DNA of 64,000 nucleotides from Clostridium sp. AM58-1XD. GTDB taxonomy: Bacteria > Bacillota > Clostridia > Lachnospirales > Lachnospiraceae. The position numbers and the translations under genes are program-made. Where the stretch lies: the NCBI RefSeq assembly GCF_003464085.1, contig NZ_QSDR01000001.1, positions 1 to 64,000 of the forward strand, read 5' to 3'. The notes under the pieces were generated by a model. The model saw nothing but the letters and a program-made list of their open reading frames with translations. It made no database searches and was not told the origin of the DNA. Positions 1 through 64,000 of this stretch are shown here, one piece after another; the first letter of the stretch is position 1; the number at the start of each line of letters is the position of its first letter.

Positions 1-712
1 GCACTTTCAGATGAGTTGTTGTACAATATTTTTAGATATGATCGATATTCAAAGAGGAAAATTGTTAATACCATATTGCAAATAATGAATGTATCTGTTT
101 GTCCATATTGCAATAGGCAATATATCTTTGCTATTACAAGTAGAAAAGTTCGTCCACAATTAGATCATTACTATCCAAAAAGCAAATATCCATATTTGGC
201 TTTATCGTTGTATAACATGATTCCGAGTTGTAGTACATGTAATATGTCAAAATCATCTTTAGATACTAAAATAAAACCAATTTTATATCCCTATGATGAG
301 GAGTTCGGTGATGATGTAAAATTTGAGATTAAGATAAAAAATAGTGCAAATTTCGTAAAAGTATTACAAGGTGTATCAGGTGAATTTATTATTGAAATAA
401 GAACGCCAGAGACAATAAATCAAACAACTATTAATACACAAGTTCAAAAAGCTTCATTTAGATGAGTTGTATAATAAGCATATTGATTATGTCATGGATA
501 TTATAAAATCAAAGTATATTAATACGCCAGAAAGAATCAAAGAAATTTATATGAAATTCCCAATGTTATTTCATTCAAGTGAAGAAGTAAAAAAAATGGT
601 TTATATGGCGGATACAAGGAAAGAGTCATGGGGGAAACGGCCCTTATCAAAGCTTACACATGATATAGACAAACAGTTAGCGAAGGGGAGAATTCCGTTG
701 GAGGCAGATTAA
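1..712 (+). pseudogene. HNH endonuclease (PtuB-like), 5' end outside window, one frame break
   Basis: The reading frame is open at base 1, so the start lies upstream. The protein has the HNH zinc-binding layout: CPYCNRQY, then RPQLDHYYPKSKYPYLAL with the catalytic-type D-H pair, then IPSCSTCN. This arrangement is typical of HNH nucleases such as PtuB of Septu-type defence systems. I infer that family; the partner ATPase would be upstream and is not visible. The frame stops at 463-465, but the protein continues in another frame from about 451 (KLHLDELYNKHIDYV) to 712. Removing one A from the five-A run at 446-450 joins the two parts. It is therefore a pseudogene or an assembly indel. The region is much more AT-rich than the rest of the window. 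Confidence 0.7.
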
Positions 713-1288
713 AAATCGCTCTATTTTAATAACTGTATAGGACATTGCTAGATGCATACATTTCCGTATGGCGTTTGTGTCAGAATTTTTGTGGGCTTCC
801 GAGGATAGGTTTTGGGTAATAAGAGAAGTAGTCAAAACGAGGATTTTTGAAATGTTAAAACGAAAAATTGTAAGATAGAAAGAAATGACAGGTACTATGC
901 AAATAAGACGCGGGTAAATAATTGGTCAAAATAATAAAATTTTTGCCAAGGCTCAACCACGTCTTGCGGTAATCTTTTTCACACACTAGGAAATCAGAAA
1001 GTATTGTACTATTGAAGAAAAATGTAAAATAGTGAAGCAATAAACAGATTTAATGGGCTGGTTGGGATTTATAGGAGTATATATTTGCAGAATTTTTAAT
1101 AATTGGAAATTAGAGCGGAAGGTAACTGCTCAAGAATTTCGAGTAGTTCAAAAAGAAGGTGTCTGGTCCGTGAATCGTAAGATCGAATATGTTAATTTGG
1201 ATGTAATACGATATAAGGATATTTAATGGACTAGGGAATATTCAAACCTATAATTTTTTGAGGAAATAAAGATTGAGGAAAAGAAATT
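713..1288. other. AT-rich spacer without a recognised gene
   Basis: About 575 bases lie between the HNH gene and rhuM with no gene I can support. A 57-codon frame at 1053-1226 (+) begins MGWLGFIGVY and ends in TAA. It has no clear ribosome-binding site and I do not recognise it; it could be the tail of a lost gene. A longer minus-strand frame at 855-1040 looks like chance. The base composition matches the flanking accessory genes. Confidence 0.35.
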
Positions 1289-2329
1289 ATGACAAAGAAG
1301 AAAGAGATTACAATACACAGCTCAGCCGCAGAGTATTTAACATATGTGGCATCTACGGGTAGTAACTCAGATAGTTTCGAGATGCGCTATGAGGACGAGA
1401 ACATTTGGCTGACACAGAAAATGATGGCAACCTTATATGATGTTTCTGTATCGGCAATCAATCAGCACCTTAAGAGGATATTTGAAGATAATGAGCTGGC
1501 CGAGGAATCAGTTATTAAGAAATACTTAATAACTGCCTCAGATGGTAAATCCTACAGTACGAAACATTATAACTTACAGGCAATCATTGCCGTTGGCTTT
1601 AAAGTGAACAACGATCGTGCCGTAAGATTCCGCAAATGGGCTGGTCAGATTGTCAAGGATTATACAATTCAGGGCTGGACGATGGACAAAGAGCGTCTGA
1701 AAAAAGGGCATATGTTCACCGATGAATATTTTGAACGTCAGCTTGAAAATATTCGTGAGATACGTCTGTCCGAGCGAAAATTTTATCAGAAGGTTACAGA
1801 TCTCTATGCCACAGCGTTTGATTACGACAAAGATGCCAAGACTACCCGGCAGTTTTTTAAAATGGTACAGAACAAGATGCATTGGGCCGTACATCGGCAT
1901 ACAGCAGCGGAATTGATTGTAGAGCGTGCAAATGCCGAAAAAGAACATATGGGCCTGACAACGTGGGAATCAGCGCCGGATGGGAAAATTGTTAAGGCAG
2001 ATGTTACTGTGGCGAAAAATTATCTGAGCGAAAAGGAAATGTCCTATTTACAGAGAATCGTTTCACTGTATCTTGACTATGCGGAGTTACAGGCGGAACG
2101 AAGAATACCAATGAGTATGGAGGACTGGGCAAAGCGACTTGATGGTTTTTTGGAGTTTAACGGGAACGAACTGCTGATGGGACCGGGAAAAGTTAGTGCG
2201 GAACAGGCTAAGCTTCATGCAGAGACTGAGTTTGAAAAATATCGTATTGTTCAGGATCGATTATTTATGTCAGACTATGATAAATATTTAATAGAATTAG
2301 AACATCAAGCGGATCAAAGTGACGTGTAA
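1289..2329 (+). CDS. rhuM: RhuM family protein
   Basis: This 346-residue protein is of full family length. It has the RhuM-type N-terminal DNA-binding-like region (ENIWLTQKMMATLYDVSVSAINQHLKRIF), the segment YNLQAIIAVGFKVNNDRAVRFRKWA, and a helical C-terminal half. RhuM proteins are widespread on pathogenicity islands and in accessory or defence islands. Their biochemical role is unsettled, so I give none. The start is ATG at 1289 after a GAGGAAA stretch. Unlike its two neighbours, the frame is intact. It lies between an HNH nuclease and an IS30 relic, which fits a mobile or defence island. Confidence 0.85.
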   Translation: MTKKKEITIHSSAAEYLTYVASTGSNSDSFEMRYEDENIWLTQKMMATLYDVSVSAINQHLKRIFEDNELAEESVIKKYLITASDGKSYSTKHYNLQAIIAVGFKVNNDRAVRFRKWAGQIVKDYTIQGWTMDKERLKKGHMFTDEYFERQLENIREIRLSERKFYQKVTDLYATAFDYDKDAKTTRQFFKMVQNKMHWAVHRHTAAELIVERANAEKEHMGLTTWESAPDGKIVKADVTVAKNYLSEKEMSYLQRIVSLYLDYAELQAERRIPMSMEDWAKRLDGFLEFNGNELLMGPGKVSAEQAKLHAETEFEKYRIVQDRLFMSDYDKYLIELEHQADQSDV

Positions 2330-2382
2330 AGATAAATATACCGTTTCCGCCGGGGGAGGAGTATACCTTCCCGCCATCATTA

Positions 2383-2780
2383 TTATCCACTCAACAAATT
2401 ACGAAGTTTGTGCGGAATTATGCCGGAATTGATAAGGTTTTTAACACCGAAGATTCGAGTTCCAGAAGATTGGTGATAACCTGGTAAGGGGACTGTCCCT
2501 GGATGATGAGTAGAGTGATAATCTGGTCTTTCTGGTGCGGCTGCTGTTTTGCCAGGCTGATACCTGCGCTGGAATTACTTAAGGTTTCCCGGTATTTTCT
2601 GTCTGCCGTTTTACCGTTGTAAGAATACTTGTATGCAATGGTATAGTGATAACGGTGAACACAGAAGTTTTTCGCATTATAGAAAGTCCCCTTGTGATAC
2701 CAGTCGGATACTCTTCGTGCGTTCACTTCTTTGGGAATAACAATAGGATCTTTGCAAAGGAAGCGGTCTAGATCTTATAA
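2383..2780 (-). pseudogene. IS30-family transposase remnant
   Basis: Read on the minus strand this segment encodes pieces of an IS30-type transposase: KDPIVIPKEVNARRVSDWYH, KNFCVHRY, ADRKYRETLSNSSAGI, then IITLLIIQGQSPYQVITN. These match the N-terminal and central parts of clostridial IS30 transposases. The Cys-rich stretch normally found after HRY is missing. The frame is lost after about 2450 and a short continuation (NSGIIPHKLRNLL) sits in another frame up to a stop near 2383. There is no catalytic DDE region and no intact terminal repeat, so it is an inactive relic. Confidence 0.7.
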
Positions 2781-2819
2781 GGAGACCCCCTGCTTAAGGG
2801 AGTTCTGGAGAAGCGAAAG

Positions 2820-4672
2820 GTGTCTTCAAGTCTTCAAATTTATGATATAATTGAAATACAGGGAAAGCGTGAGATAAAAGAATTATTATTGAGCAAGATA
2901 TTAAATGAGTACTTGGAGGGGAAAATGTACAGTAAGATTTTAAGCGAATTAAATCAAGATTATTATAAGAATAACTTTCCGAATGACGGTCAGCGTTTTG
3001 TGGCATGGTACCTTCGGAATATTCATAATCTTGATACATTCGAGGCGAAAGACTGCATCACCGATGGTGCTGGAGATAAACAGATCGATGCTATCTATAT
3101 TGATAATCAATCCTGCACGGTCTATATTATTCAGGGGAAATTTTACAGCGGCGATATGGTTGATGCCGAACCATTGAGAGAAGTGTTGTCATCATGGATT
3201 CAGATTAAGGATTTAGTTCATTTGCAGGAAGGTGCAAATAATCGGCTCCAGGTGAAAATTAATGAGATGTCAAATGCGCTTGAAGACGATTATGAAATTT
3301 GTTTTGAACTGATTACAACATCAACACTGACCGGCGCAGCGAAAGACGACCTCGCGGCATTTCAAAAGGAATTAGCTGAAAGTGAGACGTTGAGCGCAAA
3401 TCTGACCGTAGTTGACAATGATACCTTGAGATTTAAATATGATGAGGCATTAAACCGAAACAGGCCATACATCAACCATGAGTTCTCACTGGAACATGGA
3501 AAGTATATGGAGCTGATGATTGGTGATACAAAAGCGATTATTGTCGCATTACCATTAAAAGACTGTGTGAAAATACCAGGAATTAAAGATGGCAGTCTAT
3601 TTCGCAAGAATGTACGTCAGTCATTAGGAACCAGCAATAAGGTAAACAAGGGAATTGCTCATACCATCAAAAAAGATGCCGGCGATTTCTTTTTTCTACA
3701 TAACGGTATTACGGCTATCTGTTCCCAGATGTCTATTCATGATGAGATTTTATCCGTAAAAGAATTGAATGTTGTAAATGGCTGTCAATCACTCAGTACT
3801 ATTTACAGCTCAAGTGAAGCGGCTAAAAAAGCAGCCGATGCGTATATTATGTTTCGATTTTATGAAATCAGCGATTCGGACCGTGCGGACAAAATCAGTA
3901 CTTCAACCAATAGTCAGAGCGCCGTTAAGGCACGTGACCTCCGCAGTAATGACAAGGCAGTGCTTGCAATGAAAAAATCATATGAACTTTTTTATACGGA
4001 TGGATATTTTATTACAAAACGCGGTGAGAAAGTAGATACGGCAAGATACAATACGGCCACGTAGTTAATCTTACGGATCTTGGCAAGCAGCTGATTGCAT
4101 GGCATTCTCAGAGACCTACTATCTCTTACAGTGAGACAAAAATTTTTGACAAATATTTTGACCAGTTGTTCCATAGAGAATATTCTCCGGAAAATGTTCA
4201 GGCTCTGAATGTCCTGTTTACATCGCTCTTAAAGAAATGGAATAAGGAAAATCCGATGGGATTGAATGAAACGCTGCTGGCAATGAAGGCATATGCCCCA
4301 TACCATCAGCTCTATGCAATTTCTGTTATTTTGTGTGAAGTTAACAAGATGAACGATTCTGTACCATGCCCATCCGTTGTATTGGAAAAATTAAATACGG
4401 CAGGGCTATTGGACACAATTATCGAAACAGCGGGCAGCTGCTTGAATATGGCATTGGAAACAGCTTCTTCTGAAGCTTCAGACAATGGAAAGATGTTTGT
4501 GCCCCAGAACTGGATTAAGTCGAAAACTTCATTGAAAGATTTACGAACGGCTATCAAACAGTATTTGGCTTCTTTAAAAATGATGCCAGGCGGAAAGCAG
4601 ATTCTTTCTCAACTGAATGCCGGGCTTATGATGGAAAAAGAAGATTTCGATTCCAGATGGACAGCTGATTAA
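2820..4672 (+). pseudogene. AIPR-type abortive phage infection protein, broken by one frameshift
   Basis: The first part (2820-4063) has the AIPR hallmarks LFRKNVRQSLG, VNKGIAHTI, FFFLHNGITAI and NVVNGCQSL. Upstream is a nuclease-like motif, DKQIDAIYIDNQ...YIIQGKF, that resembles the D...QxK core of PD-(D/E)xK enzymes. The frame stops at 4061-4063. The protein clearly continues one frame over from 4064 (VNLTDLGKQLIAWHSQRP) to 4672. Adding one C to the CC pair at 4057-4058 restores a single protein of about 617 residues. AIPR proteins act in phage defence by abortive infection; that is family knowledge. The start is a GTG at 2820, nine bases after GGAG. A terminator follows the gene. Confidence 0.75.
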
Positions 4673-4694
4673 ATAATAAAGATAAAATTAAAAT

Positions 4695-4745
4695 AGGAAA
4701 AAAGGCTCCGCAGCTGAAATTTCATGTTGCTTCGGAGCCTTTTTT
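4695..4745 (+). terminator. Rho-independent terminator after the AIPR gene
   Basis: The inverted repeat AAAAAAGGCTCCG / CGGAGCCTTTTTT has a 22-base loop. The right arm runs into a T tract, the usual form of an intrinsic terminator. Confidence 0.75.
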
Positions 4746-5140
4746 GGTATATTCAGAACTGTATTGAGGAGATTATGGCAACTTGGGACAGGCCAAAACA
4801 AATAGTACTTTATCAGAATAGTATGGTCCCTCAGTCCTTGATCACCATGGTTTCAGACCTTGCAAGCATCATTCGAATCGTGTCGTAATATTGCTATTTC
4901 TGTTGTTATTTGATATACTCGAATCAATTATTCTATTAATTATTACGTATGTGAACAAAGAGGACGAAGCCCAAATTTAACGGCAAAGGTGTCGGATGAA
5001 GCGGACATGGAACGGCTGTTGCCCGGGTTGGATCTTTGTGTCATGAGAACTTTCATATACATGCAGTAATTATAATCGCACCGTATAGGGATGGGTATAT
5101 ATAAATCACTAGAAATTTTAAAACAAGGGAGGGCGATGAT
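4746..5140. other. Spacer with one doubtful small ORF
   Basis: Nearly 400 bases separate the defence genes from the GGDEF-EAL gene. The only candidate gene is a 37-codon frame at 4775-4888 (+, starting MATWDRPKQIVLYQN). A GAGGAG sits only three bases before its ATG, which is tight spacing, and I recognise no homologue. The rest is AT-rich, without clear repeats. It looks like the right border of the accessory island. Confidence 0.3.
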
Positions 5141-7885
5141 ATGAGGAAAATTATAACGAAATTAGGTGGAATTTTCGTCCCGATCATATTTTGTATAGCT
5201 CTTATTTTTACAGCACTAATGTCTCTTGACTTGACGGATGACTTACAGGGAAATGCAAGAGTCATAAATTATATCGGTATCGTTCGCGGCGCAACGCAGA
5301 GGCTCATAAAAAAGGAACTAAATCATGATCCGGATGATAAACTGATTCGCTATCTGGATAAGATTTTGTCAGGACTTTCCAATGGGAGTGATGAATTAAA
5401 CCTGATAAAGCTTGACAGTGAAGAATTTCAGGCCTCATTAAGAGAAATGGAAAATGACTGGGAAGTCATTAAAGTACAGATATACAATAATCGAAAAGTT
5501 TCTTCTGGCCAGCTGCTTTATGAACTGAGCGAAGATTATTTTGAATTGGCCAATAATACGGTATTTATCGCTGAAGAATATACGGAACGGACCGTACAGA
5601 GCGCAAGAAAGTCGCTCGTAGTTATGAATTTTATTTTTGTCCTGATGGCTCTTGGCTGCTCTGTTTTTACTATTTATCAGGAAAAACGCCGGAAAAAATT
5701 AATTGAAGCGGAAAAGGAAAATATAAAAAAGAGCGAGCAGCTGTCAAAGAGAGCTCAGGAATTAATGGCTCCTATGAATGAGATTTCAGAATTGATGTAT
5801 GTATCGGATATGGATACATATGAACTGTTGTTTGTCAATGAAGCAGGTAAGAAAATGTTTCAGATTGACGACAGGCAGCCAAATGTAAAATGTTATAAAG
5901 TTTTGCAGGGATTTGAAGAGCCGTGTTCTTTTTGTACGAATAAATTTTTAAAAAAGGACGAGACATATTCCTGGGAGTATACAAATCCCATTATAAAAAA
6001 ACATTATCTTTTGAAAGACCGCTTGATCGAATGGGATGGCCGTGCTGCAAGAATGGAGATTGCTTTTGACATTACAGAGGCCAACAATGAGAAGAATGAA
6101 TTGAAAAGAAGACTGGAAAGAGATGATATCCGGCTCGCATGTGTCAGGGAATTATATAATAACCGCAACATAGAAAGTGCAATTACAAAGGTTTTGAAAT
6201 ATATCGGTACGCTGTTTTCTGCGGAACGTTCTTATGTTTTTGTCTTTAATGGCAATTATTACTCTAATATTGCAGAATGGTGTAAAGAAGGTATTGCGCC
6301 GGAGATCGACCATCTTCAGAACATTCCAATTGGTGACTACCAGGTATGGCTGGATGAGCTGGAGAAACACAAAAAGGTCGTTATCAATGATGTTGAAGAA
6401 ATGAAGGATACGTTCCCTACGGGATATGAACTGCTAAATCAGCAGGGAATACGAAATATTATCTGGGTTCCTCTGATGAAGAATGGAAAAGTAAACGGGT
6501 CAATAGGATTGGATAACCAGGATTTAGGTATGGCTGAAGTAGCGGTTCCGTTTCTGCAGACGGTCCAGTATTTTCTTTCCCTTACCATGCAGAGAAATGA
6601 AAATGAAAAAATGTTATTTGAGCTGAGCCAGATAGACCGGTTGACTTCTTTTTATAATAGAAACCGTTTTATCCAGGATGTATCTGAATTTAAAGAGAGC
6701 AATGCTTCTGTTGGAGCAGTCTATTTAGATATTAACGGGCTGAAAGAGATTAATGATTCATTTGGCCATGATGCCGGAGATAAACTGATAAAGGAATGTG
6801 CCGATATTGTGAAAAGTAAAGCAGCTACAAAACATCTTTACCGGATCGGCGGTGATGAGTTCGTAATCATTTATATAGATATTACGGAGGGATTCTTTTA
6901 TGACAATGTTCAGATACTAAAAAATGCTTTTGAGAAAAATGAATGTCAGGCCGCCATAGGATGTAAGTGGAATGAAGAATGCACTCATATTCAGGATATT
7001 ATTAAAGAAGCGGATGAATTAATGTATGAGGATAAAAAGAGATTTTACCAGGGACACCATGCTACCAGCCGTTACAGGCATAATAATGACAGACTGATTT
7101 TTTTAGATGATCCGGATCTGCTAAATCATAAAATTAAAAATCGAAATTTTAAAGTGTATTTACAGCCTAAAATAGAGGTGGATACCTGCAGGATGGTCGG
7201 GGCGGAAGCATTGATCCGCTATCAGGATGACAATGGATCAATGATAACACCAGATAAATTTATTTCGGTGTTAGAAGATACATTCCTGATTAGTAAGATT
7301 GATTATTATGTATTTGAAGAGGTATGTAAAAATCTGAGCATTTGGACGAAGCAGGGGAATGCTGTTTATACCATATCCAGCAATTTTTCAAGGGTCACTT
7401 TTATGGACGACAGTTTCTTGAAAAGAATCGAAGCAATCAGTGATAAATATCATATCCAAAGAAAGTATTTGGAAATAGAGATTACGGAGAGCGCCAGTTT
7501 CACAAATTTGGATACATTGATAACTAGAATCGATCAGATAAGGAATTCAGGATTTAGAGTTGCAATGGACGACTTTGGTGTGGAAAGTTCAAATTTAGCC
7601 CTGCTTTCATTAGTGAAATTTGACGTATTAAAAATAGATAAGGGATTTGTAAAAAATATTGTTTCAAATAGAAGAGCGCAGATCATAATTGGTACAATGG
7701 CAGACATGTGCAATGAAATGGGGATTCAATTAATTGCTGAAGGGATAGAGGATGAACAGCAGCTGGACGTCTTAAGAAAATATGGGGTCAAAACTGTGCA
7801 GGGCTTTCTGTTCAGCAAGCCCATATCGATTTCAGAGTATGAAGAAAAATATATGAGAGAATCATCCGTATGGAATTGCCGTTAA
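5141..7885 (+). CDS. Membrane-anchored PAS-GAF-GGDEF-EAL protein (c-di-GMP turnover)
   Basis: This is a 914-residue bifunctional-type c-di-GMP protein. Residues 7-28 and about 163-182 are membrane segments around an extracytoplasmic helical sensor region. PAS-like (about 210-310) and GAF-like (about 345-480) domains follow. The GGDEF domain keeps RIGGDEF (570-574) but I see no RxxD inhibitory site just before it. The EAL domain keeps GAEALIR (EAL 689-691), EITES, MDDFG, KIDKGF and AEGIEDEQ, so it is probably an active phosphodiesterase. Whether both activities work in this protein is inference. The start follows GGGAGGG. The gene stands alone and ends before a strong bidirectional terminator. 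Confidence 0.9.
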   Translation: MRKIITKLGGIFVPIIFCIALIFTALMSLDLTDDLQGNARVINYIGIVRGATQRLIKKELNHDPDDKLIRYLDKILSGLSNGSDELNLIKLDSEEFQASLREMENDWEVIKVQIYNNRKVSSGQLLYELSEDYFELANNTVFIAEEYTERTVQSARKSLVVMNFIFVLMALGCSVFTIYQEKRRKKLIEAEKENIKKSEQLSKRAQELMAPMNEISELMYVSDMDTYELLFVNEAGKKMFQIDDRQPNVKCYKVLQGFEEPCSFCTNKFLKKDETYSWEYTNPIIKKHYLLKDRLIEWDGRAARMEIAFDITEANNEKNELKRRLERDDIRLACVRELYNNRNIESAITKVLKYIGTLFSAERSYVFVFNGNYYSNIAEWCKEGIAPEIDHLQNIPIGDYQVWLDELEKHKKVVINDVEEMKDTFPTGYELLNQQGIRNIIWVPLMKNGKVNGSIGLDNQDLGMAEVAVPFLQTVQYFLSLTMQRNENEKMLFELSQIDRLTSFYNRNRFIQDVSEFKESNASVGAVYLDINGLKEINDSFGHDAGDKLIKECADIVKSKAATKHLYRIGGDEFVIIYIDITEGFFYDNVQILKNAFEKNECQAAIGCKWNEECTHIQDIIKEADELMYEDKKRFYQGHHATSRYRHNNDRLIFLDDPDLLNHKIKNRNFKVYLQPKIEVDTCRMVGAEALIRYQDDNGSMITPDKFISVLEDTFLISKIDYYVFEEVCKNLSIWTKQGNAVYTISSNFSRVTFMDDSFLKRIEAISDKYHIQRKYLEIEITESASFTNLDTLITRIDQIRNSGFRVAMDDFGVESSNLALLSLVKFDVLKIDKGFVKNIVSNRRAQIIIGTMADMCNEMGIQLIAEGIEDEQQLDVLRKYGVKTVQGFLFSKPISISEYEEKYMRESSVWNCR

Positions 7886-7968
7886 CGGATCATGGAAAAA
7901 TTCTCTCAGTTTCGAAAGGGAGGTGTGAAGCTTCAGCCGTTCCGAACGGACATGATGATATCAGTGAA

Positions 7969-8029
7969 CGGGAGTAACGCACCCTGACAGGAGATTACAG
8001 CGATTTCCTGTCAGGGTGCGTTACTCCCG
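7969..8029. terminator. Bidirectional terminator with a perfect 24-bp stem
   Basis: CGGGAGTAACGC... at 7969-7992 is repeated exactly in reverse complement at 8006-8029, with a 13-base loop and CTTTTT after the right arm. It sits between the convergent GGDEF-EAL gene and the MerR gene and can serve both. Confidence 0.85.
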
Positions 8030-8047
8030 CTTTTTACTTGTCCATCG

Positions 8048-8488
8048 TTATTTCCCGCGCGCATGATCGTATAAAGCCTGTATTTCCTGCGGCAGCTGAT
8101 CGGGCAGCATCTCCAGAATATGGTTTTCACTGCCGTCTTTCATCGCCTGTTCGTAATACCAGCATTTGTAACGAATCATAGACAAAGTTTTTTGCATCTG
8201 CTCAATTTCGGCTTCCATGACCTTTTTTTGGTGCATAAAAAAGTCATGGCGCAGAAGATAGGTGGATTCCCCCTGCTCACACCATTGCATGAACTGTTTA
8301 ATATCTTTTATTTCCACGCCGGATTGTTTCAGGCATTCAATTACACGCAGCCGTTCCAGTTCATTTTCGCCGAATTTCCGTACGCCGGAAATCCTGGTCA
8401 GACCTGGAAAAAGCCCCTCTTTGTCATAGTAACGCAATGTAGAAATTGGCAGTTGGAACATTTCAGATACTTGTCCGATGGTATACAT
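8048..8488 (-). CDS. MerR family transcriptional regulator
   Basis: This 146-residue protein begins with the MerR winged-helix signature (MYTIGQVSEMFQLPISTLRYYDKEGLFPGL), followed by a dimerising coiled coil (about 75-115). There is no conserved Cys pattern of metal sensors, so it belongs to the small-ligand or redox group (AdhR/NmlR-like). It is divergent from the flavoprotein operon at 8616. The shared intergenic region contains a textbook MerR-type promoter, so it very probably controls that operon. The inducer cannot be read from the sequence. Confidence 0.9.
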   Translation of the reverse strand: MYTIGQVSEMFQLPISTLRYYDKEGLFPGLTRISGVRKFGENELERLRVIECLKQSGVEIKDIKQFMQWCEQGESTYLLRHDFFMHQKKVMEAEIEQMQKTLSMIRYKCWYYEQAMKDGSENHILEMLPDQLPQEIQALYDHARGK

Positions 8489-8531
8489 AAGATCCTCCTA
8501 AATCGTATGGGAAATATTTTTCATAAATGTA

Positions 8532-8562
8532 TTGACCTAAAGTTAGGTTCAGGTATTACAAT
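8532..8562 (+). promoter_or_regulatory. MerR-type promoter with 19-bp spacer and dyad operator
   Basis: TTGACC (8532-8537) and TACAAT (8557-8562) are separated by 19 bases instead of 17, the overlong spacer that MerR activators untwist. The perfect dyad ACCTAA-AG-TTAGGT (8535-8548) lies inside it. It points at the 8616 operon. Confidence 0.85.
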
Positions 8563-8615
8563 GAGAATATCACAGTGTGGTAAGAAAGTCAAATTGTTTA
8601 TAGGAGGATATTATA

Positions 8616-9158
8616 ATGGCGAAGAAAGTTCTGGTTTTAAGTACCAGTCTGAGGAACAAAAGCAATTCTGAAATGCTGGCAGAGGCATTTAAAAAAGGTG
8701 CAGAGGCATCTGGAAATACAGTAGAGATGGTGTCGCTGAAGGACAAATCCATAGCCTTCTGCAGCGGGTGCCTGGCCTGCCAGAAAATCGGAAGGTGTGT
8801 GATTCAGGATGACGCTCTTGCGATTGCAGATCAGATGGAAAAGGCAGAAGTGATTGTCTGGGCGACTCCGATCTACTATTATGAAATGAGCGGGCAGATG
8901 AAGACGCTGATTGACCGCACGAATTCGCTTTTTCCTTCGGATTACGCATTCCGTGATATTTACATGCTTTCCGCAGCGGCAGAGGATGGAGAAGGGGTCG
9001 ATGAAGGCGCTGTTCATGGCCTGAACGGCTGGATCGCCTGCTATGAAAAAGCGCGGCTGAAAGGAACTGTTTTCGCAGGCGGAGTAAACGAAGGAGGAGA
9101 GATCGACAGCCATCCGGCGCTTAAAAAAGCATATGAAATGGGAAAATCAATTCAATGA
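8616..9158 (+). CDS. NAD(P)H-dependent FMN reductase / flavodoxin-fold oxidoreductase
   Basis: The protein has 180 residues. The flavodoxin-fold N-terminus (KVLVLSTSLRNKSNSEMLAEAF) binds the FMN phosphate. A CSGCLACQ motif with the following GRC (about 48-62) is typical of iron-sulfur flavoprotein-like reductases, and WATPIYYYEMSGQMKTLIDR is the family's dimer and flavin loop. The start ATG is preceded by AGGAGG. It is the first gene behind the MerR-type promoter and is followed without a gap by the DUF362 gene, suggesting a shared redox or detoxification role. The substrate is unknown. Confidence 0.85.
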   Translation: MAKKVLVLSTSLRNKSNSEMLAEAFKKGAEASGNTVEMVSLKDKSIAFCSGCLACQKIGRCVIQDDALAIADQMEKAEVIVWATPIYYYEMSGQMKTLIDRTNSLFPSDYAFRDIYMLSAAAEDGEGVDEGAVHGLNGWIACYEKARLKGTVFAGGVNEGGEIDSHPALKKAYEMGKSIQ

Positions 9159-9193
9159 GCTTAACGGAAAACGAAAAACAGGAGGTAATCGGT

Positions 9194-10195
9194 GTGAATT
9201 ATAAAAAAATCATTCCTGGAACGAGTGGAGACCGCTATGTGCCGTACAGAGAGAGGTCGGGAAATGAGTCCGTCGTTTATTTTACAAGAGAGCTCTCTTC
9301 AGAAGGCTTAAGAAAGATTTACAAACGCGTGAGTGCCGGTCTGAGCGGTAAGGTGGGAATCAAGCTTCATACCGGCGAGAAAAATGGTCCGAACATCATC
9401 CCGAGAGACTGGGTGGAACAGCTGATTTGCAGGGAACTGCCGGAAGCTGCAATTATTGAAACGAATACATATTATGAAGGCGACCGTTACACCACAGAAC
9501 TGCACAGGGAAACTCTGCAGGTGAACGGCTGGACGTTCTGCCCGGTAGATATTATGGATACGGATGGAACGGTTATGCTCCCGGTAAAGGGTGGAAAATG
9601 GTTCACCGAAATGTCAATGGGAAAGAATCTGCTGGAATATGATTCTATGCTTGCCCTTACCCATTTTAAAGGGCATACAAAAGGAGGTTTTGGCGGTTCC
9701 AACAAGAATATCGGCATCGGATGTGCCGACGGTCGTATTGGAAAAGCAATGATCCATACAACACCAGGTTCTGACGATATGTGGGATATTGGCATGGAAG
9801 AATTTATGGAGAGAATGACGGAATCTACAAAAGCGACAGTGGATCATTTTGGAAAGCAGATTGCATATATTAATGTACTCCGCAACATGTCTGTATCTTG
9901 TGACTGTGAGGGCTGTGCCGCGCTTCCGGTAGTTACTCCGGATATCGGAATTGTCGCTTCCACAGATATTCTTGCAGCAGATCAGGCCGCCGTTGATCTG
10001 GTGTATGCGCTGGATGAGAACGACCATAAAGACCTGGTGGAGCGGATGGAGACCCGTCACGGGCTGCGGCAGCTTAGCTATATGAAAGAACTGGGAATGG
10101 GAAATGACAAATATATCCTTATAGACATTGATAACAGCAACAGGCAGGTCGGTGCGGATGAGGCAGTAAAAGACGTGAGGCCTTTTACTGGCTGA
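9194..10195 (+). CDS. DUF362 domain protein
   Basis: DUF362 proteins are putative iron-sulfur or metal-linked proteins. Here I see the family features KVGIKLHTGEKNGPNI near the N-terminus, the segment LTHFKGHTKGGFGGSNKNIGIGCADGR and a Cys cluster SCDCEGCAAL. The usual C-terminal ferredoxin domain is absent. An ATG at 9155 overlaps the upstream stop. I prefer the GTG at 9194 because GGAGGT sits eight bases before it. It is translationally close to the flavin reductase, so the two probably work together in a redox process that the sequence does not identify. Confidence 0.8.
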   Translation: MNYKKIIPGTSGDRYVPYRERSGNESVVYFTRELSSEGLRKIYKRVSAGLSGKVGIKLHTGEKNGPNIIPRDWVEQLICRELPEAAIIETNTYYEGDRYTTELHRETLQVNGWTFCPVDIMDTDGTVMLPVKGGKWFTEMSMGKNLLEYDSMLALTHFKGHTKGGFGGSNKNIGIGCADGRIGKAMIHTTPGSDDMWDIGMEEFMERMTESTKATVDHFGKQIAYINVLRNMSVSCDCEGCAALPVVTPDIGIVASTDILAADQAAVDLVYALDENDHKDLVERMETRHGLRQLSYMKELGMGNDKYILIDIDNSNRQVGADEAVKDVRPFTG

Positions 10196-10245
10196 GGACG
10201 ATCTGAATTTATGGGAACGAAAATAGAATAAAGGAGGAATTTACT

Positions 10246-10722
10246 ATGTCCAAGGCAATGGTAGCATATTTTAGCGCAAGCGGAGTAACGGCAGAGGTAG
10301 CCGGACGTCTGGCCGCGTCAATCGGGGCTGATCTCCATGAGATTCACCCGGAAATCCCATATACGGACGCAGACTTAAACTGGATGGATAAGAAAAGCCG
10401 CAGTAGTGTAGAGATGAATAACAGATCCTTCCGCCCGCCTGTCGCAAATAAGGTGGAAAATATGGCACAGTACGATGTGATTTTCGTGGCGTTCCCTATT
10501 TGGTGGTATGTTGCACCTACGATTATCAATACTTTTCTGGAGCAGTATGACCTGCGCGGAAAGACAGTCGTGACTCTGGCGACTTCCGGAGGCAGCGGAA
10601 TGGGAAGCACAAATAAGGAACTGGCCCCATCCTGTCCGGGCGCATACCTGAAAGAAGGTAAACGGTTTTCCGGCGGGGTCAGCGAGAACGAATTAAAGAT
10701 CTGGGCAGAGAACTACCTTTAA
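10246..10722 (+). CDS. Flavodoxin
   Basis: A 158-residue flavodoxin of the type common in Clostridia. MVAYFSASGVTAEVAGRLA carries the FMN phosphate loop, FVAFPIWWYVAPTIINTFLE the family's flavin-stacking loop, and LATSGGSGMGST the third FMN contact. An AAAGGAGG ribosome-binding site precedes the ATG. It lies 50 bases after the DUF362 gene on the same strand and is probably the last gene of the MerR-regulated redox operon. Confidence 0.88.
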   Translation: MSKAMVAYFSASGVTAEVAGRLAASIGADLHEIHPEIPYTDADLNWMDKKSRSSVEMNNRSFRPPVANKVENMAQYDVIFVAFPIWWYVAPTIINTFLEQYDLRGKTVVTLATSGGSGMGSTNKELAPSCPGAYLKEGKRFSGGVSENELKIWAENYL

Positions 10723-10758
10723 TAGAATAGCATGAACTTAATAGAATAGCATGAACTT
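10721..10758 (+). repeat. 19-bp tandem direct repeat
   Basis: AATAGAATAGCATGAACTT occurs twice without spacing (10721-10739 and 10740-10758), starting at the flavodoxin stop codon and ending where the palindromic element begins. This may be a slippage product or an insertion footprint. Confidence 0.8.
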
Positions 10759-10902
10759 AAAAAGAGTGTTGCAAAGTAAAAATCAGATATGTCGTTGATA
10801 CCAGATTTTGTTCCGGACGCTGGCCGGAGTCTCCATCTGGTATCGGGAAAATGATTTTTCTGCGGCGCTCTTTTTTGCTTTCCAGGAAAGACCTTGTTCG
10901 GA
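10759..10902. repeat. Palindromic intergenic element, copy 1 (degenerate)
   Basis: The outer arms AAAAAGAG / CTCTTTTTT, middle arms AAAAATCA / TGATTTTT and inner arms GATACCAGAT / ATCTGGTATC fold into one long hairpin. The loop shares CCAGATTTYGTTCC and TGGCC with the better copy at 31212. It is followed at 10880 by CTTTCCAGGAAAGACCTTG, a sequence that recurs at 26338. The rest of the gap to 11131 holds nothing recognisable. Confidence 0.7.
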
Positions 10903-11131
10903 AGCTGCAGCCGGCAGACCTGCGAATGCAATGCTGAATATTGCTATTTCCAATAGGTTTTGTTATACTTACATTATTATGTTTGAGAACGAAAAAGAGA
11001 ACCGTCCTGAGATGCACCGGTAATTTTATACGCAGAGCAGGCGAACGGTTAAAGCGCAGGATGCATCTTCGTGCAGGAGAGGTATTCTGTCAATTTCAGC
11101 AGATACAAAAGAAAAATTTGGAGGTATTCAT

Positions 11132-14044
11132 GTGAAAACAGACGCAAAGGAGAAAAAGAAATCGGGTGCGATATTGGCGGCATCAGCGGTAATTTTTGTG
11201 ATTGCGTTGTCGATATCCATTTTTTTTCTTGTGCATATTATTGGCAGAATGAACCGCAGTGCAAATCAGAGTCTTCTGACGTCCAGCCGGGTCATCAACG
11301 GGGGACTGAATAATAAGATTGCCCTTGACAGGGAACTTTTATTTACCCTGGCTGATCTGCTGGCTATGGAGCAGGAGGACATGATCGGTGAGACTTTGGA
11401 AAAGTATGCGGAATCCACGGAATTTTACCGTTTTTCTTACATCAATATGGAGGGGAAAGGAATTGACAGTGAAGGTCATACGGTTCAGATATCAGATCTG
11501 CCTTTTGATGAATCAGCGATTTCAGAAGGAACGGATGGATTGTCAGCTCCTTATCATGGCTCCAGCGGGCGTATTCAGATTACATACCAGTCCCCTGTTA
11601 TAAAGGGAGAACAACAGATCGGTGCGATTTATGCAGACCGGATTATAAATGACTATAACCTCCCGGCACTGTTTACCTTTCATAATGGGGCTGGTTCCGC
11701 CTATGTAGTGGACAGTACCGGAAATTTTATCATTAAGTCCAGGGGAACAGAAGCAAAGACAGATATTTACAGCTATCTGGCGCAGCAGGGGAACGGCGAG
11801 GCCGTGCTGGAAACACTCCGTCAGGTGATCCGGGATGGAAAAACAGGAACACTTGTGGTATTGGATGGAAATGAGAACTCTTTATTAGGTTTTCTGCCGG
11901 TAGATGCGCCCCAGGGCTGTTATCTGATTACGGTTATTCCCCGCGAGGTTCTTCAGCAGGAGGCGGCTCCCATCATCACAATGCTTTGCTGTATGTTCTG
12001 CCTGCTTCTGCTGGGAGGAATTTCCATTGCAGGGCTGCTGGCTGGAAGGCAGTCTATGAAGGCGGACGTAAAGCAGAAGGAATACCGAGAGAAGCTGTTT
12101 GGCAATCTTTCTGCAAATATAGATTTTGCATTCCTGCTCTATACGCCGTCAATCCGCAGGGTAGAGCTGATGTCGGATAACCTGCCTGGACTTCTGGGGC
12201 TTTCCGGAGAGCAGGTGCTGGAACGGCCGGAGAAGGTATTTGAGGCCAGCGGATTTGCGCTGGAGGACACCGCCAGGATCGGATTTATGAATGGCACTTT
12301 GAACGAACAAGTTATGAGGGAATCCATGATAGGAACGGGAGCCAATGAAGTGAAACGCTGGATTGCGGTTCATTTGATCCCGGCGGATTACGGTCAGTAT
12401 CTGGCTGTATTCCATGAAACGACAGGAGAACACAACATACGGGAACAGCTGGCTGATGCTCTGACACAGGCCCAGAACAGCAACCGTGCCAGAACAGCAT
12501 TTTTCTCATCCATGTCTCATGATATCAGAACTCCTATGAACGGGATCGTAGGCATGACAAACATCGCTCTGAAGAATCTGGATGACCGGGAAAAGGTGGA
12601 AACGTGCCTGAATAAAATCACGGCAGCATCCGGTCACCTGCTGGAGCTTATTAACGAAGTGCTTGATATGTCACGCATTGAAAGCGGAAGAATCAGCCTT
12701 AAAGAAGAAAATGTGCACCTTCCAAGCCTGATTGCCAATCTTCTTTCTTTCATTAAGCCGGATATGGATAAAAAGGGACAGAGTCTTAAGATGAAATCCC
12801 AGATACTGGAGCATGACACGGTCATCAGCGACGGGCTGCATCTGCAGAAAATTTTCCTGAATCTTTTGTCAAATGCGGTGAAATATACTCAGGAAGGCGG
12901 AGAAATCAGCCTTCAGATTACGGAAACTCCCATCGATGCGGACGCCATGCAGATGAGCTTTGCAGTCAGCGACAATGGAATTGGCATGAGCGATTCATTC
13001 TTGGAACGGATATTCAGGCCTTTTGAACGGGCAGAAGACAGCCGGATGAGCCAGGTTACCGGCACTGGACTGGGGCTTGCGATTACAAAGAGCATAGTAG
13101 ATATGATGGGCGGAGAGATCCGTGTCGAAAGCAGAGAACATGAGGGATCGCGTTTTACCGTACAGATTCCTCTCAAACTGCCGGAACAGCAGATACAGGA
13201 ATTTCCGAATCTGGCCGGCTGTTCCGCGCTGATCGTAGATGACGACCGGGACACATGTGAGAGCATTGAGGTGATACTCCAGGAAAACAGGATCCGTACT
13301 CAGTGGGTATTGAATGGGGCGGATGCGGTAAAACTGGCCTGGGAAGCTCATGAAAGAAGGGATGATTACCGCGTGGTCATCATTGATTGGAGAATGCCGG
13401 AAATGGATGGACTGGAAACGGCGAGACAGATCAGGAACCGGCTTGGCAGGGACGTGCCGATTCTTCTGTTGTCTGCATATGATTGGGAAAGCGTGAAGGA
13501 TGAGGCCGTCCGTTCCGGAATTAACGGTTTTCTGACGAAGCCGGTTTTCAAGGCCGGGCTTCTGGAACAGCTGAGCTATCATATTGAGGGAAGAAAACAG
13601 GAGACAGAGCAGCAGATACAGGATGAAACGGAACTTCTGAAAGGCATCAGAATCCTGGCAGCCGAAGACAATGAACTGAACAGGGAAATTATCGTAGAGC
13701 TTCTGGAAAGCAGCGGCGCTGTTGTGGATCGCGCACGGGATGGAAAGGAAGCGTTAGAACTCTACTTAAACAGCAGTGTAGGAGAATATCAGATGATCCT
13801 TATGGATATTCATATGCCAAAGATGGACGGACTGGAAGCAACGAAGGCTATCCGGAATTCGGGGCGGGCGGATGCTGCCGTTCCGGTGATCGCCATGACG
13901 GCGGATGTATTTAAAGAAGATATTCAAAGATGCAGGAATGCAGGAATGAATGCACATATCGGAAAACCTGTGGAGCTGGATAAATTATACAGCACGCTCC
14001 GGCATTTTTTAGATCATACAGAGAAATCGGGGGAAATGGGATGA
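11132..14044 (+). CDS. Hybrid sensor histidine kinase with two receiver domains
   Basis: The protein has 970 residues. Membrane helices at about 14-38 and 283-305 flank an extracellular Cache-like sensor domain. A PAS-like region is followed by HisKA with SMSHDIRTPMNG (phospho-His 463) and HATPase with NLLSNAVKYT, DNGIGMS and GTGLGLAI. Two receiver domains follow: VVIIDWRMPEMDG (Asp 752) and MILMDIHMPKMDG (Asp 892). There is no DNA-binding output and no Hpt domain. The start is GTG at 11132 behind GGAGGT; the ATG two bases earlier leads straight into TGA. It overlaps the downstream binding-lipoprotein gene by four bases (ATGA), so the lipoprotein is probably part of the sensor. Confidence 0.92.
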   Translation: MKTDAKEKKKSGAILAASAVIFVIALSISIFFLVHIIGRMNRSANQSLLTSSRVINGGLNNKIALDRELLFTLADLLAMEQEDMIGETLEKYAESTEFYRFSYINMEGKGIDSEGHTVQISDLPFDESAISEGTDGLSAPYHGSSGRIQITYQSPVIKGEQQIGAIYADRIINDYNLPALFTFHNGAGSAYVVDSTGNFIIKSRGTEAKTDIYSYLAQQGNGEAVLETLRQVIRDGKTGTLVVLDGNENSLLGFLPVDAPQGCYLITVIPREVLQQEAAPIITMLCCMFCLLLLGGISIAGLLAGRQSMKADVKQKEYREKLFGNLSANIDFAFLLYTPSIRRVELMSDNLPGLLGLSGEQVLERPEKVFEASGFALEDTARIGFMNGTLNEQVMRESMIGTGANEVKRWIAVHLIPADYGQYLAVFHETTGEHNIREQLADALTQAQNSNRARTAFFSSMSHDIRTPMNGIVGMTNIALKNLDDREKVETCLNKITAASGHLLELINEVLDMSRIESGRISLKEENVHLPSLIANLLSFIKPDMDKKGQSLKMKSQILEHDTVISDGLHLQKIFLNLLSNAVKYTQEGGEISLQITETPIDADAMQMSFAVSDNGIGMSDSFLERIFRPFERAEDSRMSQVTGTGLGLAITKSIVDMMGGEIRVESREHEGSRFTVQIPLKLPEQQIQEFPNLAGCSALIVDDDRDTCESIEVILQENRIRTQWVLNGADAVKLAWEAHERRDDYRVVIIDWRMPEMDGLETARQIRNRLGRDVPILLLSAYDWESVKDEAVRSGINGFLTKPVFKAGLLEQLSYHIEGRKQETEQQIQDETELLKGIRILAAEDNELNREIIVELLESSGAVVDRARDGKEALELYLNSSVGEYQMILMDIHMPKMDGLEATKAIRNSGRADAAVPVIAMTADVFKEDIQRCRNAGMNAHIGKPVELDKLYSTLRHFLDHTEKSGEMG

Positions 14045-15404
14045 AACGGAAGTTTGGAAGAAGATATCTGACAGGCGTGCTTATCGTTTTAGCAGCGCTG
14101 TGTGCCGGCTGTGGGAAGGGGCAGAAGGGTGCGGAACTGTATCTGGATGATAGTATTCCGGAAACGCCTGTTACAATTTTTACACAGAATCAATCGGTAT
14201 CGAGCGTGATCGAAGAATGCTGCAGAAAAGTGCTGAATCAGGATGAACGTACCAATATTGCTATTTACAGTGACGCTGCGAGCTATTATGCGGATGAAGG
14301 ATTATCCTACAGGGAGCTTCTTCTGAAACGCCTGTCATCCGGAAATGCGGATGATCTGTATCTGATTCCTGCGGAAGATGTGCTGGAGTTCGATGAAAAG
14401 GGCTATATTTATGATATGTCCAACCTGGAGTGCATAGAAAATCTGTCGCAGGATGCACTTATACAGAGTACTTATGACGGGAAGGTATTCTCTCTTCCTC
14501 TGTCTTATACATGTTTTGGATTTATATGGAATGTGGATATGCTGGAACAGTATGACCTTAAGGTGCCGGAAAATCTGGATGAGTTTCTGACGGTATGCGA
14601 GACGCTTAAGGAAAATGGAATCCTGCCCTACGGAGCGAATAAGGATTTTGCGCTGACGGTTCCTGTCATGTGCGCAGGGCTTTACGATGTATATCAGGGG
14701 GAGGATTCACAAAAGAAGCTGCAGGCGCTTTCGGACGGTACAGCAGCAGTCAGCGATTATATTGAAAAGGGATTTGCTTTCCTGCAGATGATGATAGACA
14801 GAGGATATATTGAGCCGGAAAGGGCACTCGCCACACTGCCGTCCAGAGAAGAGGAAAAAGAGTTTTTCATAGAAGGGAACTGCGCGTTTATCTGTGCGAT
14901 CTATCGCGGCGCATCCTTTGAAGGCTATCCATTTCGCATTGAAATGACACCTTTACCGGTGTTGGAAAACGGTTCAATCTGTGTTGTGGGCGCCGATCAA
15001 AGGCTGGCAATCAACCCGGATTCAAAACATTTGGATGCGGCCATTGCAATTGTGGAAGCGCTGGGCAGGACGGAAACACTGGATTCCTTTGCCAAAAATC
15101 TGGGAAAGATCTCTTCCTCTAAAAATGCCACGGCTCCGGATCCCTCCCAGTCGAGTACGATTCTTGCCTGCGTAGCGGAGGGAAATCAGATTCCGAATCA
15201 GGATTTCCGACTGCATTTTAATGTATGGAATACGGTGCGTGATCTGAGCCAGCAGCTTTGCGAGGGAAGAAGTGTTGCAGAGGTATCGGCAGAATATGAT
15301 TCCAGGCAGTTGGAAGAAATTGCCCAGTATGGAAGACCGTAAAAATCGTTGGGATCATATTTTTTGTTCTCATCGTCTTTACAGCTATTCTGCTTATCGT
15401 TTAA
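14041..15404 (+). CDS. Extracellular solute-binding lipoprotein, frame break before a C-terminal membrane anchor
   Basis: The lipobox ends at Cys24 (LAALCAGC). The body looks like a family-1 solute-binding protein (YDGKVFSLPLSYTCFGFIWNVDML; LDEFLTVCETLKENGILPYG). No transporter genes are nearby; it overlaps the hybrid kinase by four bases, so it probably delivers a ligand to the kinase rather than to an importer. The frame stops at 15340-15342. If one C is added to the CC at 15337-15338 the protein continues with VKIVGIIFFVLIVFTAILLI to a stop at 15402-15404, a convincing membrane helix. I therefore think the annotated stop is an indel artefact. Confidence 0.8.
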
Positions 15405-15420
15405 AAAAGAGAGGGCTTCT

Positions 15421-15807
15421 ATGGATTTCTATAAGGACATGTCAATCGTATGCAGTTATATCCCATATGGAAAAGTGGCTACCTATGGGCAGATTGCCCT
15501 GCTCTGCGGGAAACCGAAGAACGCCCGTCAGGTTGGCTACGCCCTTCGCCAGGGACTGGCGGGAGACATGGTTCCGGCTCACAGGATTGTAAATGCGAGG
15601 GGAATACTGAGCGGGGCAGGCTCTTTCGAGACATGGGATATGCAGAAACTGCTTCTGGAAGGGGAAGGCGTGGAGGTCGTCCGGACAGAGGAGGGCTGGC
15701 GTGTGGATCTGAGCCGGTTTGGGTGGAAGAATACGATGGAGGAGGCGCTGGAAATCAGAAAGCGCTTTGAAATAAAAAACAAAAGTAAGGGAAGAGGAAC
15801 CGGATGA
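15421..15807 (+). CDS. Alkyltransferase-like (ATL) DNA-binding protein
   Basis: This 128-residue protein matches the DNA-binding domain of O6-alkylguanine-DNA alkyltransferases (IPYGKVATYGQIALLCG; ARQVGYALR). The acceptor motif PCHR is changed to PAHR (Ala53), so it cannot accept an alkyl group. Known ATL proteins bind alkylated guanine and recruit nucleotide excision repair. The start at 15421 follows AGAGAGGG; an in-frame upstream start has no support. It sits immediately after the binding-lipoprotein gene and overlaps the next lipoprotein gene. Confidence 0.88.
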   Translation: MDFYKDMSIVCSYIPYGKVATYGQIALLCGKPKNARQVGYALRQGLAGDMVPAHRIVNARGILSGAGSFETWDMQKLLLEGEGVEVVRTEEGWRVDLSRFGWKNTMEEALEIRKRFEIKNKSKGRGTG

Positions 15808-16396
15808 TGAGGGCGATTAAATTTATTCTTCTATTTCTGGGCCTACTTTTACTGGCGGGCTGCAGTGCTTCACTGAAAACGAGCACCTTGTACGAGACGG
15901 ATGAACTGGTGGAAAAGACAGTGGAGATATCAAATATACCATTCCGAAAAGATGGGATGACGAAAGCCTGCGGCTGCAGACAAATACCGTGTTTTACCAG
16001 GACAGCAATATGATGCTGATGGTCCAGGATAATGACAGCGCCATCGGCTCCTATGAGGAGCTGTCGGAAGAGGATATGGAAGAGGCCCAGGCGGTCTTTG
16101 TGGATGCATTTAAGGGAATATTCCAGAAATATGAAAATGGAACGTCAGAAGCAATTGTGATAAATGGAATGAAGGCGTTTGAATGTAAGGCTGATGTCAG
16201 AATCAACAATCAGGATAAAGACCTGCAATGGGTCATGCTGAATATCAACTGGAGGTCATATGCGTTTGGGCTGCTGGTTGACAAATATTCTTCTATCGAT
16301 TACACAAGTGATTTCGAAGCTTTAAAAAATACAATCATGCAGTCGGATCAAACAGAAAAAGAAGGAACAGAGGAGGAAACTTCAGGCAGTTTTTAA
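15804..16396 (+). CDS. Small lipoprotein, unknown function, one frame break
   Basis: The N-terminus is a lipoprotein signal (FILLFLGLLLLAGC, Cys20). The frame ends at 16013, but the protein continues in a second frame (SLRLQTNTVFYQDSNMMLMV) to 16396. Adding one G to the GGG run at 15954-15956 joins them into a protein of about 197 residues. I do not recognise a family. It resembles short clostridial lipoproteins whose single domain has alternating strands and one amphipathic helix. The ATG overlaps the ATL stop codon. Confidence 0.65.
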
Positions 16397-16507
16397 TAAA
16401 AAACTCCTCAAATTGTAAAAATGGTGTATAATAAGCTGGAAATCAAAAGATATGCGTTTGTTTAAATTTTAAAAAATGTTCATTCAGTATCTGCTTCGGC
16501 TGGTAAA

Positions 16508-16539
16508 TTGCCGGCCTGATCCGAGGACCAGGCCGGCAA
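16508..16539. terminator. GC-rich hairpin between the lipoprotein and fabV genes
   Basis: TTGCCGGCCTG / CAGGCCGGCAA is a perfect 11-bp stem with a 10-base loop. No T tract follows, so it may be a terminator of weak type or a structured element in the fabV leader. Confidence 0.5.
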
Positions 16540-16548
16540 CCGTCACAT

Positions 16549-16571
16549 AACTGTTTGTCGGACAAACCGTT
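16549..16571. promoter_or_regulatory. 23-bp palindromic operator candidate upstream of fabV
   Basis: AACtGTTTGTC-g-GACAAACcGTT is symmetric about base 16560 with 10 of 11 pairs matching. It ends 41 bases before the fabV start codon. Size and symmetry suit a TetR-type repressor. No cognate regulator is adjacent. Confidence 0.55.
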
Positions 16572-16611
16572 GTGGTTCAGTCAGGTCGGTTTTGAAGGAA
16601 AGGATTGTATC

Positions 16612-17787
16612 ATGATTGTAAAACCAAGAGTAAAAGATTTTATCTGCATAACAGCCCATCCGGAGGGGTGCAGGGAACACGTATCCCGTCAGATTCAATA
16701 CATAAAAAGCAAACAGGGCCTGAAATCGAATCAGAGAGTTCTGGTAATCGGTGCGTCAACGGGATATGGACTATCCTCACGTATTTGTGCCGCATTTGGA
16801 GGCACGTGCCCTACAATTGGTGTCTGCTATGAAAGAGCCGCTTCCGGAAACCGTACAGCTACGGCCGGATGGTATAATACGGCTGCATTTGAGGAATTTG
16901 CGGAGAGGGACGGCATTTATGCAAAGACAATTAACGGCGATGCCTTTTCCGAGCAGATCAAAGAGGATACGATTTCCCTGATTCGCAGGGATCTGGGCCA
17001 GGTTGATCTCGTTGTATATTCCCTGGCGGCTCCCCGCAGGACGATGCCGGACGGAACGGTATATACATCTGTTCTTAAAACTTTGGGAAAACCTTTTACC
17101 AGCAAGAGCCTTGATTTGTCCCACAATAAATTGGGAGAGACCACCGTTCCGGCTGCTGATGAACAGGAAATTGAAGCGACTGACCGGGTGATGGGAGGAG
17201 ACGACTGGAAAGACTGGATCCATGCGCTGAAATCTGCAGGAGTGCTGTCTGAACGGGCCCGCACCGTTGCCTATTCCTATATTGGGCCGGAAATGACGTA
17301 CCCGATCTATGCAGGCGGTACGATCGGACACGCAAAGCAGCATCTTTATGCAACAGCGTTGGAACTTCATAAGGAAGGGATTCCATCCTATGTTTCTGTC
17401 AATAAAGCACTCGTTACCCAGTCCAGTTCTGCGATCCCGATTGTGCCGCTCTATATTGCGGTGCTGTATCATGTGATGAAAGAAACAGGGACGCATGAAG
17501 ATACGATTGAACAGATGTACCGCCTGTGGAATGAATATCTCTATGCGGATGAACCGGTTGTAGATATTCCGAACCGCATCCGGCTGGATGATCTGGAGAT
17601 GCGCACCGATATTCAGGAAAAGGTGGTTGACTGCTGGAACCGCATAACTGATGATAATCTGGAAGAGTATGCCGACATTTCCGGCTATTGGGAGGACTTT
17701 TACCATCTGTTCGGGTTCGGATTTGAAACGATCGATTATGATCAGGATACGGAAACGGACAGGAAGATTAAAAGCCTGACCGAATAG
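16612..17787 (+). CDS. fabV: Trans-2-enoyl-ACP/CoA reductase
   Basis: FabV/TER reduces trans-2-enoyl-ACP or -CoA with NADH in fatty acid synthesis or butyrate-type pathways. The protein has 391 residues, the normal length. It shows the N-terminal MIVKPRVKDFICITAHPEGC, the NAD-binding RVLVIGASTGYGLSSR, and the catalytic Y-x8-K (Tyr233, Lys242 in YAGGTIGHAK). The start at 16612 has AAGGAAAGG upstream and matches the family N-terminus; an earlier in-frame ATG at 16555 lies in the palindromic operator. FabV replaces FabI/FabK in many bacteria and is naturally less sensitive to triclosan (family knowledge). Confidence 0.95.
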   Translation: MIVKPRVKDFICITAHPEGCREHVSRQIQYIKSKQGLKSNQRVLVIGASTGYGLSSRICAAFGGTCPTIGVCYERAASGNRTATAGWYNTAAFEEFAERDGIYAKTINGDAFSEQIKEDTISLIRRDLGQVDLVVYSLAAPRRTMPDGTVYTSVLKTLGKPFTSKSLDLSHNKLGETTVPAADEQEIEATDRVMGGDDWKDWIHALKSAGVLSERARTVAYSYIGPEMTYPIYAGGTIGHAKQHLYATALELHKEGIPSYVSVNKALVTQSSSAIPIVPLYIAVLYHVMKETGTHEDTIEQMYRLWNEYLYADEPVVDIPNRIRLDDLEMRTDIQEKVVDCWNRITDDNLEEYADISGYWEDFYHLFGFGFETIDYDQDTETDRKIKSLTE

Positions 17788-17822
17788 AGATGTAAATTTG
17801 ATGTTTAAGGAAGAGGCGTAAA

Positions 17823-18359
17823 ATGAAGCATAATATATTTCTGGATAATAAGAAAAAGCTGAGTTTATCTGAATATATGAACTATAATGCAGACGACCGG
17901 GGAAATATGGGGAATGCGATTCCGATAGCCGTTTACCGCCTGATGGAATATTCGCTTCGCGAACAGCTGTCGGAACAGTTTGGACAAGAGGAACAGGTCT
18001 CTATTTTCCGAAATGCCGGTTATCGTGCAGGGGCGTATTTTGCCGAACATATGCTGGATCTATCACTGGAGCTGAATCCGTTTATCGCAATGCTGCAGGC
18101 CCGTCTGGAAGAATTGAAAATAGGAATTCTCCGGATGGAATCGATCGATGAGAAAACGGGAGAAATGATTCTCACCGTTTCGGAAGACGCAGACTGCTCT
18201 GGTCTGCCGCTGTTGGGAGAGACGGTCTGCAATTATGATGAGGGATTTATTTCAGGAATTCTTTCCACTTATATGAGAAGAGAATACTGTGCCGTTGAGA
18301 TTGACTGCTGGGCAACGGGCGACCGTGTCTGCAGATTCCGGGTGGCGCCAAAAGAATAA
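17823..18359 (+). CDS. V4R (4-vinyl reductase) domain sensor protein
   Basis: The protein has 178 residues. The C-terminal half carries the V4R pattern: ADCSGLPLLGETVCNYDEGFI followed by REYCAVEIDCWATGDRVCRFRV. V4R domains bind small hydrophobic ligands and occur in regulators and in bacteriochlorophyll and methanogen proteins. Three or four conserved-looking Cys residues could also bind metal. It ends 12 bases before a diguanylate cyclase gene on the same strand, so I infer that it senses a ligand and controls that enzyme. Confidence 0.82.
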   Translation: MKHNIFLDNKKKLSLSEYMNYNADDRGNMGNAIPIAVYRLMEYSLREQLSEQFGQEEQVSIFRNAGYRAGAYFAEHMLDLSLELNPFIAMLQARLEELKIGILRMESIDEKTGEMILTVSEDADCSGLPLLGETVCNYDEGFISGILSTYMRREYCAVEIDCWATGDRVCRFRVAPKE

Positions 18360-18371
18360 TGGAGCGTTTGT

Positions 18372-19625
18372 ATGGTGCAAGATAATTGTGAACTGCTGTT
18401 TGAATATTTGAGAAGTATCCTTTATGACCAGAAGACGGATCAGCTGGATTTGGAAAAGCTGGATGAACCATACCGGAAACTGGGAGCAGGGCTTCAGCTT
18501 CTGCAGGAAGCAGTGGAAGAGATGCTTCTATACTCTGCAGATATTTCCAGGGGAAATCTGTCGGGCAGATTCCCTTCCAGAGATAATCCGTTGTGTGTGA
18601 ACCTCAAAAATATGCATGCTAATTTAAGGCATCTCACATGGCAGGCAAAACAGGTGGCAGCAGGAGACTATTCCCAGCACGTATCATATCTCGGAGAATT
18701 TTCCGAAGCTTTTAACACTATGACGGCTCAGCTGAAAGAGCGGGAAGCGCTTCTGAAGAAAGAAGCTGAAAAGGCTGAAAAAAAGGCGGAAGTCATTGAA
18801 GAGTATAATGAACTCCTTGTAGAAATGACGAGAAAGAGGAAGGAATGGATTCTCGTAATCGATGCTGAAAACCGCGATATTGTATACTGCAATAAGAGGA
18901 AAGAAGAGAAAAAGGTCGATTCCGTTTTCTGCAATCTGTGTGTTCACAGGCTTTCGTTCCGAAACAGCATCGTAAACTGGCAGGATAATGAGCAGTATAA
19001 GGTATGGGAAATGGGCGATGAAGAGCAGGGCTTTTTCCGCATTACCACCTTTCATATCGAATGGCGCGGGCGCAATTCCTACGCGCATATCGTAGTGGAC
19101 GTAACAGATGAAAAGAAAGAAGCCAGGCAGCTTACCAGCAAGGCATATTTTGATCCGTCCACAGGAATTCGGAACAGGCTGTTTTTCAGCGAATATATGG
19201 AAACGCTTCTGAGGGAAAAAGCCGATTTGGTTTTGTGCTATCTGGATATGGACGGCCTGAAGTATGTGAATGACCAGTTCGGCCACAATGAGGGGGACAA
19301 TTATATCGCCAGCTTTGTGTCCGCGATTAAAAACACGTTATGTGTTACCGATTTGTTTGCAAGAATCGGCGGGGATGAATTCTGCGTGATTATACAAAAT
19401 GGAGAAAAAGAAGCGGTGGAACAGCGGTTTGCAGATGCGCTGGAATGTTTTGTGAGAGAAAATGTAAAAAAATATCCGGCCAGCTTCAGCTATGGAGTGG
19501 TGGAAATCAAGGGAAAGACCAATTCATTGACCGTAGAAGAAATCATTAAACTGGCGGATGCCAGGATGTACGAATGTAAAAGAAGGAATAAAAAGAAATA
19601 TTACGGCAGCAGCAAAGAAGAGTAA
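18372..19625 (+). CDS. Diguanylate cyclase (cytosolic, PAS-GGDEF)
   Basis: The protein has 417 residues and no membrane helix. The N-terminal helical region contains a HAMP-like stretch (ADISRGNLSGRFPSRDNPLC; GDYSQHVSYLGEFSEAFNTM), then a coiled coil (about 120-150), a PAS-like domain with CNLCVHR, and a C-terminal GGDEF domain with intact ARIGGDEFCVI. I see no RxxD inhibitory site. It should make c-di-GMP. The coiled coil suggests dimer control. The V4R gene directly upstream is the likely input partner. Confidence 0.92.
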   Translation: MVQDNCELLFEYLRSILYDQKTDQLDLEKLDEPYRKLGAGLQLLQEAVEEMLLYSADISRGNLSGRFPSRDNPLCVNLKNMHANLRHLTWQAKQVAAGDYSQHVSYLGEFSEAFNTMTAQLKEREALLKKEAEKAEKKAEVIEEYNELLVEMTRKRKEWILVIDAENRDIVYCNKRKEEKKVDSVFCNLCVHRLSFRNSIVNWQDNEQYKVWEMGDEEQGFFRITTFHIEWRGRNSYAHIVVDVTDEKKEARQLTSKAYFDPSTGIRNRLFFSEYMETLLREKADLVLCYLDMDGLKYVNDQFGHNEGDNYIASFVSAIKNTLCVTDLFARIGGDEFCVIIQNGEKEAVEQRFADALECFVRENVKKYPASFSYGVVEIKGKTNSLTVEEIIKLADARMYECKRRNKKKYYGSSKEE

Positions 19626-19637
19626 ATGCCGATATCG

Positions 19638-19684
19638 ATACCGGAGCACGAACCTGAACAGCAGGTGTCGGCCCCGGTATTTTG
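19638..19684 (+). terminator. Terminator-like hairpin after the diguanylate cyclase
   Basis: ATACCGG / CCGGTAT enclose an inner CCTG / CAGG pair and are followed by TTTT. A new promoter starts 36 bases further on. Confidence 0.55.
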
Positions 19685-19719
19685 CAATCGGCGGGGACTA
19701 TCCATTGAACTTTAATAAG

Positions 19720-19748
19720 TTGACTATCCGAACGACCGAACGTATAAT
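19720..19748 (+). promoter_or_regulatory. Sigma-A promoter of the antiporter gene
   Basis: TTGACT (19720-19725), 17 bases, TATAAT (19743-19748): close to consensus. The transcript would have a leader of roughly 110 bases before the ATG at 19866. I could not match this leader to a known riboswitch. Confidence 0.8.
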
Positions 19749-19865
19749 TATATATTATATATTGAAGACTTTCGTTTCCAGAGCGGACTCTGTCCGGACG
19801 GCTGAAAAGAGGTCCGTGATGTGAGGCCCTTAGTTCCCATGAAAAAGGGATAAGGAGGTGTTCTT

Positions 19866-21086
19866 ATGGCACTGTTTCAGGTAGAAATGGAAGGTACGGC
19901 CGGCATTCTGCTGGCATTGTGCCTGATCCTGCTGGCCGGTTTTTTATTTACAAGGGTGACAAATCTGTTCCGGCTGCCGAAGGTGACAGGATACATCATC
20001 GTCGGAGTCCTGATTGGGCCGGGGGTTATGAGGCTGATCCCCGCCGGGCTTGTAGAACATATGGACTTTGTCAGCGACATTGCACTGGCGTGCATAGCCT
20101 TTGGTGTAGGAAAGTTTTTTAAAGTGGAAGAACTGAAGAAGACGGGCAAGGGAATCTTTGTGATTACGGTGGCTGAATCACTGACGGCCGGCTTCCTGGT
20201 TACTGCCGTCACCAGACTGCTGTTTGGAACGTCGCTGGATTTTGCGCTCCTTTTAGGCGCCGTTGCTACGGCTACCGCTCCTGCCAGCACCATCATGACG
20301 ATTAAGCAGTATCATGCAAAAGGAAATTTTGTACGGATTCTTCTTCAAGTTGTGGCGCTGGATGATGCCGTGTGCCTGCTCGCATTCAGCCTTGCATCCG
20401 CCGTTGTAACAGCGGATTTTGGCGGAGCGCTGAACGGAAAAGATGTGGTGCTGCCGCTGGTCTACAACGTTCTGGCCCTCGTCTTGGGAGCGTCCTGCGC
20501 TCTGATTCTGAAAAAGATCATGACGCCTGACAGAAGCAAGGACAGCAGGCTGATTCTCCTTCTGGCCGGACTGTTAGGAATCTCCGGTCTCTGTGCGCTG
20601 GTGGATGTATCTCCGCTTCTGGCCTGCATGGTTTTCGGCGCCGTCTATATCAATACGACGAAAGACAAAAAACTGATTCATCAGCTGGATAATTTCACGC
20701 CGCCGTTGATGGCCCTCTTTTTTATTGAATCCGGCATGAAGCTGGATATCGATTCGCTGAAAACGGCCGGAGTGATCGGGATCGTATATTTTATTACGCG
20801 GATTGTGGGGAAATATGCAGGGGCATGGCTGTCATGCCGGGCTGTGCACATGGATAAAAATGTAGCGGATTATCTGGGATTCGGCCTTGTTCCACAGGCA
20901 GGAGTATCCATCGGCCTGGCGGCGCTGGGACAGAGAATTCTGCCGCCGGAGGTAGGAAAACAGCTGTTAACGATTATTCTGTCGTCTTCCGTTCTCTATG
21001 AGATGGTTGGTCCTGCCTGCGCAAAATTTGCGATTCTGCGTTCAGGATGCGTAAAAGATAAGACAAAGCATGCAGAAATCCAGTGA
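19866..21086 (+). CDS. Cation/proton antiporter (CPA2/KefB-NhaS-like)
   Basis: This 406-residue protein has about 12 hydrophobic segments. Typical features of the Na/H exchanger domain are RLPKVTGYIIVGVLIGPG in helix 2, the ATATAPASTIM segment, VALDDAVCLLAF with paired Asp residues of the ion-binding site, and GLVPQAGVSIGLA near the C-terminus. No TrkA-N regulatory domain follows. The ion (Na+ or K+) cannot be decided. The RBS AAGGAGGT is strong. Its 3' end overlaps the start of the next gene. Confidence 0.9.
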   Translation: MALFQVEMEGTAGILLALCLILLAGFLFTRVTNLFRLPKVTGYIIVGVLIGPGVMRLIPAGLVEHMDFVSDIALACIAFGVGKFFKVEELKKTGKGIFVITVAESLTAGFLVTAVTRLLFGTSLDFALLLGAVATATAPASTIMTIKQYHAKGNFVRILLQVVALDDAVCLLAFSLASAVVTADFGGALNGKDVVLPLVYNVLALVLGASCALILKKIMTPDRSKDSRLILLLAGLLGISGLCALVDVSPLLACMVFGAVYINTTKDKKLIHQLDNFTPPLMALFFIESGMKLDIDSLKTAGVIGIVYFITRIVGKYAGAWLSCRAVHMDKNVADYLGFGLVPQAGVSIGLAALGQRILPPEVGKQLLTIILSSSVLYEMVGPACAKFAILRSGCVKDKTKHAEIQ

Positions 21087-21945
21087 CGGGGAGGCAAAAA
21101 TACAGATGATTCACGGCGAAATTAAAATCAGTGAAATTGATTATGAACAGAGCTTTTCCAGTCTGTTTCCGGCTGTCCTTAACAAGTGTGCAAAAATGGA
21201 GACGACGAATCTGCTGGTCCGTTTTCAAAAGAAAATGGGAGAGGACTCAATAACGGCCGTTTTGGGTATTCTGGAGCTGCTTCCTCAAAGGAGAAAAAGC
21301 GAGCTTCTGTGCCGCCTCGTCATGTTCTATGGGCAGGAGCTTGCCGTTTTGACAAACCGTTTTCTGGAAAAGGACGAATTGGGAAGGAACTTTAAGATTG
21401 GAGATATCTCCATGATACAGGACGAGGAGGAGAGGCTTCTGCTCTGTCTGCAGGATGTAAAAGTGGATTACAACGGCCTTATGCAGAGTGAACTGGTTCA
21501 TCAGAAGATCGGCGATGCGGCAGGCAGGCTGGCGGAAAAGCTGGGCGGCAGTATATTCAGGCATATTGCGGAAGGCAGCGTCAATCTGGCGGCAAACGCC
21601 TTTGTGAATATGGCACCTGACGGAGTGGAAAAGAGTATTATTTCCATCATGGAGAGAGAAGAAGTGAAAGAAAAACTGCTCAGATGGGCGGAGGAAAAGG
21701 TTCAAAAGAAGGGAATCTGTCTTTGGCTGGAGGATTTGAGCTTGATACAGGGAGATACAGACTATGCGGGAAATGCAGACGTTGCAGACAGGGAAAGAAG
21801 TGAAAATGAAATGAAACAGGAAATTTTTCAGAAGGGGAAGCTGGAAATTCCATGGGAGCTGGAGGAAGAGCTGCTGGATGCAGCGGCAGAATATCTGAAA
21901 TCACTTCTGAAGGAAAGGGGCCAGAATACGGGACTGATGAAATAA
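21070..21945 (+). CDS. Uncharacterised cytosolic protein
   Basis: I do not recognise a family. The frame codes for up to 291 residues, mostly charged helices with no signal peptide or membrane segment (LVRFQKKMGEDSITAVLGIL; LLQRRKSELLCRLVMFYGQE-like stretch; LDAAAEYLKSLLKERG at the end). The ATG at 21070 lies inside the antiporter gene. An alternative start at 21106 has GGGGAGG 11 bases before it and is at least as likely. The overlap suggests co-expression with the antiporter. Confidence 0.65.
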   Translation: MQKSSDGEAKIQMIHGEIKISEIDYEQSFSSLFPAVLNKCAKMETTNLLVRFQKKMGEDSITAVLGILELLPQRRKSELLCRLVMFYGQELAVLTNRFLEKDELGRNFKIGDISMIQDEEERLLLCLQDVKVDYNGLMQSELVHQKIGDAAGRLAEKLGGSIFRHIAEGSVNLAANAFVNMAPDGVEKSIISIMEREEVKEKLLRWAEEKVQKKGICLWLEDLSLIQGDTDYAGNADVADRERSENEMKQEIFQKGKLEIPWELEEELLDAAAEYLKSLLKERGQNTGLMK

Positions 21946-21970
21946 CGGTCTTTCATTTTAAATCTAACGA

Positions 21971-24900
21971 ATGGGGAAAGCAGGTAAATACGGCGTGGGA
22001 ACGAATACAGATACAAAGGATAAACAGCATTTGGAAGAGGTGAAAAGCTTGCCAGCCTCATTATGCATAAGCACTATTGTGAACATGATATAGAATGGAT
22101 TACGGGCATGTTTTCGCCGCAGTTTTCCTGGCTTGGGACGGGAGAGGAAGAGTGCCTGACAGGGAGGGCTGCGTGTGTAAACCAGTTTCTGAATTTAAAG
22201 GGGGCAATACCAAAGTGTAATATCTGGGACGAACAATATGATGTGATATGTCCGTCCGAGGGGATATATGTGGTTATGGGACGGATGTGGATTGCGACGG
22301 ACCCCAGTTCCGAGATGTATCTGAAAGTTCATCAGAGGGTGACTTTCGTATTTCAGGATACGGACGAAGGGGTGAAATGCGCCCATATCCACTGTTCCAA
22401 TCCATACCAGGAGATGATGGCTGGAGAACATTTTCCGGATAAAATCGGCAGGCAGTCTTACAATTACGTCCAGGAGCGCCTGGCGCTCCTGGAAGAGGAG
22501 ACGAAACAGCAGAACAGGCAGCTGGAAGTGATCATGTCATCGATTGCCGGAGGCCTTAAAATCAGCAATGATGATGATCAGTATTCTTTTGCATTTGTCA
22601 GCAGGGAAGCGGCCGCCCTGTTCGGCTATACGGTGGAAGAATTTATGGAAGCTACCGGAGGGACGGCGGTCGGAAACGTGTATCCGCCGGATCTGCCGAA
22701 AGCACTGGCCGACTGTGAAGAAGCGTTCCGGGACGGGGGCCTTGTATATTCAACGCGGTACCGTGTCCGCTGTAAGGACGGGAGCCTGAAATGGGTCATT
22801 GACAGTGGAAAAAAGGCTTTGAATGCAGAGGGCCAGTGGATGGTAAACAGTCTTTACCTGGATGTTACCCGGGCGGAAGAAGACGCACAGCGGCTGAGAG
22901 AACAGACAGAGCTTCTCACGAGTATTTATGATACGGTGCCGTGTGGAATTATTCGTTTTCTGCGGTGCAGTGACGGAAGCTACCGCCTGATCTCGCTGAA
23001 TAAGGCAGTGCTGCTGCTTATGGGATATGAAAACATGGAAGAAGGGTGCAGCGACTGGCAGGAGGGCATGCTGGGAGCTGTGGCGGAAGAAGATCGAATC
23101 AAGCTGCAGGAAACGTACCAAGAGCTGAAAAGGATTGGCGACAGGAGAGATGGGGAATACAAAGTGCGGTGGAAGGATGGTTCCGAACACTGGATGGAAG
23201 GAACCAGCATGATTGTCGGACTGACTTCCGATGGAGAGGCCGTCATGCAGCGCACAATCGTGGATATCACCCAGCGTAAAGCCCTTCAGAGACGGCTGAG
23301 CCGGGAACAGGATATGTATCGCGTGGCGATGGAAGCCAGTTCTTCCGTTATGTTCGAATACCTGATAGACTCAGACTGCTTTATCAGCTATGAACCGAGG
23401 GAAGGGCGGGGAGTAATCCGCAATGAAATTAAGAATTATTCCAGCGTACTGCGGACAGACAGGATCGTCCATCCGGACGATGTGCCTACGGTAATTGATA
23501 ATATCTGCAACGGACGAACAGAGGTATTTGAAGTCCGCTGTACTGTCCCGAACGGAGCGCAGGACGAATACATCTGGTACAGGGCGGACAGCAGGATGAT
23601 TATAGAAGAGGGAAGCTAAGCCGTGTCGTAGGCGCACTTCACAATATTCACAGCATGAAATCAAAACTGTCGGAAAACAGTGAGCGCCTTTACATGAGCC
23701 AGTCGGCGTTGCAGGCGATCAATGGCGTTTATGTCAGCATTTTTTATGTAGATTTGCAGCAGGACAGCTATTATGCAGTGCGTATGCCGGAAGCCTATAA
23801 GGGGACTGGCCTGCCGCGGACCGGAAGCTATTCTTTAGACCTGTGCAGCCATATTCTGAGAGACATTGATTCTTCAGATAAAAAAAAGGTCGCGGATATC
23901 TGCGACAGAGGCCGGCTGCTCAGAGAACTGACAGGAAAAAATGAACATATAGAGGTGGAGTTCAGAAATAGCCAGCCTTCTCTGTGGCTGCGTATGGAAG
24001 CGCATCCGGTGGCGTCAAACGGCGGCAGCCCGAAAACGGTCATCATCGCTTTCCGAAATATCAGCGCAGAAAAACAGAGGGAACTGGAATATTATGAAGA
24101 AGAAAAAAGGGCGAAGGTCGCTTTGGAAGAGGCGTATGCGTCATTAAACCGCGCCAGTCAGGCAAAGTCCGATTTCCTTTCTAAGATGAGCCATGATATC
24201 CGTACCCCGATGAACGCGATCCTGGGAATGACGGCCATTGCAGAAAAAAATATTGGAAATGATGAAAAGATTGCGGACTGTCTGTCCAAGATAAACCTTT
24301 CAGGCAGCCATCTTCTTGGACTGATCAATGAAGTGCTGGATATGTCTAAGATTGAATCAGGAAATGTGAGCCTGAATGAGAACGAATTCCGCCTGAACGA
24401 CATTTTGAAGGAGACGGCTCAGATTATTAAACCGGATATGGAACGAAAACACCAGCATTTTTCCGTCAATGTCAAGGATCTCGAACACGATGCCGTACAT
24501 GGGGATGATGTCCGTGTAAAACAGATTCTGCTCAACCTGCTGTCAAACGCCGTGAAATACACACGGGACGAAGGCCATATTTCTGTCAGGCTGGAAGAGA
24601 AACTTTCCAGTGAAACAGGAGTGGGCTGCTTTGAATTTGCGGTAGAAGACGATGGCATAGGCATGGCGCCGGAATTTTTAGAGAAACTGTTTCTTCCGTT
24701 TGAACGGGCGGAGGATTCCCGCGTCAGCCAGGTACAGGGAACCGGACTCGGACTGGCGATTACCCGCAGCCTCGTCCAGATGATGAATGGAACGATACAG
24801 GTGGAAAGCAGGCTGAACTGCGGAACGGTGTTCACGGCGACCCTGTATCTGAAACTGGTGCAGGGAGATGGAACGGACCAGGCGGGAACAGCTTCCGGGG

Positions 24901-25334
24901 TTCCGAAGGTACAGGCCTCGTTTGATCCTGGAACACGGGTTTTGCTGGCAGAGGACAATCTTCTCAATCAGGAGATCGTGGTAGAACTGCTTTCCCTTTC
25001 CGGAATTCAGACCGTGTGCACATCGAATGGACAGGAAACCGTGGAGCGATTCACTTCGGATCCTCCGGGAACATATCAGATCATTCTGATGGACATTCAG
25101 ATGCCGGTGCTGGACGGTTATGGCGCGGCAAGGGCAATCAGGAGACTGGGGGAAGGGGGAGGACGGCCAGATGCGGCGGAAATTCCGATTATAGCGCTTA
25201 CAGCCAATGCGTTTGCAGATGATGCTTATCAGGCAAAACAGGCCGGAATGAACGAACATGTGGCAAAGCCTCTGGAAATCAACAGACTTCTGGATGTCAT
25301 GCACGATTGGATAAAGTCGAAAAAAGAAAGCTGA
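21971..25334 (+). CDS. Hybrid sensor histidine kinase with N-terminal SnoaL-like and PAS domains, two frame breaks
   Basis: Reconstructed, this is about 1,120 residues. Order: an SnoaL/NTF2-like region (ITGMFSPQFSWLGTGEEE; YVVMGRMWIA), several PAS domains, HisKA with KMSHDIRTPMNAILG (phospho-His codon 24192-24194), HATPase (NLLSNAVKYT, DDGIGMA, GTGLGLAI), and one receiver (IILMDIQMPVLDG). No membrane helix is visible, so it is cytosolic. The frame is broken twice. Adding an A at 22043-22046 joins LEEVK to KLASLIMHKHY. Adding an A at 23613-23614 joins EEGK to LSRVVGALHNIHSM. The exact start (ATG 21971 or GTG 21987 region) is uncertain. There is no response regulator gene next to it. Confidence 0.85.
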
Positions 25335-25389
25335 ACGGGAGCTTATACTGTAAATTTTTAGATAGACGGACAGGAAAGGGGACAGGAGA

Positions 25390-25956
25390 ATGGCTGTAAG
25401 GGCAAATGGCGCAAGTACTGTGGAGAATTCAGCAAAACGGAAGTTTGCCCAGGCGCTGGAAGAACTATTGAAAGGAAAGAACCTGGACGATATCCAGGTG
25501 AGTGAAATCGTTTTGAAAGCCGGTCTGTCCCGCAGGACATTTTACCGTCATTTTCAGGATAAATATGATCTGGCAAGCTGGTTCTTTTCCCAGTTCTTTG
25601 AAGGGAGCTTCGGGCAGATTACGGAAGGCGCCGACTGGGAAACTGCTTTTTTGAAGTATCTTGCCATCTGTGAGCAGAAAGCGGCCGTTCTCAGGAACGC
25701 TTATTCCAGCCGTGATGTGAATGGTCTCAGAAATTACGACATCGACGTAACCAGGAAGACGTATGAAACGTATTTAATTGCAAAGGGCGCCGATATCCGG
25801 TCGAAAGAGATGAAATTTGCCATTGAAATTGCGGCCAGAGGCGGCACGGACATGGTGATCCGGTGGCTGATCTGCGGAATGAAGGAAGAAAAGGAAGTGC
25901 TGGCAGATCTGATTAAACGGACGCTGCCCCGGGAAGTGCTGGCCTATCTGGAATAA
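25390..25956 (+). CDS. TetR/AcrR family transcriptional regulator
   Basis: The protein has 188 residues. An N-terminal helix-turn-helix (AKRKFAQALEELLKGKNLDDIQVSEIVLKAGLSRRTFYRHFQDKYDL) is followed by an all-helical ligand domain of the clostridial TetR type with TMVIRW-like C-terminal helices (GGTDMVIRWLICGMKEE). No adjacent target gene is obvious; the gene lies between a histidine kinase and the tyrS leader. It may be one candidate for the orphan palindrome in front of fabV, but nothing links them directly. Confidence 0.85.
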   Translation: MAVRANGASTVENSAKRKFAQALEELLKGKNLDDIQVSEIVLKAGLSRRTFYRHFQDKYDLASWFFSQFFEGSFGQITEGADWETAFLKYLAICEQKAAVLRNAYSSRDVNGLRNYDIDVTRKTYETYLIAKGADIRSKEMKFAIEIAARGGTDMVIRWLICGMKEEKEVLADLIKRTLPREVLAYLE

Positions 25957-26061
25957 AGAATCAGGAAAGCGGGATTGGTTCGAATCAGAGACTTCAGAAT
26001 GGCACACATGAGGCATTCTGTGACTTCCATTAGATGGAACCATCTGATAAAATGTGTGATG

Positions 26062-26336
26062 TAATAAGAAGGCTTTGACGGAACCAAGTAAGGCAGAAGT
26101 CCCTTGTCAGAGAGCATCCGGCCGGTGTGAGGATGCATGCGGATCTGTTCTGAATACCTTCCCGAGCTGCTTCCTGAACTGCATCCGCACAGTAGGGCAA
26201 GACGGGTGCGCCCGATAACGCGTATGTGTGCGTCAGCACACGATAAGGGGTATTCTGTGAGGAGTATCCGAACCAGAGGTGGTACCACGGAAATTACGAT
26301 TTCGTCCTCTGTCCTTTTGGGACAGGGGATTTTTTA
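26062..26336 (+). promoter_or_regulatory. T-box leader (tyrosine) of tyrS
   Basis: The T-box core AGGTGGTACCACGG (26277-26290) is intact and is followed by the terminator stem CCTCTGTCC / GGACAGGGG with a T6 tract (26306-26336). Upstream, the Stem I motifs AGTA, AGAGAGC and GGTGTGA are visible. The context GAA-TAC-CTTCC places a UAC tyrosine specifier at 26155-26157, consistent with the downstream gene. Uncharged tRNA-Tyr is expected to favour antitermination. Confidence 0.9.
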
Positions 26337-26337
26337 C

Positions 26338-26480
26338 TTTCCAGGAAGGACCTTGTTCTTGTAAAGCGCTTGATTCCTGGAAAGTAAAAAGCGCTCCGCT
26401 ATGAACAGCGTGCCCCGCTTTATCGGGTACTGCGCTCGGCGCGAGAGTTCGCTTTAGCGAAGTCTTGTTCATTCTATCAA
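26338..26480. repeat. Palindromic insertion between the T-box terminator and tyrS
   Basis: CTTTCCAGGAA / TTCCTGGAAAG forms a stem (26338-26390 region) around GACCTTGTTCTTG. A further group follows: AAAAAGCGCT, CCCCGCTTTATCGGG, GCGCTCGGCGCG, TTCGCTTTAGCGAA. ATGAACA / TGTTCAT close the second part. The first arm repeats the sequence at 10880. The block adds about 140 bases to the tyrS 5' leader and looks like inserted repeat DNA. Confidence 0.65.
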
Positions 26481-26494
26481 AGGAGGAAATTAAA

Positions 26495-27718
26495 ATGAGT
26501 ATTTATGAAGAACTGCAGGCCCGCGGGTTAATTGCCCAGGTCACGGATGAACCGGAAATTAAGGAACTGATTAATCATGGAGGCGCCCGGTTTTACATCG
26601 GATTTGACCCTACGGCAGATTCTCTTCATGTCGGCCATTTTATGGCATTGTGTCTGATGAAGCGGCTGCAGATGGCAGGCAATAAGCCGGTAGTGCTTTT
26701 GGGAGGAGGCACAGGGTTTATAGGGGATCCTTCCGGACGGACCGACATGCGGTCCATGATGACGCCGGAGACAATTCAGCACAATTGCAACTGCTTTAAA
26801 AAGCAGATGGAACGGTTTATCGAATTCGGGGAAGATAAAGCCATTATGGTCAATAATGCCGACTGGCTGTTGCAGCTGAATTACATCGACCTGCTGAGAG
26901 ATGTAGGCGCATGCTTTTCCGTCAACAACATGCTCCGGGCAGAATGCTACAGGCAGAGAATGGAAAAGGGGCTGAGCTTTTTTGAGTTCAACTATATGAT
27001 CATGCAGTCTTATGACTTTTTATACCTCCATGATCACTATGGCTGCAACATGCAGTTCGGCGGTGACGACCAGTGGAGCAATATGCTGGCAGGCACGGAT
27101 CTGATCCGGCGGAAAACAGGGGAAAATGCATATGCCATGACGATTACGCTGCTGATGAACAGCGAGGGTAACAAGATGGGAAAAACGGCAAACGGAGCCG
27201 TCTGGCTGGACCCTGAGAAGACATCGCCGTTCGAATTTTACCAGTATTGGAGAAATATCGGAGATCCGGACGTAATGAAATGTATCCGCATGCTGACCTT
27301 CCTGCCATTAGAGCAGATCGAAGAGATGGAACAATGGGATGACAGCCGCATTAATGAGAAGAAAGAAATTCTGGCATATGAACTTACGGCGCTGGTACAC
27401 GGAGAGGATGAGGCGGCAAAGGCGAAGACAGCTTCATACGCCCTGTTTGCAGGAGCGGGAGATGATTCCAGCATGCCTTCGACCGAACTGACGGGAGACC
27501 AGATATCGGAAGAGGGGGTGAATATCGTGGATCTGCTCATTCTCTGCAGGCTCGCGTCCAGCAGAAGCGAAGCGAGACGCCTGATCCAGCAGGGCGGAAT
27601 TACGGCGGGAGAAGAGAAGGTCGGGTCAGTTGAAGAGATGGTGCCTGTTTCTGCCTTGAGAGAGGGAATCAGGATACGAAAGGGGAAGAAAGTATTCCAT
27701 AAGGCGGTTATGAAATAG
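26495..27718 (+). CDS. tyrS: Tyrosyl-tRNA synthetase
   Basis: This class I synthetase charges tRNA-Tyr. It has 407 residues. The HIGH motif appears as HVGH (45-48), the KMSKS loop as KMGKT, and an S4-like RNA-binding domain forms the C-terminus (LASSRSEARRLIQQGGI). The ATG at 26495 has AAAGGAGG upstream. An in-frame upstream ATG at 26465 sits in the repeat block and lacks such a site. It is controlled by the T-box leader, so transcription rises when tRNA-Tyr is uncharged. A hairpin with GCAGA / TCTGC follows at 27760-27792. Confidence 0.96.
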   Translation: MSIYEELQARGLIAQVTDEPEIKELINHGGARFYIGFDPTADSLHVGHFMALCLMKRLQMAGNKPVVLLGGGTGFIGDPSGRTDMRSMMTPETIQHNCNCFKKQMERFIEFGEDKAIMVNNADWLLQLNYIDLLRDVGACFSVNNMLRAECYRQRMEKGLSFFEFNYMIMQSYDFLYLHDHYGCNMQFGGDDQWSNMLAGTDLIRRKTGENAYAMTITLLMNSEGNKMGKTANGAVWLDPEKTSPFEFYQYWRNIGDPDVMKCIRMLTFLPLEQIEEMEQWDDSRINEKKEILAYELTALVHGEDEAAKAKTASYALFAGAGDDSSMPSTELTGDQISEEGVNIVDLLILCRLASSRSEARRLIQQGGITAGEEKVGSVEEMVPVSALREGIRIRKGKKVFHKAVMK

Positions 27719-27774
27719 ACAATGGAAGCGATGCTTCTGGATAATACGGAGAAAATGAGGCAGATGACCGTCTA

Positions 27775-27804
27775 TTGACGATGGCCGTCTGCTTCTGCTA
27801 TAAT
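27775..27804 (+). promoter_or_regulatory. Sigma-A promoter of the AraC-type gene
   Basis: TTGACG (27775-27780), 18 bases, TATAAT (27799-27804). The elements overlap the tyrS terminator hairpin. They lie about 75 bases before the TTG start at 27881. Confidence 0.7.
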
Positions 27805-27880
27805 AAATCATCATTTGTTTTTGTGGAAAACGAAATTTTCATGATGAATCTATGGAGCAGGCGGGAGGGGGCAGGAAGCG

Positions 27881-28801
27881 TTGAGGGATGTTCAGAGCAT
27901 CGAATTTAAAACAGGGAGCAAGGAAGAGGTGCTTCCCGGCTTTACGTCCGCTTTTCCGTATATTTCCTCCTGTGCCCGGGTCAATAAATATATCGGCGGG
28001 CATGTGCCGTGGCACTGGCATAAGGCGGTTGAATTGTTTTATATTCAGAATGGGGAACTGGAATACTATACGCCTGGAGGAAAGCTGGTCTTTCCGGCCG
28101 GTTCCGGCGGATTTGTCAATTCCAATGTTCTCCATATGACGAAGCCTGCGGAAAAAAGCGGCGATATTATTCAGTTCAATCATATATTTGATGTCTCTTT
28201 AATCAGCGGTGTCCAGGGGGGACGGATCGAACAGAACTACATTGTTCCTGTTGTTACCGCCGCCCAGCTGGAGATCATCGGATTCTTTCCGGAGAAGCAG
28301 GGACATGAGGCACTGGTGGAATTGCTGAAGGAATCATTCTGCCTGTCGGATGGGGAGAAAAATTATGAGATGAAGCTGCGGTCCATGCTGTCGCAAATAT
28401 GGTGCGGACTGCTGGATATTTCTGCAGACGCGCTTACGGCAGCTGCGCCTTCCGCCTCTGCCGGGGATTTGGTAAAAATTATGCTTGCCTTTATTTACGA
28501 ACAGTATGCGGAGAAAATTACGGTCGCCCAGATCGCAGAAGCAGCCCATATCAGCCAGAGAGCATGCTTTCGCCTGTTCCAGGAATATCTTCATACGACG
28601 CCTCTGGAATGTCTGAAGAATTACCGCCTTCAAAGGGCATGTACCATGCTTGCTGAGACAGATGAGCCGCTTACGGCAGTCTGCCATTCCTGCGGCCTTG
28701 GAAGCAGCAGCTATTTTGGAAAGGTTTTCCGCAGCGCGGTTGGCTGCACACCCACAGAATACAGGAACAACAGTAAGATGTTGAGCGAGGCAGCTGATTG
28801 A
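27881..28801 (+). CDS. AraC family transcriptional regulator with cupin sensor
   Basis: The protein has 306 residues. The N-terminal cupin (GGHVPWHWHKAVELFYIQNGELEYY) has His residues placed as in sugar- or metabolite-sensing AraC proteins. The C-terminal pair of helix-turn-helix motifs (ITVAQIAEAAHISQRACFRLFQ; PLTAVCHSCGLGSSSYFGKVF) ends with GCTPTEYR. The start is a TTG with GGGAGGGGG upstream, as also used by other genes here. The gene stands alone and no target can be read from the neighbours. Confidence 0.9.
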   Translation: MRDVQSIEFKTGSKEEVLPGFTSAFPYISSCARVNKYIGGHVPWHWHKAVELFYIQNGELEYYTPGGKLVFPAGSGGFVNSNVLHMTKPAEKSGDIIQFNHIFDVSLISGVQGGRIEQNYIVPVVTAAQLEIIGFFPEKQGHEALVELLKESFCLSDGEKNYEMKLRSMLSQIWCGLLDISADALTAAAPSASAGDLVKIMLAFIYEQYAEKITVAQIAEAAHISQRACFRLFQEYLHTTPLECLKNYRLQRACTMLAETDEPLTAVCHSCGLGSSSYFGKVFRSAVGCTPTEYRNNSKMLSEAAD

Positions 28802-28947
28802 CTGCGGCGGACATCTATGATATGATAAAAAGCTGATAGGGGAAGACGACTATGAAGCGGATAATAATAGATGAATTGAAAAGACGAATCAGCTCTGTGC
28901 AGATGGTACCGATGAAACATTGTACGGAGCTTAAACTGGGAGCGTAA

Positions 28948-29034
28948 ATGCTTTTGATTTCATCGGAAAATAGGTATTCGTATCTGGATACATACGCTTT
29001 CGTATGTCCGGTTTGTGTACCAATTTTCCGATGA
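28948..29034 (+). CDS. Putative 28-residue leader peptide upstream of an MFS exporter
   Basis: ATG at 28948 is preceded at good distance by GGGAG. The frame runs to TGA at 29032 and encodes a peptide that begins MLLISSENRYSYLDTY and ends with a Cys-Pro-Val-Cys-Val-Pro segment. Almost the whole ORF lies inside a large hairpin: outer arms TCATCGGAAAAT / ATTTTCCGATGA (28960-28971, 29023-29034), inner arms GGATACATACG / CGTATGTCC. Position and layout fit a translated attenuator; function is inference. Confidence 0.6.
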   Translation: MLLISSENRYSYLDTYAFVCPVCVPIFR

Positions 29035-29094
29035 ACAGAAGAATTTTTCCGACTTGGATTGGGCTGTGAGCGGTGTTTCGCTCGCAGCCTTTTT
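28960..29094 (+). promoter_or_regulatory. Putative transcription attenuator of the MFS gene at 29150
   Basis: A leader hairpin (28960-29034) is followed by a terminator-type stem GGCTGTGAGCG / CGCTCGCAGCC with T5 (29062-29094), 55 bases before the exporter start. ATTTTTCCG at 29042 duplicates part of the first hairpin's right arm, and CCAAT (29021) can pair with ATTGG (29058). Mutually exclusive folds are therefore possible. Confidence 0.6.
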
Positions 29095-29149
29095 GCATCA
29101 CAGGAAGTACTTTTATGATATAAAAGCTTTATTTTTGAAAGGAATTAAT

Positions 29150-30370
29150 ATGAAAGAGTTAAATACGAGAGGGTCCGACTGGAAACGTTCCATGATACGT
29201 TTTTTATCTGCCCAGACGATTTCGCTGCTGGGATCATCCATTGTTCAGTACGCCATTATCTGGTATATTACCCTTACGACATCGTCGGGAAAGATGCTGA
29301 CAATTTCTACATTGTGCGGATTTCTGCCGCAGATTCTGATCTCGCTGTTCGCAGGCGTGTGGATTGACCGGTACGACCGCAGGAAGATGATCATGATTTC
29401 CGACTCTGTAATCGCCGTTTCCACGCTGCTGCTGGCCGCCGCATTTTTCACAGGCCATAAAAGCAATCTGCTTTTATTTGCAGTGCTGGCGGTACGGTCT
29501 GCGGGGACAGGAATTCAGACGCCTGCAGTCCATGCGGTCATTCCTCAGATTGTTCCTTCGGAACACTTCATGAGAGTCAACGGCATTCACAGCACCCTGT
29601 CTTCCATCATGATGTTCATTGCTCCTGCTTTAAGCGGAGCTGTCTTAACAGCGGCTTCTCTGGAGGCGACTCTATTGATCGATGTGATTACTGCAGTGAT
29701 CGGAGTAGGGCTAACGTCCACCGTTTATGTGGCCCCTTATGAGAAGAAGGAAAATGGGGAAACCTCCGGATTCCAGGAGATGAAACGTGGATTTTCCTAT
29801 CTCAGAGAAAACAGTCTGGTCAGGCGGCTGCTTCTGTTTCAGCTGACCGTCCTTTTTCTGATCAGTCCATCCGCCTTTCTGACGCCGCTTATGGTAAGCA
29901 GAACGTTCGGACAGGAGGTATGGAGGCTGACGGCAAGCGAGATGACCTACAGCCTGGGAATGGTTTTGGGAGGAATATTGATTGCGGCGTGGGGAGGATT
30001 TAAAAAGAAACTGAACACTACGATGACGGCAGGCGCCGCCTACGGAGGGCTGATGATTGGACTGGGAACAGCTCCCATATTTCTCATCTATCTGCTGTGT
30101 AATACCATGATTGGAATTACGTCTCCGTGCTATAACGCGCCTCTTACCGTAACCGTTCAGGAGGAGGTCCCCTCCGGCATGCAGGGCAGAGTTTTCAGCT
30201 TCATGCAGATTGCCTCTTCCTGTGCGCTGCCCTTTGGAATGGCCGTATTTGGCCCCCTGGCCGATGTGATCCGCATTCAGAAACTCCTGACAGTATCGGG
30301 AACAGCCGTTGTACTGATCTCTTTTGCAGTCTGGAAACTGAATTATTTCGATAAAAGGGCGGGATTCTGA
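29150..30370 (+). CDS. MFS drug-efflux type transporter (MefA-like)
   Basis: The protein has 406 residues with about 12 membrane segments. The signature between helices 2 and 3 (FAGVWIDRYDRRKMIMISDS) and FLSAQTISLLGSSIVQYAIIWYIT are typical of the MFS_3 group that includes macrolide exporters. It is clearly homologous to the transporter at 37431 (LMVSRTFGxEVWRLTAxEM in both). I place the start at ATG 29150 after GAAAGGA; the longer frame from 29015 runs through the terminator hairpin. Substrate is unknown; the leader upstream hints at induction by a ribosome inhibitor. Confidence 0.88.
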   Translation: MKELNTRGSDWKRSMIRFLSAQTISLLGSSIVQYAIIWYITLTTSSGKMLTISTLCGFLPQILISLFAGVWIDRYDRRKMIMISDSVIAVSTLLLAAAFFTGHKSNLLLFAVLAVRSAGTGIQTPAVHAVIPQIVPSEHFMRVNGIHSTLSSIMMFIAPALSGAVLTAASLEATLLIDVITAVIGVGLTSTVYVAPYEKKENGETSGFQEMKRGFSYLRENSLVRRLLLFQLTVLFLISPSAFLTPLMVSRTFGQEVWRLTASEMTYSLGMVLGGILIAAWGGFKKKLNTTMTAGAAYGGLMIGLGTAPIFLIYLLCNTMIGITSPCYNAPLTVTVQEEVPSGMQGRVFSFMQIASSCALPFGMAVFGPLADVIRIQKLLTVSGTAVVLISFAVWKLNYFDKRAGF

Positions 30371-30618
30371 TAAATATTTCTTTACGGTTCGTGTATAATG
30401 TAGCATAGATAAACCTGGCGAGGAAGAGCTGTTCTACTACGGAGACTGGATCAGAGTCCCGGGGGTGGCAATATGCAGTTGTAACGACGGGCTGAGGCCG
30501 GTTATTTTTAAGATAAAGGCTACACAAAAGGAGTCGGAAATCGATTATACGCCGGTACGCTAAAACGAGGCAAAAGAAAACGGCGGAAGAAAGAGAGAAT
30601 CAGGAGGCAGGTGCCATT

Positions 30619-31203
30619 ATGTGCGGCAGATATTATGTAGATGATGAAACGGCAAAAGAGATTGAAAAGCTTATTCAGACGGTGGACAATAAACTGAAAA
30701 AAGAACGGCTCGGATACGATATCCACCCTTCGGATACAGCTCCCGTTTTGACTGGAGGATTAGACAGTTTGAAGCTGTCGTGGCAGCGATGGGGATTCCC
30801 TGGTTTTCAGGGAAAGGGCGTGATATTCAACGCCAGATCAGAAACGGTTCTGGAGAAGCGCCTTTTCTCCGATGGAATACGTCGTCGCCGCGCGGTGATT
30901 CCGGCGGCCTGGTTCTATGAATGGAACAGAAACAAAGAGAAGATAACATTTCTTCGCCATGACCGTCCGGTGATCTACATGGCGGGATTTTACAGCCGGT
31001 TTGAAGAAGAGGACCGATTTGTCATTCTGACGACGAAGGCAAACCAGTCTATGATCGGAACCCATGACCGGATGCCGCTGGTTCTGGAGGAGAATGAACT
31101 GAAGGAATGGGTGCTGAATGATTCCGCCACGGAAAAAATCCTTGGTCAGACGCCGGTTCTTCTGAAAAAACGGGCGGAGTACGAACAGCAGACGCTGTTT
31201 TAG
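30619..31203 (+). CDS. SRAP-family abasic-site crosslinking protein (YedK/HMCES)
   Basis: The protein has 194 residues. SRAP proteins form a thiazolidine crosslink with abasic sites in single-stranded DNA through Cys2 after removal of Met1. Seen here are MCGRYY at the start, FNARSETV (Asn for catalysis), FYEWN and THDRMP (His in the active site). The ATG follows CAGGAGG at slightly long distance. It lies upstream of a dinB gene, a common DNA-damage pairing, separated by a palindromic element and a LexA-like site. Confidence 0.93.
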   Translation: MCGRYYVDDETAKEIEKLIQTVDNKLKKERLGYDIHPSDTAPVLTGGLDSLKLSWQRWGFPGFQGKGVIFNARSETVLEKRLFSDGIRRRRAVIPAAWFYEWNRNKEKITFLRHDRPVIYMAGFYSRFEEEDRFVILTTKANQSMIGTHDRMPLVLEENELKEWVLNDSATEKILGQTPVLLKKRAEYEQQTLF

Positions 31204-31211
31204 AGAAATAG

Positions 31212-31333
31212 AGGGTGTTGCAAAAGTAAAATCAGACATGCCATCGACACCAGATTTCGTTCCAGGCAGTGGCCAAGTCATTACATCTGGTATCGATGGC
31301 AATGCTTTTTCCCTTTTTGCAACACCCTTTTGT
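31212..31333. repeat. Palindromic intergenic element, copy 2 (best preserved)
   Basis: The ends GGGTGTTGCAAAA and TTTTTGCAACACCC are inverted repeats. GCCATCGACACCAGAT pairs with ATCTGGTATCGATGGC inside them, giving a hairpin of about 120 bases. A degenerate copy lies at 10759 and an isolated end (GGGTGTTGCAAAAAG) at 41262. It may double as the SRAP terminator. Confidence 0.8.
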
Positions 31334-31361
31334 TGAATGAAAAAATGGTAATAACCTCCAC

Positions 31362-31390
31362 TTGAAACAAAACGTATGTTCTGGTACCAT
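31362..31390 (+). promoter_or_regulatory. dinB promoter with overlapping LexA-like box
   Basis: TTGAAA (31362-31367), 17 bases, TACCAT (31385-31390). The spacer contains AAAC-GTAT-GTTC (31370-31381), one mismatch from the Gram-positive LexA box GAAC-N4-GTTC. Repressor bound there would block the promoter. Confidence 0.65.
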
Positions 31391-31416
31391 GAGAGTATCA
31401 GGAGGTGAACAAATGT

Positions 31417-32679
31417 TTGGAACGAGTGATATTTCATGTGGATGTTAATTCTGCTTTTCTGAGCTGGGAGGCGGTGCACCGTCTTAAAAATCTGGGAGGA
31501 AAGCTGGACCTGAGAGAAATTCCATCCGCCGTTGCAGGCGATATGTCGAAGCGCCATGGGATTATTCTGGCCAAGTCCATACCGGCCAAACGGTACGGGA
31601 TCAAGACGGGACAGGCCGTCTGGGAAGCATTCCAGAAATGTCCGGATCTGGTGACGGCGCCGCCGAATTACGGATTGTATGAAGCTGCTTCCAATGCGAT
31701 GATGGAAATTTTTAAGAGATACAGCCCTGATGTGGAACAGTACAGCATTGACGAGGCATTTATTGACATGACAGGAACGAAAGAACTGTGGGGAGAGCCG
31801 GAGGCCGCTGCCAATAGAATAAGAGAGCAGGTGAAACAGGAGCTGGGATTTACGGTGAACATAGGAGTTTCCAGCAATAAGCTGCTGGCTAAGATGGCTT
31901 CTGACTTCAAAAAACCGGATATGGTTCACACTCTGTTTCCGGAAGAAATGAAACAGAAGATGTGGCCGCTGCCTGTTTCAGAGCTGTTTTTTGTCGGCAG
32001 AGCGACGACAAAAAAGCTGTTTTCCATGGGGATCAGGACGATTGGTGATCTGGCCGTTACCGAACCTCAGATTTTAAGGCAGCATCTGAAGTCTCACGGA
32101 GAAGTGATCTGGAATTTTGTCAACGGCATGGACGTATCGCTGGTACAGACGGAAGCGCCGCCAAACAAGGGCTACGGCAACAGTACGACGGTTGCATTTG
32201 ATGTGGAAGACGAAAGAACGGCAAAACTCGTACTTCTTGCCCTGGCCGAGACGGTTGGAACAAGGCTTCGTCAGGATGGGGTAAAGGCAGAAGTAATATC
32301 TGTGGGAATCAGGACTTTCGACCTGGGCTATTCCTCTCATCAGAAAGTCCTTGGAAACGCTACCAATATTACAAACGAGATTCATCAGACCGCCTGCTGC
32401 CTTTTTGACGAGCTGTGGGATGGAACGCCGATCCGTCATCTGGGGATTCATACAAGCCGGATGAGAGATCAGGATACGCCGAGGCAAATGGAATTGTTCG
32501 ACGAAAATGATTATGAAAGGCTGGAGCAGATGGATGGTACGGTGGACAGAATCAGGGGCAGATTCGGCAATGACTGCCTGAAACGGGCGGTATTTGCGGG
32601 AAGCCCCCTGGATCATATGGAGGGAGGGATTTCCAGGGAAAAACGGAACGTTGATTACAGTCGTCTGAAGATTGAATAA
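31417..32679 (+). CDS. dinB: DNA polymerase IV (Y-family)
   Basis: This is an error-prone translesion polymerase of about 420 residues. Conserved parts: VIFHVDVNSAFLSWEA (first metal-binding Asp), YSIDEAFIDMT (catalytic Asp-Glu), VNIGVSSNKLLAKMASDFKKP, and a little-finger domain to the end. The start is odd. An ATG at 31413 stands seven bases after AGGAGG but is one base out of frame; with TT instead of TTT after it the protein would begin MLERVIFHVD. As written, the TTG at 31417 or GTG at 31405 must serve. It is probably SOS-regulated. Confidence 0.92.
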   Translation: MERVIFHVDVNSAFLSWEAVHRLKNLGGKLDLREIPSAVAGDMSKRHGIILAKSIPAKRYGIKTGQAVWEAFQKCPDLVTAPPNYGLYEAASNAMMEIFKRYSPDVEQYSIDEAFIDMTGTKELWGEPEAAANRIREQVKQELGFTVNIGVSSNKLLAKMASDFKKPDMVHTLFPEEMKQKMWPLPVSELFFVGRATTKKLFSMGIRTIGDLAVTEPQILRQHLKSHGEVIWNFVNGMDVSLVQTEAPPNKGYGNSTTVAFDVEDERTAKLVLLALAETVGTRLRQDGVKAEVISVGIRTFDLGYSSHQKVLGNATNITNEIHQTACCLFDELWDGTPIRHLGIHTSRMRDQDTPRQMELFDENDYERLEQMDGTVDRIRGRFGNDCLKRAVFAGSPLDHMEGGISREKRNVDYSRLKIE

Positions 32680-32751
32680 AAGACTGACGAAAAGAAAGAT
32701 AATGTGAAGAAAGATGATGAAAAGAAAGATGAAAGGAAAGGAGCGGCAGTC

Positions 32752-33069
32752 ATGGCCTTCGGAATCGGTACAAACTGTGGACAGAGCAGCGCGGGAATCC
32801 TGCGGGGAAAGCAGATTAATATTGCATGTGAATGCTGGTATACATCCGGCGGCAGGTGTATGCCGCTTATGATAAAATTTGAAGATGAGGAAGGGATCAT
32901 CCGGACTGTCCGTGATTTTCAGATCACCTACAGTGAAAAAAAGAATTATTCCGGCATCCCTTCCGTAGAATACGGATGTGTCCTGAGGCACCAGGGGATT
33001 CAGAGAGAAGTAAGGCTCCTCTTCTTTATCGATGAAGGACGGTGGGTGATGAACCTTCTGCAGGCATGA
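32752..33069 (+). CDS. Small protein downstream of dinB, unknown function
   Basis: The protein has 105 residues and starts MAFGIGTNCGQSSAG at an ATG eight bases after AAAGGAG. A longer in-frame start at 32704 lacks a site. The sequence looks like a compact beta-rich domain (INIACECWYTSGGRCMPLMI; DFQITYSEKKNYSGIPSVEY). I do not recognise it. Position after dinB suggests co-transcription. Its last 44 bases overlap the end of the convergent HD-GYP gene. Confidence 0.6.
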   Translation: MAFGIGTNCGQSSAGILRGKQINIACECWYTSGGRCMPLMIKFEDEEGIIRTVRDFQITYSEKKNYSGIPSVEYGCVLRHQGIQREVRLLFFIDEGRWVMNLLQA

Positions 33070-34380
33070 AATCCGGCTGAGAAAAACTTCGTTCCCAGGC
33101 CATGCGTATCCTTTGGCTGGCAGAAGAAGCCTGCATGAGCGCCTGATATTCGTCCTGTATTCCATGATAAATGGAGATCAGAGGACTGCAGCGGATGCGG
33201 GTAATCTCCATGATTTCGTCATAGTGGGATATGGCAGTTCCCGTGATGTCAGCGTCGATGAGATTATTCCGGATCATGTCTGTCAGAATTGAGATGATGC
33301 GGTCTTTGCCGTAAGCCTCCTTATAGCTTCTCGTTCCAGCCAGGGCGCTTATGATGTCAGCGACCGCAACGATCCGTTCCGGAATGGTCAGATCAGCCGC
33401 ACATAGTCCTTTCGGATAACCCGAACCATTCATCTTTTCATGATGGCGCAATGCAATACGCTCTATGGTTTCTTCGATTTCACCACCGAAAATTTTTTCA
33501 CAGATATCCACATGTGTTCTCATAACAGTCATAGCCTGAGGGCTGAGACGGCGGGATATTCCAGTATCTCCACAGGAATACCGATTTTTCCGATATCGTG
33601 GAGAAGGGCGCCGCAGACGATCTGATTGCAGATATCTTCGTCCAAACCCATATGGCCTGCGATCTCTGCGCTGATGGAAGTGGTGGTTACGGTATGGGTG
33701 ACTGTATGGCGGCTGCGAAAATCGATGGAGAATATGATCATTTTCAGGTAGTCCGTGATCTGGGCATGGGTCAGCAGATAATCGGAGAGCGTGTGGTAAT
33801 ACTGCGTATCTGCCATAGCCGCTTCTTCGAGGGGAAGCGTGATGGTCAACGTTTCTGCCAGAGCGACGGCAGCAGGAGAAAAACGCGTTCCGCTGCCGGC
33901 GCGTACGATCTCCAGAGTCTTTTCCCATGAGTTCTGTTCTACTTCCATAGAGACGTCGATGCGGTCCGCAAGAAAGAGAACCTGGGCAATTTCCTTTATT
34001 TCATCGCTGACTTCTTCCTGCTGCTGTAAGACATCCCATGTAATATGATGCAGCAAAACGACGCCGGCCCTGCTTTCCAGGGGTGAGAAGCAGCGCATAA
34101 ACAGATACCCATAGATGGAATGTTCCCATATATGATCCGTTTCGAAGTCGATCATGCGGTTGATTTCTTCTGTTTTATAGGCGCCGATATCGTGAAGAAT
34201 CGATAAAAAACAGATATCTCTAAGCGCTTCCCTGCTGTAAGTTCCCAGGGGGGCGAGCATTTTCCAGACCAGGTAAGATACCCGCATACCGTGATCCATG
34301 AGCCTGGGATCGACATAGCTGCAGACACGTTCAATGATTCCAAGGATGCTTTTATTGCTTATGTATTCTGTATATTTCAA
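33026..34380 (-). CDS. HD-GYP domain protein (tandem HD), one frame break
   Basis: The N-terminal half has a first HD motif (FLSILHDIGAY); the C-terminal half has GALLHDIGKIGIP and HHEKMNGSGYP, the HD-GYP signature of c-di-GMP phosphodiesterases. The frame breaks at VEILEYPA. Adding one G (plus strand) at 33550-33551 continues it as RLSPQAMTVMRTHVD to the stop at 33026. I prefer the TTG start at 34380, because GGGAG lies eight bases upstream, over the ATG at 34419. There is no membrane segment. The full protein would be about 450 residues. Confidence 0.85.
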
Positions 34381-34492
34381 AGGTAAGTTCTCCCTTCTGC
34401 AGTATGTGGACCACTGCATACACTACCATTTAGTCTATCATATACCATGGCGGCAGAAAAGAAAAACTTCATAAAAACTTTATATATAATAT

Positions 34493-34547
34493 ATAGACTT
34501 ATGGGTCTGTTTTTGGTAAACTATAAAAAACAAACTTGTAAGTCTAT
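34493..34547. promoter_or_regulatory. Inverted repeats upstream of the TetR-MATE operon
   Basis: ATAGACTTA (34493-34501) and TAAGTCTAT (34539-34547) are exact inverted repeats 37 bases apart. Each contains a smaller dyad (AGAC-N6-GTCT; ACTT-GT-AAGT). They end 18 bases before the TetR start and are likely autoregulatory operators. Confidence 0.6.
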
Positions 34548-34565
34548 TTTACGAGGAGGGCGTTT

Positions 34566-35186
34566 ATGAAGCGTGAGGAAAAAAATCTGCTCAGCCGTCA
34601 GAAGATTCTGGAGAGTGCCATGAAGGAGTTTGGAGAACGAGGTTACGGTTTAAGCTCAATTAATACCATATGCAGTGCAGGAGGAATTTCAAAGGGAATC
34701 CTGTATCATTATTTTAAAGACAAGGATGAAGTCTATCTGGCATGCGTGAAAGAGTGCTTTGACAGTCTGACGGCCATGCTGAACGAAAAAAGGTTTTCAG
34801 ATGAAAGCATTCATAAGAATCTGCAGAATTATTTTGAAACGAGATTTTGCTTTTTTGAAAAAAATCCTCTGTACCAGAAGGTGTTCTGCGATGCAGTTGT
34901 CATGCCGCCCGCGCACCTGTTTGGCGAAATCAGCAGGATTAAAGAAGAATTTGACAGACGGAATGTATCGATTCTTACGGAGCAGCTTTCGAAAGTAAAG
35001 CTGCGCGGCGGCATGACTGTAGAGGAGGCTGTGGATGTGTTCCGGCTGTACCAGGATTATGCAAGTGCAAGATACAGGATGGATGAAAATGGTCAGACAG
35101 AGCCGGAAACGTATGAAGAAATCTGCAGAAAATCCATTTACGTCATGCTTTACGGTGTGGCAGAGAAAGAAGGCGCACAATTATGA
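34566..35186 (+). CDS. TetR/AcrR family regulator of the MATE gene
   Basis: The protein has 206 residues. The N-terminal helix-turn-helix is clear (SRQKILESAMKEFGERGYGLSSINTICSAGGISKGILYHYFKDKDEV). The helical C-terminal domain should bind an effector or drug. The start follows GAGGAGGGCG. The stop overlaps the MATE start by four bases (ATGA), so it very probably represses its own operon through the inverted repeats upstream. Confidence 0.92.
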   Translation: MKREEKNLLSRQKILESAMKEFGERGYGLSSINTICSAGGISKGILYHYFKDKDEVYLACVKECFDSLTAMLNEKRFSDESIHKNLQNYFETRFCFFEKNPLYQKVFCDAVVMPPAHLFGEISRIKEEFDRRNVSILTEQLSKVKLRGGMTVEEAVDVFRLYQDYASARYRMDENGQTEPETYEEICRKSIYVMLYGVAEKEGAQL

Positions 35187-36568
35187 CGGAGAGAAAAGCA
35201 GAATCGCTGCTGGCGGATGTCAGACCGTCGGAGGCTATTATCAAATTGGCTGTTCCTGCTACGCTGGCTCTGCTGGCGAAAGCGGTATATAATATCGTGG
35301 ATACGGCGTATATCGGGATGCTGCACAGCGAAACGGCGCTGGCAGCCGTAGGCGTTACCTTGCCGCTCCTTCTGATTTTCGTATCCATAGAAAATATATT
35401 TGCTGCCGGAGCTGCCGTTCTGGCTGGAAGACAGCTAGGAGCAGGGAAGAAAACAGAAGCAAATATCACCATATCGACCGTGGTGGCGGCTTCTGCAGTG
35501 ATCGGAGCCGTTCTGTGCTTCGGAGGTCTTCTTTTGATGGAACCGCTGCTTCGCAGTTTTGGCGCATCGGAGGAAGTGATGCCGCTGGCCAAGGATTATG
35601 CATTATGGATGTTCATAGCCGCCCTTGCAAATCTTCCGGCTCAAAGCCTGAACTGTGCCGCGAGGGCAGAATCTTCTGTCAGAATATCTTCTATAGCAGT
35701 AATTACAGGAGCGGTGCTGAACGTGGCGCTGGATCCTGTATTTATGTTCGACTGGGGCCTGGGATTGGGCGTAGGCGGCGCGTCCCTGGCTACGACACTT
35801 TCTCAGTTCGTAACGCTGTGCATACTCGTATGGTATTATGGAAGCGGGCGCTCGGTTATCAAACTGGGAAGGCGTTATATAAAACCGGCGGTAAAGCTGT
35901 TCAAAGAAGTGATTATGATTGGAATTCCTTCTGCGGTCATACAGATCTGTCTTGCGCTTGCCACGTCGCTGACGAATATCGCCGCTGCGGCCCTGCCGGA
36001 GGGCGACCTGATCATCGCTGCATATGGGGTGGTACAGCGGCTCATACTGATCGGCTGTTATGTAATTATGGGGTTCATGCAGGGATATCAGCCGGTGGCG
36101 GCTTATGCTTTCGGCGCAGGCAATGGAGAACGGTTTAGCAGGAGTGCCCATTTTTCATCCAGAACTACGCTGCTTCTGTCTATATTGGTAAGCTGCACAT
36201 ATACGTTTCTGTCCAGACCACTGATCATGCTGTTTAACCAGAATCCAACCGTGATCGAGTATGGTGCGAAGCTTCTGATTTCCCAGGTGATCCTGTATCC
36301 TGCTTTTGGGCTCTGTTATATGATGACGATTACATTCCAGACCATAGGGGCTTCCCGGTACGGCCTGTTCCTTTCCACAATCCGTCAGGGGCTGTTTTAT
36401 GTACCTGCGATCCTCCTGCTTCCTGGTCTGTACGGTGCGGCAGGGCTCTGTCTGGCGCAGCCTCTGGCAGATGTGCTGACGCTGATCGTATGCGCCCTGT
36501 CCTATAAGCCGATGAAACAGACGGCCCTGCACAATATGGGAGTGATCCGCGGGGACTCGGAAATGTAA
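35183..36568 (+). CDS. MATE family efflux transporter
   Basis: This 461-residue, 12-helix multidrug and toxin extrusion transporter is coupled to Na+ or H+. Typical stretches: IIKLAVPATLALLAKAVYNIVDTAYIG at the start, NVALDPVFMFDWGLGLGVGGASLATTLSQ in the first half and GFMQGYQPVAAYAFGAGN in the second. It is translationally coupled to the upstream TetR gene. Substrate is unknown. Confidence 0.93.
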   Translation: MTERKAESLLADVRPSEAIIKLAVPATLALLAKAVYNIVDTAYIGMLHSETALAAVGVTLPLLLIFVSIENIFAAGAAVLAGRQLGAGKKTEANITISTVVAASAVIGAVLCFGGLLLMEPLLRSFGASEEVMPLAKDYALWMFIAALANLPAQSLNCAARAESSVRISSIAVITGAVLNVALDPVFMFDWGLGLGVGGASLATTLSQFVTLCILVWYYGSGRSVIKLGRRYIKPAVKLFKEVIMIGIPSAVIQICLALATSLTNIAAAALPEGDLIIAAYGVVQRLILIGCYVIMGFMQGYQPVAAYAFGAGNGERFSRSAHFSSRTTLLLSILVSCTYTFLSRPLIMLFNQNPTVIEYGAKLLISQVILYPAFGLCYMMTITFQTIGASRYGLFLSTIRQGLFYVPAILLLPGLYGAAGLCLAQPLADVLTLIVCALSYKPMKQTALHNMGVIRGDSEM

Positions 36569-36670
36569 AAAACTGCAAGCGAATATTAAACAAATAGTAA
36601 TAAATAAATTCTTCCAATGCAGTATACTGAAACTATCAGCAAATCCGTTTCAGGCAAAGGAGGAACAGGA

Positions 36671-36982
36671 ATGATCATTGTTACAACAGAAAACTTAGGT
36701 GACAATAAATTCGAAATAATCGGGCTCGTCAAAGGATCCAGCATCATGACGGTTCATGCCGGAAAAGACATTATGAACAGCTTTAAGACTCTGGTAGGCG
36801 GGGAACTGACTTCCTATAACGAGATGATGGAACAGGCCAGGGAACTGGCAACAGACCGAATGATCAAGCAGGCAGAATCACTTGGCGCGGATGCGATCGT
36901 GGCGGCGCGCTATAACAGCAGTTCCGTGGCACAGGGAGCTGCAGAAGTGATGGCCTACGGAACAGCCGTACGCTTTTCATAA
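36671..36982 (+). CDS. YbjQ/UPF0145 family protein
   Basis: The protein has 103 residues, the family's normal size. Conserved parts: ENLGDNKFEIIGLVKGSSI, then KTLVGGELTSYNEMMEQARELATDRMI, then LGADAIVAARYNSSSV. The fold is a pentameric heavy-metal-binding-like domain; function is unknown. The start at 36671 has AAAGGAGG; the longer frame from 36617 is not supported. It is a single gene. Confidence 0.92.
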   Translation: MIIVTTENLGDNKFEIIGLVKGSSIMTVHAGKDIMNSFKTLVGGELTSYNEMMEQARELATDRMIKQAESLGADAIVAARYNSSSVAQGAAEVMAYGTAVRFS

Positions 36983-37141
36983 CAAAGATTTTCCGATTGA
37001 TAAACCGACAGAAAAATGGTACAATGGCCGCATGGCGGCATTGTACCTGCGCATACCGGTTTCTGCGTTTCTGCAGAAATCCGGGCGCTATGATTAGCCG
37101 CAGGCCCCGTAGCCGCCGAGCGGATATTATAATGAAAAATT

Positions 37142-37387
37142 AAGGAGGTACTGCACGAACATGAGGCATTCTATTCGTTTCTAAAATAATTGTTCAATAA
37201 AAAATCGGCTTACTCCTGCAGGAGGGATTTCTTGTTGTACTTATTTTACGGATAGATGGAATACATGGTCAGTGCGCCCAGTCGCTGGGTTTATTTCCGT
37301 TCGTTTATTAAGTATGCAGACAATCTCCGGCAGGGATTGCCTGCGTTTTTGCTTTAAGGGAAATTGTGTCCTGTAAAGCAAAAACGC
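37142..37387 (+). promoter_or_regulatory. Long structured leader of the second MFS exporter, with 7-codon ORF
   Basis: AAGGAGGT (37142-37149) is followed by a tiny ORF, 37161-37184, encoding MRHSIRF. Next come CTCCTGCAGGAG flanked by AAATC / GATTT (37202-37230), a CCCAG / CTGGG hairpin near 37280, GCAGG / CCTGC followed by T5 (37330-37350), and the 14-bp inverted repeat GCGTTTTTGCTTTA (37343-37356, 37374-37387). The peptide recalls erm/mef-type leader peptides. An antibiotic-responsive attenuator is inferred. Upstream, a GGTACAATG hairpin (37017-37047) may end the YbjQ transcript. Confidence 0.5.
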
Positions 37388-37430
37388 TCCGAATATGTGA
37401 TAAATAAGAACGATAAAGGAGAATTACGGA

Positions 37431-38636
37431 ATGAACGAACAAAAAAACTGGAAAAGGCAGGCGGCCCTGTTCCTGATCAGTCAGAACCTTTCGATCTTTG
37501 GTTCCTCTGTGGTCGGCTTTTCCATTATATGGTATATTACGCTTAAAACGTCGTCGGGGATATGGATTACTGCGGCGACCATAGCAACGCTTCTTCCCCA
37601 GGTGATCGTTTCTCTGTGGGCCGGAGTGGTAGCGGACCGGTATGACAGAAAATGGATTATTATGATATCGGACAGTTTTACAGCGGTTGCAACGCTGGCA
37701 GCATTTCTGGCATTTCAGGCAGGAAAAGAAAGCGTGGCATTTTTAATTGTGGTTTCTTTCCTGCGCTCTATGGGCGGAGGATTTCAGGCTCCGGCGGTCA
37801 ACGCCCTTTATCCGCAGATCATACCGGAAAGCCATCTCGTCAGAATCAATGGGATCAATCAAACGGCCAACAATATTCTGCTGCTGATTTCGCCGGCTGT
37901 CGGCGGATTGATTCTGGGAACTATGGGGATCAAATGGACGTTTCTCGTGGATGTTACGACGGCTGCCGCTGCCGTCATGATTATGTCGCGAATGAAAATG
38001 GAGGAAAAAAAGGCGGCGGACAGGGAAAAAAGTACGGTTATGCAGGAATTGAAAGGCGGTATTTCCTATACGTGGCGTCATCCCTTCTTAAGAGTGCTCA
38101 TGATCTGCTATGCGGTTACGTTTATCCTGATCACGCCGGCCTCGTTTCTGTCTCCTCTGATGGTGTCCAGAACTTTTGGGGAAGAGGTATGGAGGCTGAC
38201 GGCAAATGAAATGTTCTGGACGGCCGGGTCCATTGCAGGCGGAATCATGATCGCATGGAAGGGAGATTTCAATAATAAGATTACGGCAATTGCCGTATCG
38301 CTGTCCGGCTTTGGCATAACATTTGCATTGATGGGATTCACGGGACAATTCTGGCTGTACCTGATGCTGGACTGTATCTGTGGAATATTCCTGCCGTTTT
38401 TAATTACGGCGCAGACAGTGGTGATCCAAAAGCATACGGACATGGATTATATGGGGCGTGTATTTTCTCTGCTGCAGTTTGTTTCCCAGGGAGTTATGCC
38501 AGTGGCAATTCTGGGCTTTGGTCCTCTGGGAGACATGGTAAAGATACAGACAATAATTATTGTCTGCGGAATCCTTCTGGCTGCATGGGGAGTTTGGTTT
38601 AAGTTCGCAGCTGAGAAGGCTGTTAATAAAGGATAA
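37431..38636 (+). CDS. MFS drug-efflux type transporter (MefA-like), second copy
   Basis: The protein has 401 residues and about 12 membrane helices. LWAGVVADRYDRKWIIMISDS is the loop 2-3 motif. LMVSRTFGEEVWRLTANEM and FLISQNLSIFGSSVVGFSIIWYIT match the exporter at 29150, so the two are paralogues. The ATG follows AAAGGAG. A lipoprotein gene follows after 48 bases. Export of a macrolide-like compound is suggested only by family and by the leader. Confidence 0.88.
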   Translation: MNEQKNWKRQAALFLISQNLSIFGSSVVGFSIIWYITLKTSSGIWITAATIATLLPQVIVSLWAGVVADRYDRKWIIMISDSFTAVATLAAFLAFQAGKESVAFLIVVSFLRSMGGGFQAPAVNALYPQIIPESHLVRINGINQTANNILLLISPAVGGLILGTMGIKWTFLVDVTTAAAAVMIMSRMKMEEKKAADREKSTVMQELKGGISYTWRHPFLRVLMICYAVTFILITPASFLSPLMVSRTFGEEVWRLTANEMFWTAGSIAGGIMIAWKGDFNNKITAIAVSLSGFGITFALMGFTGQFWLYLMLDCICGIFLPFLITAQTVVIQKHTDMDYMGRVFSLLQFVSQGVMPVAILGFGPLGDMVKIQTIIIVCGILLAAWGVWFKFAAEKAVNKG

Positions 38637-38684
38637 TAACAGGAAAAAGCAAGCCGGTTCAGGCCTGCGATATGGAGGGATGGT

Positions 38685-41099
38685 ATGAAAAAGAAAGGAA
38701 TAATATGGATTCTGGCAGCTGCCGTACTGCTGGGAGGCTGTCAGAAGGAAAATCGGGATAATGGAACGGAAACAGGTCTGACTGCGGCAAAATCAGAAGA
38801 TTCGGAAGCGGAAAGAGAGAAAGAGGACGCAGCCAAAGAAGCGAAAGACGATGGAGACGAAGAGGCTGTGAGAGGCGGGGAATGGGAAGAAGAGCCGTTT
38901 ATACTGGGCGACCTGAAAATAAAAGGAGCCGGTGCATTCGGCAAAGATGTACCGCAGATGTCCAAAAGCGATTATCCTGTCGTCGATGGTTCAACTGCTA
39001 CCCTTCCCCTGTCCCAGGGACTTTATCGTCTGGTGACAGGAGCAACGCAGGAGGAAGCGGAAAGGGACATTAGGCATTATAAGACGACGAATGCTTATTA
39101 CAGCCTGCTGTGGGATAGGGCGGATCTTGTCATCGCTTATGAACCGTCAGAGGAGTTCTATAAAACGATGGAAGAGAGCGATGAAAAACTGGTGATTCAG
39201 CCCATTGGAAAAGATGCTCTCGTATTTCTGACAAACGAGGGAAATCCGGTTCAATCATTGACCGAACAGCAGATTGTGGATATTTATTCGGGCAAAATTG
39301 ACAACTGGTCAGAGGTTGGCGGAGCGGATAGGGAAATCGCTGCGTTTCAGAGGCCGTCAGATTCCGGAAGCCAGAATCTGATGGAAAAGCTGGTTATGAA
39401 AGGTACCGCTATGGCAGAAGCGCCGACTACGAGAGTAGCAGGTGAGATGGGAGAACTGATGGACGCCGTGGCCTCTTACAATAATGACGAGAATGCTCTC
39501 GGATATTCCGTATACTTTTATGCCAGAAATATGTATGAAGTGCCGGGGCTGAGATTTATGGCTGTAAATCAGGTGGAGCCGGACAACAGGACTATCAAAT
39601 CAGGGAAATATCCATACGTGAATGAATTTTATGCCGCTGTCCGCGAAGACAGTCCAAAGGATTCGGCGGAGTACCGTCTCTTCCAATGGCTGACGGAAGA
39701 TGCAGGGCAGGCGTATATTGAAAGCTTAGGGTATGTGGCAGTGAATGATGTAGAAACAGAGGAAGAAGGGGGCCTTCTGGAAAGCGAAGTGTTCGATGGG
39801 ATGATGGAATTGGAAGATGAAGAGAGGATTGCCGTAGACGGAATGTATGCTCTTGGGACACCAGGTACCCTACTGATTCACAGGGATAAGGAGCACATGA
39901 AATTGATCAGGGATTATACGATGGATGACAACCGTACGGACCCCGTAGCTCTTATGCGAATTGACCAGCCTGTTATCGTGAAAAAGGAAACGGCGGATTC
40001 CTATGCATATGGAGTCCGTGATCTGCCGGGAAACAGGTGGATCCTTCCTCCGGAATACAACTACATCACAAGAATCGGAAACGGCCTTGGCAGGGCGGAC
40101 AGCAGAGATACGCGTGAATACTTTGATGAGGATTGGAATCCTATATTGAAGCTGGATTATTCCCAAAATATCTCTATCAGTGAAACAGACCACTACATAT
40201 GGAGAACGAACAAGGAACAAAACAAGTCTGAAATCTATGATTTAGAGGGAAAACTGGTCAGAACCGTCGATTTCACGCCGTATGGAACTTACGATTATAT
40301 GGTTGCAGGTCCAATCTGCTCTGTTTCTATGAACGGCGCAGGTACGGTATTGTATCAGGAAGACGGAAGCATATTTCTGGATATGAATATGATACCTCAG
40401 GAGATAATTGCCCAAATGAGCGTCGAGCCGGGGAAAAGTCCATATATTGAAAGTAGGAATAAGATGGGAAGGATTGTGAATCTTCGCTGCGGAAACCAGC
40501 AGTTCGCATATGATTCACAGGAAAAACGCCTTTTAAATGCTCCGGGAGAAGACGTTTGGTTCTGGGACGGCATCTTTTCGATTACCAGAGGAACTCAGGT
40601 GAGCCTGTACGATGAAAACGGGATACCGCTGAAAACGAATTCCGGCGCCTCATTTAACGGATATCTGGAAAACGGTTGTTTTTACAGCCTTCAGAACAAT
40701 ACAATTACCGTAGGTGATGGGATTGGAGGACAGGAATACGTATACAGAGGAACGTTTGATGACAGCACGAATGTCAGGAAATACGGCCGGCTGATAATGA
40801 TAGAGACGGGACCGGAGAATCAGAGAGAGTTATACATATATGACATGGATCAGCTTATAGCAGGCGGAAAGGACATCACATGTGAATATTATGAGTCCTC
40901 AATAAGTATAGTTGACAAAAAGACAGATGAAATAATCTATTATGATTATGCAGGAATGCCGATCGATGATGATGGAGAACAAATATTAGCAGAAGATGAA
41001 CGGTTCAGAGCTGTAAGCAGAGGAAATTACTTCTGCTTGTCTGACAGCCAGGGCAGAACCGTTGTGAAGCTTTTGACGGGATACATGGCGAATGACTGA
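38685..41099 (+). CDS. Large lipoprotein with PstS-like phosphate-binding domain and repeat-rich C-terminus
   Basis: The protein has 804 residues. The lipobox ends at Cys19 (AAAVLLGGC), followed by an acidic low-complexity linker (20-65). Residues about 70-355 resemble PstS-type binding proteins: DALVFLTNEGNPVQSLTEQQI, VDIYSGKIDNWSEVGG, QRPSDSGSQNLME, LGYSVYFYARNMY. The C-terminal 440 residues look like repeated beta units (YDLEGKLVRTVDF; YDENGIPLKTNS; DSQGRTVVKLLTG) as in WG-repeat proteins. No Pst transport genes are present, so the role is probably sensing or binding at the cell surface. Confidence 0.75.
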   Translation: MKKKGIIWILAAAVLLGGCQKENRDNGTETGLTAAKSEDSEAEREKEDAAKEAKDDGDEEAVRGGEWEEEPFILGDLKIKGAGAFGKDVPQMSKSDYPVVDGSTATLPLSQGLYRLVTGATQEEAERDIRHYKTTNAYYSLLWDRADLVIAYEPSEEFYKTMEESDEKLVIQPIGKDALVFLTNEGNPVQSLTEQQIVDIYSGKIDNWSEVGGADREIAAFQRPSDSGSQNLMEKLVMKGTAMAEAPTTRVAGEMGELMDAVASYNNDENALGYSVYFYARNMYEVPGLRFMAVNQVEPDNRTIKSGKYPYVNEFYAAVREDSPKDSAEYRLFQWLTEDAGQAYIESLGYVAVNDVETEEEGGLLESEVFDGMMELEDEERIAVDGMYALGTPGTLLIHRDKEHMKLIRDYTMDDNRTDPVALMRIDQPVIVKKETADSYAYGVRDLPGNRWILPPEYNYITRIGNGLGRADSRDTREYFDEDWNPILKLDYSQNISISETDHYIWRTNKEQNKSEIYDLEGKLVRTVDFTPYGTYDYMVAGPICSVSMNGAGTVLYQEDGSIFLDMNMIPQEIIAQMSVEPGKSPYIESRNKMGRIVNLRCGNQQFAYDSQEKRLLNAPGEDVWFWDGIFSITRGTQVSLYDENGIPLKTNSGASFNGYLENGCFYSLQNNTITVGDGIGGQEYVYRGTFDDSTNVRKYGRLIMIETGPENQRELYIYDMDQLIAGGKDITCEYYESSISIVDKKTDEIIYYDYAGMPIDDDGEQILAEDERFRAVSRGNYFCLSDSQGRTVVKLLTGYMAND

Positions 41100-41497
41100 T
41101 CATAGTTATGCGGCAGGAAAATTGATACTGGCGCAGGAAAATACAGCCGTCTGACAGATATCCACAGCAGGAATGCAGCAAGATATTCCAAAATACAGTT
41201 GTTTTCATATTTTGATAAGAAAGCTTTTTATTAAAAGTAAGAGCGATCAGGGACTGACTGAGGGTGTTGCAAAAAGTTGAATGCTTTTTATAATACTTTC
41301 AGCCGGTCCTTTATTTCAGCTAAAATGAAGATAATTGATAACTATTATCAAAAGAATAAAAGCGCTTGAATGAAAGAGGAAAAGCTGTTAAAATATGACA
41401 GAGTTAGTTGATACTAACTCTGTATAAAATATGTGAGCTCACTTATACTGTTACAGAAAGATAAAATGAGGATAAAAACCCGGGAAGGAGTGAACGA
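41100..41497. promoter_or_regulatory. Regulatory gap: Fur-like box and perfect dyad before the DUF3793 operon
   Basis: GATAATTGATAACTATTATC (41330-41349) resembles the Fur 19-mer. A perfect 11-bp dyad, ACAGAGTTAGT-tgat-ACTAACTCTGT (41398-41423), overlaps TATAAA and resembles DtxR/IdeR-type sites. Upstream, GGGTGTTGCAAAAAG (41262) is one end of the palindromic element seen at 31212. Confidence 0.6.
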
Positions 41498-42103
41498 ATG
41501 AGTGAAGAAGCATTTCAAATCCTGAAAAATATGAATCTTGATGAGATTAAAACGCGTATTGCCTTTCATTGTGCACCGCTGCTGGCAGCTGTAAAAATGT
41601 CGAATCTGCTGACTGTGCCTGCAGTGCAGAAACAGAATATTTTGAGGATTTTTGAACAGACGGACATTTCCTGTTATATTCTATGGGAATCAGAGGAAAA
41701 AGTCACTTTTCTTTTATATGTAAAAGACAGAATGAAAGATTATCTGAATAGAGAAGATGTGAACGATATGATGGAACGGCTGGGCTACAGAAAGATGGAG
41801 CTTGATAAAGTTCTGGAACGAGTGAGTGAAAGATATACGAATCATATGGATAAGGATTGCTGCTTCCCTCACGAAATCGGGCTTCTTCTCGGTTATCCGG
41901 CTGGAGATGTAGCCGGTTTTATGGAAAATCAGGGAAAGAATTTCCTGTGTGCAGGATACTGGAAGGTGTATGGAAACCTGGCTGAAGCCATAAGAACATT
42001 TCGAACGTATGACATAGCCCAGGCGGTTGTTATGGATATGGTGAGGCGGGGAATTAATATACGGGAGATCCTGGAAATGTGCAGAAGAAGAGAATTCGGA
42101 TGA
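41498..42103 (+). CDS. DUF3793 family protein
   Basis: The protein has 201 residues. Family features: CAPLLAAVKMSNLLTV near the N-terminus and the C-terminal FPHEIGLLLGYPAGDVAGFMENQGKNFLCAGYWKVYGN. DUF3793 genes are typically found next to flavodoxin and iron-uptake genes in Clostridia; activity is unknown. A GGAAGGAG site precedes the ATG. The palindromes upstream suggest iron or manganese control, and a flavodoxin follows 24 bases later. Confidence 0.9.
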   Translation: MSEEAFQILKNMNLDEIKTRIAFHCAPLLAAVKMSNLLTVPAVQKQNILRIFEQTDISCYILWESEEKVTFLLYVKDRMKDYLNREDVNDMMERLGYRKMELDKVLERVSERYTNHMDKDCCFPHEIGLLLGYPAGDVAGFMENQGKNFLCAGYWKVYGNLAEAIRTFRTYDIAQAVVMDMVRRGINIREILEMCRRREFG

Positions 42104-42127
42104 TCGAATATAAGGAGGATAAGTAAA

Positions 42128-42562
42128 ATGGAACATATTATAATCACATACTGGTCACAGACAGGCAATACACAGGCCATGGCAGAGGCCGTAGGAGAAG
42201 GGGTAAAGGAAGCAGGAAAGGAGCCACAGATAGTGAATATTTCGAAGGTGTCCATGGACCAGCTGAAGGCAGCTTCCGTATTTGCCATGGGCTGCCCTGC
42301 AATGGGAGACGAAGTTCTGGAAGAAGGGGAAATGGAACCCTTTGTGACGGAAGTGGAAGGATTTGCCGCCGGGAAAAATATAGGACTGTTCGGATCTTAC
42401 GGATGGGGAGACGGCCAGTGGATGCGTGAATGGGAAGAGAGAATGATGAATGCGGGAGCAAATATTGTCGGCGGGGAAGGCGTAATCAGCCAGGAAGCTC
42501 CTGATGACGATACGTCAGAAAAGTGCAGACAACTGGGGAAAGCGCTGGCAGGCATGGCATAG
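42128..42562 (+). CDS. Flavodoxin
   Basis: This 144-residue short-chain flavodoxin shows the FMN phosphate loop [15 protein letters not shown], then the flavin loops [17 protein letters not shown] and [15 protein letters not shown]. It can replace ferredoxin under iron shortage, which agrees with the metal-type dyads upstream of the operon. The ribosome-binding site TAAGGAGG is near-perfect. Confidence 0.95.
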
Positions 42563-42575
42563 GAAAGGAGCGGCT

Positions 42576-42845
42576 GTGAACCAGAAAATCTATGAATTTG
42601 ACGCAGTGATTAAAAAGGTTCCTGATATAGACGGGGCTTATGTGGAAATTCCTTTTTCTGTACAGGAAGAATTTGGAAAGGGACGTGTAAAGGTCCACGC
42701 TTCCTTTGACGATATGGAATATGACGGGAGCCTGGTACGAATGAAAACACCCTGCCATATCCTGGGGATGCAGAAACGAATCAGGGCCGCTATAGGAAAA
42801 CAGCCTGGCGATATGGTACACGTAACAGTCCGGGAAAGAGAATAA
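42576..42845 (+). CDS. DUF1905 domain protein
   Basis: The protein has 89 residues. Conserved pattern: [35 protein letters not shown], and [12 protein letters not shown] at the end. It is a small beta-barrel-type domain of unknown function. The start is GTG at 42576, five bases after AAAGGAG; it lies 13 bases after the flavodoxin, so it is the third gene of that operon. Confidence 0.88.
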
Positions 42846-42879
42846 AAGGAAAAGAAGATGGTGCAGAAGTGAAACATGT

Positions 42880-42946
42880 ACGCTTTTGTACGGGATTTTG
42901 TGCTGGCGTAAGTCAGAATGAGAAATTCCGTACAAAGGCGTCTTTT
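42880..42946. terminator. Bidirectional terminator between convergent operons
   Basis: ACGCTTTTGTACGGGATTT and AAATTCCGTACAAAGGCGT (42880-42898, 42923-42941) form a long stem followed by CTTTTTG. It serves the DUF1905 end and, read the other way, the ferredoxin gene. Confidence 0.75.
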
Positions 42947-42985
42947 TGTTATCTGGAAAAATCGTTATTCTGTTATATGATCCTT

Positions 42986-43474
42986 TTAATCATTCGTCTT
43001 TAGGAGCTTTAGCAGCCGCTTGACAGCCTCTTTAGGAAAGTCCTGGGGCCGGCTGCCAGATACCATGGATGTAAGAAGTTTATGGGTATTTGTACTCTGA
43101 GGAAGCATATATCCGGCCTCACGATATAAATCTTCCGCCATAAGCCGGTTTGACTTCTCCAGAGCCTGTGCAAACAGGCGTAGTTCAGGGTCTTCTATAC
43201 GGGCAAGAGCGCGGGCTGCGGCTTCCTGCTGCACCTTGCCTGCTGCGAGTCTTTTCAGGTGTGTAGCCATATTCTCTGCTTTTTTCTGCTGCGGCGGATA
43301 TTTCTCAGGCACCATGGAAATTGCCCCGGACGGACATGCGCCGGCACAGAGCCCGCACCCGATACATTTCGAAGCGTCGATCTGGCCTGTTTCTGTATCG
43401 GTTGCTCCGGTAGGACATACATAAAGGCAAAGACAGTCTTTCGTACATAATCGGATATTTCTCACTGCAAACAT
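42986..43474 (-). CDS. 4Fe-4S ferredoxin-type protein
   Basis: The protein has 162 residues. The first 50 carry a two-cluster pattern: CTKDCLCLYVCPTGA and CIGCGLCAGACPSGAI. The first motif is slightly irregular. The helical C-terminal 110 residues match no family I know and may be a partner-docking part. RBS AAAGGGGG precedes the ATG. It starts four bases after the rubredoxin-like gene, so the two probably pass electrons between each other. Confidence 0.85.
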   Translation of the reverse strand: MFAVRNIRLCTKDCLCLYVCPTGATDTETGQIDASKCIGCGLCAGACPSGAISMVPEKYPPQQKKAENMATHLKRLAAGKVQQEAAARALARIEDPELRLFAQALEKSNRLMAEDLYREAGYMLPQSTNTHKLLTSMVSGSRPQDFPKEAVKRLLKLLKTND

Positions 43475-43478
43475 TTGA

Positions 43479-44156
43479 TTACCCCCTTTTTATCTCTGTA
43501 ATTTTCAGATTTGGAACTTTGCAGACCGGGCAGATATCGGGAGGCGTATCTCCCATGTAAATAAAGCCACAGATATCGCATACGTATATTCTGGTATGTT
43601 CGGTCAGGAAATCCTGTTCCTGCTGGTACCGGTTCAGAAGAGATTCCATCATCCGGCTTACTTTTTCACTCCAGACGAGAGCTCTTTTTGCACCTCGGTC
43701 TTCTGCTGCCTCTGCTACAGCGGCAGCCGCGGGAAATTTCGCGGCCAGATCTTCTGAAACCGCCCTGGACAGCAGATATGTACTGAATTCATCCGGCAAA
43801 GAAGCTTTGGATTTGAAATAATCAGCCAGTTCTGCAAACAGGCCGGCTTCCTCCGAAAGATACTGCTTCTCACAGCCCTTCATAAGATTGGAACAGATGG
43901 CGCTCAGTTCCCCAAAAGATAATTCTCTCAGGTCGCCGTCTTCCTGAATCTCCTCTTTCTGGTTTACATGCTCCGGCTCTTTCACATTTTTTTCCTGTTC
44001 TGCTTCTCGGAACGCTGATTTTGGTGCGCCGCATAATGGACATGACCAGTCCTGCGGCAGATTTTCCCATGTTGTTCCCGGTTTGATACCTCTGTCCGGA
44101 ATTCCTGCCGCTTCATCGTATACGTAGCCGCAGATCGTACATACAAATTTCTTCAT
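43479..44156 (-). CDS. Rubredoxin-helical-rubredoxin-like fusion (rubrerythrin-related)
   Basis: The protein has 225 residues. The N-terminus is a full rubredoxin ([13 protein letters not shown] ... [11 protein letters not shown], four Cys ligands). The middle is helical (about 75-185) without a visible ExxH diiron pattern, so it may not be a working rubrerythrin. The C-terminus has a second short Cys4 domain ([20 protein letters not shown]). Such proteins act in oxygen or peroxide stress and electron transfer. It is co-transcribed with the ferredoxin-like gene. Confidence 0.88.
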
Positions 44157-44465
44157 GAATAGAACCCCCTTTTCGTTTCGGTCTGTTTAATACTCCCCGA
44201 TGTGATATCAGTATACCAGAAATGCGATAGCAGTTCCGTGATATAATCACAATAGTAACTATTATTGATTTTGAAATTCTGCAAAGACCTTCGGGACGGA
44301 CCGTATATTTTATCAGTATATTGCAGTTTCCGCCTAATAGACCTTTCTGGATTTTCTTTTATGGCCATATTTGATATAATAGAGATGCCAGACGGCGCGT
44401 TGCTGGAGTTTATACAGGTATGGCCTTTCTTTTCTATGGATGTCCGCTCTGGCAGAGGAGGGAAA

Positions 44466-45488
44466 ATGATGTTTCGACGTATTGAAAAATTAAGAAGCAG
44501 TTCTGCAGACGGAACAGAGAAAAAATGGCCGTTTTATAACTTTTGTTCTCTGGCACTGGCAGCAGCCGTTTTGATTGGAGCCGCCACAGGCCGTCCGTCG
44601 GAGGCTTTCGCCAACAGTCCGGCGCCTGTTCAGTACCTGGGAGTTCGGCTGGAACATGCGGATATACCGGATGCAGCGTATGTAGATATCCTGATTCCCA
44701 TAGAGGAGGATGATTACACAGAAAATATGGCACAGGCCGTAAAGGAATGCGGGTTTTCGGAAGAAACGGAGGCGGCCGGATACAGGGAAGGCGGTTATGT
44801 AAGCTATATGTTCCATCATCGGGATGGAGAGCCGGGGAAAATTCTGACCGGTCAAGAACCAGTATACACGAGTACGCCAAATAATGGAGATGAGGTAAGC
44901 CAAAGAGTCGCTTATTTCTATACTTCGGCCCAGGGAATGGAAAAATTCCAAAAGCTGAAGGAAAAATACCCTGTGATAAAGCTGGCGCTTCTGGACGTCC
45001 AGGGCAATATCCTCAAAATATCGCCGGAATGTACGATAGCAAAAAAAGGCAGCTATTTGACTGGGGCCGTTACATGGGATGTGAGCAGTAACAAGGTGGA
45101 GACCCATCTATATAAAAGACCGGGGCCGGCGTATCTGCTGCTGATGATCCTGTTTCTCGTTCTGCCACTCCTGCTTTCCATCCTGCTTACGGTTGTGACG
45201 GAGACGGCGGCGGGACTTTTATTTCGAATCAGGCCGGTTAAATGGATTATACGCGTCAATCTAGTCAGCAATCTCATTTTTAATCTGGCCCTCTATCTGA
45301 CAGGATCATCCGGCATACCATATCCAATGGCATTTGTGCTTTTGGAAGCGGCAGTTATTGCGGCGGAGTGGAGAATATACACGCATGTCTATCCTGAATT
45401 CACATCACGCAGGCTTCTGATTTTTTCTGTCGCCGCCAACTGCACCAGCATGGCAGCCGGATATTTTTTAAACGTTTGGTATCTGTAG
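44466..45488 (+). CDS. Membrane protein of unknown function with large extracytoplasmic domain
   Basis: The protein has 340 residues. A hydrophobic segment at about 24-45 ends with AFANS, a possible signal peptidase site. An extracytoplasmic domain (about 50-215) is followed by four or more membrane segments, beginning PAYLLLMILFLVLPLLLSIL. No family recognised. The start ATG at 44466 follows GGAGGG; longer frames upstream are not supported. It precedes the giant surface protein, with a 267-base gap, and may help to display it, but this is only suggested by position. Confidence 0.65.
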   Translation: MMFRRIEKLRSSSADGTEKKWPFYNFCSLALAAAVLIGAATGRPSEAFANSPAPVQYLGVRLEHADIPDAAYVDILIPIEEDDYTENMAQAVKECGFSEETEAAGYREGGYVSYMFHHRDGEPGKILTGQEPVYTSTPNNGDEVSQRVAYFYTSAQGMEKFQKLKEKYPVIKLALLDVQGNILKISPECTIAKKGSYLTGAVTWDVSSNKVETHLYKRPGPAYLLLMILFLVLPLLLSILLTVVTETAAGLLFRIRPVKWIIRVNLVSNLIFNLALYLTGSSGIPYPMAFVLLEAAVIAAEWRIYTHVYPEFTSRRLLIFSVAANCTSMAAGYFLNVWYL

Positions 45489-45755
45489 GTAATTAAAATG
45501 GCATGTTGCCCCCATTCGGAACAGCTATCGCCTAATTATTAAATTTTTATAGGCCATTGACGCGGCAAACGGTGAATGATATAGTAAGTCTACCAATCAA
45601 AACCGATTGCGCGCGGCAATTCTCAGATTCATTTGTCCTGGTCAGGACACATTATCCAATTTTATTTGTAATAGAATAACTGGTTATGGAAACAGGTACG
45701 TTTCACAGAGTACCGTCATTTTTTGATACACAAAAATGAAAGAGAGGAAATGCAG

Positions 45756-48700
45756 ATGAAAAAAAGAATCAGGGAAATCTGCGCCCTCATGGCCGTATTT
45801 ATGGTCATGCCCTGGGCAGCAGCGCCGCCGGTGTTGGCTTATGGTCAGAATAAAGGGGCAGGGGAAGGAGAATGGATTACGGCAGCGGCCAGTCCTTCCG
45901 AACTGCGGCAGGCAGAGTTGGGAGAATGGCGCACAGAAGAGGAGATATGGGAAGAGGCGGCGACGCCTCGGAAGTGCCCTGGACGTTTTTATATGATGAG
46001 CCGGAAACCGTTCCTGGGTATTACAGAAAATCGAAAGAAAATAACATGTCTTATACCTTTACAGGAAGAGATAAAAAGCAGTACTGGAGAGTTTACGGCC
46101 GGATGGAGGAAGAGGAACTGGCAGGCTGGTATCCATGCAGCAGCACAGGAAAGGTGGAATCAGATGCGGAGCTCATACTTGCAGACGACGAGTACAAAAG
46201 CCTGGCGCCATATATATACAGGCACCTTCGGCCGGGGAAAAGGAGTTTCGGGAACTGGAGGACAGACTTGGCACGGATTCTCTGGCAAGCAGAATTAAGA
46301 AGGAAGGTATGGGTGAAAATCCGGACGGCAGCCGTTATGATGTATGGATGACGGCTGTTAAGAACGGAGAAGAAGAGCACACATGGTATTATATGTACGG
46401 CTATATGGAAAACGGTTTGGGCCGTGACCAGACGGAGGGAAGATGGTATCTCTGCGATGAATCCGGCAGAGTATCGGGAACATGGTCTTACCGAAGGGCT
46501 CTTCTGCGTTCCTGGAGTCCGGCCTCTGCGGCTGTGACCAGGAGTGGCAATACCGTTACCATCCGTTATGTGGATGAACTGGGGCGCTGCAATTATGACA
46601 ATTCGAAATCCAAATATGCGTTCAGCATTGGAATCTTAATTAATCATGTCTCTCTGTCGGGAGAATCTTATGCCGGTTTTTATCCGGAAACCTCATCTGT
46701 AACAAATCACACCCTGAAAACAGAATACGATGGAATCTGCCAGTACCTTTCCTGGAAAGAGGAAGAGGACGGCAGCTATGTATGTGAAAAAGTTAATCCG
46801 ACTGTCCCGCAGAAAAATGCAGCTGGCCGCGTAAAAATTGCGGATAAAATAACAGGAACAAAGAGGGAATGGTACGAAGAATATGAAAGGGAGTCGACAG
46901 GATTTTCCGCTGTTCCCCATGTCGAGTGTACGCTGGTGCTGACGAATCCGAGTCCATACATTACCGGTTACGGATATGGAATCCGTTATCTGGCTGCTGA
47001 CGGGGAAGGCGGAGACAACAATTTCATCCGTTCCTGCGTTGGAAATATCGATCTTTCTGAGGTATGTATCCAGGCTCATGAACACAGCGGCCTTGTAAGA
47101 ACAGAACCAGACTGTACCCAAACAGGCTCTGTTACAGGGACATGCAGTTCATGCGGAATGGAAGTAAATGAAGTACTCCCAGCCCTTGGGCATCAGAATC
47201 CGGCTGACTATGATACTTCGTCGGTTCCGGGCTATAAAATAAAAAACTGCCTTCGCTGCGGTATCCGCCTGGAAACGATTGCCAATCTCTATTATGTGGA
47301 GTATCACGGTAATGGAAGTACAGGTGGTTCAACGGAAAAGACCACGCATTATATCGATACGGAGGCCCCTTTGGCGTCCAACGGGTTTACCAGGACAGGA
47401 TATCGTTTCATGGGATGGAACCGGACTACAGACGGAACTGGGACCCCATATCAGGAAAGTCAGAAAGTGAAAAATCTGACTTTGACTGGAAACGAAACGA
47501 TACACTTATACGCCCGTTGGCAGATTAACTCCTATTCGGTGACTTTTGATGGAAACGGCGGCACGGAAGGCAGATCGGTGACGAAGGAATATGATTCTGC
47601 TATCGGCCGGCTGCCTGTGAGTACGCGAACGGGGTACCAGTTTACAGGATGGTGGGACGACAGGACGGGCGGAACTAGGATAACGGAAAACAGCCGTATT
47701 CCAGCCCGCGATCTGACCGTCTATGCCAGGTGGACCCCCAATTCCTATCAGATCCATTTTGATGGCGGCGGGGCAGAAGAAGGAAAGATGGAAAACGAGA
47801 TGTTTTTCTATGATGAAGAAAAAGAATTGACGGCCAATGCGTTTAGACGGACTGGATATCGTTTTGCAGGATGGGAGGAAGACGGCAAAGCCGTATACAG
47901 GGATAGGGAAAAAATAAGAAATCTTACATTTGAGGATCAGAAGGTGATCCGCTTAAAGGCAAAATGGCTGCCCGTGACGTATATCATTTCCTGGCATGGG
48001 AACGGGGATACAGGGGGGCAGATGCCTGTTCAGATTCTTACATATGACCGTACGGAAAATCTGACCGGCAATACGTTTCAGAAGACAGGATATCAATTCA
48101 CCGGCTGGTCTTTGACGGAAAGTGGGGAAGGAGAACGGCTGAAAGACGGTCAGGCGGTTAAAAATCTGGCTTCCGTACAGGACGATACAATACATCTTTT
48201 TGCTCAGTGGGACAGCTCAGAGTACAGGATTCTGTTTATGCCCAACGGCGGGACATGCCTGGTGAAAACGAAGGCGGTCCGTTATGACCGCCCGGTCGGA
48301 GAGCTGCCTGTCCCGACAAAAGAAGATTACGCCTTTTTAGGATGGTTTCACGAAAAAAACGGAGGGAAAATAACTGAGGATACGGTATATCGGGATCTGG
48401 AAGATATCAGGCTTACAGCAAGCTGGAAACTGCGCTTCGAAGACCTTGGAAACGGTACAAACAGAAGGCCGGGACAGGACGGAGTGTACGATACGGCCGA
48501 TGATAAATACTATACAAACGGGTATGACCAGGAGGCCGGAACAGACGATGATAAGAGGATATATCCCGGAAAAGATAGGATATTCGGCACTGCAGATGAT
48601 TTTTACATAGGGGAGAGCGGAGAACGGATTTTTGCCGGTATGGATCATGCATTCGGAACAGAGGATGATTACCGAATCAGTGCTGCGGACCGGAATGAGA

Positions 48701-49821
48701 GGCCGGGAACCGACCGGATATTCGGCACGGAGGATGATGAGCTCTGGTGGAACGGAAGAGATGGAATTCCAGGCAATAGCGATGATAAAAAAATCGATTC
48801 GGGAGGCGACGGAACCTACGGTACATCGGATGATTATTACGAGGCGGATGACGAAAACGGACACCTGATAAAAATTCATGCGGGGCAGGATAAAAAATTC
48901 GGTACATTGGACGATTATACAGACAACGGGGATGGAACAAATACACGCCCGGGAAAGGATGGAATATTTGGAACAGAAGATGATGAGCGGTGGTGGAATG
49001 GAGAAGATGAACAGCCGGGGACAGAGGATGACAGACAGATATATCCGGGTCCCGATGGGGTATACGGCACAGAAGACGACTGGATCGACAATGGAGACGG
49101 GACGAATACCCGACCGGGAAAGGACGGAATGTTTGGGACAGAAGACGATGAAATCTGGTGGAACGGTACAGACGGGAAGCCGGGAACAGAAGACGACAAA
49201 CCGATACATCCTGGTGAGGATGGAAAATATGGCACAGAAGACGACTGGATCGACAATGGAGACGGGACGAATACCCGGCCGGGAAAAGACGGGGCGTTTG
49301 GGACAGAAGACGACGAAATTTGGGGGAATGGAGAAGACGGAAAGCCGGGAACAGAGGATGACAGAAAAAAGGAGGAGAATTCTTCCGATGGACACAGGGG
49401 AGGAAGCGGTTCCTCCGGCCGTTCATCCTCCGGAAGTTCCGGCGGCGGATCAGGAAGATCGGGAAATATAGAACAGGATCAGAATGGAACCTGGGTGCTT
49501 GACAAAACGGGCTGGTGGTATCGATTCCCTGATGGAACATGGCCGGAAGATGGTTGGTTTCAGCTCACTTATCAGGGAAAAACGGAATGGTACCATTTTG
49601 ATGAAAAGGGGTATATGCAGACAGGATGGTTCACGGATCAGGACGGAAAAAGATACTATCTCCACGGCGTATCAGATGGAACAATGGGAAGAATGTATAC
49701 GGACTGGAATATGATTGACGGAAAGTGGTATTTCTTCAACCCTGTCTCAGACGGTTCGAAAGGAGCGCTTTGCGTAGATATGGAATTTACGGAAGGAATG
49801 AAGCTGCCTGCAGCAAGGTAA
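45756..49821 (+). CDS. Giant secreted surface protein: InlB-type repeats, acidic TSP3-like repeats, wall-binding repeats (two frame breaks)
   Basis: Reconstructed, this is about 1,355 residues. A signal peptide (ALMAVFMVMPWAAAPPVLAYG) is followed by an unknown domain, then five Listeria-Bacteroides/InlB B-type repeats (GYRFMGWNRT, YARW; about 47280-48430). Then come acidic units PGxDGxFGTEDD (48460-49370), a Ser/Gly linker, and C-terminal choline/glucan-binding repeats (GWWYRFPDGTWPEDGWFQ; YMQTGWFTDQDGKRYYL). Adding one G at 45959-45960 and one at 46221-46222 joins the three frames. Start ATG 45756 has GAGAGG eight bases upstream. The wall-binding repeats suggest non-covalent attachment; adhesion is inferred. 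Confidence 0.85.
48460..49370 (+). repeat. In-frame acidic repeat array within the surface protein
   Basis: About 15 units of 12-17 residues share PGxDGxxGTxDD or a variant and look like calcium-binding Asp loops. They are grouped in higher-order blocks; the last two, starting TGGATCGACAATGGAGACGG at 49081 and 49246, are nearly identical over 165 bases. Confidence 0.85.
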
Positions 49822-49880
49822 AGATAGTGGGAAGGCTGTGAATAAGATCATCACAGCACTTCCCGCATACAGATCCAAAC

Positions 49881-50117
49881 CTAATCCAAATCAGGTCTGT
49901 TTTCAATTTCCTTCGTCCAATCAGGCTTAACTTCCATCACATCCTCGACACGGCACTGCAGGATGTTGCAAAGCATGTCAATCGTATGGGTAGATACATA
50001 CATGTTCTTCTTCAGGCGGCCGATCTGCCCCGCACTGACGCCATAATACTTAATTAAACGGTACTGGCTGGTGTTCTTTTTCTTCATCGTTTCCCATAAT
50101 CTGTCGTAGCTAATCAT
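49881..50117 (-). CDS. XRE-type small DNA-binding protein
   Basis: The protein has 78 residues when started at the ATG at 50117, after GAGGTG; a longer frame begins at 50138. The whole protein is one Cro/CI-type helix-turn-helix domain (LIKYYGVSAGQIGRLKKNMYVSTHTIDMLCNIL). No sensing domain. Four ATTATCC half-sites lie directly upstream and are the obvious targets for autoregulation. Confidence 0.82.
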   Translation of the reverse strand: MISYDRLWETMKKKNTSQYRLIKYYGVSAGQIGRLKKNMYVSTHTIDMLCNILQCRVEDVMEVKPDWTKEIENRPDLD

Positions 50118-50154
50118 AATCTTCACCTCTGATAACATTAAACCGTTCTTCTCC

Positions 50155-50219
50155 GATAATGTATATTATCCATATTTGAACAATTATCCACTAAAAATTA
50201 TTATCCAAATACGGATAAT
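50155..50219. promoter_or_regulatory. Operator array of the XRE regulator
   Basis: GATAAT-gtat-ATTATC (50155-50170), ATTATCC (50183-50189) and ATTATCC-aaatac-GGATAAT (50200-50219) repeat one half-site with different spacings in the gap upstream of the XRE gene. Confidence 0.65.
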
Positions 50220-50362
50220 AATTATTTATCATATTGATGATATTAATGTCCCGAAATGAAGAAATTATTAAGAAAGATTACGAATATGGGGATGCAGCAG
50301 CAAAGCGTCAGACCACGCATAGACCGGACTTTAAACGTACCGCATTTTGCCCGGATGGATTG

Positions 50363-50445
50363 TTATATCAAAGGAACAAGCTCCTTTGATATAACAAAAA
50401 ATCTCTCTTCCTGCCACACCCGCAGGAAAAGAGATTATCTTCATG
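50363..50445 (-). terminator. Double hairpin ending the rpsT transcript
   Basis: On the minus strand, AATCTCTTTTCCTGC / GGCAGGAAGAGAGATT followed by T6 ends rpsT. A second perfect hairpin, TTATATCAAAGGA / TCCTTTGATATAA, follows (50366-50397). The rest of the gap to 50220 shows nothing else. Confidence 0.75.
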
Positions 50446-50478
50446 GGTTAATAAATTATATAAATAAAACTTCTCGGA

Positions 50479-50742
50479 CTAAGCCATTGCGTTAACGGCT
50501 TTTGCTAAACGAGATACCTTACGGGAAGCTGTATTCTTATGATAAACTCCCTTGGTAGTAGCCTTATCAATCTCAGTTGTAGCGTTTACTAAGCTTGCCT
50601 GTGCAGCAGCCTTGTCACCGGCAGCGATAGCAGCGTCAACCCTCTTAATAGAAGTCTTCACTTTAGATTTGATCGCTTTATTTCTAGCAGCTTTGGTTTC
50701 GTTAACTAAAATTCTTTTTTTAGCAGATTTAATGTTAGCCAA
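50479..50742 (-). CDS. rpsT: Ribosomal protein S20
   Basis: The protein has 87 residues, normal length: NIKSAKKRILVNETKAARNKAIKSK, then a conserved KGVYHKNTASRKVSRLAKAVN end. S20 binds 16S rRNA in 30S assembly. The initiation codon is TTG at 50742 with GGAGGTG upstream; an upstream in-frame ATG would add five residues through the ribosome-binding site. A TTG start is known for rpsT in other bacteria and can limit its translation. It is divergent from gpr. Confidence 0.96.
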   Translation of the reverse strand: MANIKSAKKRILVNETKAARNKAIKSKVKTSIKRVDAAIAAGDKAAAQASLVNATTEIDKATTKGVYHKNTASRKVSRLAKAVNAMA

Positions 50743-50930
50743 TCTGTACACCTCCAATTTATCTTAATCATTATAATCGTTGGTTTGCATCAAAGCCTGG
50801 ACACGGACAGTTCAATGTAAACATACTATTGTATTTTAGCGAATCTTCTTCCGTCTGTCAATACATAATTCACGTTTTTTTGCAGAAAATACCATGAGAA
50901 TGGAAAGTTTATGATGAAGGAGAGACTGGT

Positions 50931-51961
50931 ATGAGAAGAGCGCATTTCAGAACAGCAGAAAAGAGACGAAGAATTTCAGGGAAAACGAGAATGAAACGAA
51001 GATTTGAAATCAGAACAGACCTGGCGCTGGAGGAGAAAGAGGGGAGCCGGGAGGAAAAAAAGAGACTGAACGGAGTTCCTTCAAAGAGTGGAACGAAGAT
51101 GAAAAGGGAATCCATATGACTGAGGTTATTATTAAAAATGAACGGGGAGCCAAGGCCATGGGAAAACCGGTAGGAACTTATATCACTCTGGAAGCCGGAA
51201 GGATGGCTTGGAAAGATGAAAGCTATCATGAGGAAGTCGCGAAAGAACTTGCCGTTCATGTGCGCCGCCTTCTCCAGGAGACGGCCGGAGAGGAGAACCA
51301 TGGGATGAAAGCACAGGAAGTGCTCGTGGTAGGGCTGGGCAATCATTACGTGACACCGGATTCCCTTGGCCCGAGAGTCCTTGGCAATCTGCAGGTAACG
51401 AGGCATTTGGAAAGAAACGGAAGAGATGAAAACTTTCCTATTATAAGCGGAATTGTACCGGGGGTTATGGCTCAGACCGGCATGGAAACGGCTGAGATTT
51501 TAAGAGGTATTATTAAGGAAACAAAACCAAAGGCGGTTATTGCAATTGATGCGCTGGCGGCGAGAAGCGTAAAGCGTCTTGGAACGACGATTCAGCTAAC
51601 GGATACGGGAATCCATCCTGGCTCCGGCGTGGGAAACCACAGGCATGGGCTGACGAAAGACAGCCTGGGCATCCCAGTATTGGCGATTGGCGTGCCGACG
51701 GTCGTGGGAGCTGCAGCCATCGTTCAGGATACGGTATACGCCATGATCAAAGTTTTAGAGGAAAATCCGGGGACGAAGGAAATTGGAAAATTTGTGGAGG
51801 ACATGGGGACAGAAGAGCAGTATGCATTTATCCGGGAAATTCTCGAACCGGAATTTGGCTCTTTCTATGTGACGCCTCCGGATATCGATGAAACTATTAA
51901 GATGCTCAGCTTTACCATTTCTGAAGGAATTCACAAAGCTCTTTTTCATTCAGAAGGCTGA
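50931..51961 (+). CDS. gpr: Spore germination protease GPR, one frame break
   Basis: GPR degrades small acid-soluble spore proteins at germination. The N-terminal part (50931-51118) contains FEIRTDLALEEKE, which includes the propeptide cleavage region. The main part from 51116 has EVLVVGLGNHYVTPDSLGP, ISGIVPGVMAQTGMET and the active region (VIAIDALAARS, TDTGIHPGSGVGNHRHGL). Adding one T at 51076-51077 joins the two as LNGV-SFKEWNEDEKGIHMTEV. Start ATG 50931 has AAGGAGA. Followed by spoIIP as in Bacillus. Confidence 0.92.
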
Positions 51962-52056
51962 GGCGGTGCTTTCGCGTAATCTTTCCGGCTAACAATATAT
52001 TTTCGGACCTTTCCCTGCATATGATGATAATAGGCTGAAAAACAGGTGATGGAAGG

Positions 52057-53358
52057 ATGGAAAATGGAAGATATGGACGTCAGAAAAAAAGACTGAGGAC
52101 ATTTGGAATCCTTCTTTTATCAGTACTTGTACTGTTTGGAGGGAGAAAAACATGGAAAACGGTTCTGGAAAATCAGGTGAGGACCGTTGCAGAAGAAGGG
52201 AGAGAACGGGCACCTCTCCTTTTCGGATGGATATTCCGCCATTATTATCCTGCGGGATCGGCGGCCGAAGGAAATGTACAGAAAAATAAGGGAGAGGAAT
52301 GGTGGCTGGACTGGCTGTGGGAAAGCCTGCCGCTTTACCGATACGGAACTGTCTCTGAAGAAACGGCTTTGACAGCAGGAAGGGAAGATCCTTCCTATCA
52401 GACATATGTAGACAACAGGCGGTTTGCGACGGAATATGAAGCTCTTCTCGGCTGGGGCGGCGAGGATACACAGGCTGGAGAAAACCACGAAAGCGAAAGT
52501 GGCCAAACAGGAGGAAAGGGTGAAGAATCTCCTGCACAGCTGGCGGAAAATACAGCGGAAGCTGGAGCGGAAGCACTTCCTGGGAAAGGGCTGGTTTATC
52601 CGAGAGAGCAGCTGGCAGACTACGATTTTATGATGAGCCACTTTTTCAGTGTTCATTCATCCACGACGGCCGGAAGAGATATTATGAGTGCTGCAGCCTT
52701 TCTGGACCGTGATCTCAGCCTGGCACAAACGGCAGATCAACCGCAGATCCTGATCTATCATACCCATTCCCAGGAGACGTTTGCAGATTACGGACCGGAG
52801 AATACGGAGGCAGGGGTAGTCGGATTGGGCAGCTATCTGGCAGAGCTGCTGAAAGCGAAAGGGTACAACGTCATTCATGACACTTCCGTTTATGATCTGA
52901 GGGACGGAAAATTAGACAGAAGCAGGGCTTATACGTATGCCCTGGAAGGAATTTCGGGGATTCTTCAGGAAAATCCTTCTATTGAAGTGGTGCTGGATAT
53001 CCACAGAGACGGGGTGAAGGAAGGATATCATATGGTTTCGGAAGTAAATGGGAAGCAGACGGCGCCGATCATGTTTTTTGACGGGATGAGCAGGACTCCT
53101 ACTGGGCCGATCGAGTATCTGCCTAATCCAAACCTGGAATCCAACCTGGCGTTCAGCTTTCAGATGCAGCTGAAGGCGGCGGAATATTTTCCGGGTCTTA
53201 CGCGAAAGATATACTTAAAAGGGCTGAGATATAATCTGCATGTACGGCCGCGTTCGGCACTCATCGAAGTAGGAGCACAGACGAATACATACGAAGAGGC
53301 CAAAAATGCCATGGAACCTCTGGCAGAAGTTTTAGATATGGTGTTGCAAGGAAAATAA
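52057..53358 (+). CDS. spoIIP: Stage II sporulation protein P
   Basis: SpoIIP is a membrane-bound amidase/endopeptidase that works with SpoIID and SpoIIM to remove septal peptidoglycan during engulfment. The 433-residue protein has one N-terminal membrane helix (FGILLLSVLVLFGG), a variable acidic linker (120-185), and the catalytic part with ILIYHTHSQETF (His ligand), VVLDIHRDG and RPRSALIEVGAQTN (Glu). The gpr-spoIIP-lepA order supports the call. It lies 95 bases after gpr. Confidence 0.95.
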   Translation: MENGRYGRQKKRLRTFGILLLSVLVLFGGRKTWKTVLENQVRTVAEEGRERAPLLFGWIFRHYYPAGSAAEGNVQKNKGEEWWLDWLWESLPLYRYGTVSEETALTAGREDPSYQTYVDNRRFATEYEALLGWGGEDTQAGENHESESGQTGGKGEESPAQLAENTAEAGAEALPGKGLVYPREQLADYDFMMSHFFSVHSSTTAGRDIMSAAAFLDRDLSLAQTADQPQILIYHTHSQETFADYGPENTEAGVVGLGSYLAELLKAKGYNVIHDTSVYDLRDGKLDRSRAYTYALEGISGILQENPSIEVVLDIHRDGVKEGYHMVSEVNGKQTAPIMFFDGMSRTPTGPIEYLPNPNLESNLAFSFQMQLKAAEYFPGLTRKIYLKGLRYNLHVRPRSALIEVGAQTNTYEEAKNAMEPLAEVLDMVLQGK

Positions 53359-53463
53359 AAAAATGGTATATTTCTATTCGTAGCATTATGCCCCGAAAGG
53401 GGATGCGTGAACGCTCACCATTAAGAAATTTCGGGCCTCGCCCGGTTAGAAAAGAGGAAAAAT

Positions 53464-55278
53464 ATGGCATCAGTTGACCAGAGTAAGATTCGGAATTTTT
53501 GTATTATAGCGCATATCGACCATGGAAAATCCACGCTGGCAGACAGGATTATTGAAAAGACAGGGCTGCTGACAAGCAGGGAAATGCAGTCGCAGGTACT
53601 TGACAACATGGACCTGGAGAGGGAACGGGGAATCACGATTAAATCACAGGCTGTCCGAACCGTATATAAGGCAGAAGACGGAGAAGAGTATATCTTCAAC
53701 CTGATTGATACTCCAGGCCATGTGGATTTCAACTATGAAGTTTCCAGAAGCCTTGCTGCATGTGACGGAGCAATCCTGGTTGTGGACGCGGCCCAGGGAA
53801 TTGAAGCGCAGACGCTGGCCAACGTATACCTTGCACTGGATCATGATCTGGATGTATTTCCGGTTATCAATAAAATCGACCTTCCCAGCGCCAATCCGGA
53901 CTGGGTGGCATCGGAGATCGAAGATGTGATCGGTATTGAAGCGGCGGATGCACCGCGCATTTCGGCCAAAACCGGCTTAAATGTGGAGGATGTGCTGGAG
54001 GCGATCGTCCATAAGATACCGGCTCCTTCCGGGGACAGAGAAGCGCCTCTGCAGGCTCTGATTTTTGACTCTCTCTATGATCCGTATAAAGGCGTGATCG
54101 TTTTCTGCAGAATTAAGGAAGGTACGGTCAGGAGAGGGACGCCGATTAAGATGATGGCTACGGGAGCTGCAGCCGATGTAGTGGAAGTAGGATACTTCGG
54201 AGCCGGGCAGTTCATTCCCTGTGATGAACTGGATGCAGGTATGGTAGGCTATGTCACGGCCAGTATAAAAAATGTAAAGGACACCCGCGTGGGCGATACG
54301 ATTACAAACAGGGAAGAGCCGTGCGATGAGCCGCTTCCAGGATATAAAAAGGTAACGCCTATGGTTTACTGCGGCGTCTATCCGGCGGACAGCGCAAAAT
54401 ATCCCGATTTGAGAGATGCGCTGGAGAAGCTCCAGCTCAACGATGCCTCTCTTTTCTATGAGCCGGAGACGTCCCTTGCCCTTGGATTTGGTTTCCGATG
54501 CGGATTTTTAGGCCTTCTTCATCTGGAGATTATTCAGGAGAGGCTGGAAAGGGAGTATAATCTGGACCTGGTGACGACGGCGCCTGGAGTTATCTACCGT
54601 GTCCATAAGAATAACGGCGATATGATTGAGCTGACGAATCCGTCAAATCTTCCTGATCCTACGGAAATTGAATACATGGAAGAGCCGATCGTATCGGCTG
54701 AAATCATGGTTACAACGGAATTTGTAGGAGCGATTATGAGCCTCTGCCAGGAGCGGCGGGGAGTCTATCTGGGCATGGAATATATCGAAACGACAAGAGC
54801 TCTATTGAAATATGAGCTTCCGCTGAACGAAATTATCTACGACTTTTTCGACGCGCTGAAATCACGCTCGAAAGGCTATGCTTCATTTGATTACGAGATG
54901 AAGGGATACGAGCGCTCCGAGCTTGTAAAGCTGGACATCCTTGTGAACAGGGAGGAAGTAGATGCACTCTCCTTCATCGTATTTGAAGGCTCTGCCTATG
55001 AGCGCGGCAGAAAGATGTGTGAAAAGCTGAAAGATGAGATACCGAGACATCTGTTTGAAATACCGATTCAGGCGGCCGTGGGAGGCAAGATCATTGCCCG
55101 CGAGACGGTGAAAGCCATGAGGAAGGACGTACTTGCCAAGTGTTATGGCGGTGATATTTCGAGAAAGAGAAAACTTCTGGAAAAACAGAAGGAAGGCAAG
55201 AAGCGTATGCGCCAGATCGGCAGTGTAGAAATACCACAGAAAGCATTTATGAGTGTGTTAAAATTAGATGAAGAATAA
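53464..55278 (+). CDS. lepA: Elongation factor 4 (LepA)
   Basis: This ribosomal GTPase of 604 residues, full length, acts in back-translocation or initiation under stress. GTP-binding motifs: [27 protein letters not shown]. It also carries the LepA-specific C-terminal domain ([19 protein letters not shown] [56 protein letters not shown]). A GAGGAAAA site precedes the ATG. Its last codons overlap hemW. Confidence 0.97.
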
Positions 55279-56431
55279 AAAGAAGCTGGAACTGTATATC
55301 CATATACCGTTTTGCGCCAGAAAATGTGAATACTGCGATTTCCTGTCATTCGTGACGCCGGCCGCAGCGCATCGGGCATATGCGGACAAGTTAATAGAAG
55401 AAATACGCGCAGAGAGCGCCGGCCTTCGGGAATATGAGGTGAGCAGCATATTCATCGGAGGTGGGACTCCGTCCGTCCTGCCGTCAGAATGTATCGTACA
55501 GATCCTGGCGGCTGTTTGGGATAATTACGACGTGATGAAGACTGCGGAAATCACAATTGAAGCAAATCCAGGAACACTGACACAGCCAAAGCTTGCGGAT
55601 TACCGTCTGGCCGGAATCAACCGCATAAGCCTGGGGCTTCAGTCGGCAGATGACTGGGAGCTGCGGGTGCTGGGGCGGATTCATACGTATGACGAATTTC
55701 TGAAGTCTTATCAAAGGGTCCGCCTGGCCGGTTTTGACAACGTGAATGTGGATCTGATGTCGGCTCTTCCGGGACAGACGGTAGAATCATGGGAAAAGAC
55801 GCTGAAAAAAGTCCTCATGCTGAAACCGGAGCATATTTCGGCCTACAGTCTGATCGTAGAAGAGGGAACGCCTTTTTATGAAATATACGGGAAGGGAGAA
55901 AATGCATACCCTCCCCTGCCGGATGAAGAGACAGAACGGCAGATGTACTATCTGACGAAGGAAATTCTGGCCAGATACGGGTACCAGCGGTACGAGATAT
56001 CCAATTATGCAAAGCCTGGAAAGGAATGCCGCCACAATATCGGATACTGGACAGGCGTCGATTATATTGGCCTTGGCCTGGGAGCTTCGTCCTATGTCAG
56101 CGGATACCGGTTTTGCAAGGAAAATGATCTGAGAACATATCTGGATACAAGCACCAAAAAGGGATTTCCAGGTTGCCTCTATCAGGATATCAGTTTCCTT
56201 GACACAAAGGAGAAAATGGAAGAATTTATGTTTCTGGGACTCCGTATGATGGAGGGCGTATCTGGAAGCGAATTTGCCTCCAGGTTCGGTCAGAACATGT
56301 GGAATGTTTACGGACAGCAGATTAATAAGCTGAGAGACGAAGGGCTGCTGGAAGTGAGAGAGCCCAGGATCTGGCTGACAGACAGGGGGATTGATGTGAG
56401 CAATTATGCCCTCAGTGAATTTATTCTGTAA
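55268..56431 (+). CDS. hemW: Radical SAM heme chaperone HemW
   Basis: The protein has 387 residues. HemW binds heme and a [4Fe-4S] cluster and inserts heme into respiratory enzymes; it was formerly called HemN-like. The N-terminal [15 protein letters not shown] has the CxxxCxxC motif (Cys16, 20, 23), followed by [13 protein letters not shown] and a C-terminal HemN-type domain. It lacks the extra N-terminal residues of true coproporphyrinogen dehydrogenase. The ATG overlaps the end of lepA by 11 bases, so the genes are co-translated. Confidence 0.94.
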
Positions 56432-56468
56432 AACGGCATGGCGAGACATCGTTGACGGGAGAACAAGA

Positions 56469-57503
56469 GTGAAGACAATTTTTCATGATATAAAAAGACT
56501 GCTGAAATCGGGGGAAAGCCTGGCGGTGGTGACGATAGTGGAAAGCGCAGGTTCCACGCCGAGAGGGGCCGGCTCCAGAATGGCCGTGAGAGAGAACGGA
56601 AGCGTGATTGGAACGGTTGGAGGCGGAGAAGTGGAACACCGCGGTATTCTCATGGCTCTTGAAGTGCTGAAGGAGAAAAAATCCAGATGTTGTTTTTTCA
56701 GACTGAACCAGGAGGAAGCGGACAGCCTTAAGATGATATGCGGAGGAAGCCTGACCTTTTGGATTCACTATCTGAACGGGAGTCAGACGGACAGCTATAA
56801 GCAGCTGGAACGGATCTGCGAAGCGGCTAACCGCCGGGAAAAGTGCTGGCTTATTTTAGAAGTGGAAGCGGGCAGCGAAAGGGAATGGAGGCTGAAGGCC
56901 CTTTCCGAACAGGAGCTGTCTGAAGAAGAACAGGACATAAAAAAAGCCTGCTTGACCTGCAGGGAAGGAAAGAGCATTTTACTGGTTTCGGAAGATAAAA
57001 AGAAGATGGTATACTGCGAGTACACATCAGAAGACGGAAAGGTATATATATTTGGCGCCGGTCATGTGGCGGCAGAGCTTGTACCCCTGCTCAACCGGGT
57101 AGGATTCTGCTGTACCGTCTTTGACGACAGACCGGAATTTGCTTGCAGAGAGCGCTTTCCTGAGGCAGATGAAGTTATAACAGGAGATTTTGAGAATATA
57201 CGGAATCAAATCAGAATCACGGAAGATGATTATATCTGCATCATGACCCGCGGTCATCAGTACGACTATCTTGTACAGAAACAGGTGATTACATCACCCG
57301 CCCGCTATATCGGTGTGATGGGCAGCAGCAGGAAGACAGCAGTGATTGCGGAAAAACTGGCGGCAGATGGATTTTCAGATGACCAGATCAAACGTTTCTC
57401 AACACCAATCGGTCTGCCGATCAGGGCGGAAACGCCAGAGGAAATCGCGGTCAGCATAACAGGAGAACTGATCCTTGTACGGGCTTCCTCACAGCAGGCA
57501 TAA
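56469..57503 (+). CDS. XdhC family protein (molybdenum hydroxylase maturation)
   Basis: XdhC proteins bind molybdenum cofactor, promote its sulfuration and insert it into xanthine dehydrogenase-type enzymes. Seen here are VESAGSTPRGAGSRMAV and GTVGGGEVEHRG near the N-terminus, and a Rossmann-type C-terminal half (VYIFGAGHVAAELVPLL; IMTRGHQYDYLVQ; YIGVMGSSRK; GLPIRAETPEEIAVSI). The GTG start at 56469 follows GGGAG. The protein has 344 residues. It opens the molybdenum region, though no hydroxylase gene is in the window. Confidence 0.9.
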   Translation: MKTIFHDIKRLLKSGESLAVVTIVESAGSTPRGAGSRMAVRENGSVIGTVGGGEVEHRGILMALEVLKEKKSRCCFFRLNQEEADSLKMICGGSLTFWIHYLNGSQTDSYKQLERICEAANRREKCWLILEVEAGSEREWRLKALSEQELSEEEQDIKKACLTCREGKSILLVSEDKKKMVYCEYTSEDGKVYIFGAGHVAAELVPLLNRVGFCCTVFDDRPEFACRERFPEADEVITGDFENIRNQIRITEDDYICIMTRGHQYDYLVQKQVITSPARYIGVMGSSRKTAVIAEKLAADGFSDDQIKRFSTPIGLPIRAETPEEIAVSITGELILVRASSQQA

Positions 57504-57507
57504 GCTG

Positions 57508-57864
57508 TCAGCCCTCCTTTCCGAAATACTGATGAAACAGAGCGCCTACAGCCTGACGTGAGGCGCTTTCAAATTCCTGATAATTTTTTAATAAATCCGC
57601 TCCTTCGGGAGTTAGGACGGAGCCGGCGTGTCCGGCTCCGCCTTTTTGTTTAATAATCAGGGAGAATCCCAGATCTTCTTCGGCGGCATGGATAATTTTC
57701 CATGATTTGCTGTAAGCCATGTTCATAGACTGACTCGCACTGCGCAGAGAGTGGCCTTCGCTGATCAGCTGAAGCAGAGTTACGACGCCCTTTCCAAGGC
57801 AGGGTTGTGTATTATACAGCTGGAGTTTTAACTTGAAATGGCGCGGATATGGCGGATGATCCAT
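57508..57864 (-). CDS. ModE-type winged-helix regulator (DNA-binding domain only)
   Basis: The protein has 118 residues. It matches the N-terminal domain of ModE (LQLISEGHSLRSASQSMNMAYSKSWKIIHAAEEDLGFSLI, then GGAGHAGSVLTPEGADLLKNYQEFE). The molybdate-binding TOBE domains are missing, as is common in Clostridia. AAGGAGGT precedes the ATG. It is divergent from the moeA-like gene and convergent with xdhC, so control of the Moco and transport genes is likely. Confidence 0.88.
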   Translation of the reverse strand: MDHPPYPRHFKLKLQLYNTQPCLGKGVVTLLQLISEGHSLRSASQSMNMAYSKSWKIIHAAEEDLGFSLIIKQKGGAGHAGSVLTPEGADLLKNYQEFESASRQAVGALFHQYFGKEG

Positions 57865-57893
57865 GAGATACCTCCTTATTTCCTATATATTTA

Positions 57894-57989
57894 ATACGTT
57901 GAACGTATATATGTACGAAGCTCGTAAGAGACCTCGCTGAGTACACTAGTATGACTCGCACGAAGCTCGTGAGGAACCTCGCTGAGTGC
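57894..57989. repeat. Palindrome and two direct repeats in the modE/moeA gap
   Basis: ATACGT-tga-ACGTAT (57894-57908) is a perfect dyad. Two 30-base repeats follow 45 bases apart, each beginning ACGAAGCTCGT and continuing ACCTCGCTGAGT (57915-57944, 57960-57989). They may be binding sites for the ModE-type regulator. Confidence 0.65.
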
Positions 57990-58025
57990 TCATAGTATAT
58001 CATGGAGGTGGGGAGAATACAAGGA

Positions 58026-58054
58026 TTGACAGCTTCTTCTGCTGCCATTATACT
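58026..58054 (+). promoter_or_regulatory. Sigma-A promoter of the molybdenum operon
   Basis: TTGACA (58026-58031), 17 bases, TATACT (58049-58054): near-consensus, 32 bases before the first gene. It probably drives the whole run to modABC. Confidence 0.85.
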
Positions 58055-58085
58055 TAATTGAGGATAATGAACGGAGGAAGAATGT

Positions 58086-59130
58086 ATGAAACTGATTCGG
58101 ACAGAGGAAGCAGTGGGACATGTACTGTGTCATGATATTACACAGATCATAAAAGGAGTGACGAAGGATGCCGTATTCCGTAAGGGCCATGTAGTGAGGG
58201 AAGAGGATATTCCCGTCCTTATGAGCGTAGGAAAAGACCATCTGTATGTGTGGGAAAAGGACGATTCCATGCTCCATGAGAATGAGGCTGCAGAAATTCT
58301 CTGTGCGCTCTGCAAAGATGAGAATATGGAACGTTCTGAGGTGAAGGAAGGGAAAATCGAACTGACGGCGCTGTGCAACGGGCTTTTAAAGGTGAACAGG
58401 GAAGCCCTTTTTTGTATAAACAGCTTTGGCAGGATGATGATTGCGGCAAGACATGGGAATTTTCCGGTGAAAAAAGGGGAGAAATTGGCAGGTACCAGAA
58501 TTATTCCTCTCGTAATTGAGAAAGAGGCGATGGAACAGGCCAGAGACCAAGCGCTTCGCGTTTCCGGAGGAAGATCAATTTTAAGGCTGCTGCCGTTCGG
58601 ACATAAAAAGGCAGGTGTAATTACCACAGGGAACGAAGTGTTCTATGGCAGGATACAGGACACGTTTACACCTGTGATAGAAGAAAAACTGAAAGAATAC
58701 GGCGGTGAGATGGCGGATCATATTGTCTGCGGCGACGATCATGAGCCATTACGGAAGCCGTCTTAAAAATGGCGGAGCAAGGAATGGATCTGATCATCTG
58801 CACAGGGGGAATGAGCGTGGACCCCGATGACCGGACGCCTCTGGCTATTAAAAATACGGGAGCGGCGATCATTTCCTATGGGGCCCTGTTCTTCCGGGAG
58901 CCATGTTCCTGATGGCATACCTGATATGCGGAGACAGAAATATACCGGTCATGGGGCTTCCAGGCTGTGTAATGTATGCGAAGAGAACGATTTTTGATTT
59001 GATTCTTCCGCGTGTGATGGCAGATGACGCAGTATCTGCAGAAGAACTGGCTGCATTGGGGGAGGGCGGACTGTGCCTGTCATGCCCGGAATGTACATTT
59101 CCCAACTGCGGATTTGGAAAAGGAAGGTAG
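58086..59130 (+). CDS. MoeA-like molybdopterin-binding protein with C-terminal Cys cluster, two frame breaks
   Basis: Reconstructed, this is about 348 residues. N-terminal MoeA-like region ([19 protein letters not shown]), a MoCF domain ([55 protein letters not shown]). The C-terminus carries [16 protein letters not shown], a Cys cluster absent from classical MoeA, perhaps for a metal or Fe-S cluster. One C is missing at 58746-58747 ([14 protein letters not shown]) and one at 58884-58886 ([11 protein letters not shown]). Proteins of this type are common beside clostridial molybdenum hydroxylase genes. Confidence 0.85.
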
Positions 59131-59131
59131 A

Positions 59132-59665
59132 ATGAAAATGGAACTGACACATTTTGACGAGCGGGGCAACGCTCTTATGGTGGATATCGGAGATAAGAAA
59201 GAAACGGACCGGGAGGCTGTGGCGAAAGGGAGCATTTTCATGAGTAGAACATGCCTTAAAAAAGTTATGGAAGGTTCCGTAAAGAAGGGAGATGTGCTGG
59301 GGACGGCCCGTATCGCCGGAATTATGGGAGCTAAGAGAACCTCGGATCTCATTCCTCTGTGCCATCCGCTTCCTCTTGCAAAGCTGACCATAGATTTTCA
59401 TATCTTTGAAGAAAGGAATGAAGTCCAGGCCGTCTGTACGGCGCGTACTGTAGGAAAGACAGGAGTAGAAATGGAGGCCCTGACGGGAGTCAGTGCCGCT
59501 TTGCTCACGATTTATGATATGTGCAAGGCCGTGGACAAGGAAATGGAGATCAGCGGGATATGCCTTTGCAGAAAATCAGGAGGAAAGAGCGGAAATTTTG
59601 TGAATTCCAGGATTTCCGAAGCGGATTTTTCCAGAATGACAGAAAAAGAAGGGGAGCATTTATGA
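59132..59665 (+). CDS. moaC: Cyclic pyranopterin monophosphate synthase MoaC
   Basis: MoaC with MoaA converts GTP to cyclic pyranopterin monophosphate, the first step of molybdenum cofactor synthesis. The protein has 177 residues. Conserved parts: [45 protein letters not shown], and [27 protein letters not shown]. The ATG at 59132 follows AAGGAAGG and lies directly after the moeA-like stop. Its own stop overlaps moaA (ATGA). Confidence 0.96.
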
Positions 59666-60663
59666 CAGACAGCTACGGCAGGACGATCGACTATATGAGA
59701 GTGTCCATTACGGATCGCTGCAATTTAAGATGCCGGTACTGCATGCCCCACGGCATAAAAACCATCCCAATGAAAGAAATTCTTACGTTTGAAGAGATTG
59801 CATCCGTTGTCCGGAGTGGAGCGGACCTGGGAATCAGAAAGATTAAGGTGACAGGCGGAGAGCCTCTTGTCAGGCGCGGCTGCAGCCATCTCATCGAGCG
59901 ATTGAAAGAGATACCGGGAATAGAGGAAGTAACCGTGACTACAAATGGAGTGCTTCTTTACAGCTATCTGGAAGAACTGAAGGAGGCAGGGACGGATGGA
60001 ATCAATATCAGCCTGGATACTCTGAATGCGAAACGATATAAAGAAATTACCGGCTATGACAGTCTGGATACGGTACTCAGAGGGATACAGGCGGCTCTTA
60101 AGACGGATATTCCAATTAAGACCAATACGGTCGTACAGGAACAAATGGATAAGGAAGAATGGCTGCCTCTCGTTATGATGGCAAAGGATGTTCCGATCGA
60201 TGTCCGGTTTATCGAGATGATGCCCGTAGGATACGGAAAAAAACTGGATTCAGGAGAATATGAAAGCCTGCAGGCGGAGATCAGGAGCCAATTTCCTGAT
60301 ATGAAAGCGGATATGTCACGTCACGGTAACGGACCGGCAGAGTATTATAAAATCCCGGGATTCAGAGGAAGCATAGGGTTTATTGCGGCGATGCACGGAA
60401 AGTTCTGCAGCTCCTGCAACCGGCTCCGCCTGACATCCACCGGTTTTCTAAAAAGCTGCCTCTGTTATGATGACGGAACTGATCTGAAACGAATTCTGAG
60501 GGCGAAAAGCAAAATAGAAGGCTTTGAGAAAAATGACCTGCCGCCGGAACGAAAACTGCGCCAGGCGATCGAAAATACCATAAGAGAAAAGCCGAAAGCT
60601 CACTGTTTTGAGGAGCAGGAACAGATTACAGAATCCGGAGTCATGGCCTCGATCGGAGGATAA
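59662..60663 (+). CDS. moaA: GTP 3',8-cyclase MoaA
   Basis: This radical SAM enzyme forms 3',8-cyclo-GTP for Moco synthesis. The protein has 333 residues. N-terminal cluster [12 protein letters not shown] (Cys20, 24, 27), [10 protein letters not shown] for SAM binding, a second cluster [20 protein letters not shown], and the essential GG at the C-terminus (ASIGG). It is translationally coupled to moaC. Confidence 0.96.
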
Positions 60664-60690
60664 GATAAACAATTAGGAAGGAAAAGAGAT

Positions 60691-61689
60691 ATGGTCCAGG
60701 TGAAAAAGGAAATGAAAGGAACCGTCCGGGCAGTCTGCATAAGCAGAGAGAGGGGGACGGAGAAAACCCCTGTCGGCGAAGCGGTGTTCATTGAAAATTA
60801 TGGTATTGAGGGAGATGCTCATGCAGGAAACTGGCACAGGCAGGTAAGCCTTTTATCCTATGATAAGGTAGCGGCATTTAATGAGCGCGGAGCCATGGTT
60901 TCGGACGGTGATTTTGGCGAAAACCTGGTGGTGGAAGGGATTGATTTTTCGGCTCTTCCGGTAGGAACTATGTTTTACACGGGTGATGTGGCGCTGGAAA
61001 TGAGCCAGATCGGGAAGGAGTGCCACAGCCATTGTACGATATACAGGAGAATGGGAGAGTGCATCATGCCAAGAGAAGGCGTGTTTGCGAAAGTGATAAA
61101 GGGCGGAACCGTCCGCCCGGGAGATGAGATCAGAGCGGTGTTTCCAGAGAGAGAACGACCCTATACGGCGGCTGTCATCACTATGAGTGACAAGGGGGCA
61201 AGAGGGGAAAGAGAAGACATGAGCGGCCCAAAAGCTGTAAAGATTTTAGAGGAAAACGGCTTTGTAGTGGAGGAGCAGATGGTGCTTCCAGACGAACCGG
61301 AGCTGCTTAAAAAAGAACTGATCCGGCTGGCCGACAGCAGGCAGATCAGCCTGATCGTTACAAGCGGGGGAACGGGATTTTCCCTGAGAGACAGAACGCC
61401 GGAAGCGACGATGTCAGTGGCGGAACGAAATGCTCCGGGGATAGCGGAAGCAATCCGGTATGAATCTATGAAAGCTACGAAGAGAGCCATGCTGGGCAGG
61501 GGCGTCTCTGTCATACGGAAACGGACGCTCATTGTAAATCTTCCAGGGAGTCCAAAAGCGGTAAAAGAGAGTCTGGAAGCAGTAATCGGTATTCTGCCCC
61601 ATGGTCTTGGCGTGCTGAGGGGAACGGAGACCGAGTGCGGAAGGTGCGAAGTGAGCGTACAGCCTGCCGGCAAGGAAACTTTAAAATAG
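60691..61689 (+). CDS. MOSC-MogA fusion protein
   Basis: The protein has 332 residues. The N-terminal half (about 8-152) is a MOSC domain (GIEGDAHAGNWHRQVSLLS; DFGENLVVEGID), normally involved in sulfur transfer to or from Moco. The C-terminal half is a MogA/MoaB domain (AAVITMSDKGARGEREDMSGP; VTSGGTGFSLRDRTPEAT; LIVNLPGSPKAV), which adenylylates molybdopterin. Such fusions occur in Clostridia. It would supply the MogA step, complementing the moeA-like protein encoded upstream. Confidence 0.93.
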   Translation: MVQVKKEMKGTVRAVCISRERGTEKTPVGEAVFIENYGIEGDAHAGNWHRQVSLLSYDKVAAFNERGAMVSDGDFGENLVVEGIDFSALPVGTMFYTGDVALEMSQIGKECHSHCTIYRRMGECIMPREGVFAKVIKGGTVRPGDEIRAVFPERERPYTAAVITMSDKGARGEREDMSGPKAVKILEENGFVVEEQMVLPDEPELLKKELIRLADSRQISLIVTSGGTGFSLRDRTPEATMSVAERNAPGIAEAIRYESMKATKRAMLGRGVSVIRKRTLIVNLPGSPKAVKESLEAVIGILPHGLGVLRGTETECGRCEVSVQPAGKETLK

Positions 61690-61707
61690 AACAGAGAGGT
61701 ATGGAAG

Positions 61708-62573
61708 ATGAAAATGAAGCCGTTTGGAAAGAAAATTATGGCGGCAGTCCTGATTTTGTCTGCAGCAGCCGGATGTGGGAAGGCAGCTTCTGATCCGGCT
61801 GCAGAGCCGGCGCCAAAAGCTGAAGCAGAGGGGAAAACGGCAGCAGAAGCCGGAAATGCGGCAGGAGAGAAAGAGCAGGTTGTAATCCTGACGGCAGCGG
61901 CGGCCAGTTTAAAATATTCTTTTGACGAAAAACTGATTCCGCTTTTCGAAGAAAAATATCCATGGATTACGGTAGAAGCTTCCTACGACAGTTCAGGAAA
62001 GCTTCAGTCTCAGATCGAAGAGGGCCTGGCGGCCGACGTCTTTATGTCTGCTGCAGAAAAGCAGATGGATGCGCTGGCAGAAGAAGGCCTGATCGATGAA
62101 GAATCCAGAGCCGATATTCTGGAAAATAAGATCGTTCTGATCGTACCGGAAACGGAAGAGAATCCGGGAGAAATAACAAGTTTCGAGGATATTGTGAAAG
62201 CGGAACTGATTGCCGTAGGAGATCCGGAAAGCGTGCCGGCCGGACAGTATGGAAAAGAAGTGCTGGAGTCCATGGGACTTTGGGAAGAAGTCAGCCGGAA
62301 GGCCAGCTATGGAACGAATGTAACGGAAGTTTAAACTGGGTGGCTGAGGGAAGCGCTGAAGCAGGAATCGTATACGCTACGGATGCAGCTGCGGAAAAGG
62401 GAGTCAGAACGGTTGCTGCGGCTCCGGAGGGAAGTCTCGGGACAAATGTCCTGTATCCGGCGGCAGTGATAAAGAATACGCCGCATCCGGATGAAGCGCA
62501 GCTGTTTTTGGGATTTCTTAAGAGTGAAGAGGCGGCTGCATGCTTTGAGGAATATGGATTTACGCCGAAGTAG
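61708..62573 (+). CDS. modA: Molybdate ABC transporter binding lipoprotein, one frame break
   Basis: Lipobox at Cys23 (ILSAAAGC), Ala/Glu-rich linker, then the ModA fold: LTAAAASLKYSFDEKLIPLFEE, DSSGKLQSQIEEGLAADVFMSA, VGDPESVPAGQYGKEVLESMGLW, and AEGSAEAGIVYATDA. The frame stops after NVTEV at 62332-62334. One more T in the TTT run at 62330-62332 continues it as LNWVAEGS to 62573 (about 288 residues). Followed by modB and modC, so it should bind molybdate or tungstate. Confidence 0.92.
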
Positions 62574-62584
62574 GAGGTGAAAGG

Positions 62585-63283
62585 ATGGACTGGTCACCCG
62601 TATGGATATCGATGAAAACGGCTGCCTGTGCCGGTGTAGTTACCTTTTTTCTGGGAATCTTTGCGGCTTGGAGGGTCGTGGGACTGAAGCAAAGATGGAT
62701 TAAAATCTTATGGGATGCGGCGTTCACTCTCCCCATGGTCCTTCCCCCAACGGTAGCCGGATTTTTCCTATTGTACATATTCGGTGTAAAAAGACATGTG
62801 GGACGCTTTCTGGCTGAATATTTCGGAGTAAAAGTGGCATTTTCCTGGCAGGCCGCCGTTCTTTCCGCCGTTGTGATCTCATTTCCTCTCATGTACCGGG
62901 CGGCCAGAGGGGCCTTTGAGCAGGTGGACCGGACGCTGATAGATGCCGGTCGGACGCTGGGGATGAGTGAATGGAATATTTTCTGGAAAATCGTATTTCC
63001 AGGCGCATTCCCCGGAATCGTATCAGGAGGAATCCTGGCATTTGCGAGAGGATTGGGAGAATTCGGCGCTACGGCTATGATTGCAGGAAACATTGCAGGA
63101 AAAACGAGAACGCTGCCGCTGGCCGTCTACTCAGCGGTAGCGGCGGGTCATATGGAACGCGCATGGCCATACGTAGCGGTTATTATTTTTATTGCGTTTA
63201 CGGCTGTCGCCTGTATGAATATGGCCTCCTTCTGGCAGGAGTGCAGAGGATGGAGAGAAAGCGGAAAGGGCGTCCGGTTATGA
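62585..63283 (+). CDS. modB: Molybdate ABC transporter permease
   Basis: This 232-residue membrane permease has five to six helices. It carries the ABC coupling motif in AGRTLGMSEWNIFWKIVFPGAFPGIVSGGILAFARGLGEFGAT. The ModB hallmark LPMVLPPTVAGFFLLY is present. A GGAGGTG precedes the ATG. Its stop overlaps the modC start (ATGA). Confidence 0.95.
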   Translation: MDWSPVWISMKTAACAGVVTFFLGIFAAWRVVGLKQRWIKILWDAAFTLPMVLPPTVAGFFLLYIFGVKRHVGRFLAEYFGVKVAFSWQAAVLSAVVISFPLMYRAARGAFEQVDRTLIDAGRTLGMSEWNIFWKIVFPGAFPGIVSGGILAFARGLGEFGATAMIAGNIAGKTRTLPLAVYSAVAAGHMERAWPYVAVIIFIAFTAVACMNMASFWQECRGWRESGKGVRL

Positions 63284-64000
63284 GCTTATATGCAAAGATA
63301 AAGAAAAAGATGGGAGCGTTTGAACTGGATACGGAAATCGATCTGGAAAAGGGAACCCTTGGGATACTGGGAGCGTCAGGCTGCGGAAAAAGCATGACCT
63401 TAAAGTGTATCGCCGGGATCGAGAGGCCGGACGAGGGGCGGATCGTGCTGAACGGAAAGGTTCTCTTCGATTCTCATCAAAAGGTGGATTTAAAGCCTCA
63501 GGAGCGGCATGTAGGTTATCTGTTTCAGGATTATGCCCTGTTTCCCAATATGACGGTAGAGAGAAATGTTCTGTGCGGATTTTCCGGAATGAGCAAAACG
63601 AGCCGGAATGAAAAAATGGAAAAGGTGAACCGCCTGATTCGGAGATTTCGACTGGATGGACTGGAAAATAAATACCCTTCCCAGCTTTCAGGCGGTCAGA
63701 AGCAGAGAACGGCCATTGCCAGGATGATGGCGGCTGATCCGGAGATTCTGCTGTTCGATGAGCCGTTTACCGCTTTGGATTCCTACCTGAAAGAACAGCT
63801 TCAGATGGAGGTAAAATCATTTTTGGAAGAATCAGGCAGGGACGCCGTTTTAGTCACTCACAGCAGGGAAGAAATCTACAGCCTTTGCGGCCGGATGGCG
63901 GTTATGAACGGCGGCCGCATCCTGGAAACAGGAAGAACGGCGGAGCTGTTTGCAGATCCGCATCTTCTGGAAACGGCCAGGCTTACCGGCTGTAAAAATA
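63280..64000 (+). CDS. modC: Molybdate ABC transporter ATP-binding protein, 3' end outside window
   Basis: The first 240 residues are visible and the frame is open at base 64000. Walker A GASGCGKS (31-38), Q-loop FQDYALFPNMT, signature LSGGQKQR (136-143), Walker B ILLFDEP (156-162) and switch VTHS (192-195). A TOBE domain would follow. It powers ModB transport. The last visible part still belongs to the ATPase domain. Confidence 0.94.
   Translation, partial: MSLYAKIKKKMGAFELDTEIDLEKGTLGILGASGCGKSMTLKCIAGIERPDEGRIVLNGKVLFDSHQKVDLKPQERHVGYLFQDYALFPNMTVERNVLCGFSGMSKTSRNEKMEKVNRLIRRFRLDGLENKYPSQLSGGQKQRTAIARMMAADPEILLFDEPFTALDSYLKEQLQMEVKSFLEESGRDAVLVTHSREEIYSLCGRMAVMNGGRILETGRTAELFADPHLLETARLTGCKN

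What the first reader, a model, noticed from the sequence alone, without database searches (positions are those of the whole stretch)
28948..29149. Leader peptide and alternative hairpins in front of an MFS exporter
A 28-codon ORF with its own GGGAG site is embedded in a long hairpin, and a terminator-type stem follows before the exporter. A duplicated ATTTTTCCG and a CCAAT/ATTGG pair allow competing folds. The peptide is rich in Tyr, Cys and Pro at its end (CPVCVP), a plausible stalling sequence. This would make the exporter inducible by a ribosome-acting drug. I do not recall this leader as described.
Basis: partly seen in the sequence, partly recalled or inferred. Interest (0 to 1): 0.75.

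Follow-up and report, generated by a model that had tools for sequence, protein, structure and literature searches.

The report
Antibiotic-stall attenuator hidden in uup RNA
The stretch in front of this drug-exporter gene is a switch that probably turns the gene on when an antibiotic stalls ribosomes on a short upstream reading frame, and it gives a likely function to an RNA element (uup RNA) whose role was unknown.

Summary
The hairpin, terminator and 28-codon ORF are in the sequence, but that ORF is not conserved and is probably not the leader. Of 65 distinct uup leaders, 62 have an in-frame start codon 10-15 codons before the uup stem, 48 at exactly 13, and substitutions there are mostly synonymous. 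The conserved structure is larger than Rfam's: the uup loop pairs with UUCAUCGG, usually 24-31 nt after the stem (pseudoknot), a hairpin follows, and the terminator apex is complementary to the 3' strand of the uup stem. These leaders precede ABC-F (30), Mef-like MFS (22) and MATE (8) genes. Best reading: a transcription attenuator in which a drug-stalled ribosome near codon 12-13 masks the 5' strand of the uup stem and frees its 3' strand to pair with the terminator apex. Coding, pairing and gene context rest on comparison; stalling, inducer and direction of the switch are inferred. A new variant of a known kind.

The parts
28798..28826 (+). promoter-like site TTGACT-17-TATGAT with TG before the -10; transcript start inferred near 28833
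   Evidence: consensus scan; not tested
28838..28845 (+). Shine-Dalgarno AGGGGAAG of ORF1
   Evidence: sequence
28852..28947 (+). ORF1, the conserved leader ORF (31 codons, MKRIIIDELKRRISSVQMVPMKHCTELKLGA); ATG 13 codons before the P1 codon
   Evidence: frame, start distance and synonymous-change tests over 65 leaders
28883..28930 (+). Rfam uup RNA (RF03060)
   Evidence: 53.8 bits
28892..28902 (+). P1 5' strand (codons 14-17 of ORF1)
   Evidence: 7 of 11 P1 pairs show changes on both sides
28909..28916 (+). X1 loop CCGAUGAA, pairs with Y1 (pseudoknot)
28917..28923 (+). X2 ACAUUGU; its last four bases are P1 3' strand; complementary to the T1 apex
28920..28930 (+). P1 3' strand
28959..28966 (+). 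Y1 UUCAUCGG, partner of X1 and also 5' base of P3
28959..29035 (+).
29061..29094 (+). T1 intrinsic terminator with U run
29070..29076 (+). T1 apex GCGGUGU, complementary to X2 (7 of 7 standard pairs, three of them G-U)
29150..30370 (+). MFS exporter, Mef-like but below every Mef cut-off

Best explanation
It is a ribosome-mediated transcription attenuator built on the uup RNA. Without drug, ribosomes pass through ORF1, the uup stem P1 (with its X1:Y1 pseudoknot) reforms, and T1 folds and ends transcription before the exporter. With a drug that arrests the ribosome near codon 12-13 of ORF1, the leading edge of the ribosome covers the P1 5' strand. The P1 3' strand (X2) is then free to pair with the apex of T1, which hinders T1 and lets RNA polymerase reach the exporter gene. 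Where a second terminator T2 follows, freed T1 3' sequence pairs with the T2 5' strand and blocks it too. Supported by comparison: coding constraint on ORF1 at a fixed distance from P1; P1 and X1:Y1 pairing; X2:T1 complementarity; terminators; resistance-type genes downstream. Inferred: stalling, its site, the inducing drug, and that X2:T1 is the ON state.
For: ORF1: its frame is open at least 45 nt before P1 in 59 of 65 leaders against 10 and 14 in the other frames. Start codon exactly 13 codons before P1 in 48 of 65, at 10-15 codons in 62, none found in 3. Among the 48 leaders with 13-codon spacing, in the 46 pairs 70-85% identical, differences at codon positions 1/2/3 are 117/93/198 and single-base codon changes are 104 synonymous to 72 not (59%, 21% expected); shifted frames give 43 of 205 and 37 of 237. 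Codon 12 is K or R in 44 of those 48. P1 and X1:Y1: 92.9% of cells paired, 11 of 19 pairs changed on both sides, 0 of 500 shuffles as high on all five measures. X2:T1: 7 of 7 pairs in 43 of 65 leaders against 1.6 in shuffles, at least 6 in 57 against 19.2; 17 cells changed on both sides against 7.2, 0 of 500; at the first pair 36 A-U, 15 G-C, 13 G-U, 1 G-A and no A-C, of 65; L138 has GUAUUG with CAAUAC. Later leaders (16 kept of 46 fetched): start in frame 15 of 16, X2:T1 7/7 in 12 of 16 against 0.8 in shuffles, Y1 in 11 of 16 against 3.8. Genes downstream: 30 ABC-F, 22 MFS, 8 MATE of 65 by BLASTP clusters, representatives scanned.
Against: In the window X2:T1 is worth only -5.0 kcal/mol against -23.6 for T1, and X1:Y1 -11.0 against -35.9 for P3, so the switch must act during transcription, or X2:T1 may be a contact compatible with the T1 stem. 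Two of five pair-count measures for X2:T1 do not exceed shuffles (144 and 468 of 500). The outermost X1:Y1 pair is not a standard pair in 27 of 54 distinct rows, and one inner P1 pair fails in 14 of 54. X1:Y1 reaches 7 of 8 pairs in 53 to 56 of 65, not all. Best X2:T1 is only 5 of 7 in nine leaders (in L081 of these the finder took another hairpin), and the best hairpins of L016, L028, L032, L100 and L128 do not look like T1. The sequences are related, so shuffle counts are not probabilities. 53 of 80 fetched relatives of the exporter show no uup core upstream, among them 7 of the 34 nearest. No expression data were available.
Confidence: 0.72

Rival explanations
1. uup is a small-molecule riboswitch: the P1/X1:Y1 pseudoknot binds a ligand, perhaps an antibiotic, and controls T1; ORF1 is secondary.
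For: P1 and X1:Y1 form an H-type pseudoknot with covariation; the core is very conserved; PMC11477304 lists it with riboswitch-like motifs (passages).
Against: A fixed start codon 13 codons upstream with synonymous bias is not expected of an aptamer; most of the conserved bases have pairing partners; genes of three unrelated families share only drug-resistance character.
Confidence: 0.12
2. One reading: the 28-codon ORF in the P3 hairpin is the stalling leader.
For: It has a good ribosome site and its ATG overlaps the ORF1 stop, so coupled translation is possible.
Against: By eye, no similar peptide at that place in the 21 other MFS leaders; a hairpin at the P3 place, not the peptide, is what recurs (by eye).
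Confidence: 0.04
3. X2:T1 is not the antiterminator but a tertiary contact; the stalled ribosome acts through another refolding, for example P3 against X1:Y1.
For: In L094, L102, L123 and L151 the complementary bases lie wholly or mostly in the T1 loop and the T1 stem could persist; energies disfavour X2:T1.
Against: In the common form of T1 X2 would take about four apical stem pairs, and T1 3' sequence pairs with T2 5' better than shuffles in 20 of 24 leaders with T2, which fits a relay starting with T1 opening.
Confidence: 0.12

Closest known systems
Rfam RF03060, uup RNA
   Same: The window matches the whole 48-position model at 53.8 bits.
   Different: The Rfam model stops at P1; here it is the middle of a translated leader with pseudoknot partner, P3 and terminator, and it stands before MFS and MATE genes as well as ABC-F genes.
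mefA/msrD attenuators of streptococci (MefAL, MsrDL; PMC10314930, abstract and passages seen)
   Same: Transcription attenuation at leader peptides in front of an MFS exporter and an ABC-F protein in one operon.
   Different: Other leader peptides (MTASMRLR, MYLIFM); no uup element is mentioned in the passages seen; the uup operons have ABC-F first (five loci).
BmrB leader of bmrCD, B. subtilis (PMC4191407, abstract and section list seen)
   Same: Translated leader ORF containing alternative stem-loops, induced by protein-synthesis drugs.
   Different: Controls an ABC exporter (BmrC/BmrD); no sequence comparison was made here.
CplR and VmlR leaders (PMC10201436 passages; PMC9226507 start of abstract in listings)
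   Same: Upstream ORF and premature termination before an ABC-F gene.
   Different: The upstream ORF consensus given is three residues (MR[I/M], MIN); uup leaders have 10-15 codons before P1.

Membership tests
Rfam uup RNA RF03060 | score over the curated gathering score | tested here: met
   53.8 against 36.8 bits
Rfam uup RNA RF03060 | stands before an ATPase (ABC-F/Uup) gene (association reported in PMC11477304, not part of the model) | tested here: not met
   Here the gene is an MFS exporter; over 65 leaders 30 ABC-F, 22 MFS, 8 MATE, so this is an association, not a sound defining feature
ribosome-mediated transcription attenuator | translated leader ORF | tested here: met
   by comparison only
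ribosome-mediated transcription attenuator | intrinsic terminator between leader and gene | tested here: met
   29061-29094 by sequence; termination itself not measured
ribosome-mediated transcription attenuator | alternative pairing that links ribosome position to the terminator | tested here: inconclusive
   X2:T1 complementarity and part of the covariation measures but unfavourable energies
ribosome-mediated transcription attenuator | drug-dependent stalling and induction | not testable with these tools
   needs expression or toeprint data
macrolide +x+ arrest leaders (ErmDL, MefAL) | K/R-x-K/R motif at the arrest site | tested here: inconclusive
   K10-R11-R12 in the window; 31 of 62 leaders in the six codons up to P1
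Mef macrolide exporters | score over the NCBIfam cut-off | tested here: not met
   MefB 200 against 800, MefA 188 against 675 bits
riboswitch | direct ligand binding | not testable with these tools
   none

The most novel reading that the evidence does not exclude
uup RNAs are a widespread class of pseudoknot-relay attenuators. One strand (X1-X2) inside or beside the leader ORF is shared by three competing or cooperating helices: the uup stem, a pseudoknot, and a base-paired contact with the terminator apex. A 12-13 residue nascent chain with a basic residue at codon 12 is the drug sensor. The same switch has been set before three unrelated resistance families, ABC-F, MFS and MATE, in Bacillota and Enterobacterales.
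Probability: 0.42. Interest if true: 0.75.

Novelty: new variant of a known kind. Interest (0 to 1): 0.62.

Why it matters
uup RNA is an orphan element; [quoted passage not shown] A testable function as a drug-stall attenuator would make uup hits candidate markers of inducible antibiotic-resistance genes, including exporters that score below the curated resistance models, and would add an attenuator whose antitermination strand lies within a pseudoknotted coding region.

Tried and rejected
The conserved ATG/GTG in the uup loop as an internal start codon: considered because some leaders have GTG there; set aside because ORF1 usually starts 13 codons before the stem with a ribosome site, and the A/G change is matched in Y1 (L002 and L007 have CACC) or tolerated as G-U. 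A conserved MK[HR]C peptide as the sensor: set aside, because after the P1 5' strand the frame differs between groups (some end DE[AT]L[SF]GA). A single-family macrolide +x+ leader: motif in only 31 of 62. Plasmid and phage collections: no DNA similar to window 28780-30400. PDB: no sequence match for the MFS protein. Literature: 'uup RNA' in one paper; 'RF03060' in one paper on a Comamonas genome, listing only; searches listed no paper whose title or abstract start assigns this function. The original description of uup (recalled as Weinberg et al. 2017) is not held and was not read. The uORF4u paper (PMC10219788) was seen in its first of three parts.

Rows dropped and choices: one search kept pattern hits with a P1 5' strand upstream; L129 and other hits without one fell out. 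In one search three false hits (L004 minus, L084 minus, window 28719) were removed and L094, L110 and L122 added by hand, giving 75 instances, 65 after identical leaders were merged. L114 was never in a count; L153 had no core. One search computed all 70 rows (65 and 5 later ones) and also the 65 left after L016, L028, L032, L128 and L100 were taken out; only those 65 went into the alignment. In that alignment the Y1 piece of L031, L121 and L127 was taken at a doubtful place (offset 0). The preset rules were run with slightly wider limits (Y1 offset 3-36, hairpin within 85-195 nt), and '7 of 7' was not among them. Later sets: 6 of 24 and 10 of 22 kept, the rest near-copies by a 0.92 similarity limit, one without core. 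T2 was sought in 59 of 65 leaders: 24 with T2, 35 without; at least L107 and L116 look by eye as if they have one. Genomes in the samples overlap in part.

Full report
What is there. The region folds better than every shuffle made (100, 200).

The gene. The protein at 29150-30370 is an MFS exporter resembling Mef macrolide exporters, but far below their curated cut-offs (MefB 200 of 800 bits). It has thousands of relatives (3868 proteins among the 7996 candidates scored, the best others about 75% identical).

The family of leaders. Relatives of the exporter in named genomes (80 loci) and Rfam uup matches in genome samples gave 65 distinct leaders in the first set. Genomes with a match at E 0.001 were 15 of 391, 13 of 299, 12 of 398, 3 of 149, 14 of 199, 16 of 198 and 27 of 295, of which 15, 11, 12, 2, 13, 15 and 25 over the family cut-off; the 14 control genomes had none in each search. 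Of the 80 exporter loci, 27 have a uup core with a stem 5' strand upstream, all among the 34 nearest relatives (L001-L032, L060, L077); 53 have none. By BLASTP clusters the 65 leaders precede 30 ABC-F, 22 MFS, 8 MATE, one metallo-hydrolase (L100), one reverse-transcriptase ORF (L026) and, in three, contigs too short to tell; representatives were scanned with profile libraries. Three of the four ABC-F proteins scanned pass the NCBIfam ribosomal-protection cut-off (L015, L021, L027); L009 is just below at 365.8 of 380 bits. In L009, L015, L020, L021 and L027 one uup leader precedes ABC-F with the MFS gene 47-99 nt after it, akin to mefA/msrD with the order reversed (PMC10314930, passages).

ORF1 is a coding sequence. 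In the frame that reads the uup stem's 5' strand as S-x-Q in most leaders, 59 of 65 are open for at least 45 nt upstream, against 10 and 14 in the other frames. A start codon lies 10-15 codons before the stem in 62 of 65, exactly 13 in 48. Among these 48, in the 46 pairs 70-85% identical, 59% of single-base codon changes are synonymous (104 of 176; 21% expected), and 21% and 16% in the shifted frames. Codon 12 is K or R in 44 of the 48, although its codons vary. Where the ORF ends is not conserved: stops range from 28 nt before the end of the stem to 71 nt after it (L122 aside, whose stem was not found properly), and the frame after the 5' strand differs between groups. The conserved quantity is therefore the distance from start codon to stem, as expected if a ribosome arrested at about codon 12-13 must cover the stem's 5' strand. 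With a footprint of 15 nt before to 16 nt after the first P-site base (an assumption), codon 12 masks 10 and codon 13 all 11 bases of it.

The structure is larger than Rfam's. P1 (11 pairs) and the pairing of the loop CCGAUGAA (X1) with UUCAUCGG (Y1) downstream are supported together by 11 of 19 pairs with changes on both sides and 52 such cells against 14 in shuffles (0 of 500 as high). Examples are CCGGUGAA with UUCACCGG in L007 and UGAUGAA with UUCAUCA in L014 and L127. The outermost X1:Y1 pair fails in 27 of 54 distinct rows, so the helix is often seven pairs or fewer. X1:Y1 makes P1 an H-type pseudoknot.

The terminator apex. T1 in most leaders keeps [AG]C[AG][AG][UC]G[UC] across its apex, complementary to X2, the bases ACAUUGU at the junction of loop and P1 3' strand. 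Pairing is 7 of 7 in 43 of 65 leaders, against 1.6 in shuffled downstream sequence, and at least 6 in 57 against 19.2. At the first pair A faces U (36) and G faces C (15), U (13) or A (1); A never faces C. In L138 both sides of another pair changed (GUAUUG with CAAUAC). In L011, L013, L102, L111, L123, L094 and L151 these bases persist although the terminator's own apical stem is altered. Covariation counts support X2:T1 in three of five measures and not in two. At least 24 of 59 leaders examined carry a second terminator T2, and in 20 of those 24 the T1 3' strand pairs with the T2 5' strand better than shuffles (p at most 0.05). The window has only T1 by that finder.

Later check. With rules written down beforehand (run with slightly wider limits), 16 non-redundant leaders of 46 later loci gave: start codon in frame 15 of 16 (L152 has it in another frame); Y1 in 11 of 16 (3.8 in shuffles); X2:T1 at least 6 of 7 in 14 of 16 (5.7) and 7 of 7 in 12 of 16 (0.8; this last measure was not preset). 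These are still relatives of the first set.

Reading. The parts fit a transcription attenuator: ORF1 senses translation, P1 and X2:T1 are alternatives, T1 (and T2) decide transcription. The ON direction is inferred from the resistance character of the genes. Against it, X2:T1 is weak in the window (-5.0 kcal/mol against -23.6 for T1), so it would have to act while RNA polymerase is still near, perhaps by blocking nucleation of the terminator at its apex. In the enteric leaders (L028, L032, L128) no T1 was recognised, and control may be of another kind there. The inducing drug is unknown; the window has K-R-R at codons 10-12, which fits the macrolide +x+ motif described in PMC10314930, but the motif is not general (31 of 62).

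By eye none of the 21 other MFS leaders has a similar ORF there. It is best taken as a by-product of the hairpin.

Known or new. uup RNA is in Rfam. The one paper found that discusses it says that it stands before an Uup-type ATPase gene in C. [quoted passage not shown] Leader-peptide attenuators before ABC-F and MFS genes are known. New here, as far as the searches went, are the ORF through uup, the pseudoknot partner, the terminator-apex pairing, and MFS and MATE genes among its targets. The original uup description could not be read.

Noticed in passing
window 26066-26312: T-box leader (RF00230, 101.5 bits) in front of a tyrosine--tRNA ligase gene (ORF 26465-27718).
   Followed up: no
window 27881-28801: A gene for an AraC-like regulator (matches to AraC-family models, all below their cut-offs) ends at the -35 of the leader's promoter-like site, same strand; whether it acts on the exporter is unknown.
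   Followed up: no
L026 206-4001: A reverse-transcriptase ORF, perhaps a group II intron, lies between the uup leader and the MFS gene.
   Followed up: no
L176, L177, L178, L180: uup leaders with ORF1 start, Y1 and X2:T1 in front of MATE-like or ABC-F-like genes (by their first residues) on contigs of the IMG/VR viral collection; may be prophage or host-edge cargo.
   Followed up: partly
L100 1531: uup-like element before a metallo-beta-lactamase-fold gene, without a recognisable T1.
   Followed up: no
L028, L032, L128: Enteric leaders keep an open ORF1 frame (L028: MVCTYFKKSVTRRSSAQSKDEALFGA; the script found no good ribosome site for L032 and L128), P1 and a Y1-like site, but no clear T1; control may be translational.
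   Followed up: partly
L112 and L138: L112 keeps ACAA..UGC with two inserted bases at the T1 apex; L138 has a compensating double change in X2:T1.
   Followed up: partly
L001, L006, L010, L012, L017, L024, L030: Near relatives of the exporter without a uup core upstream; L010 has just before its gene a piece resembling the end of the L011 leader (by eye).
   Followed up: partly
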